Assembly: GCA_008080735.1 (NCBI GenBank)
Contig: SHMW01000010.1
Coordinates: 1 to 64,000, forward strand
Reading direction: 5' to 3'
Length of the DNA stretch: 64,000 bases
Source: Promethearchaeota archaeon
Lineage (GTDB): Archaea > Asgardarchaeota > Lokiarchaeia > Sigyniarchaeales > SOKP01
Below are positions 1 through 64,000 of this stretch, one piece after another. Under the pieces are notes generated by a model. It saw only the letters and a program-made list of their open reading frames with translations, was not told where the DNA came from and made no database searches. A program made the translations under genes and the position numbers. How positions within the stretch are numbered: position 1 is the stretch's first letter; the number at the start of each line of letters is the position of its first letter.

Positions 1-275
1 AAAAATCGTTTTAATATCAAAAACATTTCTTCCCATCTAATTATTATTAAAGTATGTATTTAGTATCCTATTTATTAAATGATAAGACGGCGATATTTAA
101 AGAAAAAGGAATTTTATCTTAATAATCTTTAATTTTATATCGAGAAATTTTTAAAGAGTATTGAACTTACTATTAAATAAGCGTAGTTAATTATATGCAA
201 TGAGTCTCTTAAGAACCAAAACAACAACTCGCTTTTATTATGTTTATTACTAAACGTCCTTCGAGATGAACATTT

Positions 276-1175
276 TTGGAAACTAATTCAACAAATGAAC
301 AAAAAGAAAGTGGGGAAAAAGAAATAATTAAAGAAGAGCAACCCATCAAATTTCATTGGTATTTGCTTGGTTTTGTCACAACTTATTTTGTATCATGGTT
401 AATCCCCGGAATTGCATTTTTCACTTATGTGATGCTATTTTTTTTACCTTATTTCCTTGAAACTTCCAATTTTATCCTAATCTTTACTGAATTAAAGCCA
501 TTACTTTCACTATTATTATTTCCCTTAGTTTTAATAGCCTGTGTATTGCTACATCTATTTTTTGCAGCGGCGGTCGTAAAATTTTGGTATGGATTTACTC
601 AGAGAATTTTGCCTTCAAAAGAAGGCGTTATACCCAGAAACGTTCCAAGTAAAACTTCAAGTTTATACCATATCCGCTCTTTTTTACTCAAATATCCAAA
701 GAATGCGGTAATGAAAGGAATGTTTCCTTGGGTATTTACATGGATTTTTAATTTTATAGGTTCGACAGAATATGGAAAAGGAACGACCGTCGAGGAGGAA
801 GTTTGCGGAGATAGGTTTGCAATAACAGGTGAAAATTGCTATGTTGGGCCAAATGCATCATTGGCAAGCCATTTAGTAGAGGGTATTTTTGGGAACATTT
901 ATTATTTCAAAGTAAAATTGGGTGATAATTGTACTGTGGGGGCAGAGACCCCATTAGCACCTGGTACAGAATTAGGAGACAATTCATATGTATTTCCCGG
1001 AGCTGCGACCTTAAAATTTACAGAGGGAAAAGGAGGCTATTATTATTTTGGAATGCCCATACGTAAATTGTTTTCTCGTAAATTGAAAAAATATTTGGGA
1101 CTCATTGATGAAGACCTCGAAAGAGCGGAGAAGCTGATGGAAATCCAACAAAAAAATAAGAAAGAGGATGATTAA
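276..1175 (+). CDS. Two-helix membrane protein with hexapeptide (left-handed beta-helix) domain, triad member A, copy 1
   Basis: 299 aa from a TTG start; the nearby ATG at 266 is out of frame and soon stops. Two long hydrophobic stretches (about residues 28-59 and 75-101) are followed by a linker with IPRNVPSK and YHIRSFLLKYP, then imperfect hexapeptide repeats (GDNCTVG, APGTELGDNSYV) typical of left-handed beta-helix acyltransferases. An SH pair (ASH) lies where such folds often carry a catalytic His. It opens a tight three-gene run: the next gene starts 2 bp after its stop. The 4355 gene is its paralogue. The plan recalls one repeat unit of the C-terminal region of poly-lysine-synthetase-type NRPSs (TIGR02353). 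Fold is well supported; substrate unknown. Confidence 0.8.
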   Translation: METNSTNEQKESGEKEIIKEEQPIKFHWYLLGFVTTYFVSWLIPGIAFFTYVMLFFLPYFLETSNFILIFTELKPLLSLLLFPLVLIACVLLHLFFAAAVVKFWYGFTQRILPSKEGVIPRNVPSKTSSLYHIRSFLLKYPKNAVMKGMFPWVFTWIFNFIGSTEYGKGTTVEEEVCGDRFAITGENCYVGPNASLASHLVEGIFGNIYYFKVKLGDNCTVGAETPLAPGTELGDNSYVFPGAATLKFTEGKGGYYYFGMPIRKLFSRKLKKYLGLIDEDLERAEKLMEIQQKNKKEDD

Positions 1176-1177
1176 AT

Positions 1178-2038
1178 TTGGGTAATGAAAATGAAGAGGA
1201 ACCAGAGGATGAATATTTAATAAATTTTGTAACCAGCAGCGCCATATCCCGAGTTAATCTGAAATTCCTAATAGTATATCTGCCGATTATTTGGTTGAGT
1301 GGTATGATAACCTTGACATATTGGTGGATTTATCAGCCAAGATGGCATTTATTTATAGATTTTCTCCTTTTACTACCAGCACATATATTAGCAATGCTAA
1401 CCATTTTTACCTTCGCTTGTGTTATATTTAGCAAACTTTTATTGATATTAGTAAATTTAATCCATAAACCACGAGAAGGGATCTTTCGAGCCGAACTTGG
1501 AGATAATGATTTTGAGTTTTGGTGTTTGAGAATCGAAATTAAAAAATTAGTTTTATGGCTTTTCAATAATTGGCCCTTGCCTTGGGCAGATGTTATAGCA
1601 TTTAAATGGTTTGGGACTAATATAGACCTTTCTAGCCATCTTCATGATGCGTGGTGTGATGCAGAATTTGTGAAATTCGGCAAAAGAGTGATGGTGGGGC
1701 AAGGTGCGGTGGTCATGTCAAGTATGGTTATTGGAAAGTACCTCATAATCAAGGAGGTAGTTTTGGACGACCATACGGTTGTAGGAGGGCAGAGTACAGT
1801 GGCACCTGGAACAATACTTGGAGAAGAATCTGTAGTAGGAGCGGCAGGATCTACTGCGTTTAATCAAATTCTTGAACCTGGTTGGATTTATGCGGGAATC
1901 CCAGCACGAAAACTAAAAACAAACGAACATGCGATTAAAAGGCGAGATATAATCGTTAAAAAGAAAATTGATGAGGAAGAAAAAGAAGAAATCAAACAAG
2001 AAGTAAATATAGATGAGGATAAAAAAGATTTGGTATAA
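1178..2038 (+). CDS. Two-helix membrane hexapeptide-domain protein, triad member B, copy 1
   Basis: 286 aa, TTG start with AGAGGA about 10 bases upstream, 2 bp after gene A. Hydrophobic segments at about 28-52 and 58-93 are followed by HKPREG, an FKWFG motif, DLSSHLHDAW with a possible catalytic His, and hexapeptide repeats (VMVGQGAVVMSSMVIG, VVGGQSTVAPGTILGEESVVG) ending EPGWIYAGIPARKLK, the usual close of a beta-helix acyltransferase domain. The tail is very acidic and lysine-rich. Copy 2 is the gene at 5270. The tight spacing suggests co-expression with A and C and possibly a heteromeric membrane complex. Acyl or aminoacyl transfer is a guess from fold. Confidence 0.8.
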   Translation: MGNENEEEPEDEYLINFVTSSAISRVNLKFLIVYLPIIWLSGMITLTYWWIYQPRWHLFIDFLLLLPAHILAMLTIFTFACVIFSKLLLILVNLIHKPREGIFRAELGDNDFEFWCLRIEIKKLVLWLFNNWPLPWADVIAFKWFGTNIDLSSHLHDAWCDAEFVKFGKRVMVGQGAVVMSSMVIGKYLIIKEVVLDDHTVVGGQSTVAPGTILGEESVVGAAGSTAFNQILEPGWIYAGIPARKLKTNEHAIKRRDIIVKKKIDEEEKEEIKQEVNIDEDKKDLV

Positions 2039-2053
2039 TGAGATGAATAAGAA

Positions 2054-2941
2054 ATGAGTGTTCCCACAAGTATGCGAGTAGGTCCGTTTGCTCCCACGGA
2101 ATTACCAAAAAAACGTTATATTCTGTTCTACGTATTTTTAATATGGATTAGTATAATCCCTATTATGCTCCAATTCTGGTTATATTGGCAATTTTTATGG
2201 GATTATCAAAGACCAATCCATTTTTATATTTATTTGCCGCTTTTTGCTTTTTTCTGTTATGTTGAGTTGGTTCTAATCTCATTAATATTTGCTAGAATAC
2301 TTCTAAGCGTAGTAAATACCATCCATAAGCCTCGAGAAGGAGTGTTTTTAAGGGATAAAAGCGATAAAAACTATCGATATTGGTGTATTCGAAATACAAT
2401 TAAAAGATGGCCTGTTTGGCTTGCGCATAAATTTCCATTTCCATTTTTAGATAACCTTTGTTTTAAAATGTTTGGGGTTAAAACCACCTTTACAAATTCA
2501 CTCTTCGAGGGGTGGGTGGATACGGAATTTATCGAATTTGGAGAAAATGTGGTTGTTGGGCAAAGTTCCCACATCCAATCCTCGGTCATTATGGGGAATT
2601 TGCTAATTGTACGGAAAACCGTAATAGAAGATGATGTAAGAATTGGAACTCATGCTGTCGTCATGCCAGGAACTCATATAGGGAAGAGAGCCTCACTAAG
2701 CACATGGTCCCTTACCACTGTCGGGCAAGAGCTTGAGTCGGGGTGGATCTATCATGGTGTTCCTGCCAGAAAATTTAAGAAAAACCGGTTTTTTGAGGAT
2801 GGTTTGGAAGATAAAATCCAGTTTAAAGCTGAGACACAAGAAAGGCTTGAGGAAATCTATAAAAAATATTATAGAAAGCATCAAGCTGAGCATGTCTCAT
2901 ACGTAGAGAGATTAAAACCCGCACCAGAAAAGGAGGATTAA
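2054..2941 (+). CDS. Two-helix membrane hexapeptide-domain protein, triad member C, copy 1
   Basis: 295 aa, ATG start 15 bp after gene B. Helices at about 22-48 and 57-88, then HKPREGVFLRDK, FKMFGVK, and beta-helix repeats (VVVGQSSHIQSSVIMG, IGTHAVVMPGTHIG) ending in SGWIYHGVPARKFKK. Where A and B have an SH pair, C reads FTNSLFEGW, so the presumed catalytic His is missing and C may be structural or use another residue. The tail is charged. It is the last gene of triad 1; the paralogue is at 6195-7052. Confidence 0.8.
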   Translation: MSVPTSMRVGPFAPTELPKKRYILFYVFLIWISIIPIMLQFWLYWQFLWDYQRPIHFYIYLPLFAFFCYVELVLISLIFARILLSVVNTIHKPREGVFLRDKSDKNYRYWCIRNTIKRWPVWLAHKFPFPFLDNLCFKMFGVKTTFTNSLFEGWVDTEFIEFGENVVVGQSSHIQSSVIMGNLLIVRKTVIEDDVRIGTHAVVMPGTHIGKRASLSTWSLTTVGQELESGWIYHGVPARKFKKNRFFEDGLEDKIQFKAETQERLEEIYKKYYRKHQAEHVSYVERLKPAPEKED

Positions 2942-3083
2942 ATTCTCGAATTATATATTCTAAATTTTCCTCATTTCATAATCATACTAAATTATTCGTT
3001 TTTTGCATTAAATTTATGCATTTTAGGATTAATTTGGACTAATTATAAAAACTGCTGTTGATATTTATTCTTCAAGAACAATA

Positions 3084-3557
3084 ATGACAAAATGTTTTTA
3101 TTGTAAAAACCAAATTGAAACAATTCCATTTCGATGTAAATATTGCGGGATGGTGTTTTGTCGTAAACACAGATTACCAGAAAATCATAATTGTACTTTC
3201 TTTTTTCAATTTGACGAGTCTGACAAAATTCGATATCAAGACACCTTGGATTATATGAGGAAAAATCTGAGTGTGGCAGATATATACCATTATTTCACAA
3301 CAAAAGAATATACTGAAGCCCAAACTCTTGAATTACTCCAACATTTTATTGAACAAAATGATGACCCTGAAATTAGAATATATAGCTTAGAAGCACTGAA
3401 ATTACTTGATTTGGATAGAGATAAAGTTTTTACGATTCTAGAAGCGTCTGTGCTCTCTGATGCGGATTCTAATGTACGAGAAATCGGAATAAAGATTCTT
3501 AAAGAGATATTTCCAAAAAAGAGCAAAAATATCTTGAAATGGATTGAGGATAGATAA
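3084..3557 (+). CDS. AN1-type zinc finger protein with helical-repeat C-terminus
   Basis: 157 aa. Residues 4-37 form a full AN1 finger: C4-x2-C7, C18-x2-C21, C26-x2-H29, H35-x-C37, which binds two zinc ions. Residues 55-157 are short amphipathic helices resembling HEAT-like repeats (DPEIRIYSLEALKLL, DSNVREIGIKILKEIF). AN1 fingers in eukaryotes occur in ubiquitin- and stress-linked proteins; archaeal ones are known and frequent in Asgard genomes. It sits alone between the two hexapeptide triads with 142 bp upstream and 284 bp downstream, so it need not share their function. No ubiquitin-system gene is in the window. Confidence 0.85.
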   Translation: MTKCFYCKNQIETIPFRCKYCGMVFCRKHRLPENHNCTFFFQFDESDKIRYQDTLDYMRKNLSVADIYHYFTTKEYTEAQTLELLQHFIEQNDDPEIRIYSLEALKLLDLDRDKVFTILEASVLSDADSNVREIGIKILKEIFPKKSKNILKWIEDR

Positions 3558-3841
3558 TATTATTCGGCTATATTCCCATTCATCGTTCTTTAGGTATTTA
3601 TTACTCGTATAAATAAAATTATCTTATTATTTAACATTCATCAGTATATCTAATTATTCCTCACCGATAATAAGATTTTGATACACTATATAAATCTATT
3701 TCGAAATTTAAGAAAGTAGACATTACACATCAAGTAATTAATTTTAAATATTCACTGAAAAACCCCTCTACTCTAAATATTTTGAACTTTTAATGAAATA
3801 TAATCTCAAGTTTTTTTAAGAAAATCCTAATAACTATTCCT

Positions 3842-4213
3842 ATGACACTCAATAGAAAAGATGCTCCCAAAAGTTTTATTCCTATTTTCATAATATGGAT
3901 ATTTCTCTGTAATGTGGCAGCAATAATTCTTGCTGTGGTATGGTGGTTACAATTTCCCGAGACTTTTCTGTTTGACGCGACCATTTCCATGGTTATAATT
4001 ATTGGTATAAATGTGCTAAGTATTATTCTTTTATATCCTATGTTCGGAATGGATCCTATAAGACCATTTTTAAAGGGAGCACTTATATGGTATGTGGTCA
4101 TTTCAATAATTTATATTATATTGTGGGCGTGGATCTTTTTGATTCCGGGGACAATCCAGTTGATGGGGGACCTTTGGTTTCATTGGAAGAGGAAAAAATT
4201 AATTGGCGAATAA
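3842..4213 (+). CDS. Small three-helix membrane protein, function unknown
   Basis: 123 aa with three hydrophobic segments (about 12-37, 45-68, 79-105) and a short basic tail WHWKRKKL-like (residues 112-120). I recognise no family. It lies between the two triads in the same orientation, 140 bp before copy 2, and could be an accessory part of that locus. The antisense frame over the same bases (3790-4101) is a less convincing hydrophobic shadow. Confidence 0.6.
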   Translation: MTLNRKDAPKSFIPIFIIWIFLCNVAAIILAVVWWLQFPETFLFDATISMVIIIGINVLSIILLYPMFGMDPIRPFLKGALIWYVVISIIYIILWAWIFLIPGTIQLMGDLWFHWKRKKLIGE

Positions 4214-4354
4214 AAATCTAATGATTTGCTTTTTTTATTTTAAATTTTATTTTATCTCCTTTTAAATAGAAATAAACCTTATATATGGCTTTTACATTAG
4301 AAAATTAATAGTAAATGCAATAATATACGCCATTCGTAAAATAGATCATCAATT

Positions 4355-5260
4355 ATGTCGAATGAATCTACTGAATCGAATTCTGTTGCAGATGGTAGAA
4401 AGGGGAGAAAAGAGCTTGAAGTGGAGAAGACAGAGATAAATCTTCAATTTCATTTTTATTTCTTAGGATTTGGAACTGCCTATTTACTTTCTTGGCTCAT
4501 TCCAGCAATAATTTTATGGATTTATGCATTTTTAGTCTATTTACCGTTCTTCTTAAACGCAAGCTCTCTTATTATCCTTTTCACAGATATTAGAGCGTTA
4601 TTAGCATCAATTTTCATGCCTTTAATCGTAATAGTCTGTTATTTAATCCATTTATTTATTGTAGCTGCTGTAACTCGATTTTGGTGGAACATAACCGAAA
4701 AAATACGACCATCAAAAAATGGAATTATACCCCGCAATATTCCCAGTAAAACTCTCAATTTGTATCATATTCGTAGTTTTTTAATAAAATATCCAAAACA
4801 CGCGTTTAATAGGGGACCATTTCCTTGGTTACTTCCTTGGCTTTATAACTTTGTGGGTGCGAACAAAGTTGGGAAGGGGACAACTATTGAGGAGCAATTC
4901 GGAGCGGACAAATTTGTTGAAATTGGGAATAATTCATATATTGGGGTAAATTCTGGATTTAGTTCTCATGCAGTTGATGGGACTTTCGGAAATGTAGCTT
5001 ATTTTAAAATTAAAGTTGGAGATAATGTGACAACATCTTGTTTGAATTGTATCGCACCAGGCGTTGAGATCAATGATAATTCATATCTCCTCCCAATGGC
5101 TGGGGCGACAAAACATAGTGTTTTAAAAGGAGATAATTATTATTTCGGAGTTCCCTTGCGACGTGCCTTCTCACGAAAAGTAAGAGAATATCTAAATGTA
5201 TCAAAAGAAGACTTGGAACGGGCGGAGCAATTAAATGAAGCTGAAAATATGAAGGATTAG
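4355..5260 (+). CDS. Two-helix membrane hexapeptide-domain protein, triad member A, copy 2
   Basis: 301 aa, ATG start. Close paralogue of the 276 gene: shared LGFGTAYLLSWLIPA-type first helix, GIIPRNIPSK, YHIRSFLIKYP, FPWLLPWLYNFVG, KGTTIEEQ and the final FGVPLRRAFSRKVREYL. It keeps the SH pair (FSSHAVDG). The next gene begins within 10 bp. The two copies are clearly diverged in sequence, so the duplication is not recent and both are probably kept for function. Confidence 0.8.
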   Translation: MSNESTESNSVADGRKGRKELEVEKTEINLQFHFYFLGFGTAYLLSWLIPAIILWIYAFLVYLPFFLNASSLIILFTDIRALLASIFMPLIVIVCYLIHLFIVAAVTRFWWNITEKIRPSKNGIIPRNIPSKTLNLYHIRSFLIKYPKHAFNRGPFPWLLPWLYNFVGANKVGKGTTIEEQFGADKFVEIGNNSYIGVNSGFSSHAVDGTFGNVAYFKIKVGDNVTTSCLNCIAPGVEINDNSYLLPMAGATKHSVLKGDNYYFGVPLRRAFSRKVREYLNVSKEDLERAEQLNEAENMKD

Positions 5261-5269
5261 GTGGTCAAG

Positions 5270-6166
5270 ATGACAGAAAGTGAGACAAAGCAAAAAGATA
5301 TAAAATCAGATCAACTGGTTGTACCAAAAGGACATGAAATCTCCGAGTTAGAAATTGATTTTATAACTACGGGAGCAATGAAATCAATCAATTATACACC
5401 TTTGATATTATATATTCCAGTTATCTGGATAAGCAGCTTTCTAGTAATAATTTTTTGGGTATATTTTTTTATTTTAAATGAATTGGTCATATTGCAAGTT
5501 GTATTATTTCCTCCTATGGTTTTTGGGTCTTATATGGTTTTCATTTTAGGAGTGGCCATATCAGCAAAATTACTTATGATAATCATTGAAATGATCCATC
5601 TCCCAAGAGAGGGTATATTTATAGCTCAAAAAGGAAATAAAGAGTATGATTTCTGGTGTCTTCGCGTCCAATTGAAAAAGTTTGTTTTATGGGTGATGGA
5701 TAATTGTCCAGTCCCATGGATAGATATCTGGGGGTTTAAATGGTTCGGTCTAAAAGTAGATTTCTCCAGTCATATGTTTGATGCGTGGGTCGATACGGAA
5801 TTTATTGAGTTCGGACACAAAATTACGGTGGGACAGGGAGCAACGCTAATGAGTTCGATGGTTGTTGGGAAATATCTTATAATCAAAAAAATTATCTTTG
5901 AGGATTATGCGGTTATAGGAGGTGTTTCTAATATAGCTCCAGGTACAAAAATAGGCGAGGAGACCATAATCGGAGCATTTAGTACTACGAATTACAATCA
6001 AGAACTTGAACCAGGATGGGTCTATTTTGGAATACCCGCTTCAAAATTAAAAGAAAATAAATATTCGGAAATAAGGACTGGCATGGTCTATAAAAAAGAT
6101 GTTGATGAAGAATCCAAATATTTGGTAAAGGAGGATATCAACATCGATGAGGATGGTAATAAATAG
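5270..6166 (+). CDS. Two-helix membrane hexapeptide-domain protein, triad member B, copy 2
   Basis: 298 aa from ATG 5270, which has GGTGG five bases upstream; a GTG at 5261 would add three residues and abuts the stop of gene A. Paralogue of 1178-2038 with the same order: acidic N-terminus, two helices, PREGIF, FKWFG, DFSSHMFDAWVDTEFIEFG, hexapeptide repeats, and LEPGWVYFGIPASKLK. The SH pair is kept. The tail KEDINIDEDGNK matches the other copy's VNIDEDKKD, showing the tail is under constraint. Confidence 0.8.
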   Translation: MTESETKQKDIKSDQLVVPKGHEISELEIDFITTGAMKSINYTPLILYIPVIWISSFLVIIFWVYFFILNELVILQVVLFPPMVFGSYMVFILGVAISAKLLMIIIEMIHLPREGIFIAQKGNKEYDFWCLRVQLKKFVLWVMDNCPVPWIDIWGFKWFGLKVDFSSHMFDAWVDTEFIEFGHKITVGQGATLMSSMVVGKYLIIKKIIFEDYAVIGGVSNIAPGTKIGEETIIGAFSTTNYNQELEPGWVYFGIPASKLKENKYSEIRTGMVYKKDVDEESKYLVKEDINIDEDGNK

Positions 6167-6194
6167 GAAATACTAAAAGTTGAAAAAGGATAAA

Positions 6195-7052
6195 ATGTCA
6201 AAACCTGCATCGTTAAAAGTTGGACCATTTACAACAAATGTTCTCGTTAAGAAGAGATACTTGCTGTTTTATTTATTTCTTTTTTGGGTTGCTCTTTTTA
6301 CTATTCAATTTGAATTTTGGATTTATTACCATTATTTGAGTACGGAAATAATTTTATTTTACGTATTGCTGCCATTTTTGCTTATTTTTTTGTATATTTC
6401 GAGTGTATTTGTATCGCTTCTATTTGCGAAATTTTTGCTTTTTTGTGTTAACTTGATTCATAAACCACGCGAAGGAGTTTTTCTAAGAGATAAAAATGAT
6501 ATTGATTATCGCTATTGGAGCATACGCAATACGATAAAAAAATGGCCCGTATGGCTTTCCCATAAATTCCCCTTCCCGTTTTTGGATAATCTTTGTTTCA
6601 AAATGTTCGGGGTAAAAACAAGATTTAAAAATTCACTCTTTGAGGGGTGGGTGGATACGGAATTTATCGAATTCGGGGAAAATGTCACTGTGGGAGAGGG
6701 AAGTATAATTCAATCCGCATTAATCGCCGGTAATTTATTTATCATTCGAAAAACAGAAATAGGTAATAATGTAGAGATTGGGAGCCATGCGATACTTATG
6801 CCAGGAACCAAAATAGGAGATAATTGTATTGTCGCTGCAAGTTCCACTACTACCGTTGGTCAAGAATTAGAATCGGGTTGGATATATTTAGGTGTTCCAG
6901 CGACCAAATTTAAGAAAAATAGGTTTTTTGATGACAATCTAGAAGACTTGATTGGTGACTCGGAAGATATCGAAAATTTACGAGAAAAATATGATTTGGT
7001 ATACGTAAAAAGGAAAGATAAAGAAAAAATTCAAAAAAACTCTCCTGAGTAA
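6195..7052 (+). CDS. Two-helix membrane hexapeptide-domain protein, triad member C, copy 2
   Basis: 285 aa. I choose ATG 6195 rather than TTG 6180 because AAAGGA sits 5 bases upstream of it and the protein then begins MSKPASLKVGPF, matching MSVPTSMRVGPF of copy 1. Two N-terminal helices, HKPREGVFLRDK, FKMFGVK, FKNSLFEGWVDTEFIEFGENVTVG, then hexapeptide repeats and SGWIYLGVPATKFKKNRFF. As in copy 1 the presumed catalytic His is replaced (KNSLFEG). It ends the second triad. Confidence 0.8.
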   Translation: MSKPASLKVGPFTTNVLVKKRYLLFYLFLFWVALFTIQFEFWIYYHYLSTEIILFYVLLPFLLIFLYISSVFVSLLFAKFLLFCVNLIHKPREGVFLRDKNDIDYRYWSIRNTIKKWPVWLSHKFPFPFLDNLCFKMFGVKTRFKNSLFEGWVDTEFIEFGENVTVGEGSIIQSALIAGNLFIIRKTEIGNNVEIGSHAILMPGTKIGDNCIVAASSTTTVGQELESGWIYLGVPATKFKKNRFFDDNLEDLIGDSEDIENLREKYDLVYVKRKDKEKIQKNSPE

Positions 7053-7062
7053 TCCTTGGTAT

Positions 7063-7499
7063 TCATTCTCTTATTTTTCTTAATGGACCATGAGTATCCC
7101 CCCTTATTATTTTGAGATCCTTTTCGAGATACTCTTTCAGGACTATACGTGTTATTGAGATTTTGTTTCTGTTTTTTAGGAAAAGTCTTGGGTTTGGACA
7201 ATCCTTATCAAGTACATATTGGTTAATTTCTATATCATATACTAATGGATAACAATGGCAACCTTGAGGGCGAAACTCATAAATTTTACATCTCACTGTG
7301 TTTTTATCAAAAAAATAGCAGGCTCTATTAATATTTTTTAGTTAATATTTTCCTATAGATAATTTCGTAGAAAATTCGATTTGATCGATCTGATTAGGAG
7401 TGTATTGAATATGACATAAAGTTCTTTTTCTGAAAAGACCATCCCCGTATTTAGACAACAACGACCACATTTTCTGCATTCTTCCAGATTGCTAAACAT
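7063..7499 (-). pseudogene. Frameshifted YkgJ-type CxxCxxCC metal-binding protein
   Basis: Two minus-strand frames make one broken gene. The first (start 7499, TAG stop at 7353-7355) begins MFSNLEECRKCGRCCLN, the CxxCxxCC motif of the YkgJ (UPF0153) zinc- or iron-chelating family. The second frame carries the rest of the family signature: RACYFFDKNTVRCKIYEFRP followed by GCHCYPLVYD, read without a good start from about 7320 to 7063. The two are joined only by a frame change near 7320-7355. Either this is a real pseudogene or an assembly indel in an A/T-rich run. Convergent with triad 2, whose stop is 10 bp away. Confidence 0.7.
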
Positions 7500-7599
7500 A
7501 TGATTTTTTATTAGTATCAAATTTAAATATAAAGCTGATAACACTTATTTAATACAACCTAATGATATATAAATTATTTACATTTTGAGGGAGAAAAAA

Positions 7600-8418
7600 A
7601 TGTCTGATGTTTTAATATCTATATTACAGATACTTGGTTGGACTGGTCTATTCTTTTTAGGATATTTATTACTGGCATTTGTTGTAGGAACTGCCAAAAA
7701 AGACAATTCATTGATAGATCGCTTTTATCCTGGTGGATTTATGCTAATTGCATGGTCAACCTTGATCTTAAAAGGAACTTTCGATTTTAGACAAATCATA
7801 ATAACAATCTTAGTCACGATCTGGGGAATCAGGCTCGGCACATATGTCACTATTAGAAATTGGGGAAAAGGTGAGGATAAACGATATCAAAATATGCGAG
7901 AACGTTGGGGAGATAAAGTTCTTATAAATAGTCTTCTTCGCATCTATCTCTTTCAAGGATTAATTATTTTTTTAGTTGTCTCTCCTGTGTCATATATTAA
8001 TGTTGTTGATAATCCAGCAATTTGGTGGTTAGATTTTATTGGAATTGGTGTCTGGGTAATTGGGTTTTATTTTGAAACGGTAGGAGATTACCAATTATAT
8101 GTATTCTTAAATAATCCAGAAAATCAGGGAAAGGTTTTTGATGAAGGATTATGGCGTTATACTCAACATCCAAACTATTTCGGGGAAGTCACTCAATGGT
8201 GGGGAATCTTTTTAGTCGCAACAAGCGTTGCACTCAAAGTATATTTTCCCTATGGATTTATTACGATTATAGGACCAATCATTATCACCTATATGATTAT
8301 TAACGTTTCTGGTGTCAGATTATTGAACAAACAATTTGAAGGAGATAGTGAATACGCAAGATATAAGCGACGAACCAGCCAATTTATCCCACTACCGCCC
8401 AAAAAAGATAAGGATTAA
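7600..8418 (+). CDS. DUF1295 family integral membrane protein (steroid 5-alpha-reductase/ICMT-like fold)
   Basis: 272 aa from ATG 7600, which has GAGGGAG six bases upstream; an upstream in-frame TTG at 7585 overlaps that site. About six or seven hydrophobic segments. The conserved region LWRYTQHPNYFGEVTQWWGIFL is the DUF1295 hallmark shared with isoprenylcysteine methyltransferases and steroid reductases, where it binds the cofactor. The end YKRRTSQFIPLPPKK also fits the family. The likely role is reduction or methylation of a lipid or isoprenoid; the exact substrate cannot be told. Monocistronic. Confidence 0.85.
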   Translation: MSDVLISILQILGWTGLFFLGYLLLAFVVGTAKKDNSLIDRFYPGGFMLIAWSTLILKGTFDFRQIIITILVTIWGIRLGTYVTIRNWGKGEDKRYQNMRERWGDKVLINSLLRIYLFQGLIIFLVVSPVSYINVVDNPAIWWLDFIGIGVWVIGFYFETVGDYQLYVFLNNPENQGKVFDEGLWRYTQHPNYFGEVTQWWGIFLVATSVALKVYFPYGFITIIGPIIITYMIINVSGVRLLNKQFEGDSEYARYKRRTSQFIPLPPKKDKD

Positions 8419-8572
8419 AATCTTCTTTCTTTTTTTACTTTTTTATTATTAAAATATTTCTATTTTGATCTTTGACTAATAAAAACTAATTCTTTATTAA
8501 TGGAAAAAATCAGAGATATAAATTTAAAAAAAATTGTAATTTGTGTCGAAAAAATAGATCTTCTTAATTTTA

Positions 8573-10342
8573 TTATTCTTTGTATAATGGATCTGCTTCC
8601 TGTAAGGCTCTACGTTGGACTTTTCCCAATACGTTTTTCGGTACTTCAGGAATAAATTCTATCTGTGTCGGAACTTTCCATCTTGTGAGATTTTCCTTAG
8701 CCCAATCGATAAGCTCTTGCTCTGTTATTTTCCCTTGATATCCTGGCTCTAATGCAACCCATGCTTTAATTATTTCTCCTACTTTACCCTCTGGATCGGG
8801 TAAACCTGCTACGGCAGCCTCGTTTACGGCTTCATTTCTCATTAAGAACTCTTCTACTTCCTTTGGAAAGACTGAATGACCCGCCATCTTGATAAGCTGT
8901 TTTTTACGGTCTCGAATGGTTACTAATCCATCATCTCTCATAAATCCGATATCGCCTGTTCGTAGCCAAATTCTTCCATCCCATTCTTGAAGGGTGGAAG
9001 CGGTTTCTTCAGGTTTATTTAAATATCCTTTCATAACTTGTGGCCCGCAAACACATATCTCCCCCGTATTTTCTTCTCCATACTTTGAACCTGGAAGACC
9101 ATTTGCAATTGGCCCATCGCTTAAGTCATCTGCTTCTGCGCTAAAGATACCCCAGTCTGTTCCCGGTATTGGCATACCGATATTACCTAAGGGACTTTCT
9201 CCAAAGAGACTTCCTGAACTTACAACTGGACTGGCTTCAGAAAGCCCGTATCCTTCAACAATCTTACCACCAGTATTTTCTTCAAATGCTTCTTGTACTG
9301 GAGCGTGGAGTGGTCCAGCGCCGGAAATGCATTTCTTTATTTTGCCCATAATATCATAATCATCTAAATCGGGAAATTCCGCTAATCGCTTGAACAAGAT
9401 TTCTGCTCCAACATACGCAACTCCCTCTGGAGCAGGCAACTTCTCAATCGTTTCCACTAGCTCCTCGGTCTCTGGAGGTCGTGGAAAGAGCATCATCCAT
9501 CCTCCTAAGCCAATAGATGCATTCATTACCGCAGTCATCCCAAAGGAATGAAATAATGGTAAAACGCCTAAATCTGCTATTCCTGGTTGTTCTCCACCCA
9601 ACCATTCCACACATTGAATCGCATTAGAAACCACATTGAAATGGGTAAGATTTGTTGCTTTAGGCACCCCAGTTGTACCACCCGTCATAATATAAGTTGC
9701 AGTATGCTCTGTAGGATCAATAGATATGTATGGTAATTTGGCGGGAGTGTTCAATAATTCGACAAAATCATAGCAAGGTTCAAAATCAACTTTTCCTTTT
9801 GGTATTTTACCTACTAACTTCCCAATGAATTTCAATACTGAAGAAATCCCTGAAGCCAGATCGGCAATGTTGGTAGAGATAATGAATTCTATATTGATTT
9901 TTTGGATTATTGGTTTAACCAATTCATCATATAACGCATCAAGAACAATGAGCGCCTTAGCCTCGGTTATTTCTATATGATGTAAAACCTCCAGAGGTTT
10001 ATAGGTCGGATTTATTCCCGTCGCAATTGCTCCGATTTTAGCACATGCGAAATAACTAATAACATATTGGAAACTATTTGGGAGCAAAAAACCGACACAA
10101 TCGCCTTCCCTTAGACCCAAATCATATAATGCCGTCGCAAGGGAATCAATCATCTTTCCTGCCTCTTCATAAGTCATCCAAGATTCCAAAAACCACATCA
10201 TATTCAAATCGCCATATTTTTCTCTCTGCCGTTCGAAAAATTCGCCTAAACTAAGCGATTCGAATTCTATATTTTTTTTAACTTCCTCGGGCCACCATTT
10301 TTTAAACCATTGCTTTTTTTCATCTACATACCATTTTTTCAT
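8573..10342 (-). CDS. AMP-forming acyl-CoA synthetase (long-chain fatty-acid-CoA ligase type)
   Basis: 589 aa, full length for the ANL superfamily. Visible motifs: ATP-binding loop YIMTGGTTGVPK near residue 215, EGYGLSEASPV, the GDIGFMRDDG aspartate loop, the hinge RDRKKQLIKMAG, and the catalytic lysine K574 in LGKVQRRAL. The reaction is ATP + carboxylate + CoA to acyl-CoA via an acyl-adenylate. Similarity in the N-terminal half points to medium/long-chain acids. No carrier-protein domain is fused. It is transcribed alone and converges on the DUF1295 gene. Confidence 0.9.
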   Translation of the reverse strand: MKKWYVDEKKQWFKKWWPEEVKKNIEFESLSLGEFFERQREKYGDLNMMWFLESWMTYEEAGKMIDSLATALYDLGLREGDCVGFLLPNSFQYVISYFACAKIGAIATGINPTYKPLEVLHHIEITEAKALIVLDALYDELVKPIIQKINIEFIISTNIADLASGISSVLKFIGKLVGKIPKGKVDFEPCYDFVELLNTPAKLPYISIDPTEHTATYIMTGGTTGVPKATNLTHFNVVSNAIQCVEWLGGEQPGIADLGVLPLFHSFGMTAVMNASIGLGGWMMLFPRPPETEELVETIEKLPAPEGVAYVGAEILFKRLAEFPDLDDYDIMGKIKKCISGAGPLHAPVQEAFEENTGGKIVEGYGLSEASPVVSSGSLFGESPLGNIGMPIPGTDWGIFSAEADDLSDGPIANGLPGSKYGEENTGEICVCGPQVMKGYLNKPEETASTLQEWDGRIWLRTGDIGFMRDDGLVTIRDRKKQLIKMAGHSVFPKEVEEFLMRNEAVNEAAVAGLPDPEGKVGEIIKAWVALEPGYQGKITEQELIDWAKENLTRWKVPTQIEFIPEVPKNVLGKVQRRALQEADPLYKE

Positions 10343-10443
10343 TTTGTATCACATTTTTCATTATAAAATTTTGCCATCTTATTGTCTTATTGGTTTTTCT
10401 CATTTTTAAAGATTAACTTATTTGCCGAAAAAATAAATCACTT

Positions 10444-10977
10444 TTAAATTGGTATCCCATACATGCCAGTTAATGAATCTTCAAAGAGAGGAATTTGTGG
10501 CGGAAAATATGTGAATACTACAAAAAGAACACCGATAATTATAATTCCGAAGACGGAAATATATGAAATTTTGAGATTAAATTCAGATTTCATCATAATT
10601 TTATAACTTACAAATTGACCAACACTTACAGCGAATATGAAACTGAAAATATCAAGCCAAAGTATATGCTCACCAATAATTGCAGTATAGGTATAAAAAA
10701 AGACCGGAATTATAAAAAGAATCAACAATGCTGAAACTAAATTTGCCAGAAAAAAGTTTTGTGATTCTTTATTGACATTTCTATACTCAAGAATCCCAAA
10801 AAAAACTAATGGCCAATAGCCTAATTTCAAGTGTTCCCAGATACTTTCATTCACAGCACTGATGGCCCCAATGGGAGGAAAATTTCCAGAGAGTTCAAAA
10901 AGAAAATGCAAAAATGAGCCAAACATGATAATGAATACAGACCCACCAATCTGCCAATTCAGAATTTTATTTCTCAT
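10444..10977 (-). CDS. Five- or six-helix membrane protein resembling DUF6512
   Basis: 177 aa, nearly all hydrophobic. The phrase NESIWEHLKLGYWP at about residues 44-57 is what I associate with the DUF6512 family of small membrane proteins of unknown function; the polar N-E-x-x-W-E-H set inside a membrane context suggests a functional site. 101 bp upstream of the acyl-CoA ligase start, same strand. Family assignment is from memory of the motif and moderately sure. Confidence 0.65.
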   Translation of the reverse strand: MRNKILNWQIGGSVFIIMFGSFLHFLFELSGNFPPIGAISAVNESIWEHLKLGYWPLVFFGILEYRNVNKESQNFFLANLVSALLILFIIPVFFYTYTAIIGEHILWLDIFSFIFAVSVGQFVSYKIMMKSEFNLKISYISVFGIIIIGVLFVVFTYFPPQIPLFEDSLTGMYGIPI

Positions 10978-11207
10978 TTTCGAATAAAAAATATTTATTT
11001 TCTTAGAAGAGAATAAGAATGTGATAATTAAATAGACATCTTCTTTCTCTAATAAAAAAAAGTTGCAAGCTTGAGTTCTTTTTCAGGAATTTATGATAAA
11101 AAATTTATGAAACATAAACTCTTACGCAAAAATACGTATAGGGATTTAGAAAAATTGGTTTTTTCGCACCCTAACCTAAAATAAATTTTAATAGAATTAA
11201 AACCTAG

Positions 11208-11360
11208 TTAGCCCTTTTCTCTATGCATTTTTGGGAGGTTCTTTCGCGGTTCTTTCGCTCTCTTAGGTTTTTCTTCCCGTTCTTCAAGAGGTTTTTCATC
11301 AACGGGCTGTTCTTTTTCCATCTTTTTTTGCTTCATTTTTTTCTTTTTTTCATGTTTCAT
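11208..11360 (-). CDS. Small highly charged protein (50 aa)
   Basis: An ATG frame too short for usual cut-offs: MKHEKKKKMKQKKMEKE at the start, then alternating Lys, Glu, Arg and Pro, ending MHREKG. AGGAG lies about 10 bases before the ATG, a better ribosome site than many genes here. No family is recognised. The composition suggests a disordered basic protein, possibly nucleic-acid binding. It could be spurious because Lys-rich frames arise readily in A-rich DNA, but the SD supports it. Confidence 0.45.
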   Translation of the reverse strand: MKHEKKKKMKQKKMEKEQPVDEKPLEEREEKPKRAKEPRKNLPKMHREKG

Positions 11361-11497
11361 AATTTCACTACTCCTTAATAGGACTATTGGTTGATTTTTC
11401 TTTATTAGTGTATTTTAAGTGAACCTAATAAAACTTAGCATTATAGCTTATTAGGTGGTTTAATATTTGAAGAGTTCTAAATTTGGAATAATCCAGC

Positions 11498-11662
11498 TTA
11501 TTCCATAATCATTTTTGCTCCACATTCGGGACAAATCTCTTCCGTACAAGGTTTTCCGGCGGTTCTTGTTTTAGTAGTCTTACATCGTGGGCAAACGCAA
11601 ACCCCTCCAGGTCCAGACACATACCTTGTCCCTCTCTGCGAATCATTTTCTTTAGAGTCCAA
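11498..11662 (-). CDS. Small zinc-ribbon protein with GPGG-CxC-PxC signature (54 aa)
   Basis: TTG start with AGAGGA about 8 bases upstream. The protein reads YVSGPGGVCVCPRCKTT, then GKPCTEEICPECGAKM near the end: four or more Cys in CxCPxC and PC-x4-CPxC arrangement, a complete zinc ribbon. The GPGGxCxCPxC opening is a known small-protein type in anaerobic archaea and bacteria. 55 bp upstream of nothing else in the same direction; the PfkB gene lies beyond on the same strand. Function unknown, metal binding near certain. Confidence 0.8.
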   Translation of the reverse strand: MDSKENDSQRGTRYVSGPGGVCVCPRCKTTKTRTAGKPCTEEICPECGAKMIME

Positions 11663-11717
11663 CTGTTATATCCTCTCGTGATAATTGTTATATTTTTGCA
11701 TTTTATTTTATTTTCTT

Positions 11718-12725
11718 TTATTTCAATTCAGTCATAACTTGTTCCAATGGATTTTTCTCAATAAAATCTTCAACCATATCAAAATTACTTGGGATACCTT
11801 CCCGTACTCCTGTTTCCCTTGCTTCAAACGCACCTAAGGCAGCAGCGAATTTTGATGTTTTATCAAGATTATATTTATTCAGAGTGGCGACGATGATTCC
11901 ACTCATAAATGCATCTCCCGCACCGGTCATATCTTCAACAGAGACATCATACACACCGCTATTGATAACCTTTTTACCATCTGATAAAACAGATCCGTTT
12001 GATCCATTTGTTATAGCAACCAGATCCAATCCTTTGTCAATTAATACCTTAATCATATGAATTGTATCCGTTTTTCTTGTATACGATTGGGCTTCTTCTT
12101 TATTCAAAGATATTATATCGGAATTTGAGATTAGAACATCAGCCCATTTTGGATTATTTTTAATAATGGACATACTTGGAGCACCGAATACCTTCCCTCC
12201 TTTTTCCTTAGTTAGTTTTATACATTTTTCCACCGCTTCACAGCTCTTCTCTTTTGTCAGGGAAGTCCACGCAAACGCTTTAATATTTTCAAATAAGTTT
12301 TGATTTATGTCCTCTGGGGAAACAAGGTCATTAGCTCCTTTATAGGCTAATATACTTCTGTCTTTACCCCATTTCGTTTTTAAAATTACAGAAAATGCAG
12401 TCCTATCCTTTTCAGTCTGGTTTATATGGGAAATATCCACACCCCGATTTTCCATATCATCAAGACACATCTTTGCGGAAAAATCCTTTCCGATCATCCC
12501 GATAAAACTACTCGGGATCTTCATCATCGCACAGTCACAAGCGATATTGGCGGCAGAACCTCCAGGAAAAAATCGTAGATTTTCTATATTCAATTTTTTA
12601 CTATACTCGATGGCGGTGTATTTCTTTACCTCATCTTCTTTTAAAAGCTCGAATCTCAGTATATCTTCAATATCTATAATACAATCTAATGTACAACTAC
12701 CAATTGTTAATAACTCTAAACTCAT
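11718..12725 (-). CDS. PfkB-family carbohydrate/nucleoside kinase
   Basis: 335 aa. N-terminal GSCTLDCIID and FPGGSAANIACDCAMM are the sugar-site glycine motif of ribokinase-family enzymes; GAGDAF at 268-273 holds the anion hole and catalytic Asp271. It phosphorylates a sugar or nucleoside with ATP; which one cannot be read from the sequence. It lies 42 bp downstream of the PEP synthase gene on the same strand and is probably co-transcribed, suggesting a sugar or gluconeogenic link. Confidence 0.9.
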   Translation of the reverse strand: MSLELLTIGSCTLDCIIDIEDILRFELLKEDEVKKYTAIEYSKKLNIENLRFFPGGSAANIACDCAMMKIPSSFIGMIGKDFSAKMCLDDMENRGVDISHINQTEKDRTAFSVILKTKWGKDRSILAYKGANDLVSPEDINQNLFENIKAFAWTSLTKEKSCEAVEKCIKLTKEKGGKVFGAPSMSIIKNNPKWADVLISNSDIISLNKEEAQSYTRKTDTIHMIKVLIDKGLDLVAITNGSNGSVLSDGKKVINSGVYDVSVEDMTGAGDAFMSGIIVATLNKYNLDKTSKFAAALGAFEARETGVREGIPSNFDMVEDFIEKNPLEQVMTELK

Positions 12726-12767
12726 AGTGAAATTATCCTCTCCTTTAAATTGTTATTTTGAAAAAAA

Positions 12768-15044
12768 CTATATTTCTCTCATATTATTCAGTAAAAATCT
12801 TCTTTCAACTCGAGCAATCAATCTTCTGGTCGGCTCAATTCTGTCTGGATTTACACTTATACTCGTGATTCCATGCTTCACTAAGAACTCAACGATTTCT
12901 TCATAAACAGAAGGAGCTTGTCCGCATATTGAGACGGTCTTATTATTACGGCGACATCCCTTAATTACGAACTCTAAAGCTTTAAGAATGGCGGGATCTC
13001 TTTCATCAAACAGCTCGCTAAGGTTTTGGTTGTCTCTGTCAACACCTAAAGTTAATTGAGTGAGGTCATTACTTCCTATGCTCACACCATCTACATATTT
13101 GAGAAAATCGTCGATTAGAAATACGGTACTAGGTACTTCAACCATAATCCAGAGCTTAAACTCCTTACTCCGTGCTAAGCCATTTTGATCCATTATTTCA
13201 ATAGCTTTTTTAAGAATTCGTTCAGTTCTTACAAATGGGAGCATAACATGAAGGTTCTTATGGTCATACTCATCTCTCACCTTTTTAATAGCTTTTAATT
13301 CTAATTCGAATACCCTACGACTTTTAACATTTCTATGGCATCCTCTGAATCCTAACATGGGATTATTTTCTTTGGGCTCGGCTTCTTCCCCTCCCGGTAA
13401 TTCTCTATACTCATTTGTCTTAAAATCGAGCGTTCTATAAACCACAGGTTTGGGATCGAAAGCTGCAGCAACTTTATTGATTCCTTCTGCCAATTTATCA
13501 GACCAATCTTCACTTTTACCCTCCTTTATAGCCTTTTGCGGATGGATTCCAATCTGGGCGGCAATAAATTCCGCTCTAAATAGGCCCACTCCATCCACAT
13601 TTCTTTTTGCTATAGACTCAGCAGCATCAGGCGAAGAAAGATTTACATATAGATTAGTCCCAGTAATGAGAGCAGATCTCGCAACTTTTTCATGAGATTT
13701 TTTAGTGGTTTCCTCTTCTACCATGCTCTCTTGAATACCTTGAAATACTACTCCTTTTTTCCCGTTTACGGTAACCTCCTCATTATCACTTAATTTTGTT
13801 GTAGCCTCTCCCGTGCCAACCGTGCATGGAATCCCAAGTTCTCTTGAAACGATAGCTGCATGACTCGTCATACCCCCTTCATCGGTAATTATTGCTTGAG
13901 CTCGTTTCATCGCTGGAACCATGTCTGGAGTCGTCATAGTTGTTACAAGCACATCTTCTGAGGTAATTTTATCTAATTGACTTGCATCTTCGATAATTTT
14001 CACCGTTCCTGCCCCAATCCCTGGACTTGCTGCGAGACCTTTTAAAATGGGTTTGGTTTCCATAGATTGTGCTGATTGGGCTTCTTCGTTTTCTTCTGGT
14101 ATAGTAGTTATCGGTCGTGACTGAAGAATATAAAGTTTATCAGAATATGCCCATTCAATATCTTGCCCTTCTCCTTCATAAAAATCTTCAATATCTTTTC
14201 CAATTTTAGCCAATTTAATGATATTATCATCAGACAATTTTTGTTGACTTCCCTCTTTTTTGGAGAGATCAATTTCTTTTGTCGTATTCCCTTGTCGGAT
14301 GATTTTAAAATCTTGGGTTGAAACCTCCTTGTTTAGAATTTTCCAGTCTCCAGGATCTACCAAATAGGTATCTGGAGTGATGCTTCCTGAGACAACCGCC
14401 TCGCCAAGCCCTATACCTGCTTCTATAAGTACTTGATTCTCGCCAGTAGATGGATGTTTCGAAAACATAACTCCCGCGACATCAGCATCGATTAATTTTT
14501 GCACTATCACAGAAATGCCGACATCCATATGATTAAAATTGTTATTTTCTCTGTAATATATAGCTCTGGCAGTAAACAGACTTGCCCAACATTTTTTTAT
14601 TGATTGCACATAATTTTCTTTGTTTACTCCTAAATATGTGTCTTGTTGGCCCGCAAAACTTGCTTCTGGCAAATCTTCTGCCGTTGCGGAACTTCTTACT
14701 GCAACATTTAGTTCATTGTTTCCATTTTTCAATTTATCAAAAGGTTTAGAAAATAACTCATTAAATTCATCAGAGATATCTTGCTCTAAAAAAAGTTTTT
14801 TAATTGTATCCGATGCCTCTTGCAATTTATCCGTTTCTTCAACATCTAAATCCGCTAATGTTTCCTCTATTTTCTTTTTAATTTCAGCCTCTTCTATAAA
14901 ATCAAAATACACTTTAGAAGTTATTGCATAACCGGGTGGGATTGGGAGATCTCGTTTAGTCATAGCTCCTAAATTGGCACCTTTTCCACCCACCGCATCT
15001 ATATCATCTTTATCAATTTCCTCAAACCATAAAATACCCTTCAT
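12768..15044 (-). CDS. ppsA: Phosphoenolpyruvate synthase (pyruvate, water dikinase)
   Basis: 758 aa from ATG 15044, giving MKGILWFEEIDKDD as in homologues; an in-frame ATG at 15071 would add nine residues and has no ribosome site. Order: N-terminal ATP-grasp nucleotide domain (GGKGANLGAM, AVRSSATAEDLPEASFAGQQ), the phosphohistidine domain with GGMTSHAAIVSRELGIP, and the C-terminal TIM-barrel PEP/pyruvate domain (SIGSNDLTQLTLGVDRD, CGQAPS). It converts pyruvate + ATP + water to PEP + AMP + Pi, the gluconeogenic entry step in archaea. Followed by the PfkB kinase. Full length, no defects seen. Confidence 0.95.
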   Translation of the reverse strand: MKGILWFEEIDKDDIDAVGGKGANLGAMTKRDLPIPPGYAITSKVYFDFIEEAEIKKKIEETLADLDVEETDKLQEASDTIKKLFLEQDISDEFNELFSKPFDKLKNGNNELNVAVRSSATAEDLPEASFAGQQDTYLGVNKENYVQSIKKCWASLFTARAIYYRENNNFNHMDVGISVIVQKLIDADVAGVMFSKHPSTGENQVLIEAGIGLGEAVVSGSITPDTYLVDPGDWKILNKEVSTQDFKIIRQGNTTKEIDLSKKEGSQQKLSDDNIIKLAKIGKDIEDFYEGEGQDIEWAYSDKLYILQSRPITTIPEENEEAQSAQSMETKPILKGLAASPGIGAGTVKIIEDASQLDKITSEDVLVTTMTTPDMVPAMKRAQAIITDEGGMTSHAAIVSRELGIPCTVGTGEATTKLSDNEEVTVNGKKGVVFQGIQESMVEEETTKKSHEKVARSALITGTNLYVNLSSPDAAESIAKRNVDGVGLFRAEFIAAQIGIHPQKAIKEGKSEDWSDKLAEGINKVAAAFDPKPVVYRTLDFKTNEYRELPGGEEAEPKENNPMLGFRGCHRNVKSRRVFELELKAIKKVRDEYDHKNLHVMLPFVRTERILKKAIEIMDQNGLARSKEFKLWIMVEVPSTVFLIDDFLKYVDGVSIGSNDLTQLTLGVDRDNQNLSELFDERDPAILKALEFVIKGCRRNNKTVSICGQAPSVYEEIVEFLVKHGITSISVNPDRIEPTRRLIARVERRFLLNNMREI

Positions 15045-15071
15045 AATTAACCAAATTAACCTCTTGTTCAT

Positions 15072-15488
15072 TAAAAAATATATAAAAGAATTTTTTATTA
15101 TTTCCCTTAATAAGTTATAAATTCCTTTTTAAGAGAGGAATTCTTTAAAGAGATGAACACGTGGATGAATAGACACTCATTCAATTATACATATGCAGTT
15201 TGAGTTATTAATTTGAACTTGATCAAGCTCATTGAATATGTATGGGAGCGGATTGTAATTTATGAAAGATATTTATGCCTAAACTACACTTCTCCCCAAA
15301 AACTTATGATTTAATGGATAAAGATATACATATGAGAAAAATTATACTTTTAGAATCTAAATGAAGTCAGTTTAATATGGAGGGATCACTACTTTTTCAA
15401 AAAAAGATAACTAAAGAGATCATTTAATTCCATTAATAAGTTTAAAATACAAAATTTATTAGGATCTCATTCCGACTACACAATAAGA
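15072..15488. other. Gene-poor stretch between divergent genes
   Basis: About 417 bases between the divergent PEP synthase and TauE/SafE genes. It should carry both promoters. I see only AT-rich sequence, tiny open frames without ribosome sites and no tRNA, repeat or riboswitch pattern. Confidence 0.6.
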
Positions 15489-16250
15489 ATGGATACACTA
15501 ATTTGGATTTTTGTATTTATAATTGGAATGGTGGCTAGTTTCATAGATAGCGCATTTAAAATGGGATATGGATTAGCCACACCCACATTAATACTGCTCG
15601 GTTTCGATCCCATCATTGTAGTGTCAACATTATTATTTTCTCAATTATTTGCAGGATTTACCAAAACAATATATTTTTCAATTTTCCATCATACGCCGTT
15701 TGTCGAAAATGAGCAGGAAATCCGCTTAAATATATATTATATTATAACAGGTATGGCTGGAATGATTTCCGCAATTATTCTGGTATACTTTTTGCCTGAA
15801 CTCTATGTGTTATTCTATATTGGAATAATGATTATTTTCGTGGGTATTATTACTATTTTAAACTTTAAACTCAAATTTACCAATAGAAAATTTTATCTTA
15901 TAAGTTTAGTAAGCGGATTTAACCAATCAATATCAGCTGCGGGATATGGTCCACTCGCAACCTATCAAGAATTTATGAAAGACGGAGATTATAAAAAAAC
16001 GCGTGCGATCACCTCAATCTCTGAGGCTATATTATCTGGTTTTGGGTTTTTATTATATTTTGTGTTATATGACCTTCTATTCGACCAAATTCAGTTGATG
16101 ATTATTCTAATAACCACTGGAGTGATATCAACCCCATTTGGGGCATTGACTTCCGATATGTTAAACAAAAGAAAATCGAAGATAATAATTGGCATTTCAT
16201 CAATCGTTATAGGAATCTTGTTAATATTGAGGATTTTCTCAATTATATGA
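15489..16250 (+). CDS. TauE/SafE family membrane transporter (paralogue 1)
   Basis: 253 aa with seven to eight hydrophobic segments. The first repeat has GMVASFIDSAFKMGYGLATP and the second has AAGYGPLATYQEF, the two inverted-repeat signatures of the TauE/SafE (DUF81) anion exporters. The family exports sulfite, sulfonates or other small organic anions. A second member starts 106 bp downstream and a third is at 22684, all in the same size class. This copy has AAGYGP where the other two have GGGYGP, so it may differ in substrate. Confidence 0.88.
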   Translation: MDTLIWIFVFIIGMVASFIDSAFKMGYGLATPTLILLGFDPIIVVSTLLFSQLFAGFTKTIYFSIFHHTPFVENEQEIRLNIYYIITGMAGMISAIILVYFLPELYVLFYIGIMIIFVGIITILNFKLKFTNRKFYLISLVSGFNQSISAAGYGPLATYQEFMKDGDYKKTRAITSISEAILSGFGFLLYFVLYDLLFDQIQLMIILITTGVISTPFGALTSDMLNKRKSKIIIGISSIVIGILLILRIFSII

Positions 16251-16356
16251 TTTAAGTCAGGTTAGACCAATGAATATATTGCTTAATTTTTAAAATTTTT
16301 CCATAAACAATAAATAAAAAATAATCTTAGATAAAACAATAAAGGAGTTTGGAATC

Positions 16357-17133
16357 GTGGAAATTTCTATTGATATTTTGGTCATAATTATTATATTAGG
16401 CTTTATAGGAGCATTTATCGATAACGCATTCGGCATGGGGTTCGGGACTCTGACACCTATCCTCACAGCAATGGGATTTAAACCAATAGTTGTGGTTCCT
16501 GTTCTTTTGATCGCCCAGATGAGTTCTGGCTTAAGTGGGTCTATATTCCACGCGATATTTCGGAATGTGGAATTGGATTCCAAGGAAAAACGAGATGTTA
16601 AAGTAACCGTACTCCTTACTGTAGCAGGTATGATCGGAATGACAGCAGCTATATTTCTAGCCATCAATCTTAATGAATTAGCAATAAATATTTATATTGG
16701 TGTGATGATTCTTATTGTCGGTATAATAATGGTAAAAGAGATTGGATTTCATTTTTCGTGGAGCAAAATGTATATAATCAGCGGATTAGCCTCTTTTAAT
16801 AAAGCCATCTCAGGAGGAGGTTATGGTCCAATCACTACGTCCGGTCAAGTAATATCCGGGAGAGATCACGAGGAATCAGTCGCCACTTCAGTTATATCTG
16901 AATCATTCCTTTCGGGGTACGGATTTTTGTTATATTACTTATTTGAGGGATTTCAAAATATTAGTGTCACTATAGATTTAATGATAGTTTTAATAATATC
17001 CGCCGTTATAGCCACACCATTAGGTGCATTGACAGCGGATAGATTAAATAAAGGAAAAGCCAAAAAAATTATAGGGTATGTCTCAATCGTGTTAGGCATT
17101 TTTACACTTATTAGACTTTTTTGGTATGTATAA
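16357..17133 (+). CDS. TauE/SafE family membrane transporter (paralogue 2)
   Basis: 258 aa, GTG start with AAAGGAG about 9 bases upstream. Contains FIDNAFGMGFGTLTPIL in the first half and KAISGGGYGPITTSGQ in the second, both TauE/SafE hallmarks, with about eight membrane segments. It is closer to the 22684 gene than to its neighbour (shared VVVP, QMSSG/QMTTG, FHA, GGGYGP, SFLSGYGFLLY-like stretches). Exonuclease III follows after 32 bp. Confidence 0.88.
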   Translation: MEISIDILVIIIILGFIGAFIDNAFGMGFGTLTPILTAMGFKPIVVVPVLLIAQMSSGLSGSIFHAIFRNVELDSKEKRDVKVTVLLTVAGMIGMTAAIFLAINLNELAINIYIGVMILIVGIIMVKEIGFHFSWSKMYIISGLASFNKAISGGGYGPITTSGQVISGRDHEESVATSVISESFLSGYGFLLYYLFEGFQNISVTIDLMIVLIISAVIATPLGALTADRLNKGKAKKIIGYVSIVLGIFTLIRLFWYV

Positions 17134-17165
17134 AATGAAAATATCGAAATATCATCAATATTCAT

Positions 17166-17936
17166 ATGAAACTAATCGCTTGGAATGTAAATGGTATTAA
17201 TGCGAGGGCAGAAAAGGGCTTAATCGATTTCATTCATGAAAAAGATGCCGATTTCTATCTTTTCCAAGAAATTAGAACAAAAAAGAAAAACGCTAATTCG
17301 AACTTACTTGATTTAGACGGATATCATGATTACTGGTTTTCCTCAGAAAAAAAGATGGGCTACAGTGGAGTAACAACTTATTGTAATAAAGAGCCGCTTT
17401 CCCTTCAAAAAGGTATGGGAATAGAACAATTTGATCGGGAAGGGCGCTTAATGACATTAGAATTCGAACGATTCTATTTAATCAATGTGTATTTTCCCAA
17501 TGCCGGGACAGAGTTAGAACGATTAGAATTTAAGACTTGGTTTAATAAAGAATTCCTGAATTTTTGTGAGAAGTTGAGGAAAGATAAACCTCTTCTTATA
17601 GGAGGCGATTTCAACGTAGCTCACACTGAAAAAGATCTTGCTGAACCAGAAAAAAATCAGCAAAACGCGGGATTCACAATAGAAGAAACAGAATGGTTTT
17701 CTCGTTTTCTTAGGAAGGGATACATTGACACCTTTCGAGAATTTGAACAAGAGGGAGGGAAATATACCTATTGGAGTTATCAATTTAATTCGAGGGAGAA
17801 GAATTTAGGATGGAGAATTGATTATTTTATTGTAAGTGATGAATTGGAGGATAAGATTCATGATAGCTATAGATTGGCAGACGTTAAAGGTTCTGATCAC
17901 TGTCCTATTTGCTTGAAGATGAAAAATTTACTTTAA
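17166..17936 (+). CDS. xth: Exodeoxyribonuclease III / AP endonuclease
   Basis: 256 aa, complete. Conserved EEP-fold residues: WNVNGI (N7), the metal-binding Glu in QEIRTK, GGDFNVAHTEKDLAEP, and the catalytic GSDHCPI near the C-terminus. It cuts the backbone 5' of abasic sites and removes 3' blocking groups in base excision repair. It starts 32 bp after a TauE/SafE gene and may be read through from it, a positional link without obvious meaning. The 171-200 region NQQNAGFTIEE is typical of bacterial-type Xth. Confidence 0.93.
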   Translation: MKLIAWNVNGINARAEKGLIDFIHEKDADFYLFQEIRTKKKNANSNLLDLDGYHDYWFSSEKKMGYSGVTTYCNKEPLSLQKGMGIEQFDREGRLMTLEFERFYLINVYFPNAGTELERLEFKTWFNKEFLNFCEKLRKDKPLLIGGDFNVAHTEKDLAEPEKNQQNAGFTIEETEWFSRFLRKGYIDTFREFEQEGGKYTYWSYQFNSREKNLGWRIDYFIVSDELEDKIHDSYRLADVKGSDHCPICLKMKNLL

Positions 17937-17982
17937 AGCAATAAGATTTGAAATGTAAAAATAAAAAATAGGGAAAGAAAAT

Positions 17983-18840
17983 CTAAAGTACTTCAATTTT
18001 TTCTTGATTATAAATGTCTAAGGCTTCTTGGACACTTTTTCCTTCAAATATTGCCTTATATCCTAATGCCTTATTGATTGGTTTAGGATCTTGGAAGATA
18101 TTCCTCCCAATTGCCATTCCTTCGAGATCTTGGACAATATCATAAGCTGTTTGATATGCAGTTTCAACTGTATCCATTTTTGCCCCTCCTGCGATTAAGC
18201 AATAAATACCTGGGGTGTATTCCTTCACTTTCCTTAGACCTTCTTTATTTTCGGGGTAATATAATTTAACCATATCTACACCCATTTCAAATGCGACTCT
18301 TGCAGCGTATCGTACATTTTCCATCTTACCCTCCTCTTCTTTTTTTCTTGGATCATGCTGCCTTACATAAGACCATAATATTACGGGTACTTGGAATTTT
18401 CGAGCATTTCTCACGATCTCTGCTAATTCTGTCATCTGTTCAGCCTCATCTTGTCCTCCTGTATATAGACTATATCCCACTCCAACTAAACTAGGACAAA
18501 TTGCCACAGCTTCTTCCACGGAACAATCAAGACCTCCACGTGGCGGCCTGTTATTATAGAATAATTCTGTTTTTCCGTTGAGTTTCAATACCATAGGTAA
18601 ATCAGGGTGCAAGTGGGCATATCTTATATATGTTCCTTTATGTAATACGAGTGGAATTCCAGCTTTTTCCGCGATACTCATCACATAATGTGGATTGGAT
18701 GATTCTGGAATGGTAAAATCCGCCCTATGTTCCAGTCCATGGTCATTTGCAAGAAATAGAGCCTTATCTCCGATAGACCCGTGTATCAGCATCTTTTCAA
18801 TTCGAATTTGAAATGCTGTATAAGGGTTATTTACTGACAT
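17983..18840 (-). CDS. DhnA-type class I aldolase (archaeal fructose-bisphosphate aldolase family)
   Basis: 285 aa TIM barrel of the DeoC/LacD/DhnA group. ANDHGLEH near the N-terminus, GVDMVKLYYP with the expected Schiff-base lysine, and the phosphate-binding IAGGAKMDT followed by AIGRNIFQ are visible. Archaeal enzymes of this kind cleave or form fructose 1,6-bisphosphate and some make related ketose phosphates. GAGGT precedes the ATG. Together with PEP synthase 3 kb away it fits gluconeogenesis, though the DhnA group also includes non-FBA aldolases. Confidence 0.85.
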   Translation of the reverse strand: MSVNNPYTAFQIRIEKMLIHGSIGDKALFLANDHGLEHRADFTIPESSNPHYVMSIAEKAGIPLVLHKGTYIRYAHLHPDLPMVLKLNGKTELFYNNRPPRGGLDCSVEEAVAICPSLVGVGYSLYTGGQDEAEQMTELAEIVRNARKFQVPVILWSYVRQHDPRKKEEEGKMENVRYAARVAFEMGVDMVKLYYPENKEGLRKVKEYTPGIYCLIAGGAKMDTVETAYQTAYDIVQDLEGMAIGRNIFQDPKPINKALGYKAIFEGKSVQEALDIYNQEKIEVL

Positions 18841-18967
18841 TATTATTTCATACCTCTATTGTTAATTGCTGTATTATTTTTGAACTTTTAAAACTAATGT
18901 TTAAAAAAATTAGAGTTGTGAATCTTTTCGTAAAAAAGTTATTCTTGTGGAAATTATACGCAAAGTT

Positions 18968-19144
18968 CTATTTTGATTTTATATTAAAGTTATCGAATAG
19001 AATTTTTACAATTTTGATGCAAAATTCTGCATCAGCTAATACTTCTTTTGCATCAGTCTCATTAAATAATTCAGATGGACCTAATTCACGTCCTTCATCA
19101 CCATACATTGCAGGTTCTCTCAGAGCAGCTAATCTTTCTGAAAT
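18968..19144 (-). pseudogene. Truncated HEPN-domain remnant beside an MNT gene
   Basis: In the same frame as the upstream nucleotidyltransferase but after its TGA and a further TAA, 58 codons read as a HEPN C-terminus: LREPAMYGDEGRELGPSE and FNETDAKEVLADAEFCIKIV, ending at TAG 18968. HEPN partners of MNT proteins usually have 120-150 residues; the N-terminal half is missing and there is no good start (one ATG 12 codons in). The nucleotidyltransferase gene occupies the space where it would lie. It looks like a decayed toxin half of an MNT/HEPN pair. Confidence 0.6.
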
Positions 19145-19159
19145 TTAGGTCTTTTTGAT

Positions 19160-19906
19160 TCAAAATTCGAAAACCTCTCCAAATTCAATATTTAAGTCTA
19201 AATAATATCTTCCATCTTCAAGATATTTTCTTTTAACACCCTTTTTATCAATCTTATCTTTAATAATATGCAAATATTCTGTTAAAACACCTTCATCATA
19301 TAAGATGTTCAAATCAAATGATATATCGAGGGTAAAAAAATTCAACCTCAGCTCATTTTTTTCTCTTATAAAAAAATTTAGTTTCGGATGGATGTTATGT
19401 TTATCTAGAAAATCTAATTCTGATTCGACTAAATCTTGCCTTTTGATTTTTAGCAAATATTTGGTTCTCTGTAAAAGAGAAAGCGACATTTCATCAACAA
19501 TAATAAATAGATCAATATCACTGTCGAGTTTTGCATGACCTCTGGCTACTGATCCAAATATTCCTATTGCTAATAGATTATCTTTCATATCTTCTTTTAA
19601 TAATTTTAAAAATTTTAATAGAAGATGGGCATAGCGCCCCTGTTTGAGCCAATCTAAGTGAAGTTGGTTAGCATAACTAAAGATATAAATTTGCGGAGAT
19701 AATAATCGATAATCGCGTTTTTTACCATTCTTTTGAAAAACAAATAGTGTGTGGGCTTTCTTCATCTCACTTAGATAATTGGATGTGTATTTACCCAATA
19801 ATTCTTCAGCATCATCATAAGTGAATATTGCCTCTTTATAGGATGACCATAGGATAGAATATCGTTTTCCAATCCATTTTGGCATCCAATCAAATGAATT
19901 ACCCAT
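19160..19906 (-). CDS. MNT-type minimal nucleotidyltransferase with N-terminal extension
   Basis: 248 aa. Residues about 112-135 hold GIFGSVARGHAKLDSDIDLF, the GS-x(n)-DxD active site of polymerase-beta-fold nucleotidyltransferases. The N-terminal 100 residues (helical, basic) resemble the winged-helix part of archaeal MNT antitoxins. In HEPN/MNT systems such proteins add AMP to or bind the HEPN toxin. The only HEPN trace here is the remnant immediately downstream, so the pair is probably broken. Confidence 0.8.
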   Translation of the reverse strand: MGNSFDWMPKWIGKRYSILWSSYKEAIFTYDDAEELLGKYTSNYLSEMKKAHTLFVFQKNGKKRDYRLLSPQIYIFSYANQLHLDWLKQGRYAHLLLKFLKLLKEDMKDNLLAIGIFGSVARGHAKLDSDIDLFIIVDEMSLSLLQRTKYLLKIKRQDLVESELDFLDKHNIHPKLNFFIREKNELRLNFFTLDISFDLNILYDEGVLTEYLHIIKDKIDKKGVKRKYLEDGRYYLDLNIEFGEVFEF

Positions 19907-20019
19907 ATAATATTAGATAAGTAAATAGCTTATTTAAATAACTACAAGAAATTTTAATATTCACCAAATTTTTACCTATAAATTTTTCTTTTTTGCTTCC
20001 ACTTTTTTCGATCTTCAGC

Positions 20020-21735
20020 TTATAATAGTTTTTTTAATTCATTGAAATTCTTCGTATTGGCAACATTTTTCTTTTCTAACCATCCTCTTCTAGCGGTTGA
20101 AACACCTAATTCCATAAATCTTAATTGATCTTTGCTATGAGAATCTGTATTTATAGATATAAATAAATCATAATCTCTTGCATTCAAGCATCCTAAATCC
20201 GTCAAATCTAAGCGCTCTGGAAATGAATTTAATTCAATAAAGATACCCTTTTTTTCTGCCTCTTCAAAAATCTTAGTTAAATTTACTTCATAGGGTTCTC
20301 TCTTATTTAATTTACGTCCCGTTGGATGGCCGATAATGGTAACATAATCATTTTGCATGGCAGTGATGATTCTGTTTGTCATCTCCTTCTCAGAGCTTTT
20401 GAATCCCGAATGAATACTCGCAACTACTATATCTAAGTCCTTTAAAACTTCCTTTTTTACATCTAATTTGCCATCGGAATCAATATTTGCTTCAATTCCA
20501 GATAGAACTGTAATACCATCTAATTTATCATTAACTTTTTCAATTTCTTTCATTTGTTCACGAATTTCTTTATCACTCATTCCTTTTGCTATTTGAAGTA
20601 TTTTGGCATGATCACATATTCCCAAATATTTGTATCCCAAATTTTTAGCTTCTATTGCCATTTCTTCGACTGTATGGCTTCCTTCACTCCATTTCGTATG
20701 CACGTGTAGATCTCCCTTAATATCTTCCATTTTAATCAAATTTGGTAAGTTTCCTTTTAGAGCTGCCTCAATCTCACCTCTATCCTCTCTAAGCTCAGGT
20801 TGAATATAATCCAGTCCCAACTTTTCATAAATATCCTTTTCATTTTCCCCCGCAATTTTTTCATTGGTGTGTTTATCGATTAATCCATATTCACTGAGTT
20901 TCCAATCGTTATCAAGGGCAATCTTCCTCAATTTTATATTGTGTGATTTCGAACCTGTAAAATATTGGAGAGCGGAACCGAAGCTTTCTTCTTCAATCAC
21001 ACGTAGATCGATATGCAAATTTTCTTGGGCGATCACCGTACTTTTAGTGGTTCCCTTTGAAACAACTTTTTCAACTTGATCTAGATTAGTGAAAAAATCC
21101 ATAACCTTATCTGAATCAGTAGAAACCACCAATATATCCACATCTCCAATCGTTTCTTTTCTTCGGCGTATAGAACCAGCAAGATTAATCCGTTCAACTT
21201 CATTAAGATTAGATAATTGCTTTTCAATGTCTTTAGCTATGGGAAGGATATATCCCAAAAGAAAGCGTTCTTGATATTTCCGATACCTTTGTATATTTTC
21301 AAGTATGTTTTGCTCGGAAGTTTCTCCAAAACCCTCAATTTCCCGTATCTGTTCGCTTTTCGCTGCCTTTTCGAGCTCATCAACAGATTTAATTCCCAAT
21401 TCTTCATAAAGTTTCATCAGAGATTTTGGACCTAATCCTTGAATCTTCATCATTTCTTGGAGGGTTTCAGGAAATTTCTTTCTCAGCTCATTTAGATATT
21501 CTAACTCTCCAGTCTCGATTATTTCCTCGACTTTTTCTGCGATACTTTCTCCCACACCTTCAATATCTTGAAGTTTTTTTTCTTGATAATAGGTTTTTAT
21601 GTCCTTGGATAAAGTACTTATATTTTGAGCAGCATTCCTGTACGCACGAGGTTTAAATTGGACTCCTTTTAGTTCAAGTAAGTCGGCTATTTCAAATAGA
21701 AAGTTTGCAATTTTTTTATTTGACACATGACTCAT
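20020..21735 (-). CDS. polX: Family X DNA polymerase with C-terminal PHP domain
   Basis: 571 aa. Order: N-terminal helix-hairpin-helix 8-kDa-like region (IEGVGESIAEKVEE, IQGLGPKSLMKLYEELG), the palm with AGSIRRRKETIGDVDILV holding the two catalytic Asp, the thumb (HNIKLRKIALDNDW), then a PHP phosphoesterase (DLHVHTKWSEGSHT, ICDHAK, GHPTGRKL, NTDSHS). It fills short gaps in base excision repair and the PHP part is a 3'-5' exonuclease or phosphatase. Architecture matches bacterial and archaeal PolX exactly. Confidence 0.94.
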   Translation of the reverse strand: MSHVSNKKIANFLFEIADLLELKGVQFKPRAYRNAAQNISTLSKDIKTYYQEKKLQDIEGVGESIAEKVEEIIETGELEYLNELRKKFPETLQEMMKIQGLGPKSLMKLYEELGIKSVDELEKAAKSEQIREIEGFGETSEQNILENIQRYRKYQERFLLGYILPIAKDIEKQLSNLNEVERINLAGSIRRRKETIGDVDILVVSTDSDKVMDFFTNLDQVEKVVSKGTTKSTVIAQENLHIDLRVIEEESFGSALQYFTGSKSHNIKLRKIALDNDWKLSEYGLIDKHTNEKIAGENEKDIYEKLGLDYIQPELREDRGEIEAALKGNLPNLIKMEDIKGDLHVHTKWSEGSHTVEEMAIEAKNLGYKYLGICDHAKILQIAKGMSDKEIREQMKEIEKVNDKLDGITVLSGIEANIDSDGKLDVKKEVLKDLDIVVASIHSGFKSSEKEMTNRIITAMQNDYVTIIGHPTGRKLNKREPYEVNLTKIFEEAEKKGIFIELNSFPERLDLTDLGCLNARDYDLFISINTDSHSKDQLRFMELGVSTARRGWLEKKNVANTKNFNELKKLL

Positions 21736-21977
21736 GAAACCACCAATCTATTATTTTGAAGGAGAGCAGATCTAATATAAGGCAAATTTAGAATAACGCG
21801 ATTCTATAGGTTTACATTACTATAGAACGCATCAGTTTTTAAAGATTCTTTATATTATTTATTTGTCAGTGTAGGTGTCTAATTGATTCTCTTAAGAGAA
21901 ATTCTTTGAATCAAATTTTTAAATTTTTAAAATCTTTCCTATTCATATAAATAAAATATGTATTTCTTGATTCATAA

Positions 21978-22607
21978 ATGAGTTTATTCGATGATATTGC
22001 TCTCATAATTTTTACATGTTGCTTCACTATTTTTATCTCGACTTTCTTTTATTATTTAAGGAAAAAGGAGAGACCTTCGAAATATAATGTATTTAAATTA
22101 ATTTATGATAACTGGGTTAAAAGCCGTTTGGATCAAGAATCACCTTTAACTGGAGTGCAGGCATTAAGAAATTTTTTAATGGGTAATTCTACCTTTATCT
22201 CCAGCCTATTTATTCTAATTGGTATATTAACGGGGTTTTTTGAGAATATAAGCCAAAATGGCGAATTGCTATTTAATATCCCCGGATTATCTTTAGGTAT
22301 TATTAAGTTCTCCTTAACAATAATAATGTTGATATTTTGTTTGTTTAATTTCATCTTATCTATACGTTATGCTACCAGACTTTCAATATTAATAACCGGC
22401 AAACCACGAGATTTTTCCATTGGGGATATAAAAGGATTTAAATTAACAAAACAAACGCTCGTGAAAGCCCAAAATCACTGGATGTTGGGGATTCGTAGCT
22501 TATTTTATCTCGCAACCTCATTTTTTTGGTATATTAATTCAATTTTATTTATTATCGTTAGTATCATTATAACCGCATATCTCTTTATCTCACATGACGT
22601 CATTTGA
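21978..22607 (+). CDS. DUF599 family membrane protein
   Basis: 209 aa with four hydrophobic segments (about 7-27, 72-92, 105-130, 175-203). The pattern QALRNFLMGNSTFISSLFIL after the first helix corresponds to the conserved LRN-x-x-M-x-x-ST core of DUF599. No biochemical role is established for the family. Transcribed alone and convergent with a TauE/SafE gene. Confidence 0.75.
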   Translation: MSLFDDIALIIFTCCFTIFISTFFYYLRKKERPSKYNVFKLIYDNWVKSRLDQESPLTGVQALRNFLMGNSTFISSLFILIGILTGFFENISQNGELLFNIPGLSLGIIKFSLTIIMLIFCLFNFILSIRYATRLSILITGKPRDFSIGDIKGFKLTKQTLVKAQNHWMLGIRSLFYLATSFFWYINSILFIIVSIIITAYLFISHDVI

Positions 22608-22683
22608 AATTGTTCACTATTAGTATTAAATAAATATAAATATGATAATAGAAATAGAGCTTTTAATCTGAAAATCGGATGAT

Positions 22684-23469
22684 TTAGATAATTAGAAAGA
22701 ATCGGATTAATGTAAATATTCCAATTGAGATAGATAAAAATCCGATAATCTTTTTTGCCTTTTTCTTGTCAAGTTTTTTTGTAAAAAGCGCTCCAATTGG
22801 GGTAGCTATTAACCCTGAAATAATCATAATAATCCCTAGTTCGATGGTAAGAAGGACTCGCTCACTAAAGGACTCGAAAATAACATACAATATAAATCCA
22901 TATCCAGAAAGAAACGCCTCGGAAAAGTCAGTAACCGCAACCGATTCTCTGGCATCTCTTCCAGAAGTTATTTGCCCAATCGTCATGACTGGGCCATACC
23001 CACCTCCGGAAATTGCTTTATTAAATGAGCCTATGCCGCTCAAAATGTACATTCGCTTCCAAGAAAACGTAAATTGAATATTAGGGAGCATTAATAGACC
23101 AGCAATAATTATGATTATTGCGATATAAAGCATCACGAACTCTTCTGTTAGAATCGTCGCCAGAAATACCGCTATAGTCATTCCAATTGAGCCAGTTATG
23201 ATAAATAATATCGTAGATTTAATATCTTCAGTTTTCCTGGAACTCAAATCCACATTTTTATATAATGCATGAAAAATTGTCACTGAAAATCCGGTTGTCA
23301 TTTGGGAAAGGAGCAACATAGGGACCACCACTAAGGGCTCTAACCCCAATGCAATTAGAATTGGTGAAAGTAATCCATATCCCATTCCTAGTGATCCATC
23401 CAAGAAAGCACCACAAAAACCAAGGATAATAACAAAAATTATGATACTCTCTAATGCTTCAGCTATCAT
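22684..23469 (-). CDS. TauE/SafE family membrane transporter (paralogue 3)
   Basis: 261 aa, about eight membrane segments. GAFLDGSLGMGYGLLSPIL and KAISGGGYGPVMTIGQ are the paired family signatures. Closely related to the 16357 gene. Three members of an anion-exporter family within 8 kb suggests a repeated need to export sulfite, sulfonates or organic acids, or simply local duplication followed by an inversion. Confidence 0.88.
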   Translation of the reverse strand: MIAEALESIIIFVIILGFCGAFLDGSLGMGYGLLSPILIALGLEPLVVVPMLLLSQMTTGFSVTIFHALYKNVDLSSRKTEDIKSTILFIITGSIGMTIAVFLATILTEEFVMLYIAIIIIIAGLLMLPNIQFTFSWKRMYILSGIGSFNKAISGGGYGPVMTIGQITSGRDARESVAVTDFSEAFLSGYGFILYVIFESFSERVLLTIELGIIMIISGLIATPIGALFTKKLDKKKAKKIIGFLSISIGIFTLIRFFLII

Positions 23470-23761
23470 TTTCTTTGCCTTTTAGACTTGAGATTTATAT
23501 TAATAGATTATTATAGATTTATGAAATACAAATAACTGTGAATTTTTCACTATAAAAAGACATGGTATCTAAATTAACGATAAATTTAAAATTTTTTGAA
23601 ATGTAATCTGAATAGCTGAAATGATGAAATTAGCCAAAATTAAAATATAATAAGAGGCGATGTAAACCTAATGAGAATAATAAATTCCTATATTAAGGCA
23701 GAATAAGAAAATTAAAAATTTAATTAGATTTTGTGGATTGGGATAGATGTGTGTGGACACT

Positions 23762-24430
23762 CTATAGACTTTCTATTATAAGATTGTCATTGATATTAAC
23801 TACGCCAGCGGTGAATTCTGTTGCATCCATGACTGCTCTATATGCGCTCCAATCGGCGACAGTTCCCGAAAGTGTGACCTCTCCATCTTCTACCTTTACA
23901 TCTACCTTTTCCGCATCTGCGTTGAAGTTTCTGCTAATTGAACCGACAATATCTTCGGCAATTTCCTTATCAATAAAATTTTCTGTTGGTACAATAGTTA
24001 ATTTATTTATAATGTCAAGCACTCCCGATACTCCTGAAGCGATGCTCTCTGTCCTTGTCTTTTTCCAATACGCATCTACAGATCCTTGTAATGTAACTAT
24101 TCCGGCGGTTACTGAAACTTCAATATCAGTAGCGTCTAAGCTGAGGTTTAGTTCTAATGACGTTTCAATGTTAGATTTTATTTCTTCGTCCGTAGGTACT
24201 GTAACTGAAGGAGGATAAATAACTTCTATTTGGTTCTCCACATCACGTACCCCTGAAATAGCCCACGCGTCAGCAGAAGCTGCGCCCTTTGCAGAATAAT
24301 TCGGCACTGAACCTTTCAGCGTAACTTTATCTCCGGTTACTTCTACTTCAATTTCAGATGCATCCACTCTAGAATCCCAATAGAGCTGGTCTACTATGTC
24401 CTTCTTAATTTGTTCTTCAGATACACTCAA
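23762..24430 (-). CDS. Triple BON-domain protein
   Basis: 222 aa, TTG start with GAGGTG about 7 bases upstream. Three repeats of about 70 residues, each with the BON pattern: charged helix, hydrophobic strand, VTLKGSV / VTLQGSV / VTLSGTV, then a helix ending GVRDVENQI, GVLDIINKL, GVVNINDNL. BON domains bind phospholipid membranes or other ligands in osmotic-shock and secretin proteins. No signal peptide or membrane anchor, so it is probably cytoplasmic and perhaps membrane-associated. Confidence 0.9.
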   Translation of the reverse strand: MSVSEEQIKKDIVDQLYWDSRVDASEIEVEVTGDKVTLKGSVPNYSAKGAASADAWAISGVRDVENQIEVIYPPSVTVPTDEEIKSNIETSLELNLSLDATDIEVSVTAGIVTLQGSVDAYWKKTRTESIASGVSGVLDIINKLTIVPTENFIDKEIAEDIVGSISRNFNADAEKVDVKVEDGEVTLSGTVADWSAYRAVMDATEFTAGVVNINDNLIIESL

Positions 24431-24664
24431 AATTTACACCTCTTTTCCAAAAGGGTTATTGTTTTTGGATTCTTTCTATTTCTAGTATAAGAATCGAATA
24501 ATAAAAAAGTTGGATTAATAACTTATTTACACATTGAGGATTCATTTTAGTAGCGAAAAATTTTTTCAAAAATATATTAAAACTTATTAATAACTTCAGA
24601 GAAAAAAAAGAGAGGTTTTTATCCTATTAGAAAAACAATTTTATAGTCAAAATCGTTAATGTAA

Positions 24665-24856
24665 ATGAAGCCTATGAGTATGGATAATAAAGGATTGTCA
24701 ATTTCTTGTCCCGCATGCGGATACACATTCAAGCTCGCAGATGTAAATATGAAAAAAGAAAAGGTGAAATGTCCCGCCTGTGGATATGAAATCAAAAGAA
24801 AACCCTTAAGACCGGGAAAAACGGATAAACCCGATTTTGATCAACCGATTGTTTAA
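24665..24856 (+). CDS. Small double-CPACGY zinc ribbon protein
   Basis: 63 aa. Two CPACGY knuckles (SCPACGYTF and KCPACGYEI) about 20 residues apart make a complete zinc ribbon, followed by a basic and proline-rich tail. It lies 17 bp upstream of the LigD-type phosphoesterase gene and is likely co-transcribed, so a DNA-end-related role is possible but unproven. Confidence 0.8.
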   Translation: MKPMSMDNKGLSISCPACGYTFKLADVNMKKEKVKCPACGYEIKRKPLRPGKTDKPDFDQPIV

Positions 24857-24873
24857 TAAGGAGGAAAAGAAGG

Positions 24874-25467
24874 ATGTCTTTAGAAGAATATAAAAAGAAA
24901 AGGAAATTCAATAAAACTCCTGAACCAAAAGGAGAAATCAAGAAGAAAAAAAAAAACTTATTTGTTGTTCAGAAGCATAATGCGAGTAATCTTCATTATG
25001 ATTTTAGAATAGAGTTAAATGGAGTTTTAAAGTCTTGGGCAGTACCAAAGGGACCATCACTCAACCCTAGTCAAAGGAGATTAGCAGTGGAAACAGAAGA
25101 CCATCCCATAGATTATGCCGAGTTTGAAGGAGTGATACCGGAAGATGAATATGGTGGAGGGTATGTAATAGTGTGGGATTTAGGCACTTTTAAAAATATC
25201 ACAAAAAAAGATGATAAGGAAATCTCACTAAACCAAGCATACGATGATGGCCACATTACTATTCTATTGAACGGAACGCGTCTTAAAGGCGAATTCGCAC
25301 TAATCAAAACAAAACGTGAGGATCAGTGGCTTTTAATCAAAAAAGGTGATTCTGAAGCGAATCGAGACATAAATATTATAGAAGAATATCAAGATTCGGT
25401 TCTTTCTAATAAAACTATAGATGACCTTAAAAAGGCAAAAAAAGGAAATCTTGACAAATTTTTGTAA
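24874..25467 (+). CDS. Stand-alone LigD-type 3'-phosphoesterase
   Basis: 197 aa, ATG preceded by AAGGAGG. Residues about 25-150 carry the phosphoesterase core: FVVQKHNASNLHYDFRIEL with the metal and catalytic His/Asp/Arg set, WAVPKGPS, DHPIDYAEFEGVIPEDEYG and GGGYVIVWDLG. In bacteria this domain is fused to LigD and trims 3' ribonucleotides and 3'-phosphates in end joining; archaeal stand-alone forms are known. No ligase or Ku gene is in the window. Confidence 0.92.
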   Translation: MSLEEYKKKRKFNKTPEPKGEIKKKKKNLFVVQKHNASNLHYDFRIELNGVLKSWAVPKGPSLNPSQRRLAVETEDHPIDYAEFEGVIPEDEYGGGYVIVWDLGTFKNITKKDDKEISLNQAYDDGHITILLNGTRLKGEFALIKTKREDQWLLIKKGDSEANRDINIIEEYQDSVLSNKTIDDLKKAKKGNLDKFL

Positions 25468-25485
25468 GACACAATTAGGATTAGA

Positions 25486-27459
25486 TTATGTATTTTTATT
25501 TATATGGATTTCACAATCTTCACTATCGCAAAAAATTTGTCCTCGAGCTTGTTCTTTGACATTTTCCAAATATAAAGGCTTAAGATACTTTGATAGTCTC
25601 TGGTATTCTTCTTCCGAAATCTCCTCAAAAGGAGCTTGTTCATAGCCGTGTTCTTTTAAAGGGAGAAAAGAAATCGCTTTAAGTTCATCTTCAAAACTCT
25701 GTAGTAAATATTTTATGTCATTTTTCTCTTCATCTTTAAAACTAACCGTTACAGATACTTGATTATCTGACCAATATTTTTGATATAATGCGGCATTTTC
25801 TGCTTGTTCCCAAATAGATACATCTGCCTTCCCACGAGTGAAATATTCTTTTTTCACAGGGAATTCAATGATCATAGTGTTTTCAGAGTATTTGTCTTTT
25901 ATTACCTTGTAGCCAGCTTCTTTTGCTATCTTAACTAATTCAGAACCCTCTTGTACCCTTATTCTGCGTATATAATATTTCGAATGAGGGAAATGGATGC
26001 CATGAGACACACCGGGCAATAAACTTACTGTACCGCTTGGTTTTACCGTAGTAATTTTAATAGACTCTGGAACACATAACCAGTCTGAATAATTCTTATC
26101 AAGTTTTTTTAGATATTTATATCCTTTTTTACACCATTAATTCATTTTATTTTTTCCGTGTCTTGAAAAAGCTTCTGTTATGCCTGTCTGAGAGATACCC
26201 ATCCTACGATTTTTCAGCATTACTGCGTTAGTAACTTTTACTTTAGTGTTTACAAGAGTCACGGTTTTAGCATAAATATACGCATATTTTAGAGTCTCTT
26301 TAAATTCTTCCCAATTTTGATGCCGTGAAGGATAGGTTTCTGCCAAACAACAGAGTTCAAAAGATTCTAGTGTTTGTTCTCCACATGGATTCATACCCAT
26401 TGCGTTTTTATCTTTATAATCTGGAGGATCTATCATTCGCGAATATTTTTGGGCATTTTCTAACCAAAATAGACCGGGTTCTCCATTTTTCGCGATTTGC
26501 TCAGAAATAAAAGAATAATCCATACCTTTCTCCGCTATAATACTGTTATTACTTACCCATCGGTGAGATTTGAGTTTTTTCTGATTCTGCTTAGCCTTTA
26601 TAAAACTCTTATCATCTGGATTACCTAATCCAATTTCCGCACTCCTTCTTACCCCGCCCGCGACGACACACTTTCCAATTAAATTCATTATATCAAGAAT
26701 ATCCAAGGAATTTATAGGTTCTCCAATTCTTCCGTTTAGAATAATGTCAATAGTATTCAGCATATTCTCTAATGGTTCTGGACCCGATGCGGTTCCCCCA
26801 AAACTTTTGAGTGGTTCTCCTTTAGGACGGATCTTTGAATAATTAAAATCTGGTTGTTTTTCTCCTAAAAAATATGCATCTAACAACTTTTTAAGTGCTT
26901 TAACCCATCCTTCTCTATTGTCGGGAATAGTGAATCTAAATTTCTCGTTTTTAGGTTGTTTGATAAATAATTTACCCGCCCCTCTGGTGTCAAAACCCAC
27001 CCCTACACCCACCATTAGCGAGTGCATGAGAAATTCAAAAGCTTGGGTATATTTAACGTCAATATCGTTAGTAGAGACAAATCCACAATTATTTAATGCC
27101 ATAGAACCATGTTCTGCTATGAATTCCGTGCCCATAATCCAAAATCCTCTCCCTGGTGGTGTAAATTTGAAACACCATATTTTTTCATACATTCTTTGGG
27201 CGGATTTCCTTGCTTTTTGCTCATTCCACGGTAATCTTAAATCTTGACAATGTTCTTTCTGAATTGAGAAGCAACCTTCGACAACTCTCTTCACCGTTTC
27301 CCAATATTCTTCCTTTCGCGCCCTTCCATGGATATATCTCGCATAAGTTCGTTTATAGATAAAATATCCCAAAGGACCCCAATCGGGTTGCTTTCCTTTA
27401 TAATCCTTAAGGAAGTTTTTGTTTAGCTTAAAACAATTTATATCTAAATTATCAATCAT
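25486..27459 (-). pseudogene. nrdJ: Adenosylcobalamin-dependent ribonucleoside-triphosphate reductase interrupted by one in-frame TAA
   Basis: Read from ATG 27459 (GGAAGGA upstream) the monomeric class II reductase is complete except for a TAA at 26137-26139. Before it: ALNNCGF, GGVRRSAEI, NPCGEQTLES with the thiyl-radical Cys and Glu, ELCCLAE. After it the same frame continues WCKKGYKYLKKLDKNYSDWL, KITTVKPSGTVSLLPGVSHG and ends with the C-x4-C redox tail IFCDSEDCEI. About 656 residues, near the family's 700-740. The enzyme makes dNTPs from NTPs. The stop falls between GKNKMN and WCKKGY in a region where homologues have no gap, so it is a nonsense mutation, a sequence error, or a recoded stop. 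It converges on the phosphoesterase gene. Confidence 0.8.
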
Positions 27460-27691
27460 TTGGATCCTTCCTAAATTCACCGATTACTTCTTAAAATGAT
27501 AGATAAAAATTCTCTCTGATTAACTTAAAGCTTATGATTATATTGTATTGATTTTAATGACATTTTTTAATCTGCCTCCTTTATGCTTAAATCTGGCTAT
27601 TGGCTGGTTCATATAATAATTAAGGGATTTCGTCTTTATTCTAATAAATTTAATGATAAATTTTTAAAATTCTTTAATCATTTTGGAAAGT

Positions 27692-29140
27692 ATGAACGTG
27701 AAGAAAATTGATGACAACATCTACGAAATACCAGCTCATAAAATTGGGAACTTCGAGATGAAAGTACCAGTTAAAATTTACGCTAATAATTATATACTTG
27801 ACAAAATCAAACAAGATAGGACGCTAGACCAAATTAGTAATGTTGCTACCTTGAAGGGAATCAGAAAGCACGCAATTGCTCTTTCCGATGCACATCAAGG
27901 ATACGGATTTTGTATCGGAGGCGTTGCGGGAACTGACGCAGAGTCCGGTATGGTAAGTCCTGGAGGAGTCGGATATGATATCAATTGTGGGGTTAGGCTC
28001 TTAAGAACCAATTTGTATGAAAATGATGTAAGAGACGTCATTGAAGATTTATTAGAGAGAATATATAGAAATATCCCAAGCGGTCTCGGTTCGGAAGGAA
28101 AAATTAATATTTCTTATTCAGATCTAGACAATTTAGCTGATAATGGTCTTAAATGGGCATTAGAAAATGGTTATGCAACAAAAAAAGATTTAGAACATGT
28201 TGAGGAGAATGGATGTTTAGAGGGTGCAAATTCAGATTTAGTGTCAAAAAAGGCAAAACAAAGAGGTATTGACCAAGTAGGTTCACTCGGGAGTGGAAAC
28301 CATTTCCTAGAAATCCAGAGGGTTGACAAAATTTTTAATAGGGAAATCGCAAAAAAGGTTGGCATATTAGAGGAAGGACAAGTCACGGTGATGGTACATA
28401 CGGGAAGTAGAGCATTTGGACACCAAGTGTGTACGGATTCATTGAGAATGGTTGAAAAAGCTATGAAAAAGTATGGAATTGAAGTTCCAGACAGAGAATT
28501 GGCTTGCGTTCCCGCAAATACTAATGAGGCGCAAAATTACCTAAGCCAAATGGCTTGCGCGGCTAATTTTGGTTTCTGCAATCGACAACTGATTACTCAT
28601 TGGCTAAGAGAATCATTCGAGCAATTTTTCAAAAAAGATATGAATGAATTAGATTTAAATCTTATCTATGGAGTGTGTCATAATATTTTAAAGATTGAAG
28701 AGCACAAAGTAAATGGCTCTAAAATGAAACTTAACATCCACCGAAAAGGTGCAACAAGGGCTTTTCCTGCGGGACACCCTGAAATTCCACAAGACTACAG
28801 AGATATCGGACAACCCGCATTAATACCAGGAACTATGGGTTCAGCCTCATATTTGTGTGTAGGTAAGGAAAAAGGAATGGATTTATCATTTGGTTCAACT
28901 GCTCACGGTGCTGGAAGGGTAATGTCGCGGAGGAGTGCAGATAAAAAATGGCCTGCTCGTAATGTGTTAAATGACTTGTCTAGTCGTGGTATTCATATAA
29001 AGGCTGCCAATATGAGAGTTGTCGCGGAAGAAGCTCCTGGGGCTTATAAAGATGTAGATCAAGTTGTCCAAGTGAGTCATGATTTAGGGATAGTAGAAAA
29101 AATCGCTCGTTTCAAACCTATTGGGGTTGTTAAAGGATAA
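27692..29140 (+). CDS. rtcB: RNA-splicing ligase RtcB
   Basis: 482 aa from ATG 27692 (a TTG at 27683 is also in frame). Signature blocks: SDAHQGYGFCIGGVAG, GGVGYDINCGVRLL with the metal Cys, GSGNHFLEIQ, MVHTGSRAFGHQV, and FGSTAHGAGRVMSRRSA with the guanylated His. It joins 2',3'-cyclic phosphate and 5'-OH ends, completing tRNA splicing in archaea. Length and motifs are normal; no intein. It converges on a longin-like gene 5 bp away. Confidence 0.96.
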   Translation: MNVKKIDDNIYEIPAHKIGNFEMKVPVKIYANNYILDKIKQDRTLDQISNVATLKGIRKHAIALSDAHQGYGFCIGGVAGTDAESGMVSPGGVGYDINCGVRLLRTNLYENDVRDVIEDLLERIYRNIPSGLGSEGKINISYSDLDNLADNGLKWALENGYATKKDLEHVEENGCLEGANSDLVSKKAKQRGIDQVGSLGSGNHFLEIQRVDKIFNREIAKKVGILEEGQVTVMVHTGSRAFGHQVCTDSLRMVEKAMKKYGIEVPDRELACVPANTNEAQNYLSQMACAANFGFCNRQLITHWLRESFEQFFKKDMNELDLNLIYGVCHNILKIEEHKVNGSKMKLNIHRKGATRAFPAGHPEIPQDYRDIGQPALIPGTMGSASYLCVGKEKGMDLSFGSTAHGAGRVMSRRSADKKWPARNVLNDLSSRGIHIKAANMRVVAEEAPGAYKDVDQVVQVSHDLGIVEKIARFKPIGVVKG

Positions 29141-29145
29141 TTATT

Positions 29146-29580
29146 CTATAATTCTAACGAATTAAGCATTTCTTTTCTTTTTATATCTTTTTCTAATACA
29201 TTTTTAATGGTTTTTCTAAAATTCGCATTTAAGTGAATAGGATTTTGCTTTACATAAATCTGTTTCATATATTTTTTTATAAATTGAAACTTGATTTCTA
29301 AAAGGATTTCGGTTGTCTCATTTGATTTTGTTTTACTAGTACATTTAGCGACGATAAAGTTTTCAGTAAAATCATCCTTTATAAAATAGAAGCAATTTTT
29401 CCTGACTTTTAAGCTATTTATCCCATTCTCCCCCGTTTTGAGTTCAAAATTTTTTAGAGCAGAAAACAGATTAGCTAACATAGAATAATTTAGTTCCCTA
29501 TTCTTTTCTTTGGAGAGATTATAGGAAAAAATCGAAGTCCCTCTTTTATTGATTATATATATACCCTCTATACCTTTCAT
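29146..29580 (-). CDS. Longin-like domain protein
   Basis: 144 aa from ATG 29580 (TTG 29586 in frame). Starts MKGIEGIYIINKRGTSIF, the strand-turn-strand opening of longin and related profilin-like domains, then GENGINSLKVRKNCFYFIKD and a C-terminal helix. Such proteins are abundant in Asgard archaea, where they are counted as trafficking-type signature proteins. Resemblance is by pattern; remote homology would need profile searching. No GTPase gene lies next to it. Confidence 0.6.
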   Translation of the reverse strand: MKGIEGIYIINKRGTSIFSYNLSKEKNRELNYSMLANLFSALKNFELKTGENGINSLKVRKNCFYFIKDDFTENFIVAKCTSKTKSNETTEILLEIKFQFIKKYMKQIYVKQNPIHLNANFRKTIKNVLEKDIKRKEMLNSLEL

Positions 29581-29677
29581 TACCAACTCTCTTAATTAGT
29601 AGTCCTATTTGTATTTATATATTTCCCCAAATTAATCTAATGCAAATCGATCATTTAAATCTTGCATTTATACTTTT

Positions 29678-30838
29678 TTACTCACTCTTAAAATATTTTT
29701 TGTAGATTAGGTAAAAAAGCAGACCGATAATAAATCCTATGGTGATATTGAGAAAAAAACATCCTAAAGCTGAGATGATAATTAGGGGAATGGTTTTCCA
29801 ATCCTCAATCTTTTTTAGGGCTACTTTTCCTAATGTAAATGAGGTAAAAATTAGCATCGCGCCTAAAATTCCTTCAGGAAAATAAATAAATATGGTAAAT
29901 AATAAATCTGAGAAAAAGAGTCCCAACACTAATTCAATAGTGCCTTCGAAAATCATTGAGCCCCCCGTTCTCGCACCGAAAGCATATTGTGCTGCCAATC
30001 CCCCAGATCCATGACATAATGGCATTCCTCCGAAGAATGGACTTACAAGATTAATCACTCCCATATTGGAGGCCAAGTTATTAGAATTAATATCACTTTT
30101 CACTTCTGGAAATAATTCTTTTATTAATGCAATCGTAGCGATCATAACATTGGTTAGCGTGAGTATTAATTGACCGATTCCGGCTACTAAAAACCCAATA
30201 ATAATGTTTTCTATCGTTGGTAAATGAAATGGGATGTGAGGGATATTAAAGGCTAAGACATCTATGGTTAGTATCCCCGAGAAAATCATAATGCATACCC
30301 CTAGAATCACTAAAAATATTGCTGTAGGGACTTTCTCCCAGCGAATGAATAGAATAATGATGATAAGAGCGATTGTTCCTATGATATAATCATTTATAAA
30401 TAAGAGTAGAGCAGACCAGCCTAAAATAAAAGATAATCCAAGTTGAATTCCCCGTACAGATAATTTTGGGACTTTTTTAGTAATTTTATCAAGAATCTTG
30501 GTAGCTCCAAGAATGAACCAGACAATTCCCGTGGAAAATCCTGTAGAAATAACTTTGTTTGGAGTCCATTTTTGAGAAAGTGCGATTGTACCAATCGTTT
30601 TTTGTGGTTGGACGGGTAATGGGAGATTATAACGTATCCCTAATACTATATTGGTTAACCCTAAACATAAGAAAATGCCAGCGGGGTTTAACTTAACTAA
30701 CGAAACATACCCGATTAAGAACGGGACTAAAGTTCCCCAATCTCCAAATGCCCCACTTAGCTCGTTTAATGAAAATTTTCTCGCTGCTTTTTCTTTGAAA
30801 TTTTCGATTTCAGAAATATATCTCACCTCGATTATCAA
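29678..30838 (-). CDS. MOT1-type molybdate/sulfate transporter
   Basis: 386 aa with about ten membrane segments. SGAFGDWGTLVPF and YNLPLPVQPQKTIG are the two hallmarks of the MOT1 branch of the SulP-like superfamily (PF16983), and GMPLCHGSGGLAAQYAFGAR is also typical. It should take up molybdate or tungstate, or sulfate. No STAS domain follows, as expected for MOT1. Transcribed between the histidine kinase and longin genes without tight spacing. Confidence 0.9.
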   Translation of the reverse strand: MIIEVRYISEIENFKEKAARKFSLNELSGAFGDWGTLVPFLIGYVSLVKLNPAGIFLCLGLTNIVLGIRYNLPLPVQPQKTIGTIALSQKWTPNKVISTGFSTGIVWFILGATKILDKITKKVPKLSVRGIQLGLSFILGWSALLLFINDYIIGTIALIIIILFIRWEKVPTAIFLVILGVCIMIFSGILTIDVLAFNIPHIPFHLPTIENIIIGFLVAGIGQLILTLTNVMIATIALIKELFPEVKSDINSNNLASNMGVINLVSPFFGGMPLCHGSGGLAAQYAFGARTGGSMIFEGTIELVLGLFFSDLLFTIFIYFPEGILGAMLIFTSFTLGKVALKKIEDWKTIPLIIISALGCFFLNITIGFIIGLLFYLIYKKYFKSE

Positions 30839-30884
30839 AGAATCGTACTTATAATATAAAGAGCTTTAGATTATTTTTTATTTA

Positions 30885-32009
30885 TTACTTATCTATATGT
30901 TTATCCCAAATGAGTTCAAATAGAGCGCCTTTATCGTTTTTGCTATAGATAATTTTACCTCCATATCTATCCATTATTTTTTCAATGATGGTAAGACCTT
31001 TTAATTTTCTATTCTGTGTGGGGTTTTGGAAATGTGATTTAACAATCTCTTCTGGTAGGCCAGGACCGAAATCTTGTATTTTAATCGTTGCAGAATTATC
31101 ATCTTCACATAGGGAAATATCTATCTTTTTGGTATTTGTGTGCTTAAACGCATTCCTAATTAATTCTTTGAGAAGCAAGTCCAAATAATCATCAGCTAAG
31201 ACATTACAGGTGCCTTCAATTTCAATTGGTTGAGAGTATTCTTTTTTTATCTGTTCAATGATGTTTCTTGGATTAATCTCTCTCAAAGAACTTTCCCTTG
31301 TGAAAAGTTCTTTTAATTCTTCAATATGTTCAATAGAATCTAAAATACTTTGAATATGTGGCATTAGAGTTTCTATTATTTCATTAGATAATTCTGAATC
31401 TTCTTGTTTCATTTGTAAAAAACCGTAAATAAACGTGAGGTTGTTGGCAATTTCATGTCGAACGGTACTAGTTAATAATTTAAGGTTGTCTCGTTGTTCT
31501 TTGATTTTTTCCTGAGCTCTTCTTAGTGTCTCATTGTTAAATATGAGTTCAAGGTGAGCATCCACAGCTACTTTCATCTCTTTCATTAGATTTTTCTTTT
31601 TCTCTGAGAAATTGCGCTCTTTCTTGTCGAGCACACAGATTGTTCCGAAAACGTCGCCCGTCGGCCATTCCAGAGGAAATCCTAAGTAGGAGATTAATTT
31701 ATTTTCTTCCAATCCCGGTTTGTTTTTATGAATGGGATCCTTATAGGCATTAGGTACTTCATGCATTTTTTTTCTCTTTATAGTAATTTCACAGTATTTA
31801 TCAAAAATTGTCTCTTTATAATTCTTAGGTATTGGATTTCCCTCGTTCTCGCTTGTTATAATTGCCTCAAGATATGGATCTTCATATTTCATGATGATTG
31901 CCGCGGGGACACCCATTAATTGGGCTAAAGCATTGACTAATCTTTGCCATTTATCCATTATTGATTGCGGCAAATCTAGGTCACTAACTAACATTTGAGT
32001 TTTCCCCAT
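30885..32009 (-). CDS. GAF-domain sensor histidine kinase, orphan
   Basis: 374 aa, no membrane segment. Residues about 20-155 form a GAF domain (FGTICVLDKKERNFSEKK), followed by a coiled linker and a dimerisation helix with STVRHEIANNLT, phospho-acceptor His185. A HATPase_c domain follows: ELIRNAFKHTN (N box), IQDFGPGLP (G1), GGKIIYSKNDKGALF. A cytoplasmic sensor of a small ligand or redox state. No response regulator is in the window, so the partner is elsewhere. Confidence 0.9.
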   Translation of the reverse strand: MGKTQMLVSDLDLPQSIMDKWQRLVNALAQLMGVPAAIIMKYEDPYLEAIITSENEGNPIPKNYKETIFDKYCEITIKRKKMHEVPNAYKDPIHKNKPGLEENKLISYLGFPLEWPTGDVFGTICVLDKKERNFSEKKKNLMKEMKVAVDAHLELIFNNETLRRAQEKIKEQRDNLKLLTSTVRHEIANNLTFIYGFLQMKQEDSELSNEIIETLMPHIQSILDSIEHIEELKELFTRESSLREINPRNIIEQIKKEYSQPIEIEGTCNVLADDYLDLLLKELIRNAFKHTNTKKIDISLCEDDNSATIKIQDFGPGLPEEIVKSHFQNPTQNRKLKGLTIIEKIMDRYGGKIIYSKNDKGALFELIWDKHIDK

Positions 32010-32231
32010 ACTAGATTAATTAAACTAATTATTTTTAAATTCTGTTCTTAATAGATTTAATAGTCTATATTAATATATTGAGATATATTCTATATTCAGA
32101 AAAATAAAAGAAAATAATAGTACGAATCTATTTTTAGGTTCCAGAATTTAGGTTAAAATCCCTTAAGGGATGAGTTTTCTCGCATTTTCGATGATAAAAT
32201 TAAGGTAAAATATTTCCAGTAATTTCTTACT

Positions 32232-32390
32232 TCATAAACTCTCATATAATTCTGATGGTTTCCCACCGCACCCAAAGGTAAAAGACAAAAATTTTCTCTT
32301 TTTTTCACACTGGGGGCAGTAATAATTTCCCGATTCCTCTTTATCATCAAATGTAAATCCACATTCTTCGCAGATCACATAGCTTTTCAT
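32232..32390 (-). CDS. Small zinc ribbon protein (52 aa)
   Basis: MKSYVICEECGFTFDDKEE at the start, then GNYYCPQCEKKRKF: two CxxC knuckles spaced as in rubredoxin-like ribbons, with a further GCGGKPSELYE tail. It is paralogous to the next small gene (32548) and to the UGA-containing zinc ribbon at 35052. It overlaps a longer but meaningless frame on the same strand. Ends at a TGA; I found no SECIS-like element below it, so the TGA is taken as a true stop. Confidence 0.72.
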   Translation of the reverse strand: MKSYVICEECGFTFDDKEESGNYYCPQCEKKRKFLSFTFGCGGKPSELYESL

Positions 32391-32547
32391 ATCCAATTTA
32401 TGCTAAATAGATTATTAAAAACCAGAGGTTATAATCCCTTAATAATTGGAATGACCTTGAGATAATAGATAATAAAAAATTCATATTATACTATTTTCTA
32501 AAAATTGAGAAATAAAAAGTGTTAGGACAAAATCCGTGAGAATTGAG

Positions 32548-32679
32548 TTAGGATTCTGATTCTTTTTCAGACTCCATCTTAAAGAATTCGGTGTATTTCC
32601 CACAATTAGCGCAGTAATACTTTCCTGGTTCATCTTCATCATCGATCGCGGTTCCGCATGATCTACAAATAACAGTCAT
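32548..32679 (-). CDS. Small zinc ribbon protein (43 aa)
   Basis: MTVICRSCGTAIDDEDEPGK, then YYCANCGKYTEFFKM and an acidic tail: two CxxC knuckles 15 residues apart. Same layout as the 32232 gene, which lies 157 bases downstream. Too short for common gene callers. Function unknown; such ribbons often are metal-binding adaptors. Confidence 0.7.
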   Translation of the reverse strand: MTVICRSCGTAIDDEDEPGKYYCANCGKYTEFFKMESEKESES

Positions 32680-32743
32680 AAATTAATTTAGGATAATGGG
32701 ATATATTAATGTTTACTCCATTTCAAACTGTTCCTTTTATCAT

Positions 32744-33376
32744 TTAAATGATACAAATTGGATCAGTCAAAAATCCGTCTCCCATTGGGATACTGTCAAA
32801 GATAGCTCTTGCGTAATTGGAAGAGTATCTATATGCGCAAAAGTCCCCTATGAAAGTTCCGCGTAAACCATAATGAAGATGAGAGCCATCATTTGCATAT
32901 AGCAAATCTGCAATTGGGTCACCTATATTCACACGTTGAAGTATAGATACTTTAATGGCGTTTCGTTGTAAAGTGTTATTATAGGTATCATCGCCGTTAA
33001 AATTAGGTTCTATACATAATTCGACTGCCCATCCCCAATTTATAAGAATACTTACACTGAATAATATATTAGAATTTTCTGAATGAGGATTTTTATGTTC
33101 TGTTATACCCATAACGGTGCCTTTCACGGGTGAGATTATAGTCACTGTATCATTAATAACGAGATCAATTCCATTATGGTGTGTTCCAGGACCGCTCCAA
33201 TCTGGTACTCCATAAGGACGAATATGGTCAATTTTCCCAGATTCTTCAATTGGAAATTCTAATGATGGATCGAACGGTATTGGGGAAACGCCTATAAGTA
33301 GGATCGCAGTAACGAATAATGAAAGGAGAAGAATGGGAATAAAGACCAATAACTTTTTCTTTTTGGTCCAATTCAT
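32744..33376 (-). CDS. Membrane-anchored M23 (LytM-like) metallopeptidase homologue
   Basis: 210 aa. A basic start followed by a hydrophobic segment (about 9-30) makes a signal anchor, placing the rest outside the cell. Zinc ligands of the M23 fold are visible: THHNGID (H67-x3-D71) and SHLHYGL (H166-x-H168), with the beta-barrel glycine pattern VKGTVMG between. M23 enzymes cut peptidoglycan cross-links; archaea lack murein, so the target may be bacterial wall, an S-layer or a pseudo-substrate. Full catalytic set appears present. Confidence 0.82.
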   Translation of the reverse strand: MNWTKKKKLLVFIPILLLSLFVTAILLIGVSPIPFDPSLEFPIEESGKIDHIRPYGVPDWSGPGTHHNGIDLVINDTVTIISPVKGTVMGITEHKNPHSENSNILFSVSILINWGWAVELCIEPNFNGDDTYNNTLQRNAIKVSILQRVNIGDPIADLLYANDGSHLHYGLRGTFIGDFCAYRYSSNYARAIFDSIPMGDGFLTDPICII

Positions 33377-33501
33377 TTTTTCATGATTATAAAACTATAA
33401 AATATTATTTAAGTAAAAAATGTATGATTTTGATAATAAATTTTTTCTCAACATTAATCATCGAACTATTAAGAGAGGATATGAAATAAAAAATGAAAGG
33501 G

Positions 33502-33571
33502 TTCCCATAACCCGCGCGAGGCAGTCATCAAATGTCTCATTTTTTTACATTTGACTCATCCAAAATGGGAA
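33502..33571 (-). promoter_or_regulatory. SECIS-like element 1, 3' of the U-x-x-U peroxiredoxin gene
   Basis: Read on the minus strand: UUCCCAU, UUUGG, AUGA, G, helix UCAAAUGU, loop AAAAAAAUGAG, ACAUUUGA, UGAC, a GC-rich small hairpin, then AUGGGAA. The outer arms UUCCCAU/AUGGGAA pair over 7 bp. The 8-bp helix is perfect. AUGA begins 15 bases after the stop codon. AUGA opposite UGA with unpaired A's in the apical loop is the core of the eukaryotic SECIS, and Lokiarchaeota are known to have such elements. Confidence 0.85.
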
Positions 33572-33574
33572 ATT

Positions 33575-34066
33575 TTAACAATATTGTTTAATTGCGTTGA
33601 GAATAGTCTCGATATCTGGTCTGTCCGTCTTAGTTTCAGCAATATATTTCCACATAATTTTTCCCGAGTTGTTAATTAAAAATTTAGACGGTATAGCTTG
33701 CTTAGATTTAATATTTGTTTCTGCTATATTTTCATATATCTCAATATCGAATTTTTCTGCAATTTCTGCGTTCTTATCTGAGATTTGTGAAAAATGTAGG
33801 TTGTTCTGCTCTTGATATTCCCGCATATGGTTTTCACTGTCCGATGATATTGAAATAAGTTTAACATTGTATTTTCGGATTTTTTCTAGGTTCTTATTTA
33901 AGAGAATAGAATGCTGTTTTCAATGACCTCACCAAGTCCCTCGGAAGAAATCGATAAGTAATCAACTATAATTATCTATTATCTCTGATAAATCAATTAT
34001 ATTTCCGAGAATGTCTGTAATCTTAAAGTATGGTGCGTTTTTTCCAACCATAAGTCCTTCATTCAT
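33575..34066 (-). CDS. Peroxiredoxin-like selenoprotein with U-x-x-U motif (three in-frame UGA codons)
   Basis: 163 aa if UGA is read as Sec: Sec35 (codon 33962-33964), Sec46 (33929-33931), Sec49 (33920-33922). The motif LLIDFFRGTW-U-GH-U-KQH replaces the W-C-x-x-C of AhpC/TSA-type thioredoxin-fold proteins. Around it are MVGKNAPYFKITDILG at the start and VKLISISSDSENH after the active site, then AIPSKFLINNSGKIMWKY, the usual cis-Pro region. The paralogue at 34353 aligns throughout and has U-x-x-C. A standard reading leaves only a fragment from 33826. A SECIS-like element follows the stop. Likely a peroxide or disulfide reductase. Sec35 has no Cys counterpart in the paralogue and is the least certain. 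Confidence 0.85.
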
Positions 34067-34282
34067 AATTTAGGCACTGTGATTATATTATTGAAGTATA
34101 GGTGTTTAAACAATCATCTTAAATGTATTATAAATAATAAATTATGACCAATATCTAAAAACAAATTTATAATGTTTTTTTATTGTATTTTGAATTGTAC
34201 ATTTTTTTCAGCTTTTCTCCCCAAAAGTATGATCATGCCGAATTTTTAAAAGCTTAAAAAAATAAGAGAAAAGAGTCTAAAT

Positions 34283-34351
34283 ACCAGAACCTGGACAAAA
34301 GGTCGTCAACAAATGCCTCATTTTTTCTGCATCTGTATCATTCTCTCTGGT
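34283..34351 (-). promoter_or_regulatory. SECIS-like element 2, 3' of the U-x-x-C peroxiredoxin gene
   Basis: Minus-strand order: ACCAGA, GAGA, AUGA, U, helix ACAGAUGC, loop AGAAAAAAUGAG, GCAUUUGU, UGAC, hairpin ACCU/AGGU, UCUGGU. ACCAGA pairs with UCUGGU as the basal helix. The inner 8-bp helix includes one G-U pair and differs in sequence from element 1 while keeping pairing. AUGA begins 12 bases after the stop. Same geometry as elements 1 and 3. Confidence 0.85.
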
Positions 34352-34352
34352 T

Positions 34353-34883
34353 TTATAATTTTTTATCAATTTGCTCTGTTAGCAACTTGATTGAGGGCCT
34401 ATCTTCCCTTGTACCAATATATCTCCATGCAATTTTCATTTCCTTTCCAATTAGAAAGGTGGAGGGAATCGCTAATTTAGTCTTAAGATAGATTATATCT
34501 ATGGCGCTTCCAAAGGTATACACATCAAATTTCTTCGCAATCCTCGCTCCTCTGTCAGAAACTAAAGGAAATGTATATCCAAACTTACCGGATAATTCTT
34601 TTAAATGGTTTTTACTATCACTGGCAATTGCTATAAAGAACACCTTTCGTTTTTGAAATTCAGTTATATTTTTATTAATTCTCTCTAAATGTTCTTTGCA
34701 TGGAACTCAAAATGCGCCTCTAAAGAAATCTAATAGGATACCCCCAGAATCCTTCAAAACTTTTGTAAAATCTAAAATATTTTCGTTGATATCTACCAGC
34801 TGGTCAATAGGGATTTGAGATCCCACTTTTAATCCTTTATCAGAATCTTTATGCTCAATATCATTCATACAAAAAGAGATCAT
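34353..34883 (-). CDS. Peroxiredoxin-like selenoprotein with U-x-x-C motif
   Basis: 176 aa from ATG 34883 (or 171 from ATG 34868) with one UGA, codon 34707-34709, at residue 59. The context GILLDFFRGAF-U-VPC-KEH is the thioredoxin-fold active site of AhpC/TSA peroxiredoxins with Sec for the first Cys and Cys62 kept. Downstream: VFFIAIASDSKNH, FPLVSDRGARIAKKFDVY, AIPSTFLIGKEMKIAWRYIG, all family-like. Without recoding only residues from 34643 down would be called. It lies 286 bases upstream of its paralogue on the same strand, each gene with its own 3' element. Expected role: peroxide detoxification or thiol-disulfide exchange. Confidence 0.88.
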
Positions 34884-34971
34884 GTGGAATGATTTATTTA
34901 TTCCTTTTTTAAAAAATAACTTAATTATATTGACAGTGATCAGGAAGATAATTCTTATATATTGATGAGAA

Positions 34972-35025
34972 ACCCTTGCAAGGTGGTCAACATAAATCTA
35001 TAATTTGTATTTATGTCTCATTCCG
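34972..35025 (-). promoter_or_regulatory. SECIS-like element 3, 3' of the UGA-containing zinc ribbon gene
   Basis: Minus-strand order: GGA, AUGA, G, helix ACAUAAAU, loop ACAAAUUAUAG, AUUUAUGU, UGAC, then hairpin ACCUU-GCA-AGGGU. The 8-bp helix is perfect and its sequence is different from both others, so the pairing is conserved by covariation. A basal helix like those of elements 1 and 2 is weak here. AUGA begins about 30 bases after the stop codon of the small gene. Confidence 0.75.
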
Positions 35026-35051
35026 TTAAAATGCACAGTATATAGTTTTTA

Positions 35052-35168
35052 TCATTTGAAGCTAAAGACCATAAAATATTGGATTGATTTTCACAAAGGG
35101 CAATAATGATAACCGTTGGTCTTCTTATCCAAATGTAATATTTTTCCGCATTTTTGACAAATTATCAT
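35052..35168 (-). CDS. Tiny zinc ribbon with UGA at the fourth metal-ligand position (candidate selenoprotein)
   Basis: 38 aa if UGA 35091-35093 is read through: MIICQKCGKILHLDKK, then NGYHYCPL-U-KSIQYFMVFSFK. The related ribbons at 32232 and 32548 read YYCPQC and YYCANC at the same place, so UGA stands exactly where the last zinc-binding Cys is expected. A SECIS-like element of the same build as those of the two peroxiredoxin genes lies 30 bases downstream. Alternatives are a Cys-to-stop mutation in a dying gene or a chance frame; the element argues for recoding. Selenium as a structural zinc ligand would be unusual, so a redox role is possible. Confidence 0.6.
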
Positions 35169-35313
35169 ATATTCTCTAAGAGTGTAAGCTTTTATTCTAA
35201 ATTAAAAATAAGTTCTATATTTTAAAATATCGATAATTTTATTATCCAAAATAAATAAATGTTGATTAATCCAAATTTTTTTCGAAAATATAACTAGAAT
35301 CTTCTTGATCAAA

Positions 35314-36357
35314 ATGGAATTTGTCCGATATAATGAAGAGAAATATACAGTTGAAAAAGGATTCTTAGATTTAGGTCTGTTAGGTATAAAAAACTTACGA
35401 GAAGTCAAAGGACTAAACAAATTAAAAGATATTTACCACTTGGAATTGAGCTCTAATGAAATTTCTTGTATTGATGGTTTAGAGGAACTCACCTCATTAG
35501 AAGTTTTAAACTTAGGGAGCAATTCGATCCTAGAAATATCAGGATTAGAGAGTTTAGAAAATTTGGAAGTATTGCATCTAATTAGTAATCAGATCGCAGA
35601 AATTAAAGGATTAGAAAATCTAAGAAATCTAAAAGAACTCTATTTGCGAGGAAATCAAATTAAGAAAATAATGGGATTAGAAAGTCTAAATAAATTGGAA
35701 AAATTAGACCTTTCTTGGAATCTTATCAAATCGATAGAAGGATTAGAAAATTTACAGAATTTACAAGTCCTCTGGATAGCAGGAAATATAGTCACTCAAA
35801 TTTCTGGATTAGAACATTTGAGTTCTTTGAAAATCTTAAATTTAGCGGGAAATCAAATACAAAAAATAACGAGTTTGGATAATCTGGAAGAAATAGAAGA
35901 GCTTTATCTAAATAACAATCGGATAAAAAAAATTGAAGGTATGGGGACTCTGAAAAACCTTGAATCACTATGGCTAAATGGAAATAAAATAAGCAAGATT
36001 GAAGGATTGGATAATCTTTCAAATCTAAAACTGTTAAATCTTAAAGAAAACAACTTACCAAGAATTACTGGGTTATTAAAACAAAAAAATTTGAAAGAAC
36101 TTTATTTATCTGGAAATGAGATAGGACATATTTCCGGACTTGAAACTTTAACTAATTTAGAAACGCTCGATCTAAACGATAACAATATAAAGAAAATTAA
36201 TGGCTTAGAAGCTCTAATGAATTTAAATTCCTTATGGATTAAAGGGAACCAACTACCTGAAGATGTATTAGAAAAATTAGGGGGCATAGATTCGTCTGGA
36301 TTTGCGAATGATCCTATTAAATTTGTAGAATATTGTCTAATCAATATTTCCCAATAA
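35314..36357 (+). CDS. SDS22-like leucine-rich repeat protein
   Basis: 347 aa from ATG 35314 (TTG 35305 in frame). Thirteen consecutive 22-residue repeats of the form GLExLxNLxxLxLxxNxIxxIx, from about residue 37 to 322, with a short cap at each end. This is the SDS22-type repeat known from protein phosphatase 1 regulators and common in Asgard genomes. It forms a solenoid for protein binding. No signal peptide, so cytoplasmic. The divergent neighbour is the selenoprotein zinc ribbon, the convergent one an MFS gene 31 bp away. Confidence 0.92.
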   Translation: MEFVRYNEEKYTVEKGFLDLGLLGIKNLREVKGLNKLKDIYHLELSSNEISCIDGLEELTSLEVLNLGSNSILEISGLESLENLEVLHLISNQIAEIKGLENLRNLKELYLRGNQIKKIMGLESLNKLEKLDLSWNLIKSIEGLENLQNLQVLWIAGNIVTQISGLEHLSSLKILNLAGNQIQKITSLDNLEEIEELYLNNNRIKKIEGMGTLKNLESLWLNGNKISKIEGLDNLSNLKLLNLKENNLPRITGLLKQKNLKELYLSGNEIGHISGLETLTNLETLDLNDNNIKKINGLEALMNLNSLWIKGNQLPEDVLEKLGGIDSSGFANDPIKFVEYCLINISQ

Positions 36358-36388
36358 AAAGTAGTAAAAAAAAATGAAAATGATATCT

Positions 36389-37666
36389 TTATTTATCTCT
36401 TTCTTCTTGGATCTCTTCTAAAGTTTGTCCTTTAGTTTCATAAGGTTTTAGGAGTAGAGTAAATAGAGGAACAATCATTAATAAGCCCGGAACTATCCAA
36501 AATATATTCATTTGAGGATTCAGTATGAACAAAGCTGAAGCACTTAATGGAGCGATAACATAAGAAATTCGAGCCCCAGTTGCAGCTATTCCTGTCGCCG
36601 TGGATCTTATCTCTGTTCTATAAACTTCTGCGAAATAAACCATTATCCAAGTAAACACTACGGGCATAAATAAATAACACATCCAGAAAGCCAGAAAATG
36701 TCCAATTGTTCCCATTAAGATAAAGCCTGTAATTGAACCAACACACCCAATAATTAAGGTAGCTTTCCTTGATACTTTATCCATTAAAACTCCTGAAATT
36801 AATGCTCCTACTAAAATCAACAGCCCCCCCACCAATAAAATGGTTTTCCATTCTAACGGCATGGTAGTATTAACCTTTGTATAGTATGTCTCACCCCAGC
36901 TTGTACCGAATTTAAATGCAATTGCCCAGATTCCATAAACAATTGTAGAAATCACGATATAAAGCCCATCCCTTCTTGTAAGAGATTTAAGAGCTCTTTT
37001 AATCTTCATAAGTTCATGACCCCTATCTTCCTTACTCTGAGACCATCTTTTTGGTTCTTTCATGAAATACCACATGACCAGTAATCCCAGCATAAAAAAG
37101 AAGAAGACACCGTATGTCCATCTCCAACCCAAAGCTGCTTCAATATCTTCTCCAATAAGTGCATAAAGCGGAATTAAACTGATCAGAGTTGCGATACCAC
37201 CTAATAAACCACGCTTTTTAGGATTAGCTTCTTCGGATACAGGTATCTCCCACATATTAGAGAGAGTCCCAGTAATAACGATTGCATATAAGATATAAAA
37301 TATCAGCAAATTTATAGCAATAAGAGGCAACAACAGCGAGGGAATACCCATCACTATTAACAACAATAATATCCCCTTTTTTCTTCCAAATGCATCCGAA
37401 AACCATGCAATGAGAAAAACTGAGAATGTTATAATTCCAAAGATCCCTTGCCAAAAGGCAAATTCAGCCTCTGTTATTCCGAACTCATCTATTATACCAG
37501 CAATCGCAACGGCTTCCATTAAGTTTAAATTATTATCCATAAGTCCAACTAATCCCATAAAAATAACGATGTACCATTGATATTTGCTCGAACGTTGAAA
37601 TTCTTTGTCTTTTTGTTCCATCTCTTTTTTCTTTGCTAAAGCATCAATTTTTCCAATTTCAGACAT
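36389..37666 (-). CDS. MFS transporter, sugar/organic-anion porter type (paralogue 1)
   Basis: 425 aa with twelve hydrophobic segments. Loop 2-3 carries WFSDAFGRKKGILLL, the MFS signature, and loop 8-9 has GVLMDKVSRKATLI. The C-terminus KPYETKGQTLEEIQEERDK is typical of sugar-porter-like carriers (PETKG). The N-terminus is IDALAKKKEMEQKDKEF. Its tandem paralogue at 37873 shares all of these. Substrate unknown; sugar, aromatic acid or phosphate porters share this look. Confidence 0.9.
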   Translation of the reverse strand: MSEIGKIDALAKKKEMEQKDKEFQRSSKYQWYIVIFMGLVGLMDNNLNLMEAVAIAGIIDEFGITEAEFAFWQGIFGIITFSVFLIAWFSDAFGRKKGILLLLIVMGIPSLLLPLIAINLLIFYILYAIVITGTLSNMWEIPVSEEANPKKRGLLGGIATLISLIPLYALIGEDIEAALGWRWTYGVFFFFMLGLLVMWYFMKEPKRWSQSKEDRGHELMKIKRALKSLTRRDGLYIVISTIVYGIWAIAFKFGTSWGETYYTKVNTTMPLEWKTILLVGGLLILVGALISGVLMDKVSRKATLIIGCVGSITGFILMGTIGHFLAFWMCYLFMPVVFTWIMVYFAEVYRTEIRSTATGIAATGARISYVIAPLSASALFILNPQMNIFWIVPGLLMIVPLFTLLLKPYETKGQTLEEIQEERDK

Positions 37667-37872
37667 AGATTTGATCTATCTAACTTTTATTTTTCAATTA
37701 TGAATTTTTCAACATTAGTATTTATAAGTTTTTTCTTTCAGATGTGTTATCAAATTTCTCTTAATAAATATTTCCTATCGAAAAAAATCTGTAGATTAAA
37801 ATAATTTAATTTCATCTTAGATTTATTAAATTTAAGAAAAAAAAAATTAGTATAAATTTTTAAATATTTTTA

Positions 37873-39153
37873 CTATCTATCTCTCTCGATTTCTTCGAGT
37901 GATTGACCTTTAGTTTCATAAGGCTTTATCAATAAGGATAGCATCGGTATAAGAATTATTATTCCTGCAACAATCCATAATGAAAACATACCTGGGTCTA
38001 AAGAAAATAATCCAAATGCAATTAAAGGTGCTGTAACGTATGATGATCTTGCTGCTGTGTTTGTAATTCCTACAGCTGTGGATCTTATTCTAGTTGGGAA
38101 GATTTCTCCGAAATAGACCATTATCCATGCTAATACTATTGGCATAAACAAGTAAATCATCCAGAAAAATATAGGAATTTGGGTTATGCCCAAAAAGAAG
38201 AAACCTATCGCTGCACCAATGCAGCCTACTAATAAGGTTCCAATTCTTCCTAATTTATCAAGTAACAATCCACCAATACCAGCACCGACCATAGTTAGTA
38301 AACCTCCTATTGTTAAATAAGTATCAAATGTATCATCTGAAATTCCCACGATATCCGTATAAAATTCTCCACCCCAGCTAGTCCCCATTTTGAACGATAT
38401 TGACCAGAGAGTATATACAATAGCGGATATAAGTACATAAACCCCATCTTTGCGTGTCATTGATTTTATTGCATCTCTTATTTTTAAATATTTCCCTCCA
38501 TGATCCTCTTTCCTACTTCGTTTCCATCTTTCAGTCTCATTCATAAAATAAAGAGGAATAAGAAGTATTAAGAATAAGAAAAACATTATTCCATATGCCC
38601 AATACCATCCAATGGAATTAGCTATTGGTCCAGCAACAAATGCATATATAGGTATTAAGCCTATAAGGAATGTTAAGCCCCCGTATAATCCACGTTTTTT
38701 TGGGGGAGATTCTTCAGTTATAGGAATTTGCCATGCATTTGATTGAGTCGCCATTATTGAAATTCCATACATAGTCATTACAAAAAAGAAATTCCAAGGA
38801 AGCAATCCTATAAAAAGACAAGGAATTGCTAATGTAGCCATAAGTAATAAGATACCTTTTCTTCTACCAAAAGCATCAAAGAACCATGCAATAAAGAAAA
38901 CACTGAATGAGATTATTCCAAAAATTGATTGCCAAAATGCGAATAAATCTTTATTTAACCATGGATAAAAATCTATGATCTCCGGTATTATCCTAGATTC
39001 AACGAGTGAAATAAAATTGTCCATGTTCCCAACTAAACCCATAAAAATCACTAGAAAAATCATATAGCTACGAGATCTTGGTTCAAAAGTTTTTAGTTCT
39101 TCTTCTTTTTTTTTTGCTAAAGCATCTAATTTTACCATAGATTCATTTTTCAA
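37873..39153 (-). CDS. MFS transporter, sugar/organic-anion porter type (paralogue 2)
   Basis: 426 aa, twelve membrane segments. WFFDAFGRRKGILLL, LLLDKLGRIGTLL and the end IKPYETKGQSLEEIERDR match paralogue 1, as does the N-terminal LDALAKKKEEELKTFEPRS. A tandem duplication with 206 bp between them; each has room for its own promoter. The sequences differ widely in the middle of the carrier, so they may take related but distinct substrates. Confidence 0.9.
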   Translation of the reverse strand: MKNESMVKLDALAKKKEEELKTFEPRSRSYMIFLVIFMGLVGNMDNFISLVESRIIPEIIDFYPWLNKDLFAFWQSIFGIISFSVFFIAWFFDAFGRRKGILLLMATLAIPCLFIGLLPWNFFFVMTMYGISIMATQSNAWQIPITEESPPKKRGLYGGLTFLIGLIPIYAFVAGPIANSIGWYWAYGIMFFLFLILLIPLYFMNETERWKRSRKEDHGGKYLKIRDAIKSMTRKDGVYVLISAIVYTLWSISFKMGTSWGGEFYTDIVGISDDTFDTYLTIGGLLTMVGAGIGGLLLDKLGRIGTLLVGCIGAAIGFFFLGITQIPIFFWMIYLFMPIVLAWIMVYFGEIFPTRIRSTAVGITNTAARSSYVTAPLIAFGLFSLDPGMFSLWIVAGIIILIPMLSLLIKPYETKGQSLEEIERDR

Positions 39154-39449
39154 CTTAAAACTATATAAATGTTTTTCTTTTTTGAATAAAAATTAGAAAT
39201 AATGAGTATATTATATCTGAAATTTTCAAATAAAATACCAATTGACTTAAAAATGTCTGAGAAATTTTAAATTAAACAGAATATATGAACGGACACTCGT
39301 ATAAATTATTCCTAAGCTTAAGATTATATTAATAGACTGATTTTGTCGAAGATTCGCTTTTGGATTCTAAATTTATGATTGTATAAATACTACTAATTTT
39401 ATTAGGAACAAAGATATATCTTTCATAATACCCTAGCGAGGTATTTGAT

Positions 39450-40715
39450 GTGAAAAATAATAAAGTAAAAATCAATCCATGGAAAAGCGCGAAAAAAAAA
39501 CTTAAAATCGCCGCACGAGAATTACGTATGGATCCTAATACATTAAATTATCTAAATAAAGTGGAGCGTATCTTATCTGTGTCAATTCCGATTCTCATGG
39601 ATGACGGCACTTTAGAAATTTTTGAGGGATTTCGGTGTCATCACAGCACATTAAGGGGACCCGCGAAGGGTGGTGTGCGCTATTCCCCTAATGTCAACAT
39701 AGATGAGATAAAAGCATTAGCTTTTTTAATGACGTGCAAGACAGCACTTCTAAATCTGCCCTTAGGAGGATCTAAAGGGGGAATTCGGGTAGATCCAAAA
39801 CAATTGTCGAAAAAAGAATTAGAACGATTAACACGTCGCTATACTGCCGAAATTATTAATGTTATTGGCCCCGATTTAGATATCCCCGCACCAGATATGG
39901 GTACAGATGAACAAATTATGGCGTGGATATTTGACACGTATTCTATGCAGAAAGGGCATCCAGTTCCTGGTGTCTGTACAGGAAAACCCCCCGAGATAGG
40001 GGGATCTGTGGGAAGAACAGGAGCAGTTGGCACGGGAATGTTCTATGTGCTTGAGGAATTTTGCAGGAGAAAAAACTTAGATATCAGATCTATGTCTGTT
40101 GCAATTCAGGGATTTGGAAAGGTTGGAAAGGAAATTGCTAAAAAATTATATGATTCAGGATGTAAAATTGTAGCAGTAAGCGACACTAAAGGAGCGATTC
40201 TTGATCAAGAGGGACTTAATATAGATGATGTTATAGGGTGCAAGAATTCGGGAAATCCAGTGATTGAGTTTGAATCTAGAAATGGAGAACAAATTACTAA
40301 TAAAGATTTATTAGCTATGAAATGTGATATTCTATGCCCTTGTGCTACGGAAAACCAATTATATTCTGGAAACGCCGATGATGTCAAAGCACAAATAATT
40401 CTTGAGGGAGCTAATAGCCCTTCAACATCAAAGGCAGATAAGATATTTGAAGAAAAGGAAATTTGGGTTATTCCGGATATTTTAGCAAATAGTGGTGGGG
40501 TATGTATTAGTTATTTCGAATATGTACAAGATATCCAATCATATTCATGGGATTTGGAGAGAATTAATCGAGAAATGAGAACTGTGCTTTTAAAAGCTTT
40601 CGAGGAGGTATATAACTTATCTTTAGAAAGACGAATCTCTTTAAGAACTGCGGCATACATGATAGCGGGCAATAGATTAGCAAAAGCACATGAATGGAGG
40701 GATCTTTTTCCATAA
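39450..40715 (+). CDS. gdhA: Glutamate dehydrogenase (paralogue 1)
   Basis: 421 aa, GTG start with GAGG about 9 bases upstream. HHSTLRGPAKGGVRYSP and LLNLPLGGSKGGIRVDP hold the substrate-binding lysines, DIPAPDMGTDEQIMAWI follows, and the Rossmann loop VAIQGFGKVGKEIAKKL binds NAD(P). It interconverts glutamate and 2-oxoglutarate + ammonia. A second copy follows after 24 bp with GAGGGG before its ATG, so the two are one transcription unit and could form hetero-hexamers. Confidence 0.94.
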   Translation: MKNNKVKINPWKSAKKKLKIAARELRMDPNTLNYLNKVERILSVSIPILMDDGTLEIFEGFRCHHSTLRGPAKGGVRYSPNVNIDEIKALAFLMTCKTALLNLPLGGSKGGIRVDPKQLSKKELERLTRRYTAEIINVIGPDLDIPAPDMGTDEQIMAWIFDTYSMQKGHPVPGVCTGKPPEIGGSVGRTGAVGTGMFYVLEEFCRRKNLDIRSMSVAIQGFGKVGKEIAKKLYDSGCKIVAVSDTKGAILDQEGLNIDDVIGCKNSGNPVIEFESRNGEQITNKDLLAMKCDILCPCATENQLYSGNADDVKAQIILEGANSPSTSKADKIFEEKEIWVIPDILANSGGVCISYFEYVQDIQSYSWDLERINREMRTVLLKAFEEVYNLSLERRISLRTAAYMIAGNRLAKAHEWRDLFP

Positions 40716-40739
40716 AAATTATGAGAGGGGATTATAAAT

Positions 40740-41990
40740 ATGAGTATGAATCCATTTGAAATGGCTCAAAAACAAATAGACCTTGTTGCGGAATATATAG
40801 ATATCGATTCTAATATTCTTAGATTTATAAAACGAGTTGAGAGAGTACTAATGGTGTCTATTCCAATAATAATGGACGATGGAAGGTTGCAAATTTTTAA
40901 AGGGTATAGAGCACAACATTCAACCGTACGAGGAGCGGGAAAAGGAGGAATAAGATACTCTCCCGAAGTGAGCTTAGATGAGGTGAAAGCATTAGCTACA
41001 TGGATGACTTGGAAAACGAGTCTATTAAATTTACCATTAGGAGGAGCAAAAGGAGGGGTATTATGTGACCCCGCAAATTTATCTAAAAATGAAATTCAGC
41101 GCATTACAAGGAGGTACACCTCAGAAATAATAAACATAATTGGGCCACATTTAGATATTCCAGCGCCTGATGTCAATACAAATAAGGAGATTATGGGGTG
41201 GATTATGGACACCTACTCAATGAATAAAGGACGTCCAGTCCCTGGAGTCGTGACTGGAAAGCCTATCGAAATCGGTGGTTCAGTTGGCAGACAATCTGCG
41301 ACGGGAACAGGTCTTTTTTTTGTTTTAGAGGCTTTATGTCATAAATTAAATCGGGATTTGAAAGACCAAGAGATAGTCGTGCAGGGTTTCGGAAATGTGG
41401 GAGGAACTATTGCAGAATTGTTATATGAGAAAGGATGTAAGGTCTTAGCGATTTCAGATATCTCAGGAGGACTTTATTCAAATGAGGGGTTAAACATAAA
41501 TGAGTTAATTGAATGGAGAGACAAAGGGAAATCATTAAAGGAATATCCTAATGATCATTATAAGAAAATTTCGAACAATGACCTCCTTACAACTGAATGT
41601 GATGTTTTAATACCTGCTGCGGTTGAGAATCAAATTACTATTGACAATGCGGGAGATCTTAAATGCGATATAGTCTTGGAAGGTGCGAACGGTCCAACCA
41701 CTCCAGAAGCGGATGAGATTTTAAATAATAACAATATTTTGGTGATTCCCGACATACTTGCGAACTCAGGAGGCGTATGCGTCAGTTATTTTGAATATAT
41801 CCAAGATACCAGTTCCTACTTTTGGAGCTTAGAACGTATTAATAAGGAGTTAAAAAAAATTATATTAAATGCTTTTGAGGAGGTATGGACAATTTCACAA
41901 GAAAAACAAATTACCCCCAGAATTGCCGCATATATAATCGCTGTAAACCGAGTAGCAAAAGCTGTTGAATTAAGAGGTTTTTATCCTTAA
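40740..41990 (+). CDS. gdhA: Glutamate dehydrogenase (paralogue 2)
   Basis: 416 aa. Keeps all key blocks: GAGKGGIRYSPEVSLDE, LPLGGAKGGVLCDP, DIPAPDVNTNKEIMGWI, VVQGFGNVGGTIAELL and ILANSGGVCVSYFEY. Residues differ from paralogue 1 near the cofactor loop (GNVGGT versus GKVGKE), so coenzyme preference may differ between the pair. The tandem arrangement suggests two subunits, or a biosynthetic and a catabolic enzyme. Confidence 0.94.
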   Translation: MSMNPFEMAQKQIDLVAEYIDIDSNILRFIKRVERVLMVSIPIIMDDGRLQIFKGYRAQHSTVRGAGKGGIRYSPEVSLDEVKALATWMTWKTSLLNLPLGGAKGGVLCDPANLSKNEIQRITRRYTSEIINIIGPHLDIPAPDVNTNKEIMGWIMDTYSMNKGRPVPGVVTGKPIEIGGSVGRQSATGTGLFFVLEALCHKLNRDLKDQEIVVQGFGNVGGTIAELLYEKGCKVLAISDISGGLYSNEGLNINELIEWRDKGKSLKEYPNDHYKKISNNDLLTTECDVLIPAAVENQITIDNAGDLKCDIVLEGANGPTTPEADEILNNNNILVIPDILANSGGVCVSYFEYIQDTSSYFWSLERINKELKKIILNAFEEVWTISQEKQITPRIAAYIIAVNRVAKAVELRGFYP

Positions 41991-42103
41991 ATTCGCGAAC
42001 TAATGTCAAGAATTTTAGCTTCTCAGAGGGATAGCAAAATATAAATAATTTAATTTTTATTATTTACTAAAAAAGTGCTGATAGCATAAAAGACCAGAGC
42101 GTT

Positions 42104-42442
42104 ATGAGCTTTTTTCCATTTATTGACTTTACCGGACCATTTATAATATTTGCCATAATTGGGATTGCCATATTTGTTATTTTTATCGTAATCATTATTG
42201 TCATTTTAAAATCCATATTCTCCAATAATAATTACAGTTCCAAAACATCGAGCACTCACCAGCCTTACGAACCTCAAGATCCTACACAAGTTTTAAATCC
42301 ATATAGGGCAAAACCAGAAAAAATTGAAAAGGAAAAAGAGAAAAAAGAAGCTTCCAAAGAACAACATAAATTCTGTCCTTTCTGTGGCGATAAAATACCC
42401 ACAAATGCAAAATTCTGTCCTTCTTGTGGGACTAAACAATAA
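42104..42442 (+). CDS. Membrane-anchored zinc ribbon protein
   Basis: 112 aa: one strong membrane segment (about 12-40), a Pro/Lys/Glu-rich linker, and a C-terminal zinc ribbon KFCPFCGDKI-x5-KFCPSCGTKQ. N-out/C-in orientation is expected, placing the ribbon in the cytoplasm. Widely seen in archaea without known role. Convergent with the CooC-like gene. Confidence 0.75.
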   Translation: MSFFPFIDFTGPFIIFAIIGIAIFVIFIVIIIVILKSIFSNNNYSSKTSSTHQPYEPQDPTQVLNPYRAKPEKIEKEKEKKEASKEQHKFCPFCGDKIPTNAKFCPSCGTKQ

Positions 42443-42548
42443 CTTTTTCTATAATTGCTTGTTCTTTTTTAAAACTTTTATTATAAATTTCTTAATTTTA
42501 ATATTCTTTAATCCTCTAAATTTAATGGCACAAGTAGCTTTAAGAAAA

Positions 42549-43322
42549 TCAATAATCTAGAGAAAATAATTTGGTTATAATAGAATCGACCGAAGCGAGG
42601 GATTGAGCGTTCTCTGGTAGATCTATAAGTGGCTTTCCTTGTAGATCAAATTGAGATATTATCTCATCATCTGGGATTTTTCCAATCACTTGTAAGTCCA
42701 ACCTTGCAATATGATCCGTTAGAGTTTGAAAACTTCCCTTGACCTTGTTCAGAATTAATCCGATATACCTGGAGCTTGTAAATCTTTGTGCCGATTCTTT
42801 TATTGAACTCGCGGTCTTTATCCCTCTGACGGACATATCTGATATGATTAATACAATATCTACATTTCTTATCACTTTACGATTTATTTGCTCTAAACCT
42901 GCCTCACAATCAATTAATATGAAATCATAATCTTTAGAAATAGAATCTATAACATTTCTTAAAAGATTATTCAACGGACAAAAACATCCTTCAATTTTGG
43001 GTTGACCAATAGATAAGACTCCAAAAGATTTCGTCTCTTTCACGATATTATAGATTTTATAATCAATATTACGAGCAATTTTATCCACTTCTAAGGTTCT
43101 ATTTATTGATTCTTCAATTATTTCCGTTCTCACATCCTCAATGGTTTTTTCGGGAATCAGATTAACCATATAACTGAGATGTGGATGTGTGGGATCAGCA
43201 TCTATTAGGAGGAGTTTTTTATTATATTTCTCAGATAACAATTTCGCCAATAGTGTAGTCGTCACACTTTTTCCAGACCCACCTTTACCCGTAATTGCAA
43301 TAATTTTTGGACCAATTTCCAT
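42549..43322 (-). CDS. cooC: CooC-type P-loop ATPase (CO dehydrogenase nickel maturation family)
   Basis: 257 aa SIMIBI ATPase. Deviant Walker A ITGKGGSGKSVTTTLLAKLL, LLLIDADPTHPHL, and DFILIDCEAGLEQ with the Asp switch. SIGQPKIEGCFCPLNNLLR contains the CxC characteristic of CooC, which loads nickel into carbon monoxide dehydrogenase. The gene lies 16 bp downstream of an acetyl-CoA-synthase-beta-like gene, which supports a C1/Wood-Ljungdahl role. The CODH subunits themselves are not in the window. Confidence 0.88.
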   Translation of the reverse strand: MEIGPKIIAITGKGGSGKSVTTTLLAKLLSEKYNKKLLLIDADPTHPHLSYMVNLIPEKTIEDVRTEIIEESINRTLEVDKIARNIDYKIYNIVKETKSFGVLSIGQPKIEGCFCPLNNLLRNVIDSISKDYDFILIDCEAGLEQINRKVIRNVDIVLIISDMSVRGIKTASSIKESAQRFTSSRYIGLILNKVKGSFQTLTDHIARLDLQVIGKIPDDEIISQFDLQGKPLIDLPENAQSLASVDSIITKLFSLDY

Positions 43323-43338
43323 TTCATATCCTACTCTT

Positions 43339-44112
43339 TTATTTTTCTATCTTCTTTCTTCTCTCTAGAATTTCTTGGATATTCTGGCATGCGGATATAT
43401 AGGGACATATTTCACATGCCCATTGATAGTCGCAGTCAATACGTTTCTTCCAATCTTCAATCTTTTTTTTCCATCGCTGATTCATCTCTGCTTTCATAGT
43501 TGAAACACACGTGAGGAATTCCGTGATAATTTGCTTATCCGAATTAATCATAAATACTTTCATAGAATTGATAAACCCCTCAAATCGTTTCTTATAGCTA
43601 TGTATTATAGCTTTACCAAAAAATTCAAACGAGAATCCTTTCTTAATTACTTCATCGCTTATTCTACTCCAAAATCGTCGTGGTATTGAGCGAATAGAAA
43701 ATCCTTCAATATCATTTGAGATGGAAGAGAAATGTCGTAGCTGAGTAAAAAGAGAATCATCCAATTGATCTGACTGAATCAAAATAAATATTCCGAAATT
43801 AATTGCTTTTGTATTGATTTGCTGAATTTCGTTCCCTAATACAAAAACCAAATCTCTATCATCATCTAACTTTTTGTTTGTAGGATAAATCAAAGAAAAT
43901 GAAGTATTTGACATTCCTCCGAGTTCTATTCCAAGTTCTTCTTTAAGAACTATCCCTTTGTTTTTGTCTATCTCAACACTTATTTCGCAATTTTTGAAAT
44001 AATTTGTTAGTGAATCATTTATTTCATACACACTAAGCGGTTGGGAAGATGTTTTTTTATCCTCAAAAAATACGATTATACGTGCGAGATGATCATTAAT
44101 ATTCACTATCAA
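43339..44112 (-). CDS. Truncated acetyl-CoA synthase beta-subunit (CdhC)-like protein
   Basis: 257 aa, TTG start. The middle resembles the CdhC/ACS-beta region before the A-cluster: EELGIELGGMSNTSF, VLGNEIQQI, FGIFILIQSDQLDD, IEGFSIRSIPRRFWSRISDE, KGFSFEFFGKAII. The A-cluster domain with its CGCFE segment is absent. In its place is a short C-terminal Cys cluster CDYQWACEICPYISACQ. Full ACS beta has 470 or more residues, so this is a stand-alone domain, perhaps a scaffold, carrier or nickel chaperone. Paired with CooC by a 16-bp gap. Homology is by pattern and moderately sure. Confidence 0.65.
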   Translation of the reverse strand: MIVNINDHLARIIVFFEDKKTSSQPLSVYEINDSLTNYFKNCEISVEIDKNKGIVLKEELGIELGGMSNTSFSLIYPTNKKLDDDRDLVFVLGNEIQQINTKAINFGIFILIQSDQLDDSLFTQLRHFSSISNDIEGFSIRSIPRRFWSRISDEVIKKGFSFEFFGKAIIHSYKKRFEGFINSMKVFMINSDKQIITEFLTCVSTMKAEMNQRWKKKIEDWKKRIDCDYQWACEICPYISACQNIQEILERRKKIEK

Positions 44113-44214
44113 TCAATCAGATTCATTTATATAAACTAATTTATTTAGAAAATAATTAAATATTTATAAATTAAAGATCAATTTAGTTGTATTAAAGTTT
44201 GGAGTTAAAAAACA

Positions 44215-44634
44215 ATGATTGAAATTCAACAACCCAAGGATCTTCTTTCTGTTTCTATTAAAAACATTTTAAGTTATAGAGATGAGAATGAACTGCAGAA
44301 ACTGATTAAAGATTATAATAAAAAAATCATAGTCGAGATAGAGAATTTTTATCCCTCTATGGTCCTATTCCAAGAAAATACTATTTCGTTCGATTTTGGA
44401 GAAGATCTTGGAAAAGCAGATTTGAAGATTAGAATGAGTTTGGATACTTTATTAGACCTTGCATATGGGAGATTAAGTCTCCCCAAAGCAATTCTAACCA
44501 GAAAATTAAGGATTAAAGGCATCTATAAACTAACAACAGTTCTTAGATTCAAGAAAATCTTTCTTGACACCCTTAAAATGGTCGCAAAAGAACCTAATCA
44601 AAATTACTATGAATTAAATCAAAATATCCGATAA
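44215..44634 (+). CDS. SCP2-like sterol/lipid-carrier protein, first gene of a redox operon
   Basis: 139 aa, GGAG before the ATG. ADLKIRMSLDTLLDLAYGRL followed by KAILTRKLRIKG matches the SCP2 pattern, a small alpha/beta lipid-binding pocket (the D-x-x-x-L-x-x-L-x-x-G helix and the KI-G strand). It lies 14 bp before an FAD oxidase gene. SCP2 proteins carry acyl or isoprenoid lipids; in this context it may hand a lipid substrate to the oxidase. Two other SCP2 proteins occur at 48686 and 49275. Confidence 0.72.
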   Translation: MIEIQQPKDLLSVSIKNILSYRDENELQKLIKDYNKKIIVEIENFYPSMVLFQENTISFDFGEDLGKADLKIRMSLDTLLDLAYGRLSLPKAILTRKLRIKGIYKLTTVLRFKKIFLDTLKMVAKEPNQNYYELNQNIR

Positions 44635-44648
44635 GTGGTGAGAAAAGA

Positions 44649-46130
44649 ATGACAATTACGAAAGAGAAAGAAGATTATAATGGTGTGAGTAAAGAGAAAG
44701 TCTATGAAAAACTCGTCCAAATCTTTGGGAGCACTAATATAAGTCAGAGGGCAGTGGATTTATATCCCTATTCCTATGATATGACTGAATGTGAACCTCA
44801 TATGCCCGATTTTGTAGTGATTCCGGAAAATAAGGAGCAACTTATTGAGTTAGTAAAGTTTTGTAATACAAATATCATTCCTATCGTTCCTTATATCACA
44901 GGAAACAATGTCGGAGGGCTAACTATACCCGAGAAAGGAGGTATCATCATTGATTTCAGCAAAAAAATGAATAAGATCCTCCATATTAACGAAAATATGA
45001 TGTATGCTCTATTAGAACCGGGCGTTACGTTTGGACAATTAAAAAAGCATTTGGACACGATCTATCCTCATTTGCGATATAGTTATCCGTATGCTCCGCC
45101 TTATGCGGGAGTAGTAGGGAATGCTATATTGAGTGGTATGAATAATCTATCGTGTAAGATTGGATCTATGGGTGACTCGATCAATGGTTTAGAAGTCATT
45201 ACCGCAGATGGACAAATAGCCAGGATAGGATCTTGTTTTTATGGAAAAGATGAGGCAGACAAGGATAGTTGGTTTTGTAGGTATCCCATGCCAGATCTGA
45301 TGGGAATATTTGTAAATTGGCAGGGGATGACTGGGCTCGTGACGAAATGTGCTGTTCAGCTTTGGCCGAATCCACCTTATAATAAAACATTTCTTGTTTT
45401 AGTTAAAGGATTAACGGATGTAGCACCAGTTATAAGAGAAGTAGGTAAAACTGATGTTGTTGATGACATTTCAGCCGTAAGTACCGAAGTAGTTAAAATG
45501 ACAGTAGAGATTCCAGAACCTGAAAAATATCCCGGTGAGCCTGATTTTGCCGCGCTTTTTCCCATTTCTGGAAAGACAAAAAAATTACTCGATGCGAAAA
45601 GTGAAATAGTTCTCGATAAATTGAATGAATTAAAAAAGAGTGGAAAAAATATTATCATCGCTGATGTGGATGAGTTTGCTAAAATTTTTAATTTACGTGT
45701 TCGATGTCATTTAGATCTTCCTGCGGTTCTATTATCCTTAGTGGAGTATTCTGGTCTCACTTGGTTTGGGTCCTATGCTCCCACACATAAATTAGAGCAT
45801 TTAATAAAAAATGTAGATGAAATATTTCATAAACATAACGTTCCATCGTTTGTATACATGAAAATTATGAAATCGGGTCATTATGGGATTTTCAGGCCTA
45901 TTATCCGATATAATAAATATAAAGAAGGAGAAGAAGAGCGAATCCATACACTATTAAATGAGATTACTGAATTTTGCATATCAGAGGGATGCATTCCCTA
46001 CAAAACACCAATTTGGATGACAGAAAAGATGCGAAAAAAAATTAATACTGGTTGGCTACATCTTTTTGAAAAGATTAAAAAATGCATGGATCCAAACGGA
46101 ATTTTCAATCCTGGGAGGTGGAATACTTAA
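44649..46130 (+). CDS. FAD-linked oxidase (GlcD/vanillyl-alcohol oxidase family)
   Basis: 493 aa. N-terminal PCMH-type FAD domain: PDFVVIPENKEQLIELVKF, PYITGNNVGGLTIP, MMYALLEPGVTFGQL, GVVGNAILSGMNN, GDSINGLEVITADG. C-terminal cap domain ends with MDPNGIFNPGRW, the standard VAO/GlcD close. Members oxidise D-lactate, glycolate, 2-hydroxy acids or phenols. The stop is followed directly by the HdrD-like Fe-S gene, the arrangement seen for D-lactate dehydrogenase/GlcDF. Electron flow to the Fe-S subunit is expected. Confidence 0.9.
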   Translation: MTITKEKEDYNGVSKEKVYEKLVQIFGSTNISQRAVDLYPYSYDMTECEPHMPDFVVIPENKEQLIELVKFCNTNIIPIVPYITGNNVGGLTIPEKGGIIIDFSKKMNKILHINENMMYALLEPGVTFGQLKKHLDTIYPHLRYSYPYAPPYAGVVGNAILSGMNNLSCKIGSMGDSINGLEVITADGQIARIGSCFYGKDEADKDSWFCRYPMPDLMGIFVNWQGMTGLVTKCAVQLWPNPPYNKTFLVLVKGLTDVAPVIREVGKTDVVDDISAVSTEVVKMTVEIPEPEKYPGEPDFAALFPISGKTKKLLDAKSEIVLDKLNELKKSGKNIIIADVDEFAKIFNLRVRCHLDLPAVLLSLVEYSGLTWFGSYAPTHKLEHLIKNVDEIFHKHNVPSFVYMKIMKSGHYGIFRPIIRYNKYKEGEEERIHTLLNEITEFCISEGCIPYKTPIWMTEKMRKKINTGWLHLFEKIKKCMDPNGIFNPGRWNT

Positions 46131-47321
46131 ATGACCGAGATTAGCGTTCCAGAAGGTATAATGGGAAAAGAATATGTTCAGTTGGCCTTTGATCACTGCA
46201 TTAAATGTAGTACATGTAAATTTTCATATAAAGGATTTACGAGCTCATGTCCTTCAGGAGAAAATTTCCTTTTTGAATCCTTTTGGGCTTCAGGGAGAAT
46301 CAGAACCACGAGAGGGCTCTTATTAGGTGAGTTGGAGTGGACACAAGATTTAAAAGATGTGATTTTTGCATGTCCTACGTGTGGAGCGTGTATGGACGCG
46401 TGTCAAGCACCTCACGCAGATTATATTGTCGATATTATTGAATCTCTAAGAGAAGTGGCAGTAAAAGAGATCGGCCCCGCGGATAATCAAGAGAAATTAA
46501 TTGAGCGAGCAACCAATCCAGAAATGTGGAATCCCTATGGAGAACCCAATTCTGACAACGAAAAATTAAAGCAGGAATATAATTTGCCCGATAAAGCGGA
46601 ATGGGTATATTTCATCGGATGCACTTCTAATTATAGACAAAAATCTTTACGTGACGCAACATTAAGGTTATTAAAAAAGGCGGGAATAGATTTTACGCTA
46701 ATTGATGAGCACTGCTGTACCAGCCCGATGATAAGAACAGGACAAGTAGAAAATAGCAAAGAGTTTATGCGATATAATATAGAGAAAATAAACGAGGCGG
46801 GAGCGACGAAAGTCATAAGTTCTTGTGCGGGATGCTATCGAACATTGAAAAAAGATTTTGAAAAATTTGGAGAAGATTATGATTTTAAAGTATATCATAC
46901 GGTAGAATTACTGAAAAAACTTTTTGATGAGGGAAAACTAAAAATTAAATCAGACTATAACAAGGCAATTACCTATCATGATCCATGCCATTTAGGGAGA
47001 CATATGGGGATATATGAAATACCGCGAGAAGTCTATAAAAAAATCCCGGGAATAACATTTGTCGAAATGGAGAGAAATAGGAACCATTCATGGTGCTGTG
47101 GAGCGGGTGGTGGTGTGAAAATCGGATATCCGGATTGGGCGATAAACATCTCTAAAGAGAGACTTGACGAAGCAAATAAAACTGGAGCAGAGGTCATCTC
47201 TTCTACATGTCCGTTTTGCAAAACAAATCTTAGCGATGCGAATAATCAATTTGAGTATGGGTTTGAAGTCTTAGATTTAGTAGAAATCTTGGATTCATTA
47301 GAAATTGAAGTCTCAGATTAA
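46131..47321 (+). CDS. HdrD/GlcF-type (Fe-S)-binding subunit with two CCG domains
   Basis: 396 aa, GGAGGTG upstream, no gap after the FAD oxidase. Two [4Fe-4S] sites near the N-terminus (CIKCSTCKFSYKGFTSSCP; CPTCGACMDACQAPH) and two cysteine-rich CCG domains (EHCCTSP with SSCAGCYRTLKKDF; DPCHLGRHMGIYE with WCCGAGGGV and STCPFCKTNL). The CCG domains bind unusual clusters in heterodisulfide reductase HdrB/D. It likely takes electrons from the FAD subunit to a quinone, disulfide or other acceptor. Stop overlaps the end of the next gene on the other strand by 4 bp. Confidence 0.92.
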   Translation: MTEISVPEGIMGKEYVQLAFDHCIKCSTCKFSYKGFTSSCPSGENFLFESFWASGRIRTTRGLLLGELEWTQDLKDVIFACPTCGACMDACQAPHADYIVDIIESLREVAVKEIGPADNQEKLIERATNPEMWNPYGEPNSDNEKLKQEYNLPDKAEWVYFIGCTSNYRQKSLRDATLRLLKKAGIDFTLIDEHCCTSPMIRTGQVENSKEFMRYNIEKINEAGATKVISSCAGCYRTLKKDFEKFGEDYDFKVYHTVELLKKLFDEGKLKIKSDYNKAITYHDPCHLGRHMGIYEIPREVYKKIPGITFVEMERNRNHSWCCGAGGGVKIGYPDWAINISKERLDEANKTGAEVISSTCPFCKTNLSDANNQFEYGFEVLDLVEILDSLEIEVSD

Positions 47322-48514
47322 TTTTCTTTTTTCTTTTTAAGTTGTTCTTTCGCAACTAATAATTCAATTTTATCCTCTAATTCTTCGAATGTTAATTGTT
47401 CAACCTTATCATTATATCCAAGTTGTTTTAATTTTTCAATCTTTTTGGCACGTTCCTTTTCTGATTTTTTTTGTTTGAATTCTAAGAATCCTAAATGGTC
47501 GGTCTTGGCTCTTGATTTCGATTTTTCTTCCTCTGGCACTTTAGAGAGTAACTCTTTCACATCTCCCACACTTTCAAACTTTTCTTTCATTTCCCTCATT
47601 ATTTCAATTTGGACGTTCATCGATTTCGGATCCTTTTCCCCGCGAAATACCTTGGTTGTATTTGTCTCACTGAGTGAATATTTTTTATTTACAGAAGGAG
47701 GGGTTTTTGTCCCAGGGGGAGGATTCAGCTGAGTTGGAGATCCCGGAGCACCAGGCGGAGCTTGTAGATATACTGGATTTGATGGGGCTGAGGATTTATT
47801 TAACGCAATTTGTTTGATTGCAGAATTTAATTCTTTAATTTCAGTTTTTAATTCTGATAGTTCCCCAAACCCTTTCCTGACCATGTGTAAGGTTGTATCC
47901 CACGTTTTCTCCCCCTTCAATTCATGCCATTTACGATATTCAGACTCGGAAATGGTGATATGTTTCTTAGTCTGATTTGCTGTTCCCGATCTGCTTTTGA
48001 TGATATTTCGCGTTGAAGTCGCTTTTTGCATACTACTTTTTGATTTTGACTGTTGCTTAGATTTAGATTTATTAACACTTGTTTTTTTCTTATAAGAATA
48101 CCGGGTCTTTGTTTCATAGACTACTTCTTCTTCCATTATTTCAAGTGATTCTCCATCATCATATAAGATTTCTGACAATTGAAAAGATCTGTTGATAAAG
48201 ATTTCCTCTCTCTCTCCAGAGTAATAAAAAATCGTGAGACGAATAATTTTGATTTTAAGGTTTTCAATATCATTTAATTTGTCCAATTCAATTGAAAATG
48301 CAATAATATTCGCAGAAAAATGAAAGTCTTTAATTGATAATAAAAACGGTTCTTGAATGATATTAGGAGCCCTATCATGTACTTTTAGCAACTCAAACTT
48401 TATATTCATACTTTTGATATTATCGGGAAGTAAACGCTCCATATCCTCTTGATCTTTCTGGAACTTAAAAAGAAGTCTATTCTGATCTTCCCAACATAGT
48501 TGTAAGAGTTGCAT
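47318..48514 (-). CDS. Charged coiled-coil protein with proline-rich centre, function unknown
   Basis: 398 aa. N-terminal 120 residues are globular and beta-rich (PilZ- or C2-like appearance cannot be proved); then a Ser/Lys-rich segment, a putative helical pair (SELKTEIKELNSAIKQIAL), a Pro/Gly-rich linker (PPGAPGSPTQLNPPPG), and a C-terminal Lys/Glu coiled coil. Cytoplasmic, probably a scaffold. I recognise no family; the layout is common in Asgard genomes. A 4-bp tail overlap with the HdrD-like gene. Confidence 0.75.
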   Translation of the reverse strand: MQLLQLCWEDQNRLLFKFQKDQEDMERLLPDNIKSMNIKFELLKVHDRAPNIIQEPFLLSIKDFHFSANIIAFSIELDKLNDIENLKIKIIRLTIFYYSGEREEIFINRSFQLSEILYDDGESLEIMEEEVVYETKTRYSYKKKTSVNKSKSKQQSKSKSSMQKATSTRNIIKSRSGTANQTKKHITISESEYRKWHELKGEKTWDTTLHMVRKGFGELSELKTEIKELNSAIKQIALNKSSAPSNPVYLQAPPGAPGSPTQLNPPPGTKTPPSVNKKYSLSETNTTKVFRGEKDPKSMNVQIEIMREMKEKFESVGDVKELLSKVPEEEKSKSRAKTDHLGFLEFKQKKSEKERAKKIEKLKQLGYNDKVEQLTFEELEDKIELLVAKEQLKKKKEN

Positions 48515-48685
48515 AATTTAATCAATATCCTAATTTTGTCGGATGTATTGAATGGAATATTCCTTTAACAGATGTAAAGATCTCTGGAATTTAAATAATA
48601 ATAGTCTTTCAATTTATTGTAAAATAAAGCTAAGAAAAAAGGATTAGATTATTAGAAATATATTTTTTTTGATTCAAGTTGGGTT

Positions 48686-49120
48686 CTATATACTTTCGAT
48701 TTCTTCTTCAAACGCTTCTAACGCTAATTCAATAATTTCTTGGAACGCCATCGCGTCTTGTAGATTTCCCTCGACAGTTATGTCACCAGCCATATATGCG
48801 CTGGTTGCATCTATCTCTCCAAATAGTAAACCCGCACCCGTCTCAAAATTAGCAGTAAAAGTAAAGGAGGGGTCTTCTAATTCTCCTTCTCCATATTCCA
48901 TATCACCTTCGTTGACTTTCACCCAAAACTTTTTGTCTTTATCTGAGATTATCATTTGAACAGCGATATTCATATCTTCAATTTCCTCCTTTAAATACTC
49001 ACTCTTCTCTGCTAATTGGCTATATAATTCGAATGCTTTCAATGTATCATCAATATCTGCAGCTTCAGGACCTCCTTCAAACTTTTCTTTCATTTCCATT
49101 AACAAATTTTCATCAACCAT
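48686..49120 (-). CDS. SCP2 sterol-binding domain protein
   Basis: 144 aa from ATG 49120 (GTG 49129 also in frame). The C-terminal 90 residues carry the SCP2 fold: KKFWVKVNEGDMEYGEGELE, DPSFTFTANFETGAGLLFGE, AYMAGDITVEGNLQDAMAF. The pattern DITVEG-N-x-x-D-A is the usual SCP2 close. Likely binds acyl chains or isoprenoids. Divergent with another SCP2-like gene at 49275, 154 bp away. Confidence 0.85.
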   Translation of the reverse strand: MVDENLLMEMKEKFEGGPEAADIDDTLKAFELYSQLAEKSEYLKEEIEDMNIAVQMIISDKDKKFWVKVNEGDMEYGEGELEDPSFTFTANFETGAGLLFGEIDATSAYMAGDITVEGNLQDAMAFQEIIELALEAFEEEIESI

Positions 49121-49274
49121 AAAACTCACATTTTAATAACTTGTATTGTTTATCTATAGTTTATATCCGATATTATTTAAACTATACTGATCACCACTAA
49201 GTTTTAAATAAGTTCCCATCTAATATAGATTAAACAAATTAATATAAAATTCGAAAAAGAAAAGCTGAATAGTT

Positions 49275-49730
49275 ATGGTAAAATTTGAGGAATTACAAGA
49301 CGAAGCAGATAAATTTGCTGAAGAATATAAAATAGCTTTGAATGAGAATACCAATTATGAGGAAGCTGCTAAAGATTGGGGTGTAGAGCAAGAGGGTGGA
49401 ATGATTTATTATATGGAACACACGGGAGAAATTGAAGAGGATATTAGACTTTGGTTAGATCTGAAAGGAGGGAAATGTCTTGATGCGAAGATTTTACGTC
49501 CTGGTGAGGAGCCACCACGAGAACCCATCCTTTCTTTAAGCGCCCCAATGCCGATATGGAAGGCGTTAGCTTTTAAAGAATTGGATCCTATTACCGCATT
49601 GATGCAGAACAAACTTCGAGTGGGCGGTGATATGGGATTAGCTATGCGATATTCCAAAGCAGCCTTGGAACTAGCAAATTCCACCGAACAAACAGATAGA
49701 ACCGTGTTGACGAAATATAATTTAGAATAG
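49275..49730 (+). CDS. SCP2-like lipid-carrier protein
   Basis: 151 aa. Short helical N-terminus, then SCP2-like features: ILSLSAPMPIWKALAFKELD and ITALMQNKLRVGGDMGLAMRY, the strand-helix-loop forming the pocket floor. The N-terminal EEAAKDWGVEQEGGMIYYME is acidic. Divergently placed from the 48686 SCP2 gene and near the SCP2 of the FAD/HdrD operon, so the region clusters lipid-carrier genes. Confidence 0.75.
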   Translation: MVKFEELQDEADKFAEEYKIALNENTNYEEAAKDWGVEQEGGMIYYMEHTGEIEEDIRLWLDLKGGKCLDAKILRPGEEPPREPILSLSAPMPIWKALAFKELDPITALMQNKLRVGGDMGLAMRYSKAALELANSTEQTDRTVLTKYNLE

Positions 49731-49778
49731 GATTATTTTTTGCTAGATTTATCCTACTTTTTTATTCATCATCCTTAT

Positions 49779-50534
49779 TTAGAAAAGAATCTCTTCCTTT
49801 AAATCATATAAGAATTCTAATGCTCTCATCCCATTTTTCGTAATTGAATAGGGCCCCTTGCTTTCTTTTTGGGTGATATAGTCTGCCTCTAAGAGTTTCT
49901 CAAGGTGAAAATGAAAATGTCCCCCTTTTATCCCCATGTTATCCTCCAATTGGTTATAATATAAACTTCCATTGCTCAGGATTTTTAAAATTTTTATTCG
50001 CTTTTCATTTGATAAGGGGGAAATAAGCTGATATTCCTTTTCTATATCATCCAGAGATGATATATTATCTGTTAAATCATATAATTTCTGAGCAGAATCC
50101 CTTCTTTCGGAACGAGCCGTATAAATCAGTTTTTTTAATGCTTCATATACATGCATTGCTTTCGCAAGACATTGCTCATCGGGACATACTTGTTTGGATT
50201 GCGCATTATCTATATTTTGAATATATGCATTTAATAAGTGAGTTGCCGCATTTGGGCCCTTTTCGGTGAAAACCCTCAAGATTTTCAGAGCTCCTTTCTC
50301 GATCATCGTGGTACATTGCTCTAAAATATGACAGTCTCTTGGTCTATGTTTTAAAAATGTTTGGACTTCCTCATCAGCTGTAATAGTTAACAGTGAAATA
50401 TTATCCTCCTTATATTTAGTTTGGGTAAGCAAATCTAACTGAATTTTCATCTTTAAGACAAGATCTTGTAAAAACGTGATACTTTTGTTGAGATCTTCGA
50501 GTTCTTGATGAAGGGGTGGTTTTTTTTCTTGCAT
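49779..50534 (-). CDS. ArsR-type winged-helix transcriptional regulator with long N-terminal domain
   Basis: 251 aa. The C-terminal 85 residues are a winged helix: ISPLSNEKRIKILKILSNGS, YYNQLEDNMGIKGGHFHFHL, EKLLEADYITQ, PYSITKNGMRALEFL. The N-terminal 150 residues are helical, with Cys and His (PRDCHILEQC, VCPDEQC) that could sense metal or redox state. It controls transcription; the partly palindromic element 24 bp before its start is a candidate self-operator shared with the divergent DUF3795 gene. Confidence 0.82.
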   Translation of the reverse strand: MQEKKPPLHQELEDLNKSITFLQDLVLKMKIQLDLLTQTKYKEDNISLLTITADEEVQTFLKHRPRDCHILEQCTTMIEKGALKILRVFTEKGPNAATHLLNAYIQNIDNAQSKQVCPDEQCLAKAMHVYEALKKLIYTARSERRDSAQKLYDLTDNISSLDDIEKEYQLISPLSNEKRIKILKILSNGSLYYNQLEDNMGIKGGHFHFHLEKLLEADYITQKESKGPYSITKNGMRALEFLYDLKEEILF

Positions 50535-50557
50535 TATAATACACTATTTTACTATAT

Positions 50558-50567
50558 TACTATAGTA
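50558..50567. promoter_or_regulatory. Perfect 10-bp palindrome between divergent genes (candidate operator)
   Basis: TACTATAGTA lies 24 bp before the ArsR-like regulator start and 65 bp before the DUF3795 start. A similar TACTATA sits just upstream. The place fits an operator for the regulator. AT-rich palindromes also occur by chance, so confidence is low. Confidence 0.35.
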
Positions 50568-50631
50568 GAGTAGAGTATTTTAAGAACTTTTTTATAGTTA
50601 GAAGGAATTATAAAAATATCTAAGAATTGAG

Positions 50632-51108
50632 ATGACATTAAAGATGGAAAATATAAATAAAGACTTGCTTGCTCCGTGCGGACTCTATTGTGGGGCATGC
50701 GCAATATTTATCGCCCACCGAGATAATAATGAAAAATTCAAAAAGGCACTTCTCCCGGTCTATAAGATGTTTGCCAAAAGTATTGATGATATCGCATGTA
50801 CTGGATGTCTTTCAGAAGGGATTGTTTTTCCCGTATGTCAGAGCTGTCCGATTAAAAAATGTACCAATAAAAGAGAGTTAGAAGGATGTTTTGAGTGTGA
50901 TGATTGGCCGTGCAAGTATATCACCAACTTTCCTATACAAAAAGCGAAAAACGTGATGATGCGGACGATTCCCACGTGGCGCGAAATGGGAACACAAAAG
51001 TTTGTTGAGCTAGAAGAAGAGAGATATCGATGTCCAGAATGTGGAAATCAGTTATTTCGCGGAGTTCGTAAATGCAATAAATGCGATACTACTGTTGAAT
51101 TAGACTAA
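50632..51108 (+). CDS. DUF3795 family cysteine-rich protein
   Basis: 158 aa. LLAPCGLYCGACAIF is the DUF3795 opening, followed by CTGCLSEG, CQSCPIKKCTNKREL, GCFECDDWPCKYI, and a C-terminal zinc ribbon RCPECGNQL / KCNKCDTTVE added to the usual domain. About seventeen cysteines in all, so it binds metal or Fe-S clusters. Common in strict anaerobes; role unknown. Divergent from the ArsR-like regulator, which may control it. Confidence 0.85.
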   Translation: MTLKMENINKDLLAPCGLYCGACAIFIAHRDNNEKFKKALLPVYKMFAKSIDDIACTGCLSEGIVFPVCQSCPIKKCTNKRELEGCFECDDWPCKYITNFPIQKAKNVMMRTIPTWREMGTQKFVELEEERYRCPECGNQLFRGVRKCNKCDTTVELD

Positions 51109-51204
51109 AAATTTAAATGTTAGAAATTAAACGGGGTATCATAGTTAAATAGGGAAGAGCCCCTATAACGATTTAGTTCATATATTCAATTTAAATCTCA
51201 TTTT

Positions 51205-52371
51205 ATGAAGTTTCAAGCTAAAGATCAAGGTCTCCATTCAAAACAACACAATAGCATTAAATTTATACATGCGAGCGATATTCACCTTGGGTGTGCTCAA
51301 TATCAAAATGAATATCGTGCTGATGACTTTATTACTGCGTTCAAACAAGTATTATATTTAGGCATTAAGAATTCAGTTGATTTTATCATCTTGGCGGGGG
51401 ATGTCTTTACTTCCATAGATATATTACCCGAAAAACTCTTACAAATAATTAAGCTTTTAGAAAAGTTTCACAAAAGAACAAATAATATAATACCAATTAT
51501 TGCGATTGAGGGAAACCATGATTTAAGAAGATATTCTCGCGGATTAAAAACAGAAAGAACACAATCATGGCTTAAACTGATGAACCATCTTGGGTTAATG
51601 ATTCTTTTGCAAGCTTGTGAGAATGGAGATAAAAGGCAAAAATTAGAATTTCAAGAATATAACTCTAAATCTAAAATAGGGAATTTACTGAAAATTAGAT
51701 TTGCCAACATATTTGGAACTTCTTATAGGGGAGAGAGGCCAAAATCACACATTCTAAATCTTTATAACTCTATTGAAAAAAAAGAAGATGAATTTAATAT
51801 CCTGCTTCAGCATTTCGGTATTGCCGGACAGATGGATAACGTACCGGGTTTAAATCTATGTGTAGTTAATAAATTAAGTAATAAAGTGGATTATTTGGCC
51901 TTAGGACATTTCCATTTGCAATATACAATCGGCGGATGGATTTATAATCCAGGATCTACTGAGGCAGCTTGTTCCGTAGATAATTTATTTAATCGAGGTG
52001 TCTTTTTTGTAGAAGTTTTTAAAGATGCTAACGGATTCTCTAAAAGGGTGAAATCTATTAAATTGATAAACAGAGAGATACTTTGGAAGACAATTTGTTT
52101 ACCTTTTCAATTCAAAGAGAAAAACAAGTTCTTCGAATACCTTTTATCCCAATTAAGTCTGTATCTAAAAGATTTTAGGAATGAACTAAAACCCACCAAT
52201 TATCAATTACCATTATTATATCTTAAAATAATCGGTATTAAACCTGTAAAAACATGTAAAATAACCAAAAAAGAAATTAGAAAACTGATATGCGGTAGTT
52301 TTTCAATATTGGATGCTCGTATTTATTTTGAATATAATAGACCATCAAAGTCAATAGTACAATACTTATAA
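51205..52371 (+). CDS. Mre11/SbcD-like DNA repair metallophosphoesterase
   Basis: 388 aa. All five phosphoesterase motifs are visible: HASDIHLGCAQ, LAGDVFTS, EGNHDLRR, LLQHFGIAG and LALGHFHLQ, followed by YNPGSTEAA, the capping strand typical of Mre11. The C-terminal 120 residues are basic and likely a DNA-binding cap. Mre11 nucleases normally pair with a Rad50 ATPase; no Rad50 gene is adjacent on either side, so this is an orphan or distant-partner copy. Confidence 0.87.
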   Translation: MKFQAKDQGLHSKQHNSIKFIHASDIHLGCAQYQNEYRADDFITAFKQVLYLGIKNSVDFIILAGDVFTSIDILPEKLLQIIKLLEKFHKRTNNIIPIIAIEGNHDLRRYSRGLKTERTQSWLKLMNHLGLMILLQACENGDKRQKLEFQEYNSKSKIGNLLKIRFANIFGTSYRGERPKSHILNLYNSIEKKEDEFNILLQHFGIAGQMDNVPGLNLCVVNKLSNKVDYLALGHFHLQYTIGGWIYNPGSTEAACSVDNLFNRGVFFVEVFKDANGFSKRVKSIKLINREILWKTICLPFQFKEKNKFFEYLLSQLSLYLKDFRNELKPTNYQLPLLYLKIIGIKPVKTCKITKKEIRKLICGSFSILDARIYFEYNRPSKSIVQYL

Positions 52372-52389
52372 AAAAATAAAAAAAGGAAT

Positions 52390-53343
52390 TTATGGAATAG
52401 AACTTGGATCCCATGGTACAGGAATTTTGAGCGTTAAATTGATTGTAATCCCCCCAAAAAATGTATCAAAGATGATATGATAACTTAAGGTAGCATTAGT
52501 AGTGGCTAAATCTTCGACATAGCTAGTATCAATAATAACCGTTATATTTTTATTTGCAACTCCCGAAAAAGCCCCGATTTCTGAATATTGGGTAATTGTA
52601 GATTCTCCAATTTTTGTATTAGGAGGTAATGTAGTTTCGTTTTCACTGGAATCTACCCAGATTTCAGATTTGAGATTTACATTTCTCAGTGGATAAATGC
52701 CACCGTTAGAGAGATCATAATTAAGAGTAAAATTTAGACTATTAGGAGCGCTATAATCGAAACCAGATGCTCCCGTATTAATACTCGGTCTTATCATTAC
52801 TCCGCTTCCGATTAAAGTTAATATATAAATTGCCAAGCCTAAACTAATCAATGTTCCAATTACTTTAAATAATAAACTCGGTCGCGCTCTTCGTTTGTAT
52901 TCTGCAGAATCTTTCGAAACTCCCCGTAACTCAAACGCTTCAAAAAGATATTGAAGGCTTCTCACCGCTGCTGCTCCCAGAGAAAGCCACGCAATAAGCT
53001 TAAGCCCCAATCCAATTTCTAGTTGTTCCGTTGATATGGAGAAATTTCCTAATTCCACAGTTGGGTCGAACCCTCCAAAGATATAAAATAGATACACTCC
53101 AGAATATATAGTCACGATGAACATAATGACTCTATTTTTCGCAGAATCTTTCGGATATGCGCTCTTTAGGACTGCGATAAAAACGCCTATTATACCAAAT
53201 ATGATGATGCCTATAATAAAATATTGGCTCAGCGCAAAAATCCCAAAAAAGTCCAGCAAGAACAAGGCAGTAAGCGGTGCAGCGATGTATAAAATTGCAT
53301 AGAGGATTCCGTTTAGAATCATCTTACCAATTTGAATTTCCAT
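52390..53343 (-). CDS. Five-helix membrane protein with extracellular C-terminal domain, unknown
   Basis: 317 aa. Hydrophobic segments at about 8-32, 38-60, 70-88, 112-130 and 158-180, then a C-terminal 130 residues that are polar, Asn/Ser/Thr-rich and beta-like, ending VPWDPSSIP. The last part is probably outside the cell. I recognise no family. The segment resembles archaeal surface-domain proteins in which a LEA-like or immunoglobulin-like domain faces out. Confidence 0.65.
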   Translation of the reverse strand: MEIQIGKMILNGILYAILYIAAPLTALFLLDFFGIFALSQYFIIGIIIFGIIGVFIAVLKSAYPKDSAKNRVIMFIVTIYSGVYLFYIFGGFDPTVELGNFSISTEQLEIGLGLKLIAWLSLGAAAVRSLQYLFEAFELRGVSKDSAEYKRRARPSLLFKVIGTLISLGLAIYILTLIGSGVMIRPSINTGASGFDYSAPNSLNFTLNYDLSNGGIYPLRNVNLKSEIWVDSSENETTLPPNTKIGESTITQYSEIGAFSGVANKNITVIIDTSYVEDLATTNATLSYHIIFDTFFGGITINLTLKIPVPWDPSSIP

Positions 53344-53535
53344 AGTATTTTTTCAACTTACTATTATGTTTAATATTTTTGTTGATAATAAGATTTGATT
53401 AAAGGGTAATAAATGTTCTCTTTTTATTCTAAATAAGTCAGATGAAATTCTGATTTAAATTAAGATATTTAGAAATGATAAATGTTAGTTATTTAAATTT
53501 AGAACATTTATTTCTTTTAGCGATGCGAGTTGAAA

Positions 53536-53934
53536 ATGATGATAGTTCAAAAAACACATAAAAAGATTAATAAGAATTTGAGTGGAACACCTATTGAATT
53601 AACTGAAGGTTATAGCAAGATTAGGCTTACCACCATCGAAGAAATGATTTTAGATGAATCGGGATTGATCCACGGAGGATTTACATTCAGTCTTGCTGAT
53701 TATGCGGCGATGCTTGCCGTGAATCACCCAAACGTAGTATTAACCAAAGCAGAAGTGAAATTTATTAAACCTGTTCTGCTCGGAGATACTCTCATTGCAG
53801 AAGGAAGAGTAAAAAATCAGGAAGGTAAAAAATCAGAGGTTAATGTGGTGGTCAAGAAAGATAATAAGACAGTTCTTGAAGGAACTTTTTTTTGTTATAG
53901 CCCAGATCAACATATACTTGGAGGAGGATCTTAA
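53536..53934 (+). CDS. Hotdog-fold thioesterase (PaaI-like)
   Basis: 132 aa from ATG 53536. GLIHGGFTFSLADYAAMLAV is the central hotdog helix with the HGG motif of PaaI thioesterases, followed by EVKFIKPVLLGDTLIAEGRV. It hydrolyses acyl-CoA thioesters. Its stop overlaps the start of the ThDP enzyme gene by one base, so the two form an operon in acyl-CoA or 2-hydroxyacyl-CoA metabolism. Confidence 0.88.
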   Translation: MMIVQKTHKKINKNLSGTPIELTEGYSKIRLTTIEEMILDESGLIHGGFTFSLADYAAMLAVNHPNVVLTKAEVKFIKPVLLGDTLIAEGRVKNQEGKKSEVNVVVKKDNKTVLEGTFFCYSPDQHILGGGS

Positions 53935-55673
53935 TGAACGCAGGGGATATAATCGGACAAGTGCTAAAGAATAAAGGTGTGGAATTTATTTTTACACTCT
54001 GCGGGGGACATATCGCACCTATTTTGGTGGGTGCTAATAAAAGTGGTATTCGAGTAATTGATGTGCGTCACGAGCCTACCGCGGTTTTTGCTGCAGATGC
54101 AATTTCACGGCTTACTGGGATCCCAGGAGTGGCCGTAGTTACGGCAGGGCCTGGAGTGACTAACTCTGTTACCGCTATTAAAAATGCTCAAATGGCCCAA
54201 TCTCCGCTTATTTTACTGGGAGGTGCTGCCGCGACCATGCTTCAAGGAAAGGGTGCCCTTCAAGATATAGAACAGATTGAATTATATAAATCTATTACTA
54301 AATGGGAAACATCTATAGAGCAAAATTGTGATATCGAGCCTGTTTTGAATGAAGCTTTCGATGTTGCTACGTCGGGCATCCCGGGACCCGTATTTATTGA
54401 ATGCCCTATTGATATATTATATGAGGAGGAATTGGTGCGAGAATGGTACGGACGGCAATCTAAATCGAAGAAATCATCCTCATTCAAACAAAAAATGGTA
54501 AATTGGTACTTGAGACGTCATGTCGATAAATTGTTCGCTTGCTCCATAGATGAGGTGAAATCTAAATCCGACCAAGAGATAATTCCATTTGAAGTCGATC
54601 AAGAACACATAGAGAAAATAGCTTCCCAAATTAATAATGCCAAAAATCCAATCTTGGTATTAGGAGGACAGACCACAAAACGAGTGGAATTAGTTGAGGA
54701 ACTCTCTGTGGGCTTGAAAAAATTTGGTGCCCCAGTTTTTTTGGCAAGTATGTCGAGAGGATTGATGGGAAAGGATCATTCTTCATATTTTCGCCACGGT
54801 CGTTCTAAAGCTCTAAGAAATGCCGATGTTATAGTAATTGTTGGAATGCCTTGCGATTTCCGATTAGGATATGGAAGATCGATTAATAGGAATGCATTTC
54901 ATATCGCAATAAATCGAAGCGAGGAGGATTTAACGAAAAACAAAAAACCAGATTTAGCTATCCAAGCCGATCCCGCTACATTCCTCGTTGAATTGACCAA
55001 ATCGTATTCATTTGATAAGGATAAATGGTCGGAATGGTATGAAATGCTAAACGAATGGGAAAAAGAGGGAAAAGAAAAAATTGAACATTTCGCAAGAGTG
55101 GATACGGATTATTTAAATCCATTAGCATTTTTAAAAGAAATTGAAAACCATATTGGAGAGGATGCAATTATCATAGGGGATGGCGGAGATTTTGTTGCTA
55201 CTACTTCATATATCATTAAACCACCTAAACCGTTATCATGGCTCGACCCTGGTCCTTATGGAACCCTTGGAGTTGGTGCGGGATTTGCGTTGGCCGCTAA
55301 ACTGGTTCATCCCGATTCTGAAGTATGGTTGTTCTGGGGAGATGGTGCTGCAGGATATAGCATCGCTGAGTTCGATACATTTGTTCGCCATGATCTTCCT
55401 ATAATTGCTGTTGTGGGAAATGATGCGGGATGGACTCAAATAGAGCGAGATCAGGTGGAATATTTAAATGATGATGTTGGAACTGTTCTAAGATACACAG
55501 ATTATCATATAGTAGCTGAAGGTTATGGGGGAGAAGGATTACTACTAAAAAATGAGATAAATATCTCTCGGCTGATGGAACAAGCGAAGCTTTTGGTAAA
55601 GAACGGGTCTCCCATACTGATAAATGCTCTCATGGGGAAAACAGATTTCCGAAAAGGGTCCATTTCAATGTAA
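53934..55673 (+). CDS. ThDP-dependent enzyme of the 2-hydroxyacyl-CoA lyase / acetolactate synthase group
   Basis: 579 aa. Pyrimidine domain: [19 protein letters not shown] with the catalytic Glu, and [20 protein letters not shown]. Central domain: [10 protein letters not shown]. Cofactor domain: [18 protein letters not shown] with the GDG-x(n)-N metal motif ending [13 protein letters not shown]. Similarity to HACL/oxalyl-CoA decarboxylase is suggested, and the upstream thioesterase supports an acyl-CoA substrate. It may alternatively make acetolactate; no ilvN-like subunit is adjacent. Confidence 0.88.
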
Positions 55674-55704
55674 AATACCCAATTACATAATAATTTACTA
55701 CTTG

Positions 55705-56613
55705 TTATTTTATACTCAAATCAAAAAATTCAATTGCGTTTTGTGTCGTTTTTTCGGCTACTTCTTCTTGAGAGACCTCATGAGTATATGCAATAGCTGC
55801 AATTGAATAGCGAACATTTGCAGGTACATTATAAGGACCCCTTTTATAAGGATGTTGATAATAGCTATCAGTTTCAGTGACAAGCGCTTCTATAGGTGAG
55901 CCTTTAGTATTTTCTCTCCAATTTTTATATCCATATGCTGAACTCGGTACAGACAATATAAAACCTTTTTCGGGTAAAGATATACCATACTCCCTCGGGC
56001 CAGAGAAGCAATGAAACATAACTCTATTTGGATCTATTTTATAATCATCCAGAATTTTAAGTATCTCCGTGGTAGCTCCATCTGGCTGATTGAACTTATG
56101 GTTTGAATTTTCTTTATCATATTCATGGGGTGCAGGGTTTCTAACGTGGAGGGTATAGGGCTTACCTATATCTTTAGTTTTTTTGAATATCTTTTCTAAC
56201 TCCTCCACTTGCTTCTTTCGCTTTTCTAATGTCTTTGCATGATGGAAATCCAATCCAACTTCACCGATAGCTAAGTATTTCTCTGGATTTTGTAGTACAT
56301 ATTCTATCCATTCTTCCCATTTTTCATTATATTTATTTCTTGAGGTATAAGTGACGGTTTGTGGAGCCCATCCTATTGTAAAACCGTAATTTTTATCCAC
56401 TTTTTCCATAAAGTCCAGAGTCATCTTCATCGTCTCTAAATCTATAGAACTCGTAACTAGATATAGACCTCCCATCTCGAAATAATCGTTTAGCTGATCT
56501 TCATCTGAAGGTAATTTATCATTTTTTTTCGGTCTTGGAAATGGAAGATGACAATGCGAGTCAATAAAAGGCAAATTCGGTTTTGGTTCGGGAATTTCTA
56601 TATTTTTCGGCAT
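55705..56613 (-). CDS. TatD-family metal-dependent hydrolase
   Basis: 302 aa. Amidohydrolase TIM barrel: FIDSHCHLPFP (metal His pair), YLAIGEVGLDFHHAKT, LHVRNPAPHEYDKE, FHCFSGPREYG, VTETDSYYQHP with the distal Asp. TatD proteins are 3'-5' DNases or related hydrolases. The motif 'DFHHAKT' differs from the common GLDYYW form, so substrate may differ. Convergent with the ThDP gene. Confidence 0.88.
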   Translation of the reverse strand: MPKNIEIPEPKPNLPFIDSHCHLPFPRPKKNDKLPSDEDQLNDYFEMGGLYLVTSSIDLETMKMTLDFMEKVDKNYGFTIGWAPQTVTYTSRNKYNEKWEEWIEYVLQNPEKYLAIGEVGLDFHHAKTLEKRKKQVEELEKIFKKTKDIGKPYTLHVRNPAPHEYDKENSNHKFNQPDGATTEILKILDDYKIDPNRVMFHCFSGPREYGISLPEKGFILSVPSSAYGYKNWRENTKGSPIEALVTETDSYYQHPYKRGPYNVPANVRYSIAAIAYTHEVSQEEVAEKTTQNAIEFFDLSIK

Positions 56614-56793
56614 TATTTTAAGGAATTAAAGCTACATTATATTCTTTTTTACATCATTTTCCCAAGAGAAGCGAAACCTAATTGTAAATCAATTTATAAA
56701 TGTTTTTATTAGAGCAGATTTAAATAGTCAAAACCTTATCAATATCTTGTTGACTTTCTAAGTCAATATATTTGTATTTATCATAATATCGAG

Positions 56794-57051
56794 ATGGTTA
56801 TGAAAGGGTTAAAACAGTTTTATGTGGCTAAATTCAGAGGTAAAATAAAGAAATATATACGAGTGGAGAGTTTTTCAATAGAGGAAGCAATAGAAGATAT
56901 TTTAACACGTGTTCCTCAAAAAGATGAGGGTTATGTAAAAATATACAAGGTTAATTTTATCACGAGCAAAAGCGTGTTAGTAAAGAAAATCTTGATTTTA
57001 TGCGAATTATTTATGCAAAAACAAGAAGAAAAACCCGTTATTCATTATTAA
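56794..57051 (+). CDS. Small basic protein of unknown function
   Basis: 85 aa (or 83 from ATG 56800). FYVAKFRGKIKKYIRVESFS opens with beta-hairpin character, then IEEAIEDILTRVPQKDEGYV and a Lys-rich centre. A ferredoxin-like mini-fold is possible. No family recognised. Next gene in the same direction follows after 63 bp. Confidence 0.6.
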   Translation: MVMKGLKQFYVAKFRGKIKKYIRVESFSIEEAIEDILTRVPQKDEGYVKIYKVNFITSKSVLVKKILILCELFMQKQEEKPVIHY

Positions 57052-57114
57052 ATCAAAATTTATAGCAAATATATAACCACATCTCATTAAAAACCGAATA
57101 GGAGAGGAACTTAT

Positions 57115-57525
57115 ATGGCAGAACAGATTTTACATAAAATAGAAGAATTAAGAAAACTTAAACAAGAAATTGAGCCAAGGATAGAAGAATTGGAAGAAAA
57201 ACGCGATTATGAGATTGTAGAGATAAATAAAAAATACGATAAAAAGATCTCAGATGTGTCAAACGAGGTGGAATCTTTTAAGAAAGACTTAATGGAGAAT
57301 CTATATCAATCGTTTGAACAAGCTGTTATGAATGAATTTGACAGCAAACGAAGTACAAGCGAATATAGTATTACTTCACAAATCAGAGATTACAGAGATT
57401 CTATGAATGAAGTTGATCTTTTCCCAGACGAGCTCATAGAAAGATTGGATAAAATTATTGCTGAAGAAGAACCAATCGAAAATCTTGCTTATGATTTGGA
57501 ATCAATTAAAACTCAGTATTTCTAA
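57115..57525 (+). CDS. Coiled-coil protein (136 aa)
   Basis: GGAGAGG-like AGGAGAGG lies just before the ATG. Residues 5-75 form a near-continuous coiled coil (heptads with L/I/V at a and d, KIEELRKLKQEIEPRIEELE), then an acidic C-terminus. No family recognised. Clear start and ribosome site make it a true gene. Confidence 0.75.
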   Translation: MAEQILHKIEELRKLKQEIEPRIEELEEKRDYEIVEINKKYDKKISDVSNEVESFKKDLMENLYQSFEQAVMNEFDSKRSTSEYSITSQIRDYRDSMNEVDLFPDELIERLDKIIAEEEPIENLAYDLESIKTQYF

Positions 57526-57658
57526 AAAATTTACCCTCCTTTTTAATCTAATTCTTCTGGAGATATAGATAATATATAATCTCCATATCACTCCATTTAA
57601 TAAATAATTTCTATGTTACGTCTATTATAAATTGGTTGTAGATTCATAAGGCATAGAA

Positions 57659-57802
57659 ATGGAGATATTAGAATCGGAAATTGAAATTTATAATTCAAAA
57701 ATGCGTTTATTAAATTGGTTATGGGATGAAATAAAGCTATTTGACTCAGAGCTGAAGAAAAAGATCAATCAAAAAGGACAAAATCTGCCAATTAATCTGT
57801 AA
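57659..57802 (+). CDS. Small helical protein (47 aa)
   Basis: A short ATG frame with AAGG eight to ten bases upstream: MEILESEIEIYNSKMRLLNW, then DEIKLFDSELKKKINQ and a short tail. Amphipathic helix throughout. Same direction as the two genes before it and within 130 bp. No family known; reality is uncertain. Confidence 0.4.
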   Translation: MEILESEIEIYNSKMRLLNWLWDEIKLFDSELKKKINQKGQNLPINL

Positions 57803-57863
57803 AAATGTTTTTCTAAAGTTAAATAAGAAAAAAATGAATTAATTAAGCTAAGAAGTAATAAAA

Positions 57864-58616
57864 TCAAGAAATCTTAGTTGTAATAAAATCAGGAATTATA
57901 TTTCCAAAAAATTCATGCGAAAATATAGTGAAAACTGCCATATCTCCTTTTCGGAACCCACCAATCCAATGTTTTTCCGCTCTCATTAAAACTTCATTGA
58001 TTTTACCTGCCTTGAGTTCATTACCCATACGATCTATGAAATTAAACAACATAGAACTAAAGGATTCAAAACTTTTTTCAGTTATATCGGGCGGTACATC
58101 GCTCGCGATCACTCTATCATTCTTAAGATCGAAAACAATTATACCTTTGATATTTTCATCGCTCGCGGCTTGTTGGAAATAATTTAAAATAAAATCTCTA
58201 TTATTTTGTTTTTTTAGTTTTCCGATTTCAGTAGAGATTTTCTCATATTCCTCCTTAAAATCATTGAACGCAGCCATCTCATCCTTCTGAGCATCAATCG
58301 TCTCTTTTGGATACTTTTGTAAAAATGCCCTGCTTAACCGCTCTGCTATAATTTTATAAATTCGATTATCGATCTCATCAGAAGGATCTGCGGCGACTAT
58401 CGAAAAAATGGGATCTCGTGCTGAATAATAGAAAGTATAGGAATCCATATTAATCGAATCAATACAGCTATTTCCTACCTCCTTCGCGAAATTCTGAATC
58501 GCACTTAGGAAGCACCCAATCAACGAATTATCTGTAAAGGAGTCATTCGGGCTAATCGTAAAGAGAGGCAAGCCGTCTTTGGATATGATTAAATATGATT
58601 TTATCATTTCAAACAA
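57864..58616 (-). CDS. Tandem longin/roadblock-like domain protein
   Basis: 250 aa. Residues 4-115 open IKSYLIISKDGLPLFTISP and end in a helix like a longin domain; a coiled linker (about 118-150) follows; residues 150-250 read IKGIIVFDLKNDRVIASDVP and GGFRKGDMAVFTIFS, a roadblock-like second alpha/beta unit. Such proteins regulate Ras-like GTPases in eukaryotes and are hallmark Asgard proteins. It lies 14 bp downstream of a membrane-anchored gene and is presumably co-transcribed, perhaps anchored to the membrane by it. Confidence 0.68.
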   Translation of the reverse strand: MFEMIKSYLIISKDGLPLFTISPNDSFTDNSLIGCFLSAIQNFAKEVGNSCIDSINMDSYTFYYSARDPIFSIVAADPSDEIDNRIYKIIAERLSRAFLQKYPKETIDAQKDEMAAFNDFKEEYEKISTEIGKLKKQNNRDFILNYFQQAASDENIKGIIVFDLKNDRVIASDVPPDITEKSFESFSSMLFNFIDRMGNELKAGKINEVLMRAEKHWIGGFRKGDMAVFTIFSHEFFGNIIPDFITTKIS

Positions 58617-58630
58617 CTATGGATAATGTT

Positions 58631-59203
58631 TTATTCTTCTTTAATAAAATGAATATCCGTTTTTGTTCCAGTTGGGGTGAATGAGCTGTAATCTATTTCG
58701 ATGGGTGTTGACTCGTCAGCAATCGCAGTGGAGGAGGCGAGAATTAACGCCATAGGACAAATGCCCTTTTGATCTCCAATTATTTCATGGATAGGATTTG
58801 AAAGAGAGCAATCGGGGATGACAATTTGATATTTATCCTCTCCTTTTTCGACAATATGTCCGGTCTTTGTTATTCCGGTCATTTTTAAAATTTCCATCCA
58901 TGTTTCCATCGCTTTTTTGGGATTTTTAGACTCAAAAAGACTCGAGATCTTTGGATCCTCGTCTTTTATAGTTTTCATTGTCTTAACAATTTCGGGAAAC
59001 ACATGGCTTTTATAACCTCTTCCACCAATTAATTCGATCATCGCTTTTTCATATCCGAAGAGCGCAGAATGCAAAGTAGAAAGCACTTTCATCATAAGGG
59101 GATGAGGGAATTGGCTTTTCAACCACACCATAAACACGACAAAGAACACCACAAATGCGATTAAAATCCCCAAAACTGTATAGAACCATATATCTGGTAC
59201 CAT
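58631..59203 (-). CDS. Single-span membrane protein with cytoplasmic domain, partner of longin-like gene
   Basis: 190 aa. A single membrane segment at about 5-28, then a helical region and a compact alpha/beta part with KYQIVIPDCSLSNPIHEIIG and KGICPMALILASSTA, superficially like V4R-type pockets. N-out topology by positive-inside (WLKSQFPH just after the helix). Its gene precedes the tandem longin gene by 14 bp. Function unknown; membrane docking of the longin protein is a reasonable guess. Confidence 0.65.
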   Translation of the reverse strand: MVPDIWFYTVLGILIAFVVFFVVFMVWLKSQFPHPLMMKVLSTLHSALFGYEKAMIELIGGRGYKSHVFPEIVKTMKTIKDEDPKISSLFESKNPKKAMETWMEILKMTGITKTGHIVEKGEDKYQIVIPDCSLSNPIHEIIGDQKGICPMALILASSTAIADESTPIEIDYSSFTPTGTKTDIHFIKEE

Positions 59204-59346
59204 TCTAATCTCCTAATTATTCTATATACCTAATCTAGTTTATATATTCTATTTGTTATAACCAATAAAAAAATTCGAGAATTTATAGTTTAGTTATTTT
59301 TAAGATATATGGAGGCAAAATTCCGATTGATTTAATAATAATTAGT

Positions 59347-60318
59347 GTGATTTATCCTATAAAAAACAGTTTTAAAAAAATGTCAAAAATATCCTCTCTC
59401 CTCAAAAAGAAGTTTGTCCCGGTATATATATGTTTTATTCTAACAATTCTTCTATACGGAATAATTTTCCTCCTTGCGAGATTTCCAAACATTTTATTTG
59501 GGCTTGGTATACCTGAGGAATTCGTAACCCACTTTGTAAAGATTATACCTGGTCCGTTATGGTCTGATATTCTATTATTATATCTGATTCCGTTGGGAGT
59601 TTATATCGGAATGCAATATTTAAGCCCTTATTCTACGCGATTTTATATGAGACTCCATAAATCCTTTTATGTGCTAAGAACAAAGCCCATTTATGGAATT
59701 AATCCAAATGAAGGTCACATTAGCACAGGAAAAATATTCTTACGATTATTGAAAGGAAGTTTCTTAAGTTTTGTGATTGCCACTGGAATAATGCAATTTG
59801 GTCTCACGCCAATATTTCGTCATATTACGGGTGAGCCAGGAACGATAATAACCTTATTTCGTGCAGAAGCAATCTTTTTAGCGACTTTCTTTTTCAGCTT
59901 TTTAATTGTGATAATCTATTTTCCTATTTGGAATCTAGAAGATTCGGGACTAGTTGCTTATAGGAAATTTACAAAGAAACGGAAAAACCCAGATATTGAG
60001 GGAGTAAATCGGATTTTTCGAGATTTCATAGAATATTCTATCAGCTTTTCAACAATTTTAGTATATTTCAATCTTTTCTTTAACACTTTAACTTGGGTTA
60101 TAAATTACGATCCGACTGGAGCATCTCTATTAATTCCTCTTATCTTAATATTTCTCCCGTTCCTGATTCCTGGGTTATATGCAATACCGATGATTCTCTA
60201 TGAGCTGAATTTTGATAAGAATATGAAAAGAATCCATAAACATTTGGAAAAAAAGGAGATTCCCCATATAGCCGTTCCAGATTTTTATGATTTAGTGAAG
60301 AAAGGAGAAAAAAAGTGA
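59347..60318 (+). CDS. Multi-span membrane protein, unknown family
   Basis: 323 aa with a GTG start (ATG at 59380 is an alternative). Six hydrophobic segments: about 25-47, 70-90, 138-158, 172-192, 228-250, 262-285, with polar loops YMRLHKSFYVLRTKP and YRKFTKKRKNPDIEG. Ends in a basic cytoplasmic tail. No family recognised; neither ABC permease nor MFS signatures are present. Downstream convergent with an MFS gene. Confidence 0.6.
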   Translation: MIYPIKNSFKKMSKISSLLKKKFVPVYICFILTILLYGIIFLLARFPNILFGLGIPEEFVTHFVKIIPGPLWSDILLLYLIPLGVYIGMQYLSPYSTRFYMRLHKSFYVLRTKPIYGINPNEGHISTGKIFLRLLKGSFLSFVIATGIMQFGLTPIFRHITGEPGTIITLFRAEAIFLATFFFSFLIVIIYFPIWNLEDSGLVAYRKFTKKRKNPDIEGVNRIFRDFIEYSISFSTILVYFNLFFNTLTWVINYDPTGASLLIPLILIFLPFLIPGLYAIPMILYELNFDKNMKRIHKHLEKKEIPHIAVPDFYDLVKKGEKK

Positions 60319-60385
60319 ATAATTTCATTTTTATTCTTTTTTCTTTTAATTTTTTATTTCTGAGCTATGAACCTTGTTGATGATC

Positions 60386-61696
60386 TCAATCCCTTATCAA
60401 GCTTGAATTCTCAAATGATTCCTCTAATCTCGGTTTTATAAAATGGATTGAACTGAGATAGAAGGGGACTAAACATAGTTCCACGATAATTGATATAATA
60501 AAGGGAGCTGTCAAGTCTATGAAATCAACAGCTAACCCCCCCAACAAGGGTCCCAAAATAAATCCTCCATTTCTTAAAAATTGATATAATCCCATCAATT
60601 TCCCTCGATTTGAGATTGTTATTCTGCTATAGAGATTGAGTATCAGAAGATTACTCAAATTAACTATTGCGGTATCAATAGTAAGTAACATAGAAAAAAG
60701 TATTATATTGTCAACATTTATTATACACCATGTTGTAATAGCCCCTATAATGCTGATCGTTACGATGCCCAGTTTTGGACTTATTTTATCGAGCCCACTG
60801 CCAAGCTTTGGGGCAACGAACATTGCGATAATTCCGCTCGGAATATACGCGAGCATCGCAAATATGGTATTATTAATGATTTTTTCAAGAACATATACAT
60901 TGAGAAAGGGTTTTGCCAAAGAACCATTGATATTACTCATCAATATTACTACACTTAGAAATCCAATCCCAACCAAGATTCCAATATCCGTTTTTTGGGG
61001 TGATTTAGATTTTGCTTCACTATGTGTAGCAGAGATTGCATTAGGATTATTTTCGGAAAATTTAAGAGATTCGTCTACTCGATTCATAAATAAGATTCCC
61101 GCAACAAAATTAGAGAAGCCATATATTAATATGGAAGAATATGTGAAAAAAAGATTCCCTGGCAAGAATTCAATTCCAATACTTAGAATTCCGAAACCGA
61201 GTAATCCCCCAATAAAAAGTCCTTTCCCGACCGCAGAATCTCGTTTTCCATATGCATGTGAACGATGGTCTTTATTAGATTTTTCCGCGATTATTGTATC
61301 GAATGGGATCCAGAAAAAACCTGCAAAAAATCCTATCGAAAACGTACCTACTCCCATATAAATTAATGATTTGAATACTATGGCAAAATATAGTACAAAA
61401 TATGCGAGACCTCGTCCAAATGAGCCCAATAAAATTAAATTCGTCTTAGATTTGACTTTATCGGTTAAAAACCCTGTAAAAAGCGTGCTTATTATTAATC
61501 CTATCGTTTGAACGGAAAAAATCAATCCAATCTGGAATCCGGTAGCACTTAATTCTTGACTTGCATAGATGGGAATAATAAATTCCAGAAAAAAAAAGCC
61601 GAGGCTATTGAATATTACATTGTTTATAACAGATTTAAAATCTTTCGTATATCTATTTTCTTGTGTCTTGGTCTTTGGATGAGTATCTTTCTTCAT
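60386..61696 (-). CDS. MFS transporter
   Basis: 436 aa with twelve hydrophobic segments. FTGFLTDKVKSKTNLILLG is the loop 2-3 signature; loop 8-9 reads GLDKISPKLGIVT; GRGLAYFVLY and GFFAGFFWIPFDTI resemble efflux-type (drug or metabolite) carriers. Unlike the two carriers at 36-39 kb there is no PETKG end. Substrate unknown. Confidence 0.85.
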   Translation of the reverse strand: MKKDTHPKTKTQENRYTKDFKSVINNVIFNSLGFFFLEFIIPIYASQELSATGFQIGLIFSVQTIGLIISTLFTGFLTDKVKSKTNLILLGSFGRGLAYFVLYFAIVFKSLIYMGVGTFSIGFFAGFFWIPFDTIIAEKSNKDHRSHAYGKRDSAVGKGLFIGGLLGFGILSIGIEFLPGNLFFTYSSILIYGFSNFVAGILFMNRVDESLKFSENNPNAISATHSEAKSKSPQKTDIGILVGIGFLSVVILMSNINGSLAKPFLNVYVLEKIINNTIFAMLAYIPSGIIAMFVAPKLGSGLDKISPKLGIVTISIIGAITTWCIINVDNIILFSMLLTIDTAIVNLSNLLILNLYSRITISNRGKLMGLYQFLRNGGFILGPLLGGLAVDFIDLTAPFIISIIVELCLVPFYLSSIHFIKPRLEESFENSSLIRD

Positions 61697-61788
61697 TTTT
61701 ACAGAGCTGCCAGATACCTTTGAAAATATTTCATAGTAAAAATATTTTACAATTGCGTTCTCTAAGGTCTTTTTATTGGAAACTTGAA

Positions 61789-62802
61789 TTAAATTTTTAT
61801 CAAAACTTTGATATCTTGATGAGTTTTTTCCGCTAATTCCTCAAAAAGCTCGGGTGTTCCATCCAGAGGAACAATTCTAGTAATCATAGTTTTCAAATCA
61901 ATATGACCATTTTTTACAAGATTTAAAGCCGTCGAAAACGTATCGTTTATATAACCAAAAACACCTTTCATCGTTACGCTTTTTAGGACCATCGACATAA
62001 ATCCTTTCATTTCGAATGGCTTAGTATGAAGTCCAATCAGTGTTATAATACCTCCCCGTTTGATTAATTTCATCGAATTCATAATTGTATCTGGAATTCC
62101 CACGCAATCAAAAATATAATCTGGACCTATATTTTCTGTCAATCGATTTATTTTTCCCCATTTATCAGGGGGAAACACATTACTCGCCCCAAAATTTAGC
62201 GCTAGTTCTTGTTTTGATTTGACGGGTTCAAGTACACTAATTTGACTCGCTCCCCCAGCATTAAGGACTTGAATTACAAATAGTCCTATACCTCCAGCAC
62301 CTATCACTGTGCATGACTTCCCAATTTTAAATCCTGAATCTTGGACTGCATACAAAGCCACAGCAAGAGGCTCAATTAAAGCGCCTTCTTCTAATGAAAT
62401 ACTATCTGGTAGTCTGAATAACCTTTCCGCTTTAACATTTATAAATTCTGCCATTGCTCCGTTATACGTCGTCCCGAGTGCGCTTGACCAACGACATAAG
62501 TTTTCTTGACTATGAGCACACCAATAACATTGGTCACAAGGAAGAGCTGGGTTAGCGGTCACCTTGTCCCCTCTCTTCCATCCTTTCACCTCCTCACCCA
62601 TTTCCACAATTTCCCCCGAGAATTCATGCCCGATAACTATCCCGGGAGTTTCCAAGACGCCGGTTTTAAACGATTCCACATCAGAGCCACAGATTCCGCA
62701 ATATTGTACTTTTATTAGGACCTCATCCTTCTGTATAGTAGGTTGTGGCAAATCATCCTTAACGACGAGATTATGTTTACCCTCAAAAAATACCCCTTTC
62801 AT
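61789..62802 (-). CDS. Zinc-dependent alcohol dehydrogenase (sorbitol/butanediol dehydrogenase type)
   Basis: 337 aa from ATG 62802, which starts MKGVFFEGKHNLVVKDD as homologues do; ATG 62859 would add 19 residues. QYCGICGSDVESF and GHEFSGEIVEMGEE give the catalytic zinc site; CDQCYWCAHSQENLC holds the four structural-zinc Cys; TVIGAGGIGLFVIQVLNAGG is the NAD(P) loop. It oxidises a polyol or secondary alcohol. Complete and typical. Confidence 0.92.
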   Translation of the reverse strand: MKGVFFEGKHNLVVKDDLPQPTIQKDEVLIKVQYCGICGSDVESFKTGVLETPGIVIGHEFSGEIVEMGEEVKGWKRGDKVTANPALPCDQCYWCAHSQENLCRWSSALGTTYNGAMAEFINVKAERLFRLPDSISLEEGALIEPLAVALYAVQDSGFKIGKSCTVIGAGGIGLFVIQVLNAGGASQISVLEPVKSKQELALNFGASNVFPPDKWGKINRLTENIGPDYIFDCVGIPDTIMNSMKLIKRGGIITLIGLHTKPFEMKGFMSMVLKSVTMKGVFGYINDTFSTALNLVKNGHIDLKTMITRIVPLDGTPELFEELAEKTHQDIKVLIKI

Positions 62803-63115
62803 ATGCACTTTTCCATCCAAATCTAATTTATAATTAATTAATTGTAAACTTTTATCCATATATAATTAATCCGATTAACCTAGAATTTTCTTACAGAAAG
62901 TTTATATTCGTGAAAGTCTGCTTTCATGATTAAAGGTATATATTGGAATATTGTTGAGGTGATATTTCTAATTATTCAATATCAAGAAATTAAAAAAATT
63001 CTTATATTGTTTTTTTATGTTTTTTCTACCACCAATTTTTTTTTAATTTGTATCACTTAATCTATTAATCAGAGCTAAAAATATCGAGAGGATTTTAGTA
63101 TTCCACTGACGAGAA

Positions 63116-64000
63116 TTGGTAAAAAAGATCTTGTTCCAATCATTTTGGTCAATTTGCTACTCTTCGTAAGCATCGCCTGTGCAAATATGCTCATACCATC
63201 ATATGCTGCGATAAAAGAAGAGTTCGGCATCCCAGAATCATTAATCGCCATCCCCGATGCGTTTTTTGTATTAATTAGCGCGATTTTTGCGCTTATCTGG
63301 GGATATTATACCGATCGTATCAATAGGACGAAACTCATATTTGCCGGAGCATTTTCTTGGACGGTTGGGATGTTGCTTACGGCTTTCTCTTTTAATTTGC
63401 CCATGGTAATTTTTTCCCGTATGTTAAGCGGTGCTGGACTTGGATGTGTACTGCCTGTTGGATATTCTATTATTTCCGATGCCATCCCGCCCGATGAACG
63501 ATCTGGATGGTTTGGGATGCTCGCAATCCTCAGTTCCGTTTCCAATGGGATCGGGCAAGGATTATCTTCGTTTATAGGACCTATTCTCGGGTGGCGTTTT
63601 CCGTTTTTCTTACTCTCTGGAATTAGTCTTGTAATCGTATTTTTATTGTTTTTTGTCAAGCTTCCATATCGAGGTGCTAGTGAAAACGAACTAACAGAAT
63701 TAGGGGATATGAACCTGGAATATAGCTATAGAATTTCCCAAGCGGACTTAAGAGAAATACTTGGCAAAAGTACAAATAAATATCTTATCATTCAAGGCTT
63801 CTTTTCCATCATTCCGGGAACAATTTTTATATATTTTCTTACCTCGATGTTCGCCTTATATTATTTCCATCCTCTTCCTCAAGAAATACGACTTCAGACC
63901 GCAACTATTTTTGCAGCATTAGTAGGAATCGGGTATCTCTTAGGTAATATTATCTTGTCAGCCCTTGGAGATTTCTTATTTAAAAAAAACAAGAAAAATC
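63116..64000 (+). CDS. MFS transporter, partial at the window edge
   Basis: Open to base 64000 with no stop. The first start after an in-frame TGA (63107-63109) is TTG 63116, giving MVKKDLVPIILVNLLLFVSI. At least eight hydrophobic segments and the signature WGYYTDRINRTKLIFAG between helices 2 and 3. GAGLGCVLPVGYSIISDAIP is like metabolite or multidrug carriers. The 63306-63659 antisense frame is its shadow. Start is uncertain because the ribosome site is weak. Confidence 0.8.

Follow-up and report, generated by a model that had tools for sequence, protein, structure and literature searches.

Conserved three-gene sets of membrane-anchored left-handed beta-helix proteins in Lokiarchaeia, candidate heterotrimeric acyltransferases with one active site

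The analyzed DNA (the window, a 64-kb stretch at the start of one contig of a 4.1-Mb Asgard draft genome) contains two sets of three plus-strand genes, A, B and C, at positions 276-2941 and 4355-7052, which encode membrane proteins with a left-handed beta-helix (LbH) domain (Table 1). In the reading that we favor and consider reasonably probable, each set forms a membrane-anchored, CoA-dependent acyltransferase heterotrimer with a single active site. All six ORFs were found where the initial annotation had located them, and the gene order that it had noted in both copies is also held across genomes. With the same order recurring at 48 further loci, chance is no plausible explanation of the arrangement. 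The level of identity between copy 1 and copy 2 is 50% for A, 47% for B and 62% for C. Within copy 1, B1 and C1 are 36% identical, and A1 shares only 26% with either of them. Two further proteins are encoded between the sets, a small membrane protein and one with an AN1 zinc finger. The latter (3084-3557) has a HEAT-like C-terminal part, and no set-adjacent relative of it was found elsewhere.

Table 1. Coordinates of the features in the window
Feature	Position	Strand	Description
A1	276..1175	+	two transmembrane (TM) helices (aa 26-61, 73-111), linker, LbH; catalytic-type His199
Codon of A1 His199	870..872	+	aligned with catalytic His115 of E. coli LacA (galactoside acetyltransferase)
B1	1178..2038	+	two TM helices and LbH; Ser182 at the catalytic-His position
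C1	2054..2941	+	two TM helices and LbH; Ser177 at the catalytic-His position
A2	4355..5260	+	second A copy; catalytic-type His205, codon 4967-4969
B2	5261..6166	+	second B copy; Ser199 at the His position
C2	6180..7052	+	second C copy; Ala180 at the His position
DUF1295 membrane protein (PF06966)	7585..8418	+	possible associate; syntenic in the genus, near the set in 4/48 loci

All six proteins begin with two strongly hydrophobic helices followed by hexapeptide repeats, and Pfam Hexapep was matched in each of them, in some slightly under the cut-off. The AlphaFold2 model of A1 (pLDDT 87) places the two TM helices before a short strand (117-119), two linker helices (126-146 and 151-161) and an LbH domain broken up by extra strands. 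Hydrophobicity, repeats and model thus bear out the two helices and beta-helix that had been proposed for all six. Comparison of the A1 model with the PDB revealed sugar O-acetyltransferases (Z about 14), among them the CoA-bound LbH O-acetyltransferase 1kqa (Z 13.7 over 150 residues), and a PDB search with the alignment of all six proteins returned generic LbH enzymes only. The single-chain model of an A-B fusion is weak (pLDDT 69, pTM 0.52) and contains no subunit packing; it was dropped as packing evidence.

The A-B-C order is kept in 48 loci, 47 lokiarchaeal and one from ‘Hodarchaeum’, among which some of the contigs break off within a set, and C is missing from some arrays. Retention of the triad in other Asgard genomes, proposed earlier as a check, is therefore nearly confined to lokiarchaeal loci. 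C-like proteins were found in 110 of the 227 Asgard genomes and in 64 of the 65 genomes of this family. A and B are fused in 27 ORFs from 18 of the 48 loci, and many genomes have a second paralogous set in which a C-A fusion is followed by B (L026, L027, L065, L067, L092). Both kinds of fusion make concrete the earlier idea that the three proteins are parts of one membrane LbH unit, and together with the strict gene order they argue for a 1:1:1 stoichiometry. Incomplete versions also occur, as A-B or B-C pairs lacking the third gene and as A-B arrays that have no C. A literature search, limited to papers outside subscription, found no article that deals with these Asgard proteins, names TIGR02353 or describes an LbH heterotrimeric acyltransferase.

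The ‘Hodarchaeum’ locus belongs to the ‘Candidatus Hodarchaeum mangrovi’ bin (L071/L134; JAEOUE010000157.1, 7951 bp) and consists of a Loki-like A-B-C set with an extra A; its C is 58% identical to that of the window. No strong matches were found in the other genomes of this genus in the dataset, which suggests that the set was acquired horizontally or that this short contig was misbinned.

The three classes differ in a histidine which in the A1 profile alignment falls on LacA H115, the catalytic residue of this enzyme. Read from this one alignment column in draft genomes, the histidine is present in all 95 A units, in none of the 87 B units, which have Ser, Gly or Ala there without exception, and in one of the 68 C-class units, that of the early-branching f6 locus L077. 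The same distribution was obtained for the 48 separately fetched loci (A 70/70, B 0/63, C 0/40). B1 also has a histidine, H154, which is present in 62 of the 87 B proteins, at a position different from the catalytic column. The beta-helix with hexapeptide repeats that characterizes LbH acyl-CoA acyltransferases is present, and the histidine at the LacA H115 position is found in A only. The initial annotation had pointed out that C lacks its histidine in both copies, which is the case; however, B lacks it too at the catalytic position, and the two active sites and one structural site proposed on that basis give way to a predicted single site, in A alone.

In the LbH acetyltransferase fold, active sites are formed at the subunit interfaces, and of these only the one with the histidine of A would be expected to work. 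In the heterotrimer that we favor, the three homologous subunits would together contribute six anchoring helices, two each, to a membrane base that carries the LbH trimer, the three beta-helices packing next to one another as they do in LbH acetyltransferases. A would provide the sole active site, with His199 as the general base and the acyl-CoA lying in a cleft shared with the neighboring subunit. B and C, as paralogues that have lost the histidine, may determine the form of the complex, of its membrane platform or of the acceptor site, and the two silent interfaces could keep the shape or bind a membrane acceptor. LacA and maltose acetyltransferase share with A the fold (Z about 14), the position of the catalytic histidine and the likely CoA donor, whereas they are soluble homotrimers with three active sites, lacking the membrane helices and the two His-less partners. 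A precedent of known structure is the gamma-carbonic anhydrase of plant mitochondrial complex I (PMC7567890), an LbH heterotrimer that, like the proposed A-B-C trimer, combines active with inactive paralogues and has a single conserved active site; however, it is a zinc enzyme or a relic of one on complex I, and its membrane anchoring is unrelated. The incomplete sets, a C-A + B subfamily with Gln in place of the histidine and the weakness of the A-B fusion model count against the heterotrimer.

This subfamily comprises one C-A fusion and B paralogue, in which Gln replaces the catalytic histidine of A (L027:7518-9888, L170, L171, L173), with the histidine retained in L172. Perhaps it is a set devoid of acyltransferase activity.

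Separate homotrimers, with A as an ordinary membrane acetyltransferase and the His-less B and C as regulatory or scaffold proteins, appear unlikely. The homotrimer is the typical state of LbH acetyltransferases, and the single-gene Asgard homologues all have the histidine, but the conserved gene order and the A-B and C-A fusions speak against separate assembly, as does the loss of the histidine throughout B and C with its conservation in A. A slightly lower probability can be given to a non-enzymatic membrane scaffold, in which the LbH trimer would bind a metabolite or a partner and the histidine would be structural. Non-catalytic LbH subunits are known, as in gamma-carbonic anhydrase-like proteins and eIF2B, and the Gln-bearing subfamily would fit such a role; the invariance of the A histidine, its alignment with the catalytic base and the conservation of E173 in at least 95% of A proteins argue otherwise.

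The initial annotation had regarded A, B and C as a possible split version of the C-terminal module of the poly-lysine synthetases (Pls/PosA, TIGR02353). An NCBIfam search indeed gave TIGR02353 as the top match of B and C, with E-values of 6.9e-15 for C1 over residues 27-243 (the strongest of the six) and 3.4e-9 for B1. However, the best score is 54.4 bits over profile positions 8-215, far below the curated cut-off of 423.1 bits, and the top matches of A are galactoside and heptaprenylglyceryl-phosphate acetyltransferases. No protein above the TIGR02353 cut-off was found among the 227 Asgard genomes. The architectural part of the proposal stands: A, B and C together reproduce the plan of the Pls terminal module, three units each composed of a TM pair, two linker helices and an LbH domain, with the histidine in one of the three. 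The layout of the A1 model also agrees with that described for the PosA C-terminal model, in which each TM pair is separated from its beta-helix by two helices and a strand (PMC10522769). The difference is that the Pls repeats belong to a single chain, follow adenylation and carrier domains, both of which are absent from all A, B and C ORFs, and pass the 423-bit cut-off.

For a closer comparison, 12 Pls/PosA proteins from plasmid records were cut into repeats and analyzed by profile-profile alignment. The C profile matched Pls repeat 1 with an E-value of 1.8e-19 across 203 columns, mostly of the LbH domain, which alone gave 1.5e-18. Direct homology of the TM and linker part of C with repeat 1 was set aside as marginal (6e-4; the lowest E-value among 20 column-shuffled controls was 0.016). 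Over the same part, the single-gene Asgard homologues match Pls repeats 1 and 2 at 1e-9 to 1e-10 (repeat 2, 1.6e-10), C at 7e-8 and A at 2e-6; by way of these intermediates, the whole unit of TM pair, linker and LbH domain can be assigned to one family with Pls at the sequence level.

Two phylogenetic trees placed the Pls repeats in one group and the lokiarchaeal A, B and C in a clade apart from it (100/100). Forcing A to join Pls repeat 3 made the tree worse by 44 log units (AU p = 0.0008), and a shared triplication in which A would correspond to repeat 3 was rejected. Given the separate clades and this test, the triplications of Pls and A-B-C seem to have happened independently, and the phylogeny indicates that the arrangement with the histidine in one of three parts evolved separately in each. 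In the 12 Pls sequences, all of them plasmid-borne, the catalytic column has His in repeat 3 of 12/12 and in 0/24 of repeats 1 and 2; this helps to locate the catalytic domain of Pls/PosA, the epsilon-poly-lysine and delta-poly-ornithine synthetases, which is probably repeat 3 of the three tandem membrane domains, a point not made in the searched text of the PosA paper (PMC10522769).

The carrier domain PF00550 was not detected in this genome and was not above the cut-off in 10 of the 12 triad genomes; in the other two, it passes the cut-off as isolated small ORFs. The phosphopantetheinyl transferase PF01648 (PPTase) was not found in any of the nine family genomes examined, including this one. 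Since neither was detected in this genome, CoA would be the more likely donor. A carrier-free, trans-acting polymerizing or lipid-linked acyltransferase, which would have converged with poly-lysine synthetase on the one-of-three design and would make a new amide- or ester-linked surface product specific to these archaea, is a doubtful proposition. Still less credible is a truly split Pls, in which a separate enzyme would carry out the adenylation and the three proteins would supply, in trans, the condensation module of a synthetase for an amino-acid homopolymer. The TIGR02353 matches, the shared plan and the identical one-in-three histidine pattern favor it, and in this genus an acyl-CoA ligase gene is close by; the separate clades, the rejection of A with repeat 3, the carrier and PPTase results and the lack of a full TIGR02353 protein in the 227 genomes oppose it. 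The nearby ligase, moreover, is of the fatty-acyl-CoA type by its profile, lies on the opposite strand and accompanies the set mainly within this genus. Accordingly, the suggested amino acid polymer substrate found no support. Tandem amplification of ordinary, redundant hexapeptide acetyltransferases that do not work together would explain the Hexapep and galactoside/maltose acetyltransferase matches, but is highly improbable in view of the order, the fusions and the class-specific histidine pattern maintained in many genera.

The histidine is kept by all single-gene Asgard homologues and by most other Asgard homologues, which suggests that it is the ancestral state and that it was lost in partner subunits more than once. 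Order-level relatives (f3) have A and one His-less partner, which branches with B and C; the B+C clade of f1 is separated from these partners with moderate support (77/89). The composition of the f3 genomes points to probable growth by duplication from a single gene through a pair to the triad. The lokiarchaeal family seems to have grown stepwise from a His-bearing single gene to an active/inactive pair and then to the A-B-C triad, often duplicated or fused. Lokiarchaea are one of the prokaryotic groups most closely related to eukaryotes, and the family offers, in a lineage close to them, a clear natural series of the steps by which a homo-oligomeric enzyme may turn into an obligate heteromer.

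B-C pairs elsewhere in the same and related genomes have the histidine in one member only (L028, L095-L098). In these loci (L028:7889-9510, L095, L096, L097 and L098, from related genomes), the two-gene relative, one member with His and one with Tyr/Phe, is located beside a conserved metallophosphoesterase.

The acceptor of the proposed heterotrimer is probably membrane-associated: a lipid head group, or a polyprenol-linked or surface sugar. All six proteins weakly match the heptaprenylglyceryl phosphate O-acetyltransferase profile (NF058585), whose enzyme acts on an archaeal-type lipid precursor, a conceivable class of acceptor; however, they score 21-32 bits where the cut-off is 300, this enzyme is soluble, and there is no specific link. 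Gene neighbors were considered as a substrate clue and set aside, as no partner is common to all 48 loci and no dedicated partner indicating the substrate was found in them. The most frequent neighbor is a CxxCxxCC protein (PF03692; 24/48, always on the opposite strand), followed by an MDR dehydrogenase (15), an NrdD-like gene (13) and a nitrilase (PF00795; 12). The nitrilase is encoded directly 3' of C in several loci, and the NrdD-like gene, so labeled from sequence only, is upstream and divergent in its 13 loci. Synteny with the DUF1295 and fatty-acyl-CoA ligase genes is mainly confined to the genus. A DUF6512 membrane protein (PF20122) is encoded at 10444-10977 of the window, and it occurs near the set in five other loci too.

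Follow-up and report, generated by a model that had tools for sequence, protein, structure and literature searches.

Three adjacent genes with in-frame UGA codons and SECIS elements in a genome of Lokiarchaeia, including a putative zinc-ribbon selenoprotein ending in selenocysteine

Three neighboring genes on the minus strand of a 64,000 nt stretch of Lokiarchaeal DNA (the window) contain in-frame UGA codons, raising the question of whether these codons specify selenocysteine (Sec), terminate translation, or arose in some other way. The window lies on contig C10 of a MAG of 4.1 Mb with 7% contamination. Gene 1 (35049..35168) carries two UGAs (codons 26 and 39), gene 2 (34353..34883) carries one (codon 59), and gene 3 (33575..34066) carries three (codons 35, 46 and 49); each gene is then followed by a SECIS element of its own. 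An earlier note on this DNA had placed three UGA-containing frames with 3′ elements here, and both frames and elements were confirmed. Its end point for gene 1, which gave 38 residues and one UGA, required correction. Specifically, relatives of the gene indicate that the TGA at 35052-35054 is a Sec codon (U39, the last residue), and the codon directly after it, a TAA at 35049-35051, is the stop. The other UGA of gene 1, U26, lies at 35091-35093.

We consider it very likely that three selenoprotein genes follow one another at this locus, with a SECIS in each mRNA, and that gene 1 represents a separate selenoprotein family of Lokiarchaeia. In the proposed mechanism, each of the three mRNAs would end in a Lokiarchaeal SECIS that lets EFSec and Sec-tRNA decode in-frame UGAs as Sec. 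Genes 2 and 3 would then use Sec as the peroxidatic residue, and gene 1 would yield a zinc ribbon of 37-39 residues ending in FKU-COOH, whose terminal selenol is inferred to be a mobile redox or metal-binding group as its most likely role. Sec coding, as the earlier note had proposed, is supported by UGA in homologues (60/60 at the peroxidatic codon of the Prx-like proteins), by a covarying SECIS after each gene and by a complete set of machinery genes. This evidence is computational only; there are no expression or mass-spectrometry data, translation and protein chemistry are not shown, and both recoding and protein function are inferred.

Several in-frame UGAs within one region might also be encountered if UGA were reassigned throughout this genome, for example to Trp. 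However, the UGAs align with Cys or with a Sec motif and never with Trp, the standard code leaves large neighboring genes open, and the presence of SECIS elements and a tRNA-Sec argues against general reassignment. The pattern of UGA positions refutes this candidate, to which we assign practically no weight.

The SECIS elements stand out from the rest of the window. A scan of the 64 kb for the core pattern AUGA-N-8 bp (at most one mismatch)-10 to 13 nt loop-NGAC yielded exactly three matches against a Markov-1 expectation of 0.23, all free of mismatches and each located just 3′ of one UGA gene. A covariance model, R1, was built from 34 non-redundant, aligned SECIS elements of Prx genes from other Lokiarchaeal genomes, with the window left out. 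Within the window, R1 recovered these three elements only, at 66.9, 51.9 and 49.3 bits (E values of 1e-16, 3e-12 and 2e-11); the next match had 13.5 bits and an E value of 0.56. All on the minus strand, the elements occupy 34960..35032 (SECIS 1; core AUGA at 35018-35021, R1 E value 1.8e-11), 34277..34354 (SECIS 2; core AUGA at 34338-34341, E value 3.1e-12) and 33498..33573 (SECIS 3; core AUGA at 33556-33559, E value 1.2e-16). Across 404 kb of loci surrounding Prx or gene 1, the model gave 64 matches, which is essentially one per Sec gene. Elsewhere in the source genome, its matches fell downstream of three MvhD-like genes and of two VhuU genes, with one more at an unassigned place; MvhD in this genome has two UGAs. 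One match (locus L134, 29.6 bits) was rejected as probably false, with no plausible UGA gene upstream.

Folding of the three 3′ regions, another check proposed in the earlier note, did not distinguish the elements from shuffled sequences (z scores of -0.6, -0.5 and +0.6). The folding energy of single elements was therefore not used as evidence, since folding alone is no proof of structure and covariation is. Among the 34 aligned Prx elements, the upper stem (P2) is changed on both sides at 8/8 pairs, the lower stem (P1) at 6/6 pairs and a second hairpin (P3) at 3/5. By the main measures, the whole structure also surpasses every one of 500 shuffles and every slid version. The gene-1 elements taken alone exhibit covariation at 8/8 upper-stem pairs; SECIS 1 itself has a poorly formed lower stem P1.

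The P3 hairpin (AACC-N-GC-GGUU) is conserved, flanked by the kink-turn core on one side and the lower stem on the other. It is present in the Prx, gene-1, MvhD and VhuU elements of the window and the source genome, where 89% of cells are paired. The predicted SECIS of Lokiarchaeia resembles a three-way junction, formed by the lower stem, the stem of the kink-turn and a hairpin in which CC/GG is invariant. All three window elements satisfy the type I eSECIS-like model of Huang et al. (2024; PMC11227280), given in the available part of that paper as a GA_[G/A]A core, an upper stem of 7-15 bp and an apical loop of 8-20 nt. Like the Lokiarchaeal eSECIS-like elements already described (Huang et al., 2024; Mariotti et al., 2016), they combine an AUGA/GA core with an 8-bp upper stem and an A-rich apical loop. 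They differ from the published elements, as far as the accessible portions of those papers extend, in the conserved second hairpin and the three-way junction; priority over Mariotti et al. (2016) is not claimed. The same portion of Huang et al. (PMC11227280) describes the nucleotides around the SECIS core as not highly conserved, and a 2022 review (PMC9499178) assigns the Lokiarchaeal SECIS a single apical loop.

If these elements function in Sec insertion, the corresponding machinery should be encoded in the same genome. This point, also raised in the earlier note, was borne out by the finding of SelD, PSTK, SepSecS, EFSec and tRNA-Sec. SepSecS and EFSec are both on contig C15, SelD is on contig C63 and has its own in-frame UGA in the motif HGUSCK, and a PSTK homologue on contig C93 scores 178.6 bits, under the curated NCBIfam cut-off of 290.5. 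A search of this genome with Rfam RF01852 returned tRNA-Gly, tRNA-Cys and tRNA-Arg only and no tRNA-Sec. Sister genomes gave detectable tRNA-Sec, and a sister sequence used as a DNA query located the gene on the minus strand of C15 at 60227-60370 (L015:10228-10371), between SepSecS and EFSec. It was missed by RF01852 because two introns split it, one of 22 nt after A37 in the anticodon loop and one of 29 nt in the T loop, with splice sites inferred by comparison with intron-less relatives. Without both introns the RNA is 93 nt long, has a 9 bp acceptor stem, a 4 bp T stem and a 7 bp D stem, and is called tRNA-SeC(tca) by ARAGORN. The 7-bp D stem and the T-arm intron match the Lokiarchaeal tRNA-Sec of Mariotti et al. 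(2016), for which the citing papers (PMC9499178, PMC5330540), in the passages available, give a single T-arm intron; within that literature, the second intron is a difference. A tRNA-Sec with two introns explains how standard searches such as the Rfam tRNA-Sec model can overlook the Sec trait. Two other tRNA-Sec candidates (L172 in G157 and L173 in G155) have an unusual 5′ part, GAAAGATA.., replacing the usual acceptor and D region, which perhaps marks another intron position.

Genes 2 and 3 can be assigned to a known family. The criterion for a Prx-like selenoprotein, an AhpC/TSA domain combined with a peroxidatic Sec, is satisfied by both: gene 2 (AhpC-TSA E value 5e-19) has a UxxC motif with Sec codon U59 at 34707-34709, and gene 3 (E value 8e-23) has a UxxU motif with Sec codons U46 (33929-33931) and U49 (33920-33922). 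At the peroxidatic codon, TGA was found in 60/60 Lokiarchaeal Prx positions examined. The resolving position of these homologues is TGA in 20, TGT in 22 and TGC in 18, and 20/60 thus have UxxU. The solved chains nearest in sequence to the two proteins are of the ResA and Bcp types. Judged by sequence, both proteins belong to the Prx-like selenoproteins and have Sec as the peroxidatic residue; their peroxidase activity is inferred only. Gene 2 has an internal Met at residue 6 that may be the true start.

A first contig scan, made with Prx patterns that demanded a Cys codon at the UGA or were private to the window, gave no matches. A scan with the Prx parts downstream of the Sec motif gave 46 loci, and Lokiarchaeal/Prometheoarchaeum MAGs account for 45 of these; the named records are Candidatus Lokiarchaeota/Lokiarchaeia MAGs plus one Prometheoarchaeum, which places the window in Lokiarchaeia by kinship. 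Mariotti and coworkers are said to have reported Asgard Prx-like selenoproteins earlier, in 2016. In the part of the 2024 survey that is available, Prx-like proteins with UxxC or UxxU are already listed as an Asgard selenoprotein family (Huang et al., 2024; PMC11227280). Genes 2 and 3 share with this family the AhpC/TSA fold, the peroxidatic Sec, the UxxC/UxxU motif and a 3′-UTR element of the type I eSECIS-like class. They differ in the third UGA of gene 3, which occupies a Gly position, and in their tandem arrangement with one SECIS per gene. Pairs of this kind, again with a SECIS for each gene, were also seen in G155, G115, G111 and G120 (L071, L072, L073 and L074). At another locus (L100, on G114:C13), a TAG interrupts the frame of a Prx selenoprotein, a possible pseudogene or assembly error.

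Gene 1 encodes the 39-residue product MIICQKCGKILHLDKKTNGYHYCPLUKSIQYFMVFSFKU. Homologue and profile searches over 228 genomes of the phylum yielded 27 full-length members, all from genomes of the family to which the window belongs. Nine columns are invariant when U is read as C (M1, C4, C7, G19, C23, C26, F32, K38 and C/U39), and four of them, C4, C7, C23 and C26, supply the CxxC..CxxC pattern that, together with a three-strand ribbon, is the criterion for a zinc ribbon. An AlphaFold model (mean pLDDT 86) forms a three-strand ribbon. Because the protein is very short, protein statistics are weak by themselves. No Pfam or NCBIfam model reached its cut-off in gene 1, Foldseek with the predicted structure gave no significant PDB match, and a profile search of PDB sequences found none.

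The carboxyl terminus of gene 1 provides the more informative comparison. In 25/27 relatives the frame closes with Lys-UGA and an immediate TAA or TAG, both stops being in use, and R1 finds a SECIS after 25/25 of these genes. Universal among the 25 Sec-type genes, the UGA-TAA/TAG tandem has a background frequency of 5.4% when all of the window's TGA triplets are counted. The remaining 2/27 (G113 and G117) end in TGT (Lys-Cys) and then TAA, and have no SECIS. A leucine-rich-repeat gene that diverges from gene 1 (35305..36357, plus strand; LRR_4 E value 2e-71) serves as its synteny marker and is found upstream at 23/27 loci, including both Cys forms, and this shared synteny identifies the Cys forms as orthologues of gene 1. 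G113 and G117 are close relatives and were counted as a single Sec/Cys event. The comparison shows that, at the sequence level, UGA, SECIS and Cys exchange together in this family. In longer zinc-ribbon paralogues, a Cys likewise stands as far from the ribbon as U39 does. One of these ordinary paralogues is in the window itself (32232..32396, minus strand); its Cys (..FTFGC..) aligns by spacing with U39, and it lacks a SECIS, no significant R1 match being found there.

A UGA-TAA pair by itself could be a tandem stop, in which case the 3′ element of gene 1 would be some other kink-turn RNA, such as an L7Ae-bound 3′ UTR or a C/D-box-like RNA. The AUGA..UGAC signature is indeed a kink-turn motif common to C/D RNAs, and an Rfam scan of the region detected no SECIS family, only weak, snoRNA-like matches at chance level. 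Nevertheless, 24 relatives of gene 1 contain no other UGA and yet all of them have the element, which is missing exactly where the last codon is Cys. The same element is found behind MvhD, VhuU and Prx selenoprotein genes, and zinc-ribbon paralogues in G104 that end in plain UGA stops are without it. We therefore regard a tandem stop as very improbable and retain the terminal UGA of gene 1 as a predicted Sec codon. The G104 paralogues, having no SECIS, were rejected as further Sec members.

The two extra UGAs are less certain. The earlier note had the UGAs falling where the family has Cys, and this is true of U26, which takes the fourth metal-ligand position and is Cys in all other relatives. 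It does not apply to U35 of gene 3 (33962-33964), whose column is Gly in 56/60 homologues, with GGA in 33 of them; GGA to TGA is a single base change. Each of these UGAs is known from one MAG only, that of the window. They could reflect sequencing error, damage or disabling mutation in genes whose conserved UGAs are real Sec codons, one replacing a zinc-ligand Cys and the other a Gly, and we keep this possibility as a serious though not favored one. Set against it, both lie inside SECIS-bearing genes with otherwise intact frames, multi-Sec proteins reportedly occur in the lineage according to work of Mariotti and coworkers from 2016, and MvhD of the same genome has its two UGAs. A single SECIS in the 3′ UTR can serve several UGAs. 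U26 and U35 are probably, by inference, extra Sec residues that are tolerated as the 3′-UTR SECIS serves every upstream in-frame UGA.

The available parts of the main texts of the 2024 survey, which names seven Asgard families (Huang et al., 2024; PMC11227280), and of a 2026 review, which counts eleven archaeal families, contain no zinc ribbon or C-terminal Sec protein of the gene-1 type. Gene 1 has no Pfam or NCBIfam match to the Asgard selenoprotein families SelD, FrhA, HdrA, FrhD, Prx-like, AhpF-N and DsbA-like, and our literature search, which did not extend to the supplements of the surveys, found no description of such a selenoprotein. Searches for Asgard selenoproteins began from known families, and a 37-residue protein with no family-wide Sec except at its end could not be found in this way. 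The bacterial selenoprotein SaoC (Cys-Cys-COOH, motif CU; PMC13188914) is similarly small, with Sec at or near the C terminus and a possible metal or redox role, although no alignment was made; gene 1 differs from bacterial SaoC and its CU motif in its zinc ribbon, FKU-COOH end and 3′-UTR SECIS. It is probable that gene 1 constitutes a selenoprotein family not previously described, without involving a new mechanism. We also think it likely that gene 1 founds a C-terminal-Sec zinc-ribbon family restricted to Lokiarchaeia, that the SECIS of this lineage is a three-way junction, and that SECIS-bearing genes accumulate additional Sec residues, also in place of a zinc ligand.

If this is true, the sister lineage of eukaryotes has an unusually built selenoprotein family. 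Gene 1 would allow the decoding of a C-terminal Sec right before a stop codon to be tested in a compact natural system, and its 25 Sec and 2 Cys orthologues provide a gain-or-loss pair whose codon and SECIS change in concert. How Sec coding changed between archaea and eukaryotes could be probed through two details that can be tested directly, the P3 hairpin and the tRNA-Sec with two introns.

The arrangement of the locus, which the earlier note had taken for a functional cluster, has only partial support. Gene 1 adjoins Prx in 5/27 genomes (the window, G109, G110, G113 and G117), probably representing three lineages, but co-occurrence of the two is not significant (19/27 versus 19/38, p = 0.13). 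That the gene 1 protein is a partner of the neighboring Prx is inferred from adjacency and not from co-occurrence, and remains a speculative and rather doubtful proposal.

Two further observations were made outside the island. A strong SECIS (55 bits) at L109:1294-1574 (G000:C102:10160-10440) follows a small ORF that encodes a membrane helix and contains a UGA in frame (..NQLDNGEPSGUACITFL..); the loci compared included no homologue, and the ORF is possibly another new selenoprotein. Downstream of the island, positions 32232-32676 of the window hold two ordinary zinc-ribbon paralogues of gene 1; in other genomes, too, gene 1 has similar tandem paralogues downstream, along with an AlaX-like gene.

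Follow-up and report, generated by a model that had tools for sequence, protein, structure and literature searches.

In the 64,000-nucleotide (64 kb) stretch of DNA from a lokiarchaeon-like archaeon analysed here, hereafter the window, one gene for a peroxiredoxin-like (Prx-like) protein contains three in-frame TGA codons, at positions 35, 46 and 49. The locus raises the question of which of these codons are read as selenocysteine (Sec, U), and of what the one at codon 35 means. The features on which the answer is built are collected in Table 1.

Table 1. Features of the gene cluster in the window and of one further candidate gene, whose contig is named in its row
Feature	Position	Strand	Evidence
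Target gene: Prx-like selenoprotein, 163 aa, predicted U35/U46/U49, TAA stop	33575..34066	minus	translation, PF00578, homologues
Extra TGA, codon 35; Gly in 55/59 homologues, GGA in nearest relative (L005)	33962..33964	minus	homologue alignment
Predicted U-x-x-U redox pair: codons 46 (33931-33929) and 49 (33922-33920)	33920..33931	minus	TGA/Cys codons in 60 homologues
SECIS of target gene	33500..33573	minus	R1, 67 bits, E 8.7e-15 in window; fold
Paralogue: Prx-like selenoprotein, 176 aa, predicted U59-x-x-C (codon 34709-34707)	34353..34883	minus	translation, homologues
SECIS of paralogue	34279..34354	minus	R1, 54 bits, E 2e-11; fold z -2.7
Mini-gene: 39-residue zinc ribbon, predicted C-terminal Sec (U39 35054-35052, then TAA)	35049..35168	minus	homologues, SECIS
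SECIS of mini-gene	34970..35023	minus	R1, 48 bits, E 6.7e-10
TM candidate selenoprotein L194/L211	G000:C102:10163-10354	plus	SECIS downstream

A Prx-like gene with a predicted U-x-x-U pair

Read on the minus strand from 34066 to 33575 with TGA as U, the target gene comprises 163 codons with a single TAA stop; its product begins MNEGLMVGKNAPYFKITDILGNIIDLSEIIDNYSULLIDFFRGTWUGHUKQH and has Cys163 as its last residue (QYC-stop). The initial annotation had the boundaries of this frame right and did not give the strand. The frame is not a product of chance, because it matches PF00578 (AhpC/TSA fold, E 8e-23), because 163 codons free of TAA and TAG have a probability of ~1e-4 at local composition, and because homologues from the same class can be aligned to it from end to end and have TGA at the matching codon. 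PF00578 scores of 81.1 and 68.8 bits, relative to a gathering cut-off of 26 bits, indicate membership of the AhpC/TSA fold. As a correction to the label “peroxiredoxin-like”, the catalytic region is a thioredoxin/ResA-like W-U-x-x-U and lacks the peroxiredoxin signature PxxxT/SxxC: in FFRGTWUGHU, Arg occupies the Pro site and Sec both the Thr/Ser site and the Cys site. Structure modelling of the two window proteins reached a mean pLDDT of only 40, and the model was set aside.

Homologues were sought in 83 genomes of the class and found in 64, and the codon counts that follow are based on the 60 closer homologues. All 60 have TGA at codon 46, codon 49 varies between TGA (20 sequences), TGT (22) and TGC (18), and neither TAA nor TAG occurs at either position in any of them, so that both codons display the pattern by which a selenoprotein is recognized, namely in-frame UGA aligned with Cys codons or UGA and never with UAA or UAG. 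The exchange of Sec and Cys at codon 49 across homologues indicates that the U-x-x-U motif is genuine; the comparison shows that codons 46 and 49 both belong to Sec/Cys sites, and a selenium amino acid is almost certainly placed at both active-site positions of the target protein. The alignment of orthologues that the initial annotation had proposed as a check thus bears out its reading of both codons as Sec at active-site Cys positions, as do the SECIS elements behind the genes. Its further view, that two Sec residues in one active site are rare anywhere, does not hold for this family. U-x-x-U is present in 20 of the 60 family members, the U/C state at codon 49 changes at least six times on a quick tree, with at least three changes forced by well-supported branches, and the motif, as judged from these sequences, is genuine yet recurrent in several lineages. 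Bacterial Prx-like proteins with U-x-x-U have also been reported already (PMC9312934, PMC13188914, PMC2398784).

SECIS elements behind three tandem genes

Nearly all Prx-like homologues carry, right after the stop codon, an element of the form ATGA-N-8 bp-~11 nt A-rich loop-8 bp-NGAC, with a lower stem and a short ACC...GGT hairpin. In the target gene this layout reads ATGA-G-TCAAATGT-(AAAAAAATGAG)-ACATTTGA-TGAC, again with the lower stem and the short 3′ hairpin. A covariance model (R1) and a covariation test were built from 28 sequences, those of the window being excluded. All eight of the eight pairs of the main stem vary on both sides among these sequences, and the covariation score is 0.47, compared with 0.28 in shuffled alignments and at most 0.16 when the pairing is slid; a covarying SECIS stem in the 3′ UTR, a further hallmark of selenoprotein genes, is thus present. 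Within the 64 kb window R1 finds only three elements at E<0.1. They score 67, 54 and 48 bits, and each follows one of three genes arranged in tandem; the best of the remaining matches has 14 bits. In the whole genome R1 yields eight strong matches. Single-sequence folding is weak for two of the three window elements (z -1.4, -2.7 and -0.6); the case for SECIS rests on covariation and on the R1 model. The elements agree with the eukaryote-like SECIS of type I reported from Asgard genomes (PMC11227280). Prx-like and mini-gene SECIS have in common the short ACC...GGT hairpin on the 3′ side of their core (e.g. 33500-33573, minus strand), and no description of it was found in the parts of the literature covered.

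The three minus-strand genes encode a mini zinc ribbon, a UxxC Prx-like protein and the UxxU target, with a SECIS just behind each stop. The U-x-x-C paralogue that the initial annotation had noted next door is indeed present at 34883..34353; it is 39% identical to the target over 159 residues and has a single TGA, at codon 59, within RGAF-U-VPC. The genome encodes SepSecS (TIGR03531, 491 bits) and SelD, the latter with one in-frame TGA. No tRNA-Sec was detected in the genome, which is 93% complete: Rfam RF01852 matches only tRNA-Gly, -Cys and -Arg. A scan of genome contigs with a Cys-coded pattern returned acidobacterial proteins only.

Apparent small selenoprotein families

It was the third SECIS of the window that led to the mini-gene, which is missing from the initial annotation and is the more novel item compared with the target. 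Its predicted product is MIICQKCGKILHLDKKTNGYHYCPLUKSIQYFMVFSFKU, followed by TAA. Searches of the class and phylum recovered full-length members (37-39 aa) from 27 genomes, all within a single group of family rank. In 25 of these 27 members the last codons are K-TGA-TAA/TAG, followed by an R1 SECIS (36-74 bits); the remaining two (L094 and L095) end in K-TGT-TAA and have no SECIS directly behind. The conserved TGA is therefore the last codon. The codon in CPLU was considered as the defining Sec and rejected: this TGA (codon 26, 35093-35091) is an extra, lineage-specific one that replaces the fourth Cys codon of the zinc ribbon in this genome only, every other member having Cys there. SECIS elements from 22 members at loci devoid of a Prx-like gene covary too, in an alignment that was fitted to the model.

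A Prx-like gene lies downstream of the mini-gene on the same strand in five loci (G000, G029, G030, G033 and G037), and a leucine-rich-repeat gene lies beside it in 23 of the 27; in the window the latter gene (35305..36357, plus strand) is divergent from the mini-gene. Two paralogous small zinc ribbons free of Sec, MTVICRSCG... and MKSYVICEECG...FGCGGKP, are also encoded near the cluster (32664..32163, minus strand), and the second of them has Cys where the mini family has Sec. No Pfam or NCBIfam entry matches the window mini-gene above its cut-off, the best E values among 16 members being only ~1e-5 to 1e-3, and no mention of such a selenoprotein was found in the open-access literature covered. 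A survey of more than 400 Asgard genomes began from known families and reports seven (PMC11227280). From its sequences, the mini zinc ribbon ending in Lys-Sec-stop is apparently an undescribed selenoprotein family.

Outside the window, a SECIS on contig C102 follows a gene for a small protein (65-85 aa) that has a GG(G)-U-x-C-like motif and a single hydrophobic, TM-like stretch, a layout that recalls eukaryotic SelK/SelS. Relatives occur in ~30 genomes, mostly with one TGA; of the 30 loci fetched, 27 have a SECIS by R1, which is weak in one case. The first member falls below every Pfam/NCBIfam cut-off, and the E values of the other members all exceed 0.01; no description was found in the open-access literature covered. 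This GGG-U protein is apparently a second undescribed family.

The extra UGA at codon 35

For the third TGA the initial annotation had been cautious, since it saw no Cys counterpart in the paralogue, and this caution was well placed. Among the 59 homologues with a letter in the column, codon 35 is GGA in 33, GGT in 12, GGC in six and GGG in four, two have Ala and one Ser, and TGA occurs in the target only. Apart from this TGA, the column thus holds only Gly, Ala or Ser, and codon 35 has none of the Cys or UGA counterparts seen at codons 46 and 49. The TGA probably arose by a recent, lineage-specific change of one base from GGA. No in-frame ATG, GTG or TTG lies between codons 35 and 46, so that UGA35 must be read through if the active site is to be made. 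Because a SECIS in the 3′ UTR is not bound to one codon, that of the target gene probably decodes UGA35 as Sec too: at a site that would accept only small residues, the ribosome would read as a tolerated Gly-to-Sec missense what would otherwise be a nonsense mutation. Taken as a whole, the explanation that U46 and U49 form a Sec pair and that UGA35 is a recently changed Gly codon read as a Sec missense seems to us reasonably probable. No further in-domain TGA occurs in the other 59 homologues, which indicates that changes of this kind are not generally common.

An error of sequencing or assembly is unlikely but deserves serious consideration, the contig having been assembled from a metagenome; the Sec pair at 46 and 49 would then be genuine, and the organism itself would have GGA (Gly35). 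Such an error would agree with a TGA that is unique in its column, known from one assembly only (a point against Sec at 35) and one base away from GGA, which is the most frequent codon in the column and also the one present in the nearest relative; contamination of the assembly is 7%. However, the remaining frame and the SECIS of the target are clean, and a second extra TGA lies in the adjoining mini-gene, and in the ORF lists the remaining window genes showed no sign of interruption by TGA. Two errors would both have to hit SECIS genes. The chance of both extra TGAs falling in SECIS genes is p ~4e-4, a post hoc value that assumes no other interrupted gene in the window, as judged from ORF lists only.

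It is rather improbable that UGA35 is a real premature stop in a gene at the onset of decay, dispensable through its neighbouring paralogue. The codon does precede the active site, and the paralogue upstream looks functional and has its own SECIS. Against this, the frame is otherwise intact, no other lesion was seen in it or in the strong SECIS (67 bits), and agreement with the conserved columns (0.78) is in the range of genus-mates (0.75-0.88); moreover, an mRNA bearing a SECIS should decode UGA35 as Sec at least partly.

Selection of Sec35 as a third redox or metal-binding residue is very improbable. Sec at a new position could serve as an extra electron relay, for example by pairing with the C-terminal Cys163, but no relative has Cys or Sec at this site, and by homology U-x-x-U lies at the opposite end of the strand. 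Because site 35, by homology to ResA, begins the strand that leads to the active site, U35 is probably a bystander. Genome-wide reading of UGA as Gly, as occurs in some bacterial phyla, or as another amino acid can be rejected in spite of the Gly codon lost at position 35, since TGA is the ordinary stop of 7 of the 62 non-overlapping window ORFs of at least 80 aa, showing that the code has not changed wholesale, and since codons 46 and 49 align with Cys/Sec and not with Gly.

Relation to known selenoproteins

With a Sec pair at 46 and 49 and a missense Sec at 35, the target protein would be a thioredoxin/ResA-like selenol oxidoreductase in which the Sec machinery reads codons 46 and 49 as Sec and the pair alternates between the diselenol and the diselenide form and thereby reduces peroxides or protein disulfides; possibly it is a peroxidase. 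Eukaryotic SelL likewise has UxxU, with a diselenide. Relative to the SelL-related model NF040769 the Prx-like domain and U-x-x-U are alike, but scores of 52.2 and 33.6 bits against a curated cut-off of 120 denote a related fold and a non-member by that model. The best matches among solved structures are ResA (4nmu, 77 bits) and archaeal Bcp (2cx3, 72 bits); unlike the ResA/TlpA and Bcp/PrxQ proteins, the target has Sec for the active-site Cys, and FFRG-x-W-U-x-x-[UC] instead of WCxxC or PxxxTxxC.

The bacterial Prx-like thiol:disulfide oxidoreductases with U-x-x-C or U-x-x-U share the PF00578 fold (PMC9312934, PMC13188914), and the Prx-like 2 UxxU proteins of GOS share both fold and motif (PMC2398784). 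In contrast to these bacterial selenoproteins, the target has a eukaryote-like SECIS in the 3′ UTR and a third TGA. Asgard prxL shares with the target a Prx-like domain, in-frame TGA and type I eukaryote-like SECIS in the 3′ UTR (AUGA...GA core, A-rich apical loop); the main text of that report mentions neither U-x-x-U nor a third Sec, and the target is placed with prxL by description, not by sequence (Huang et al. 2024, PMC11227280). The Prx-like domain and the eukaryote-like type I SECIS are present in the target, and its Sec system and SECIS type point to an Asgard genome; profilin, tried as an Asgard marker, gave no match, in the controls either. We read the target as a predicted Prx-like Sec oxidoreductase, probably of this known Asgard family, a U-x-x-U prxL with a private third UGA.

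Implications

No known prokaryotes are more closely related to eukaryotes than the Asgard archaea, which already have eukaryote-like SECIS. The chances seem to us evenly balanced that the cluster holds an undescribed archaeal family of 37-39 aa Lys-Sec zinc ribbons, partly linked to Sec-containing Prx-like proteins, and that SECIS-bearing mRNAs of this lineage tolerate new UGAs as Sec missense changes (Gly35 in prxL, Cys26 in the mini-gene), giving rise to a three-Sec protein. The mini-gene suggests that homology-led surveys have missed small Asgard selenoproteins, since they used previously reported selenoprotein families as queries, and that these can be found with a lineage-specific SECIS model. 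A UGA at an ordinary Gly codon of a SECIS gene offers a natural experiment on whether all UGAs upstream of a 3′ UTR SECIS become sense codons and, if the reading is true, would show how SECIS genes can acquire Sec at new positions.
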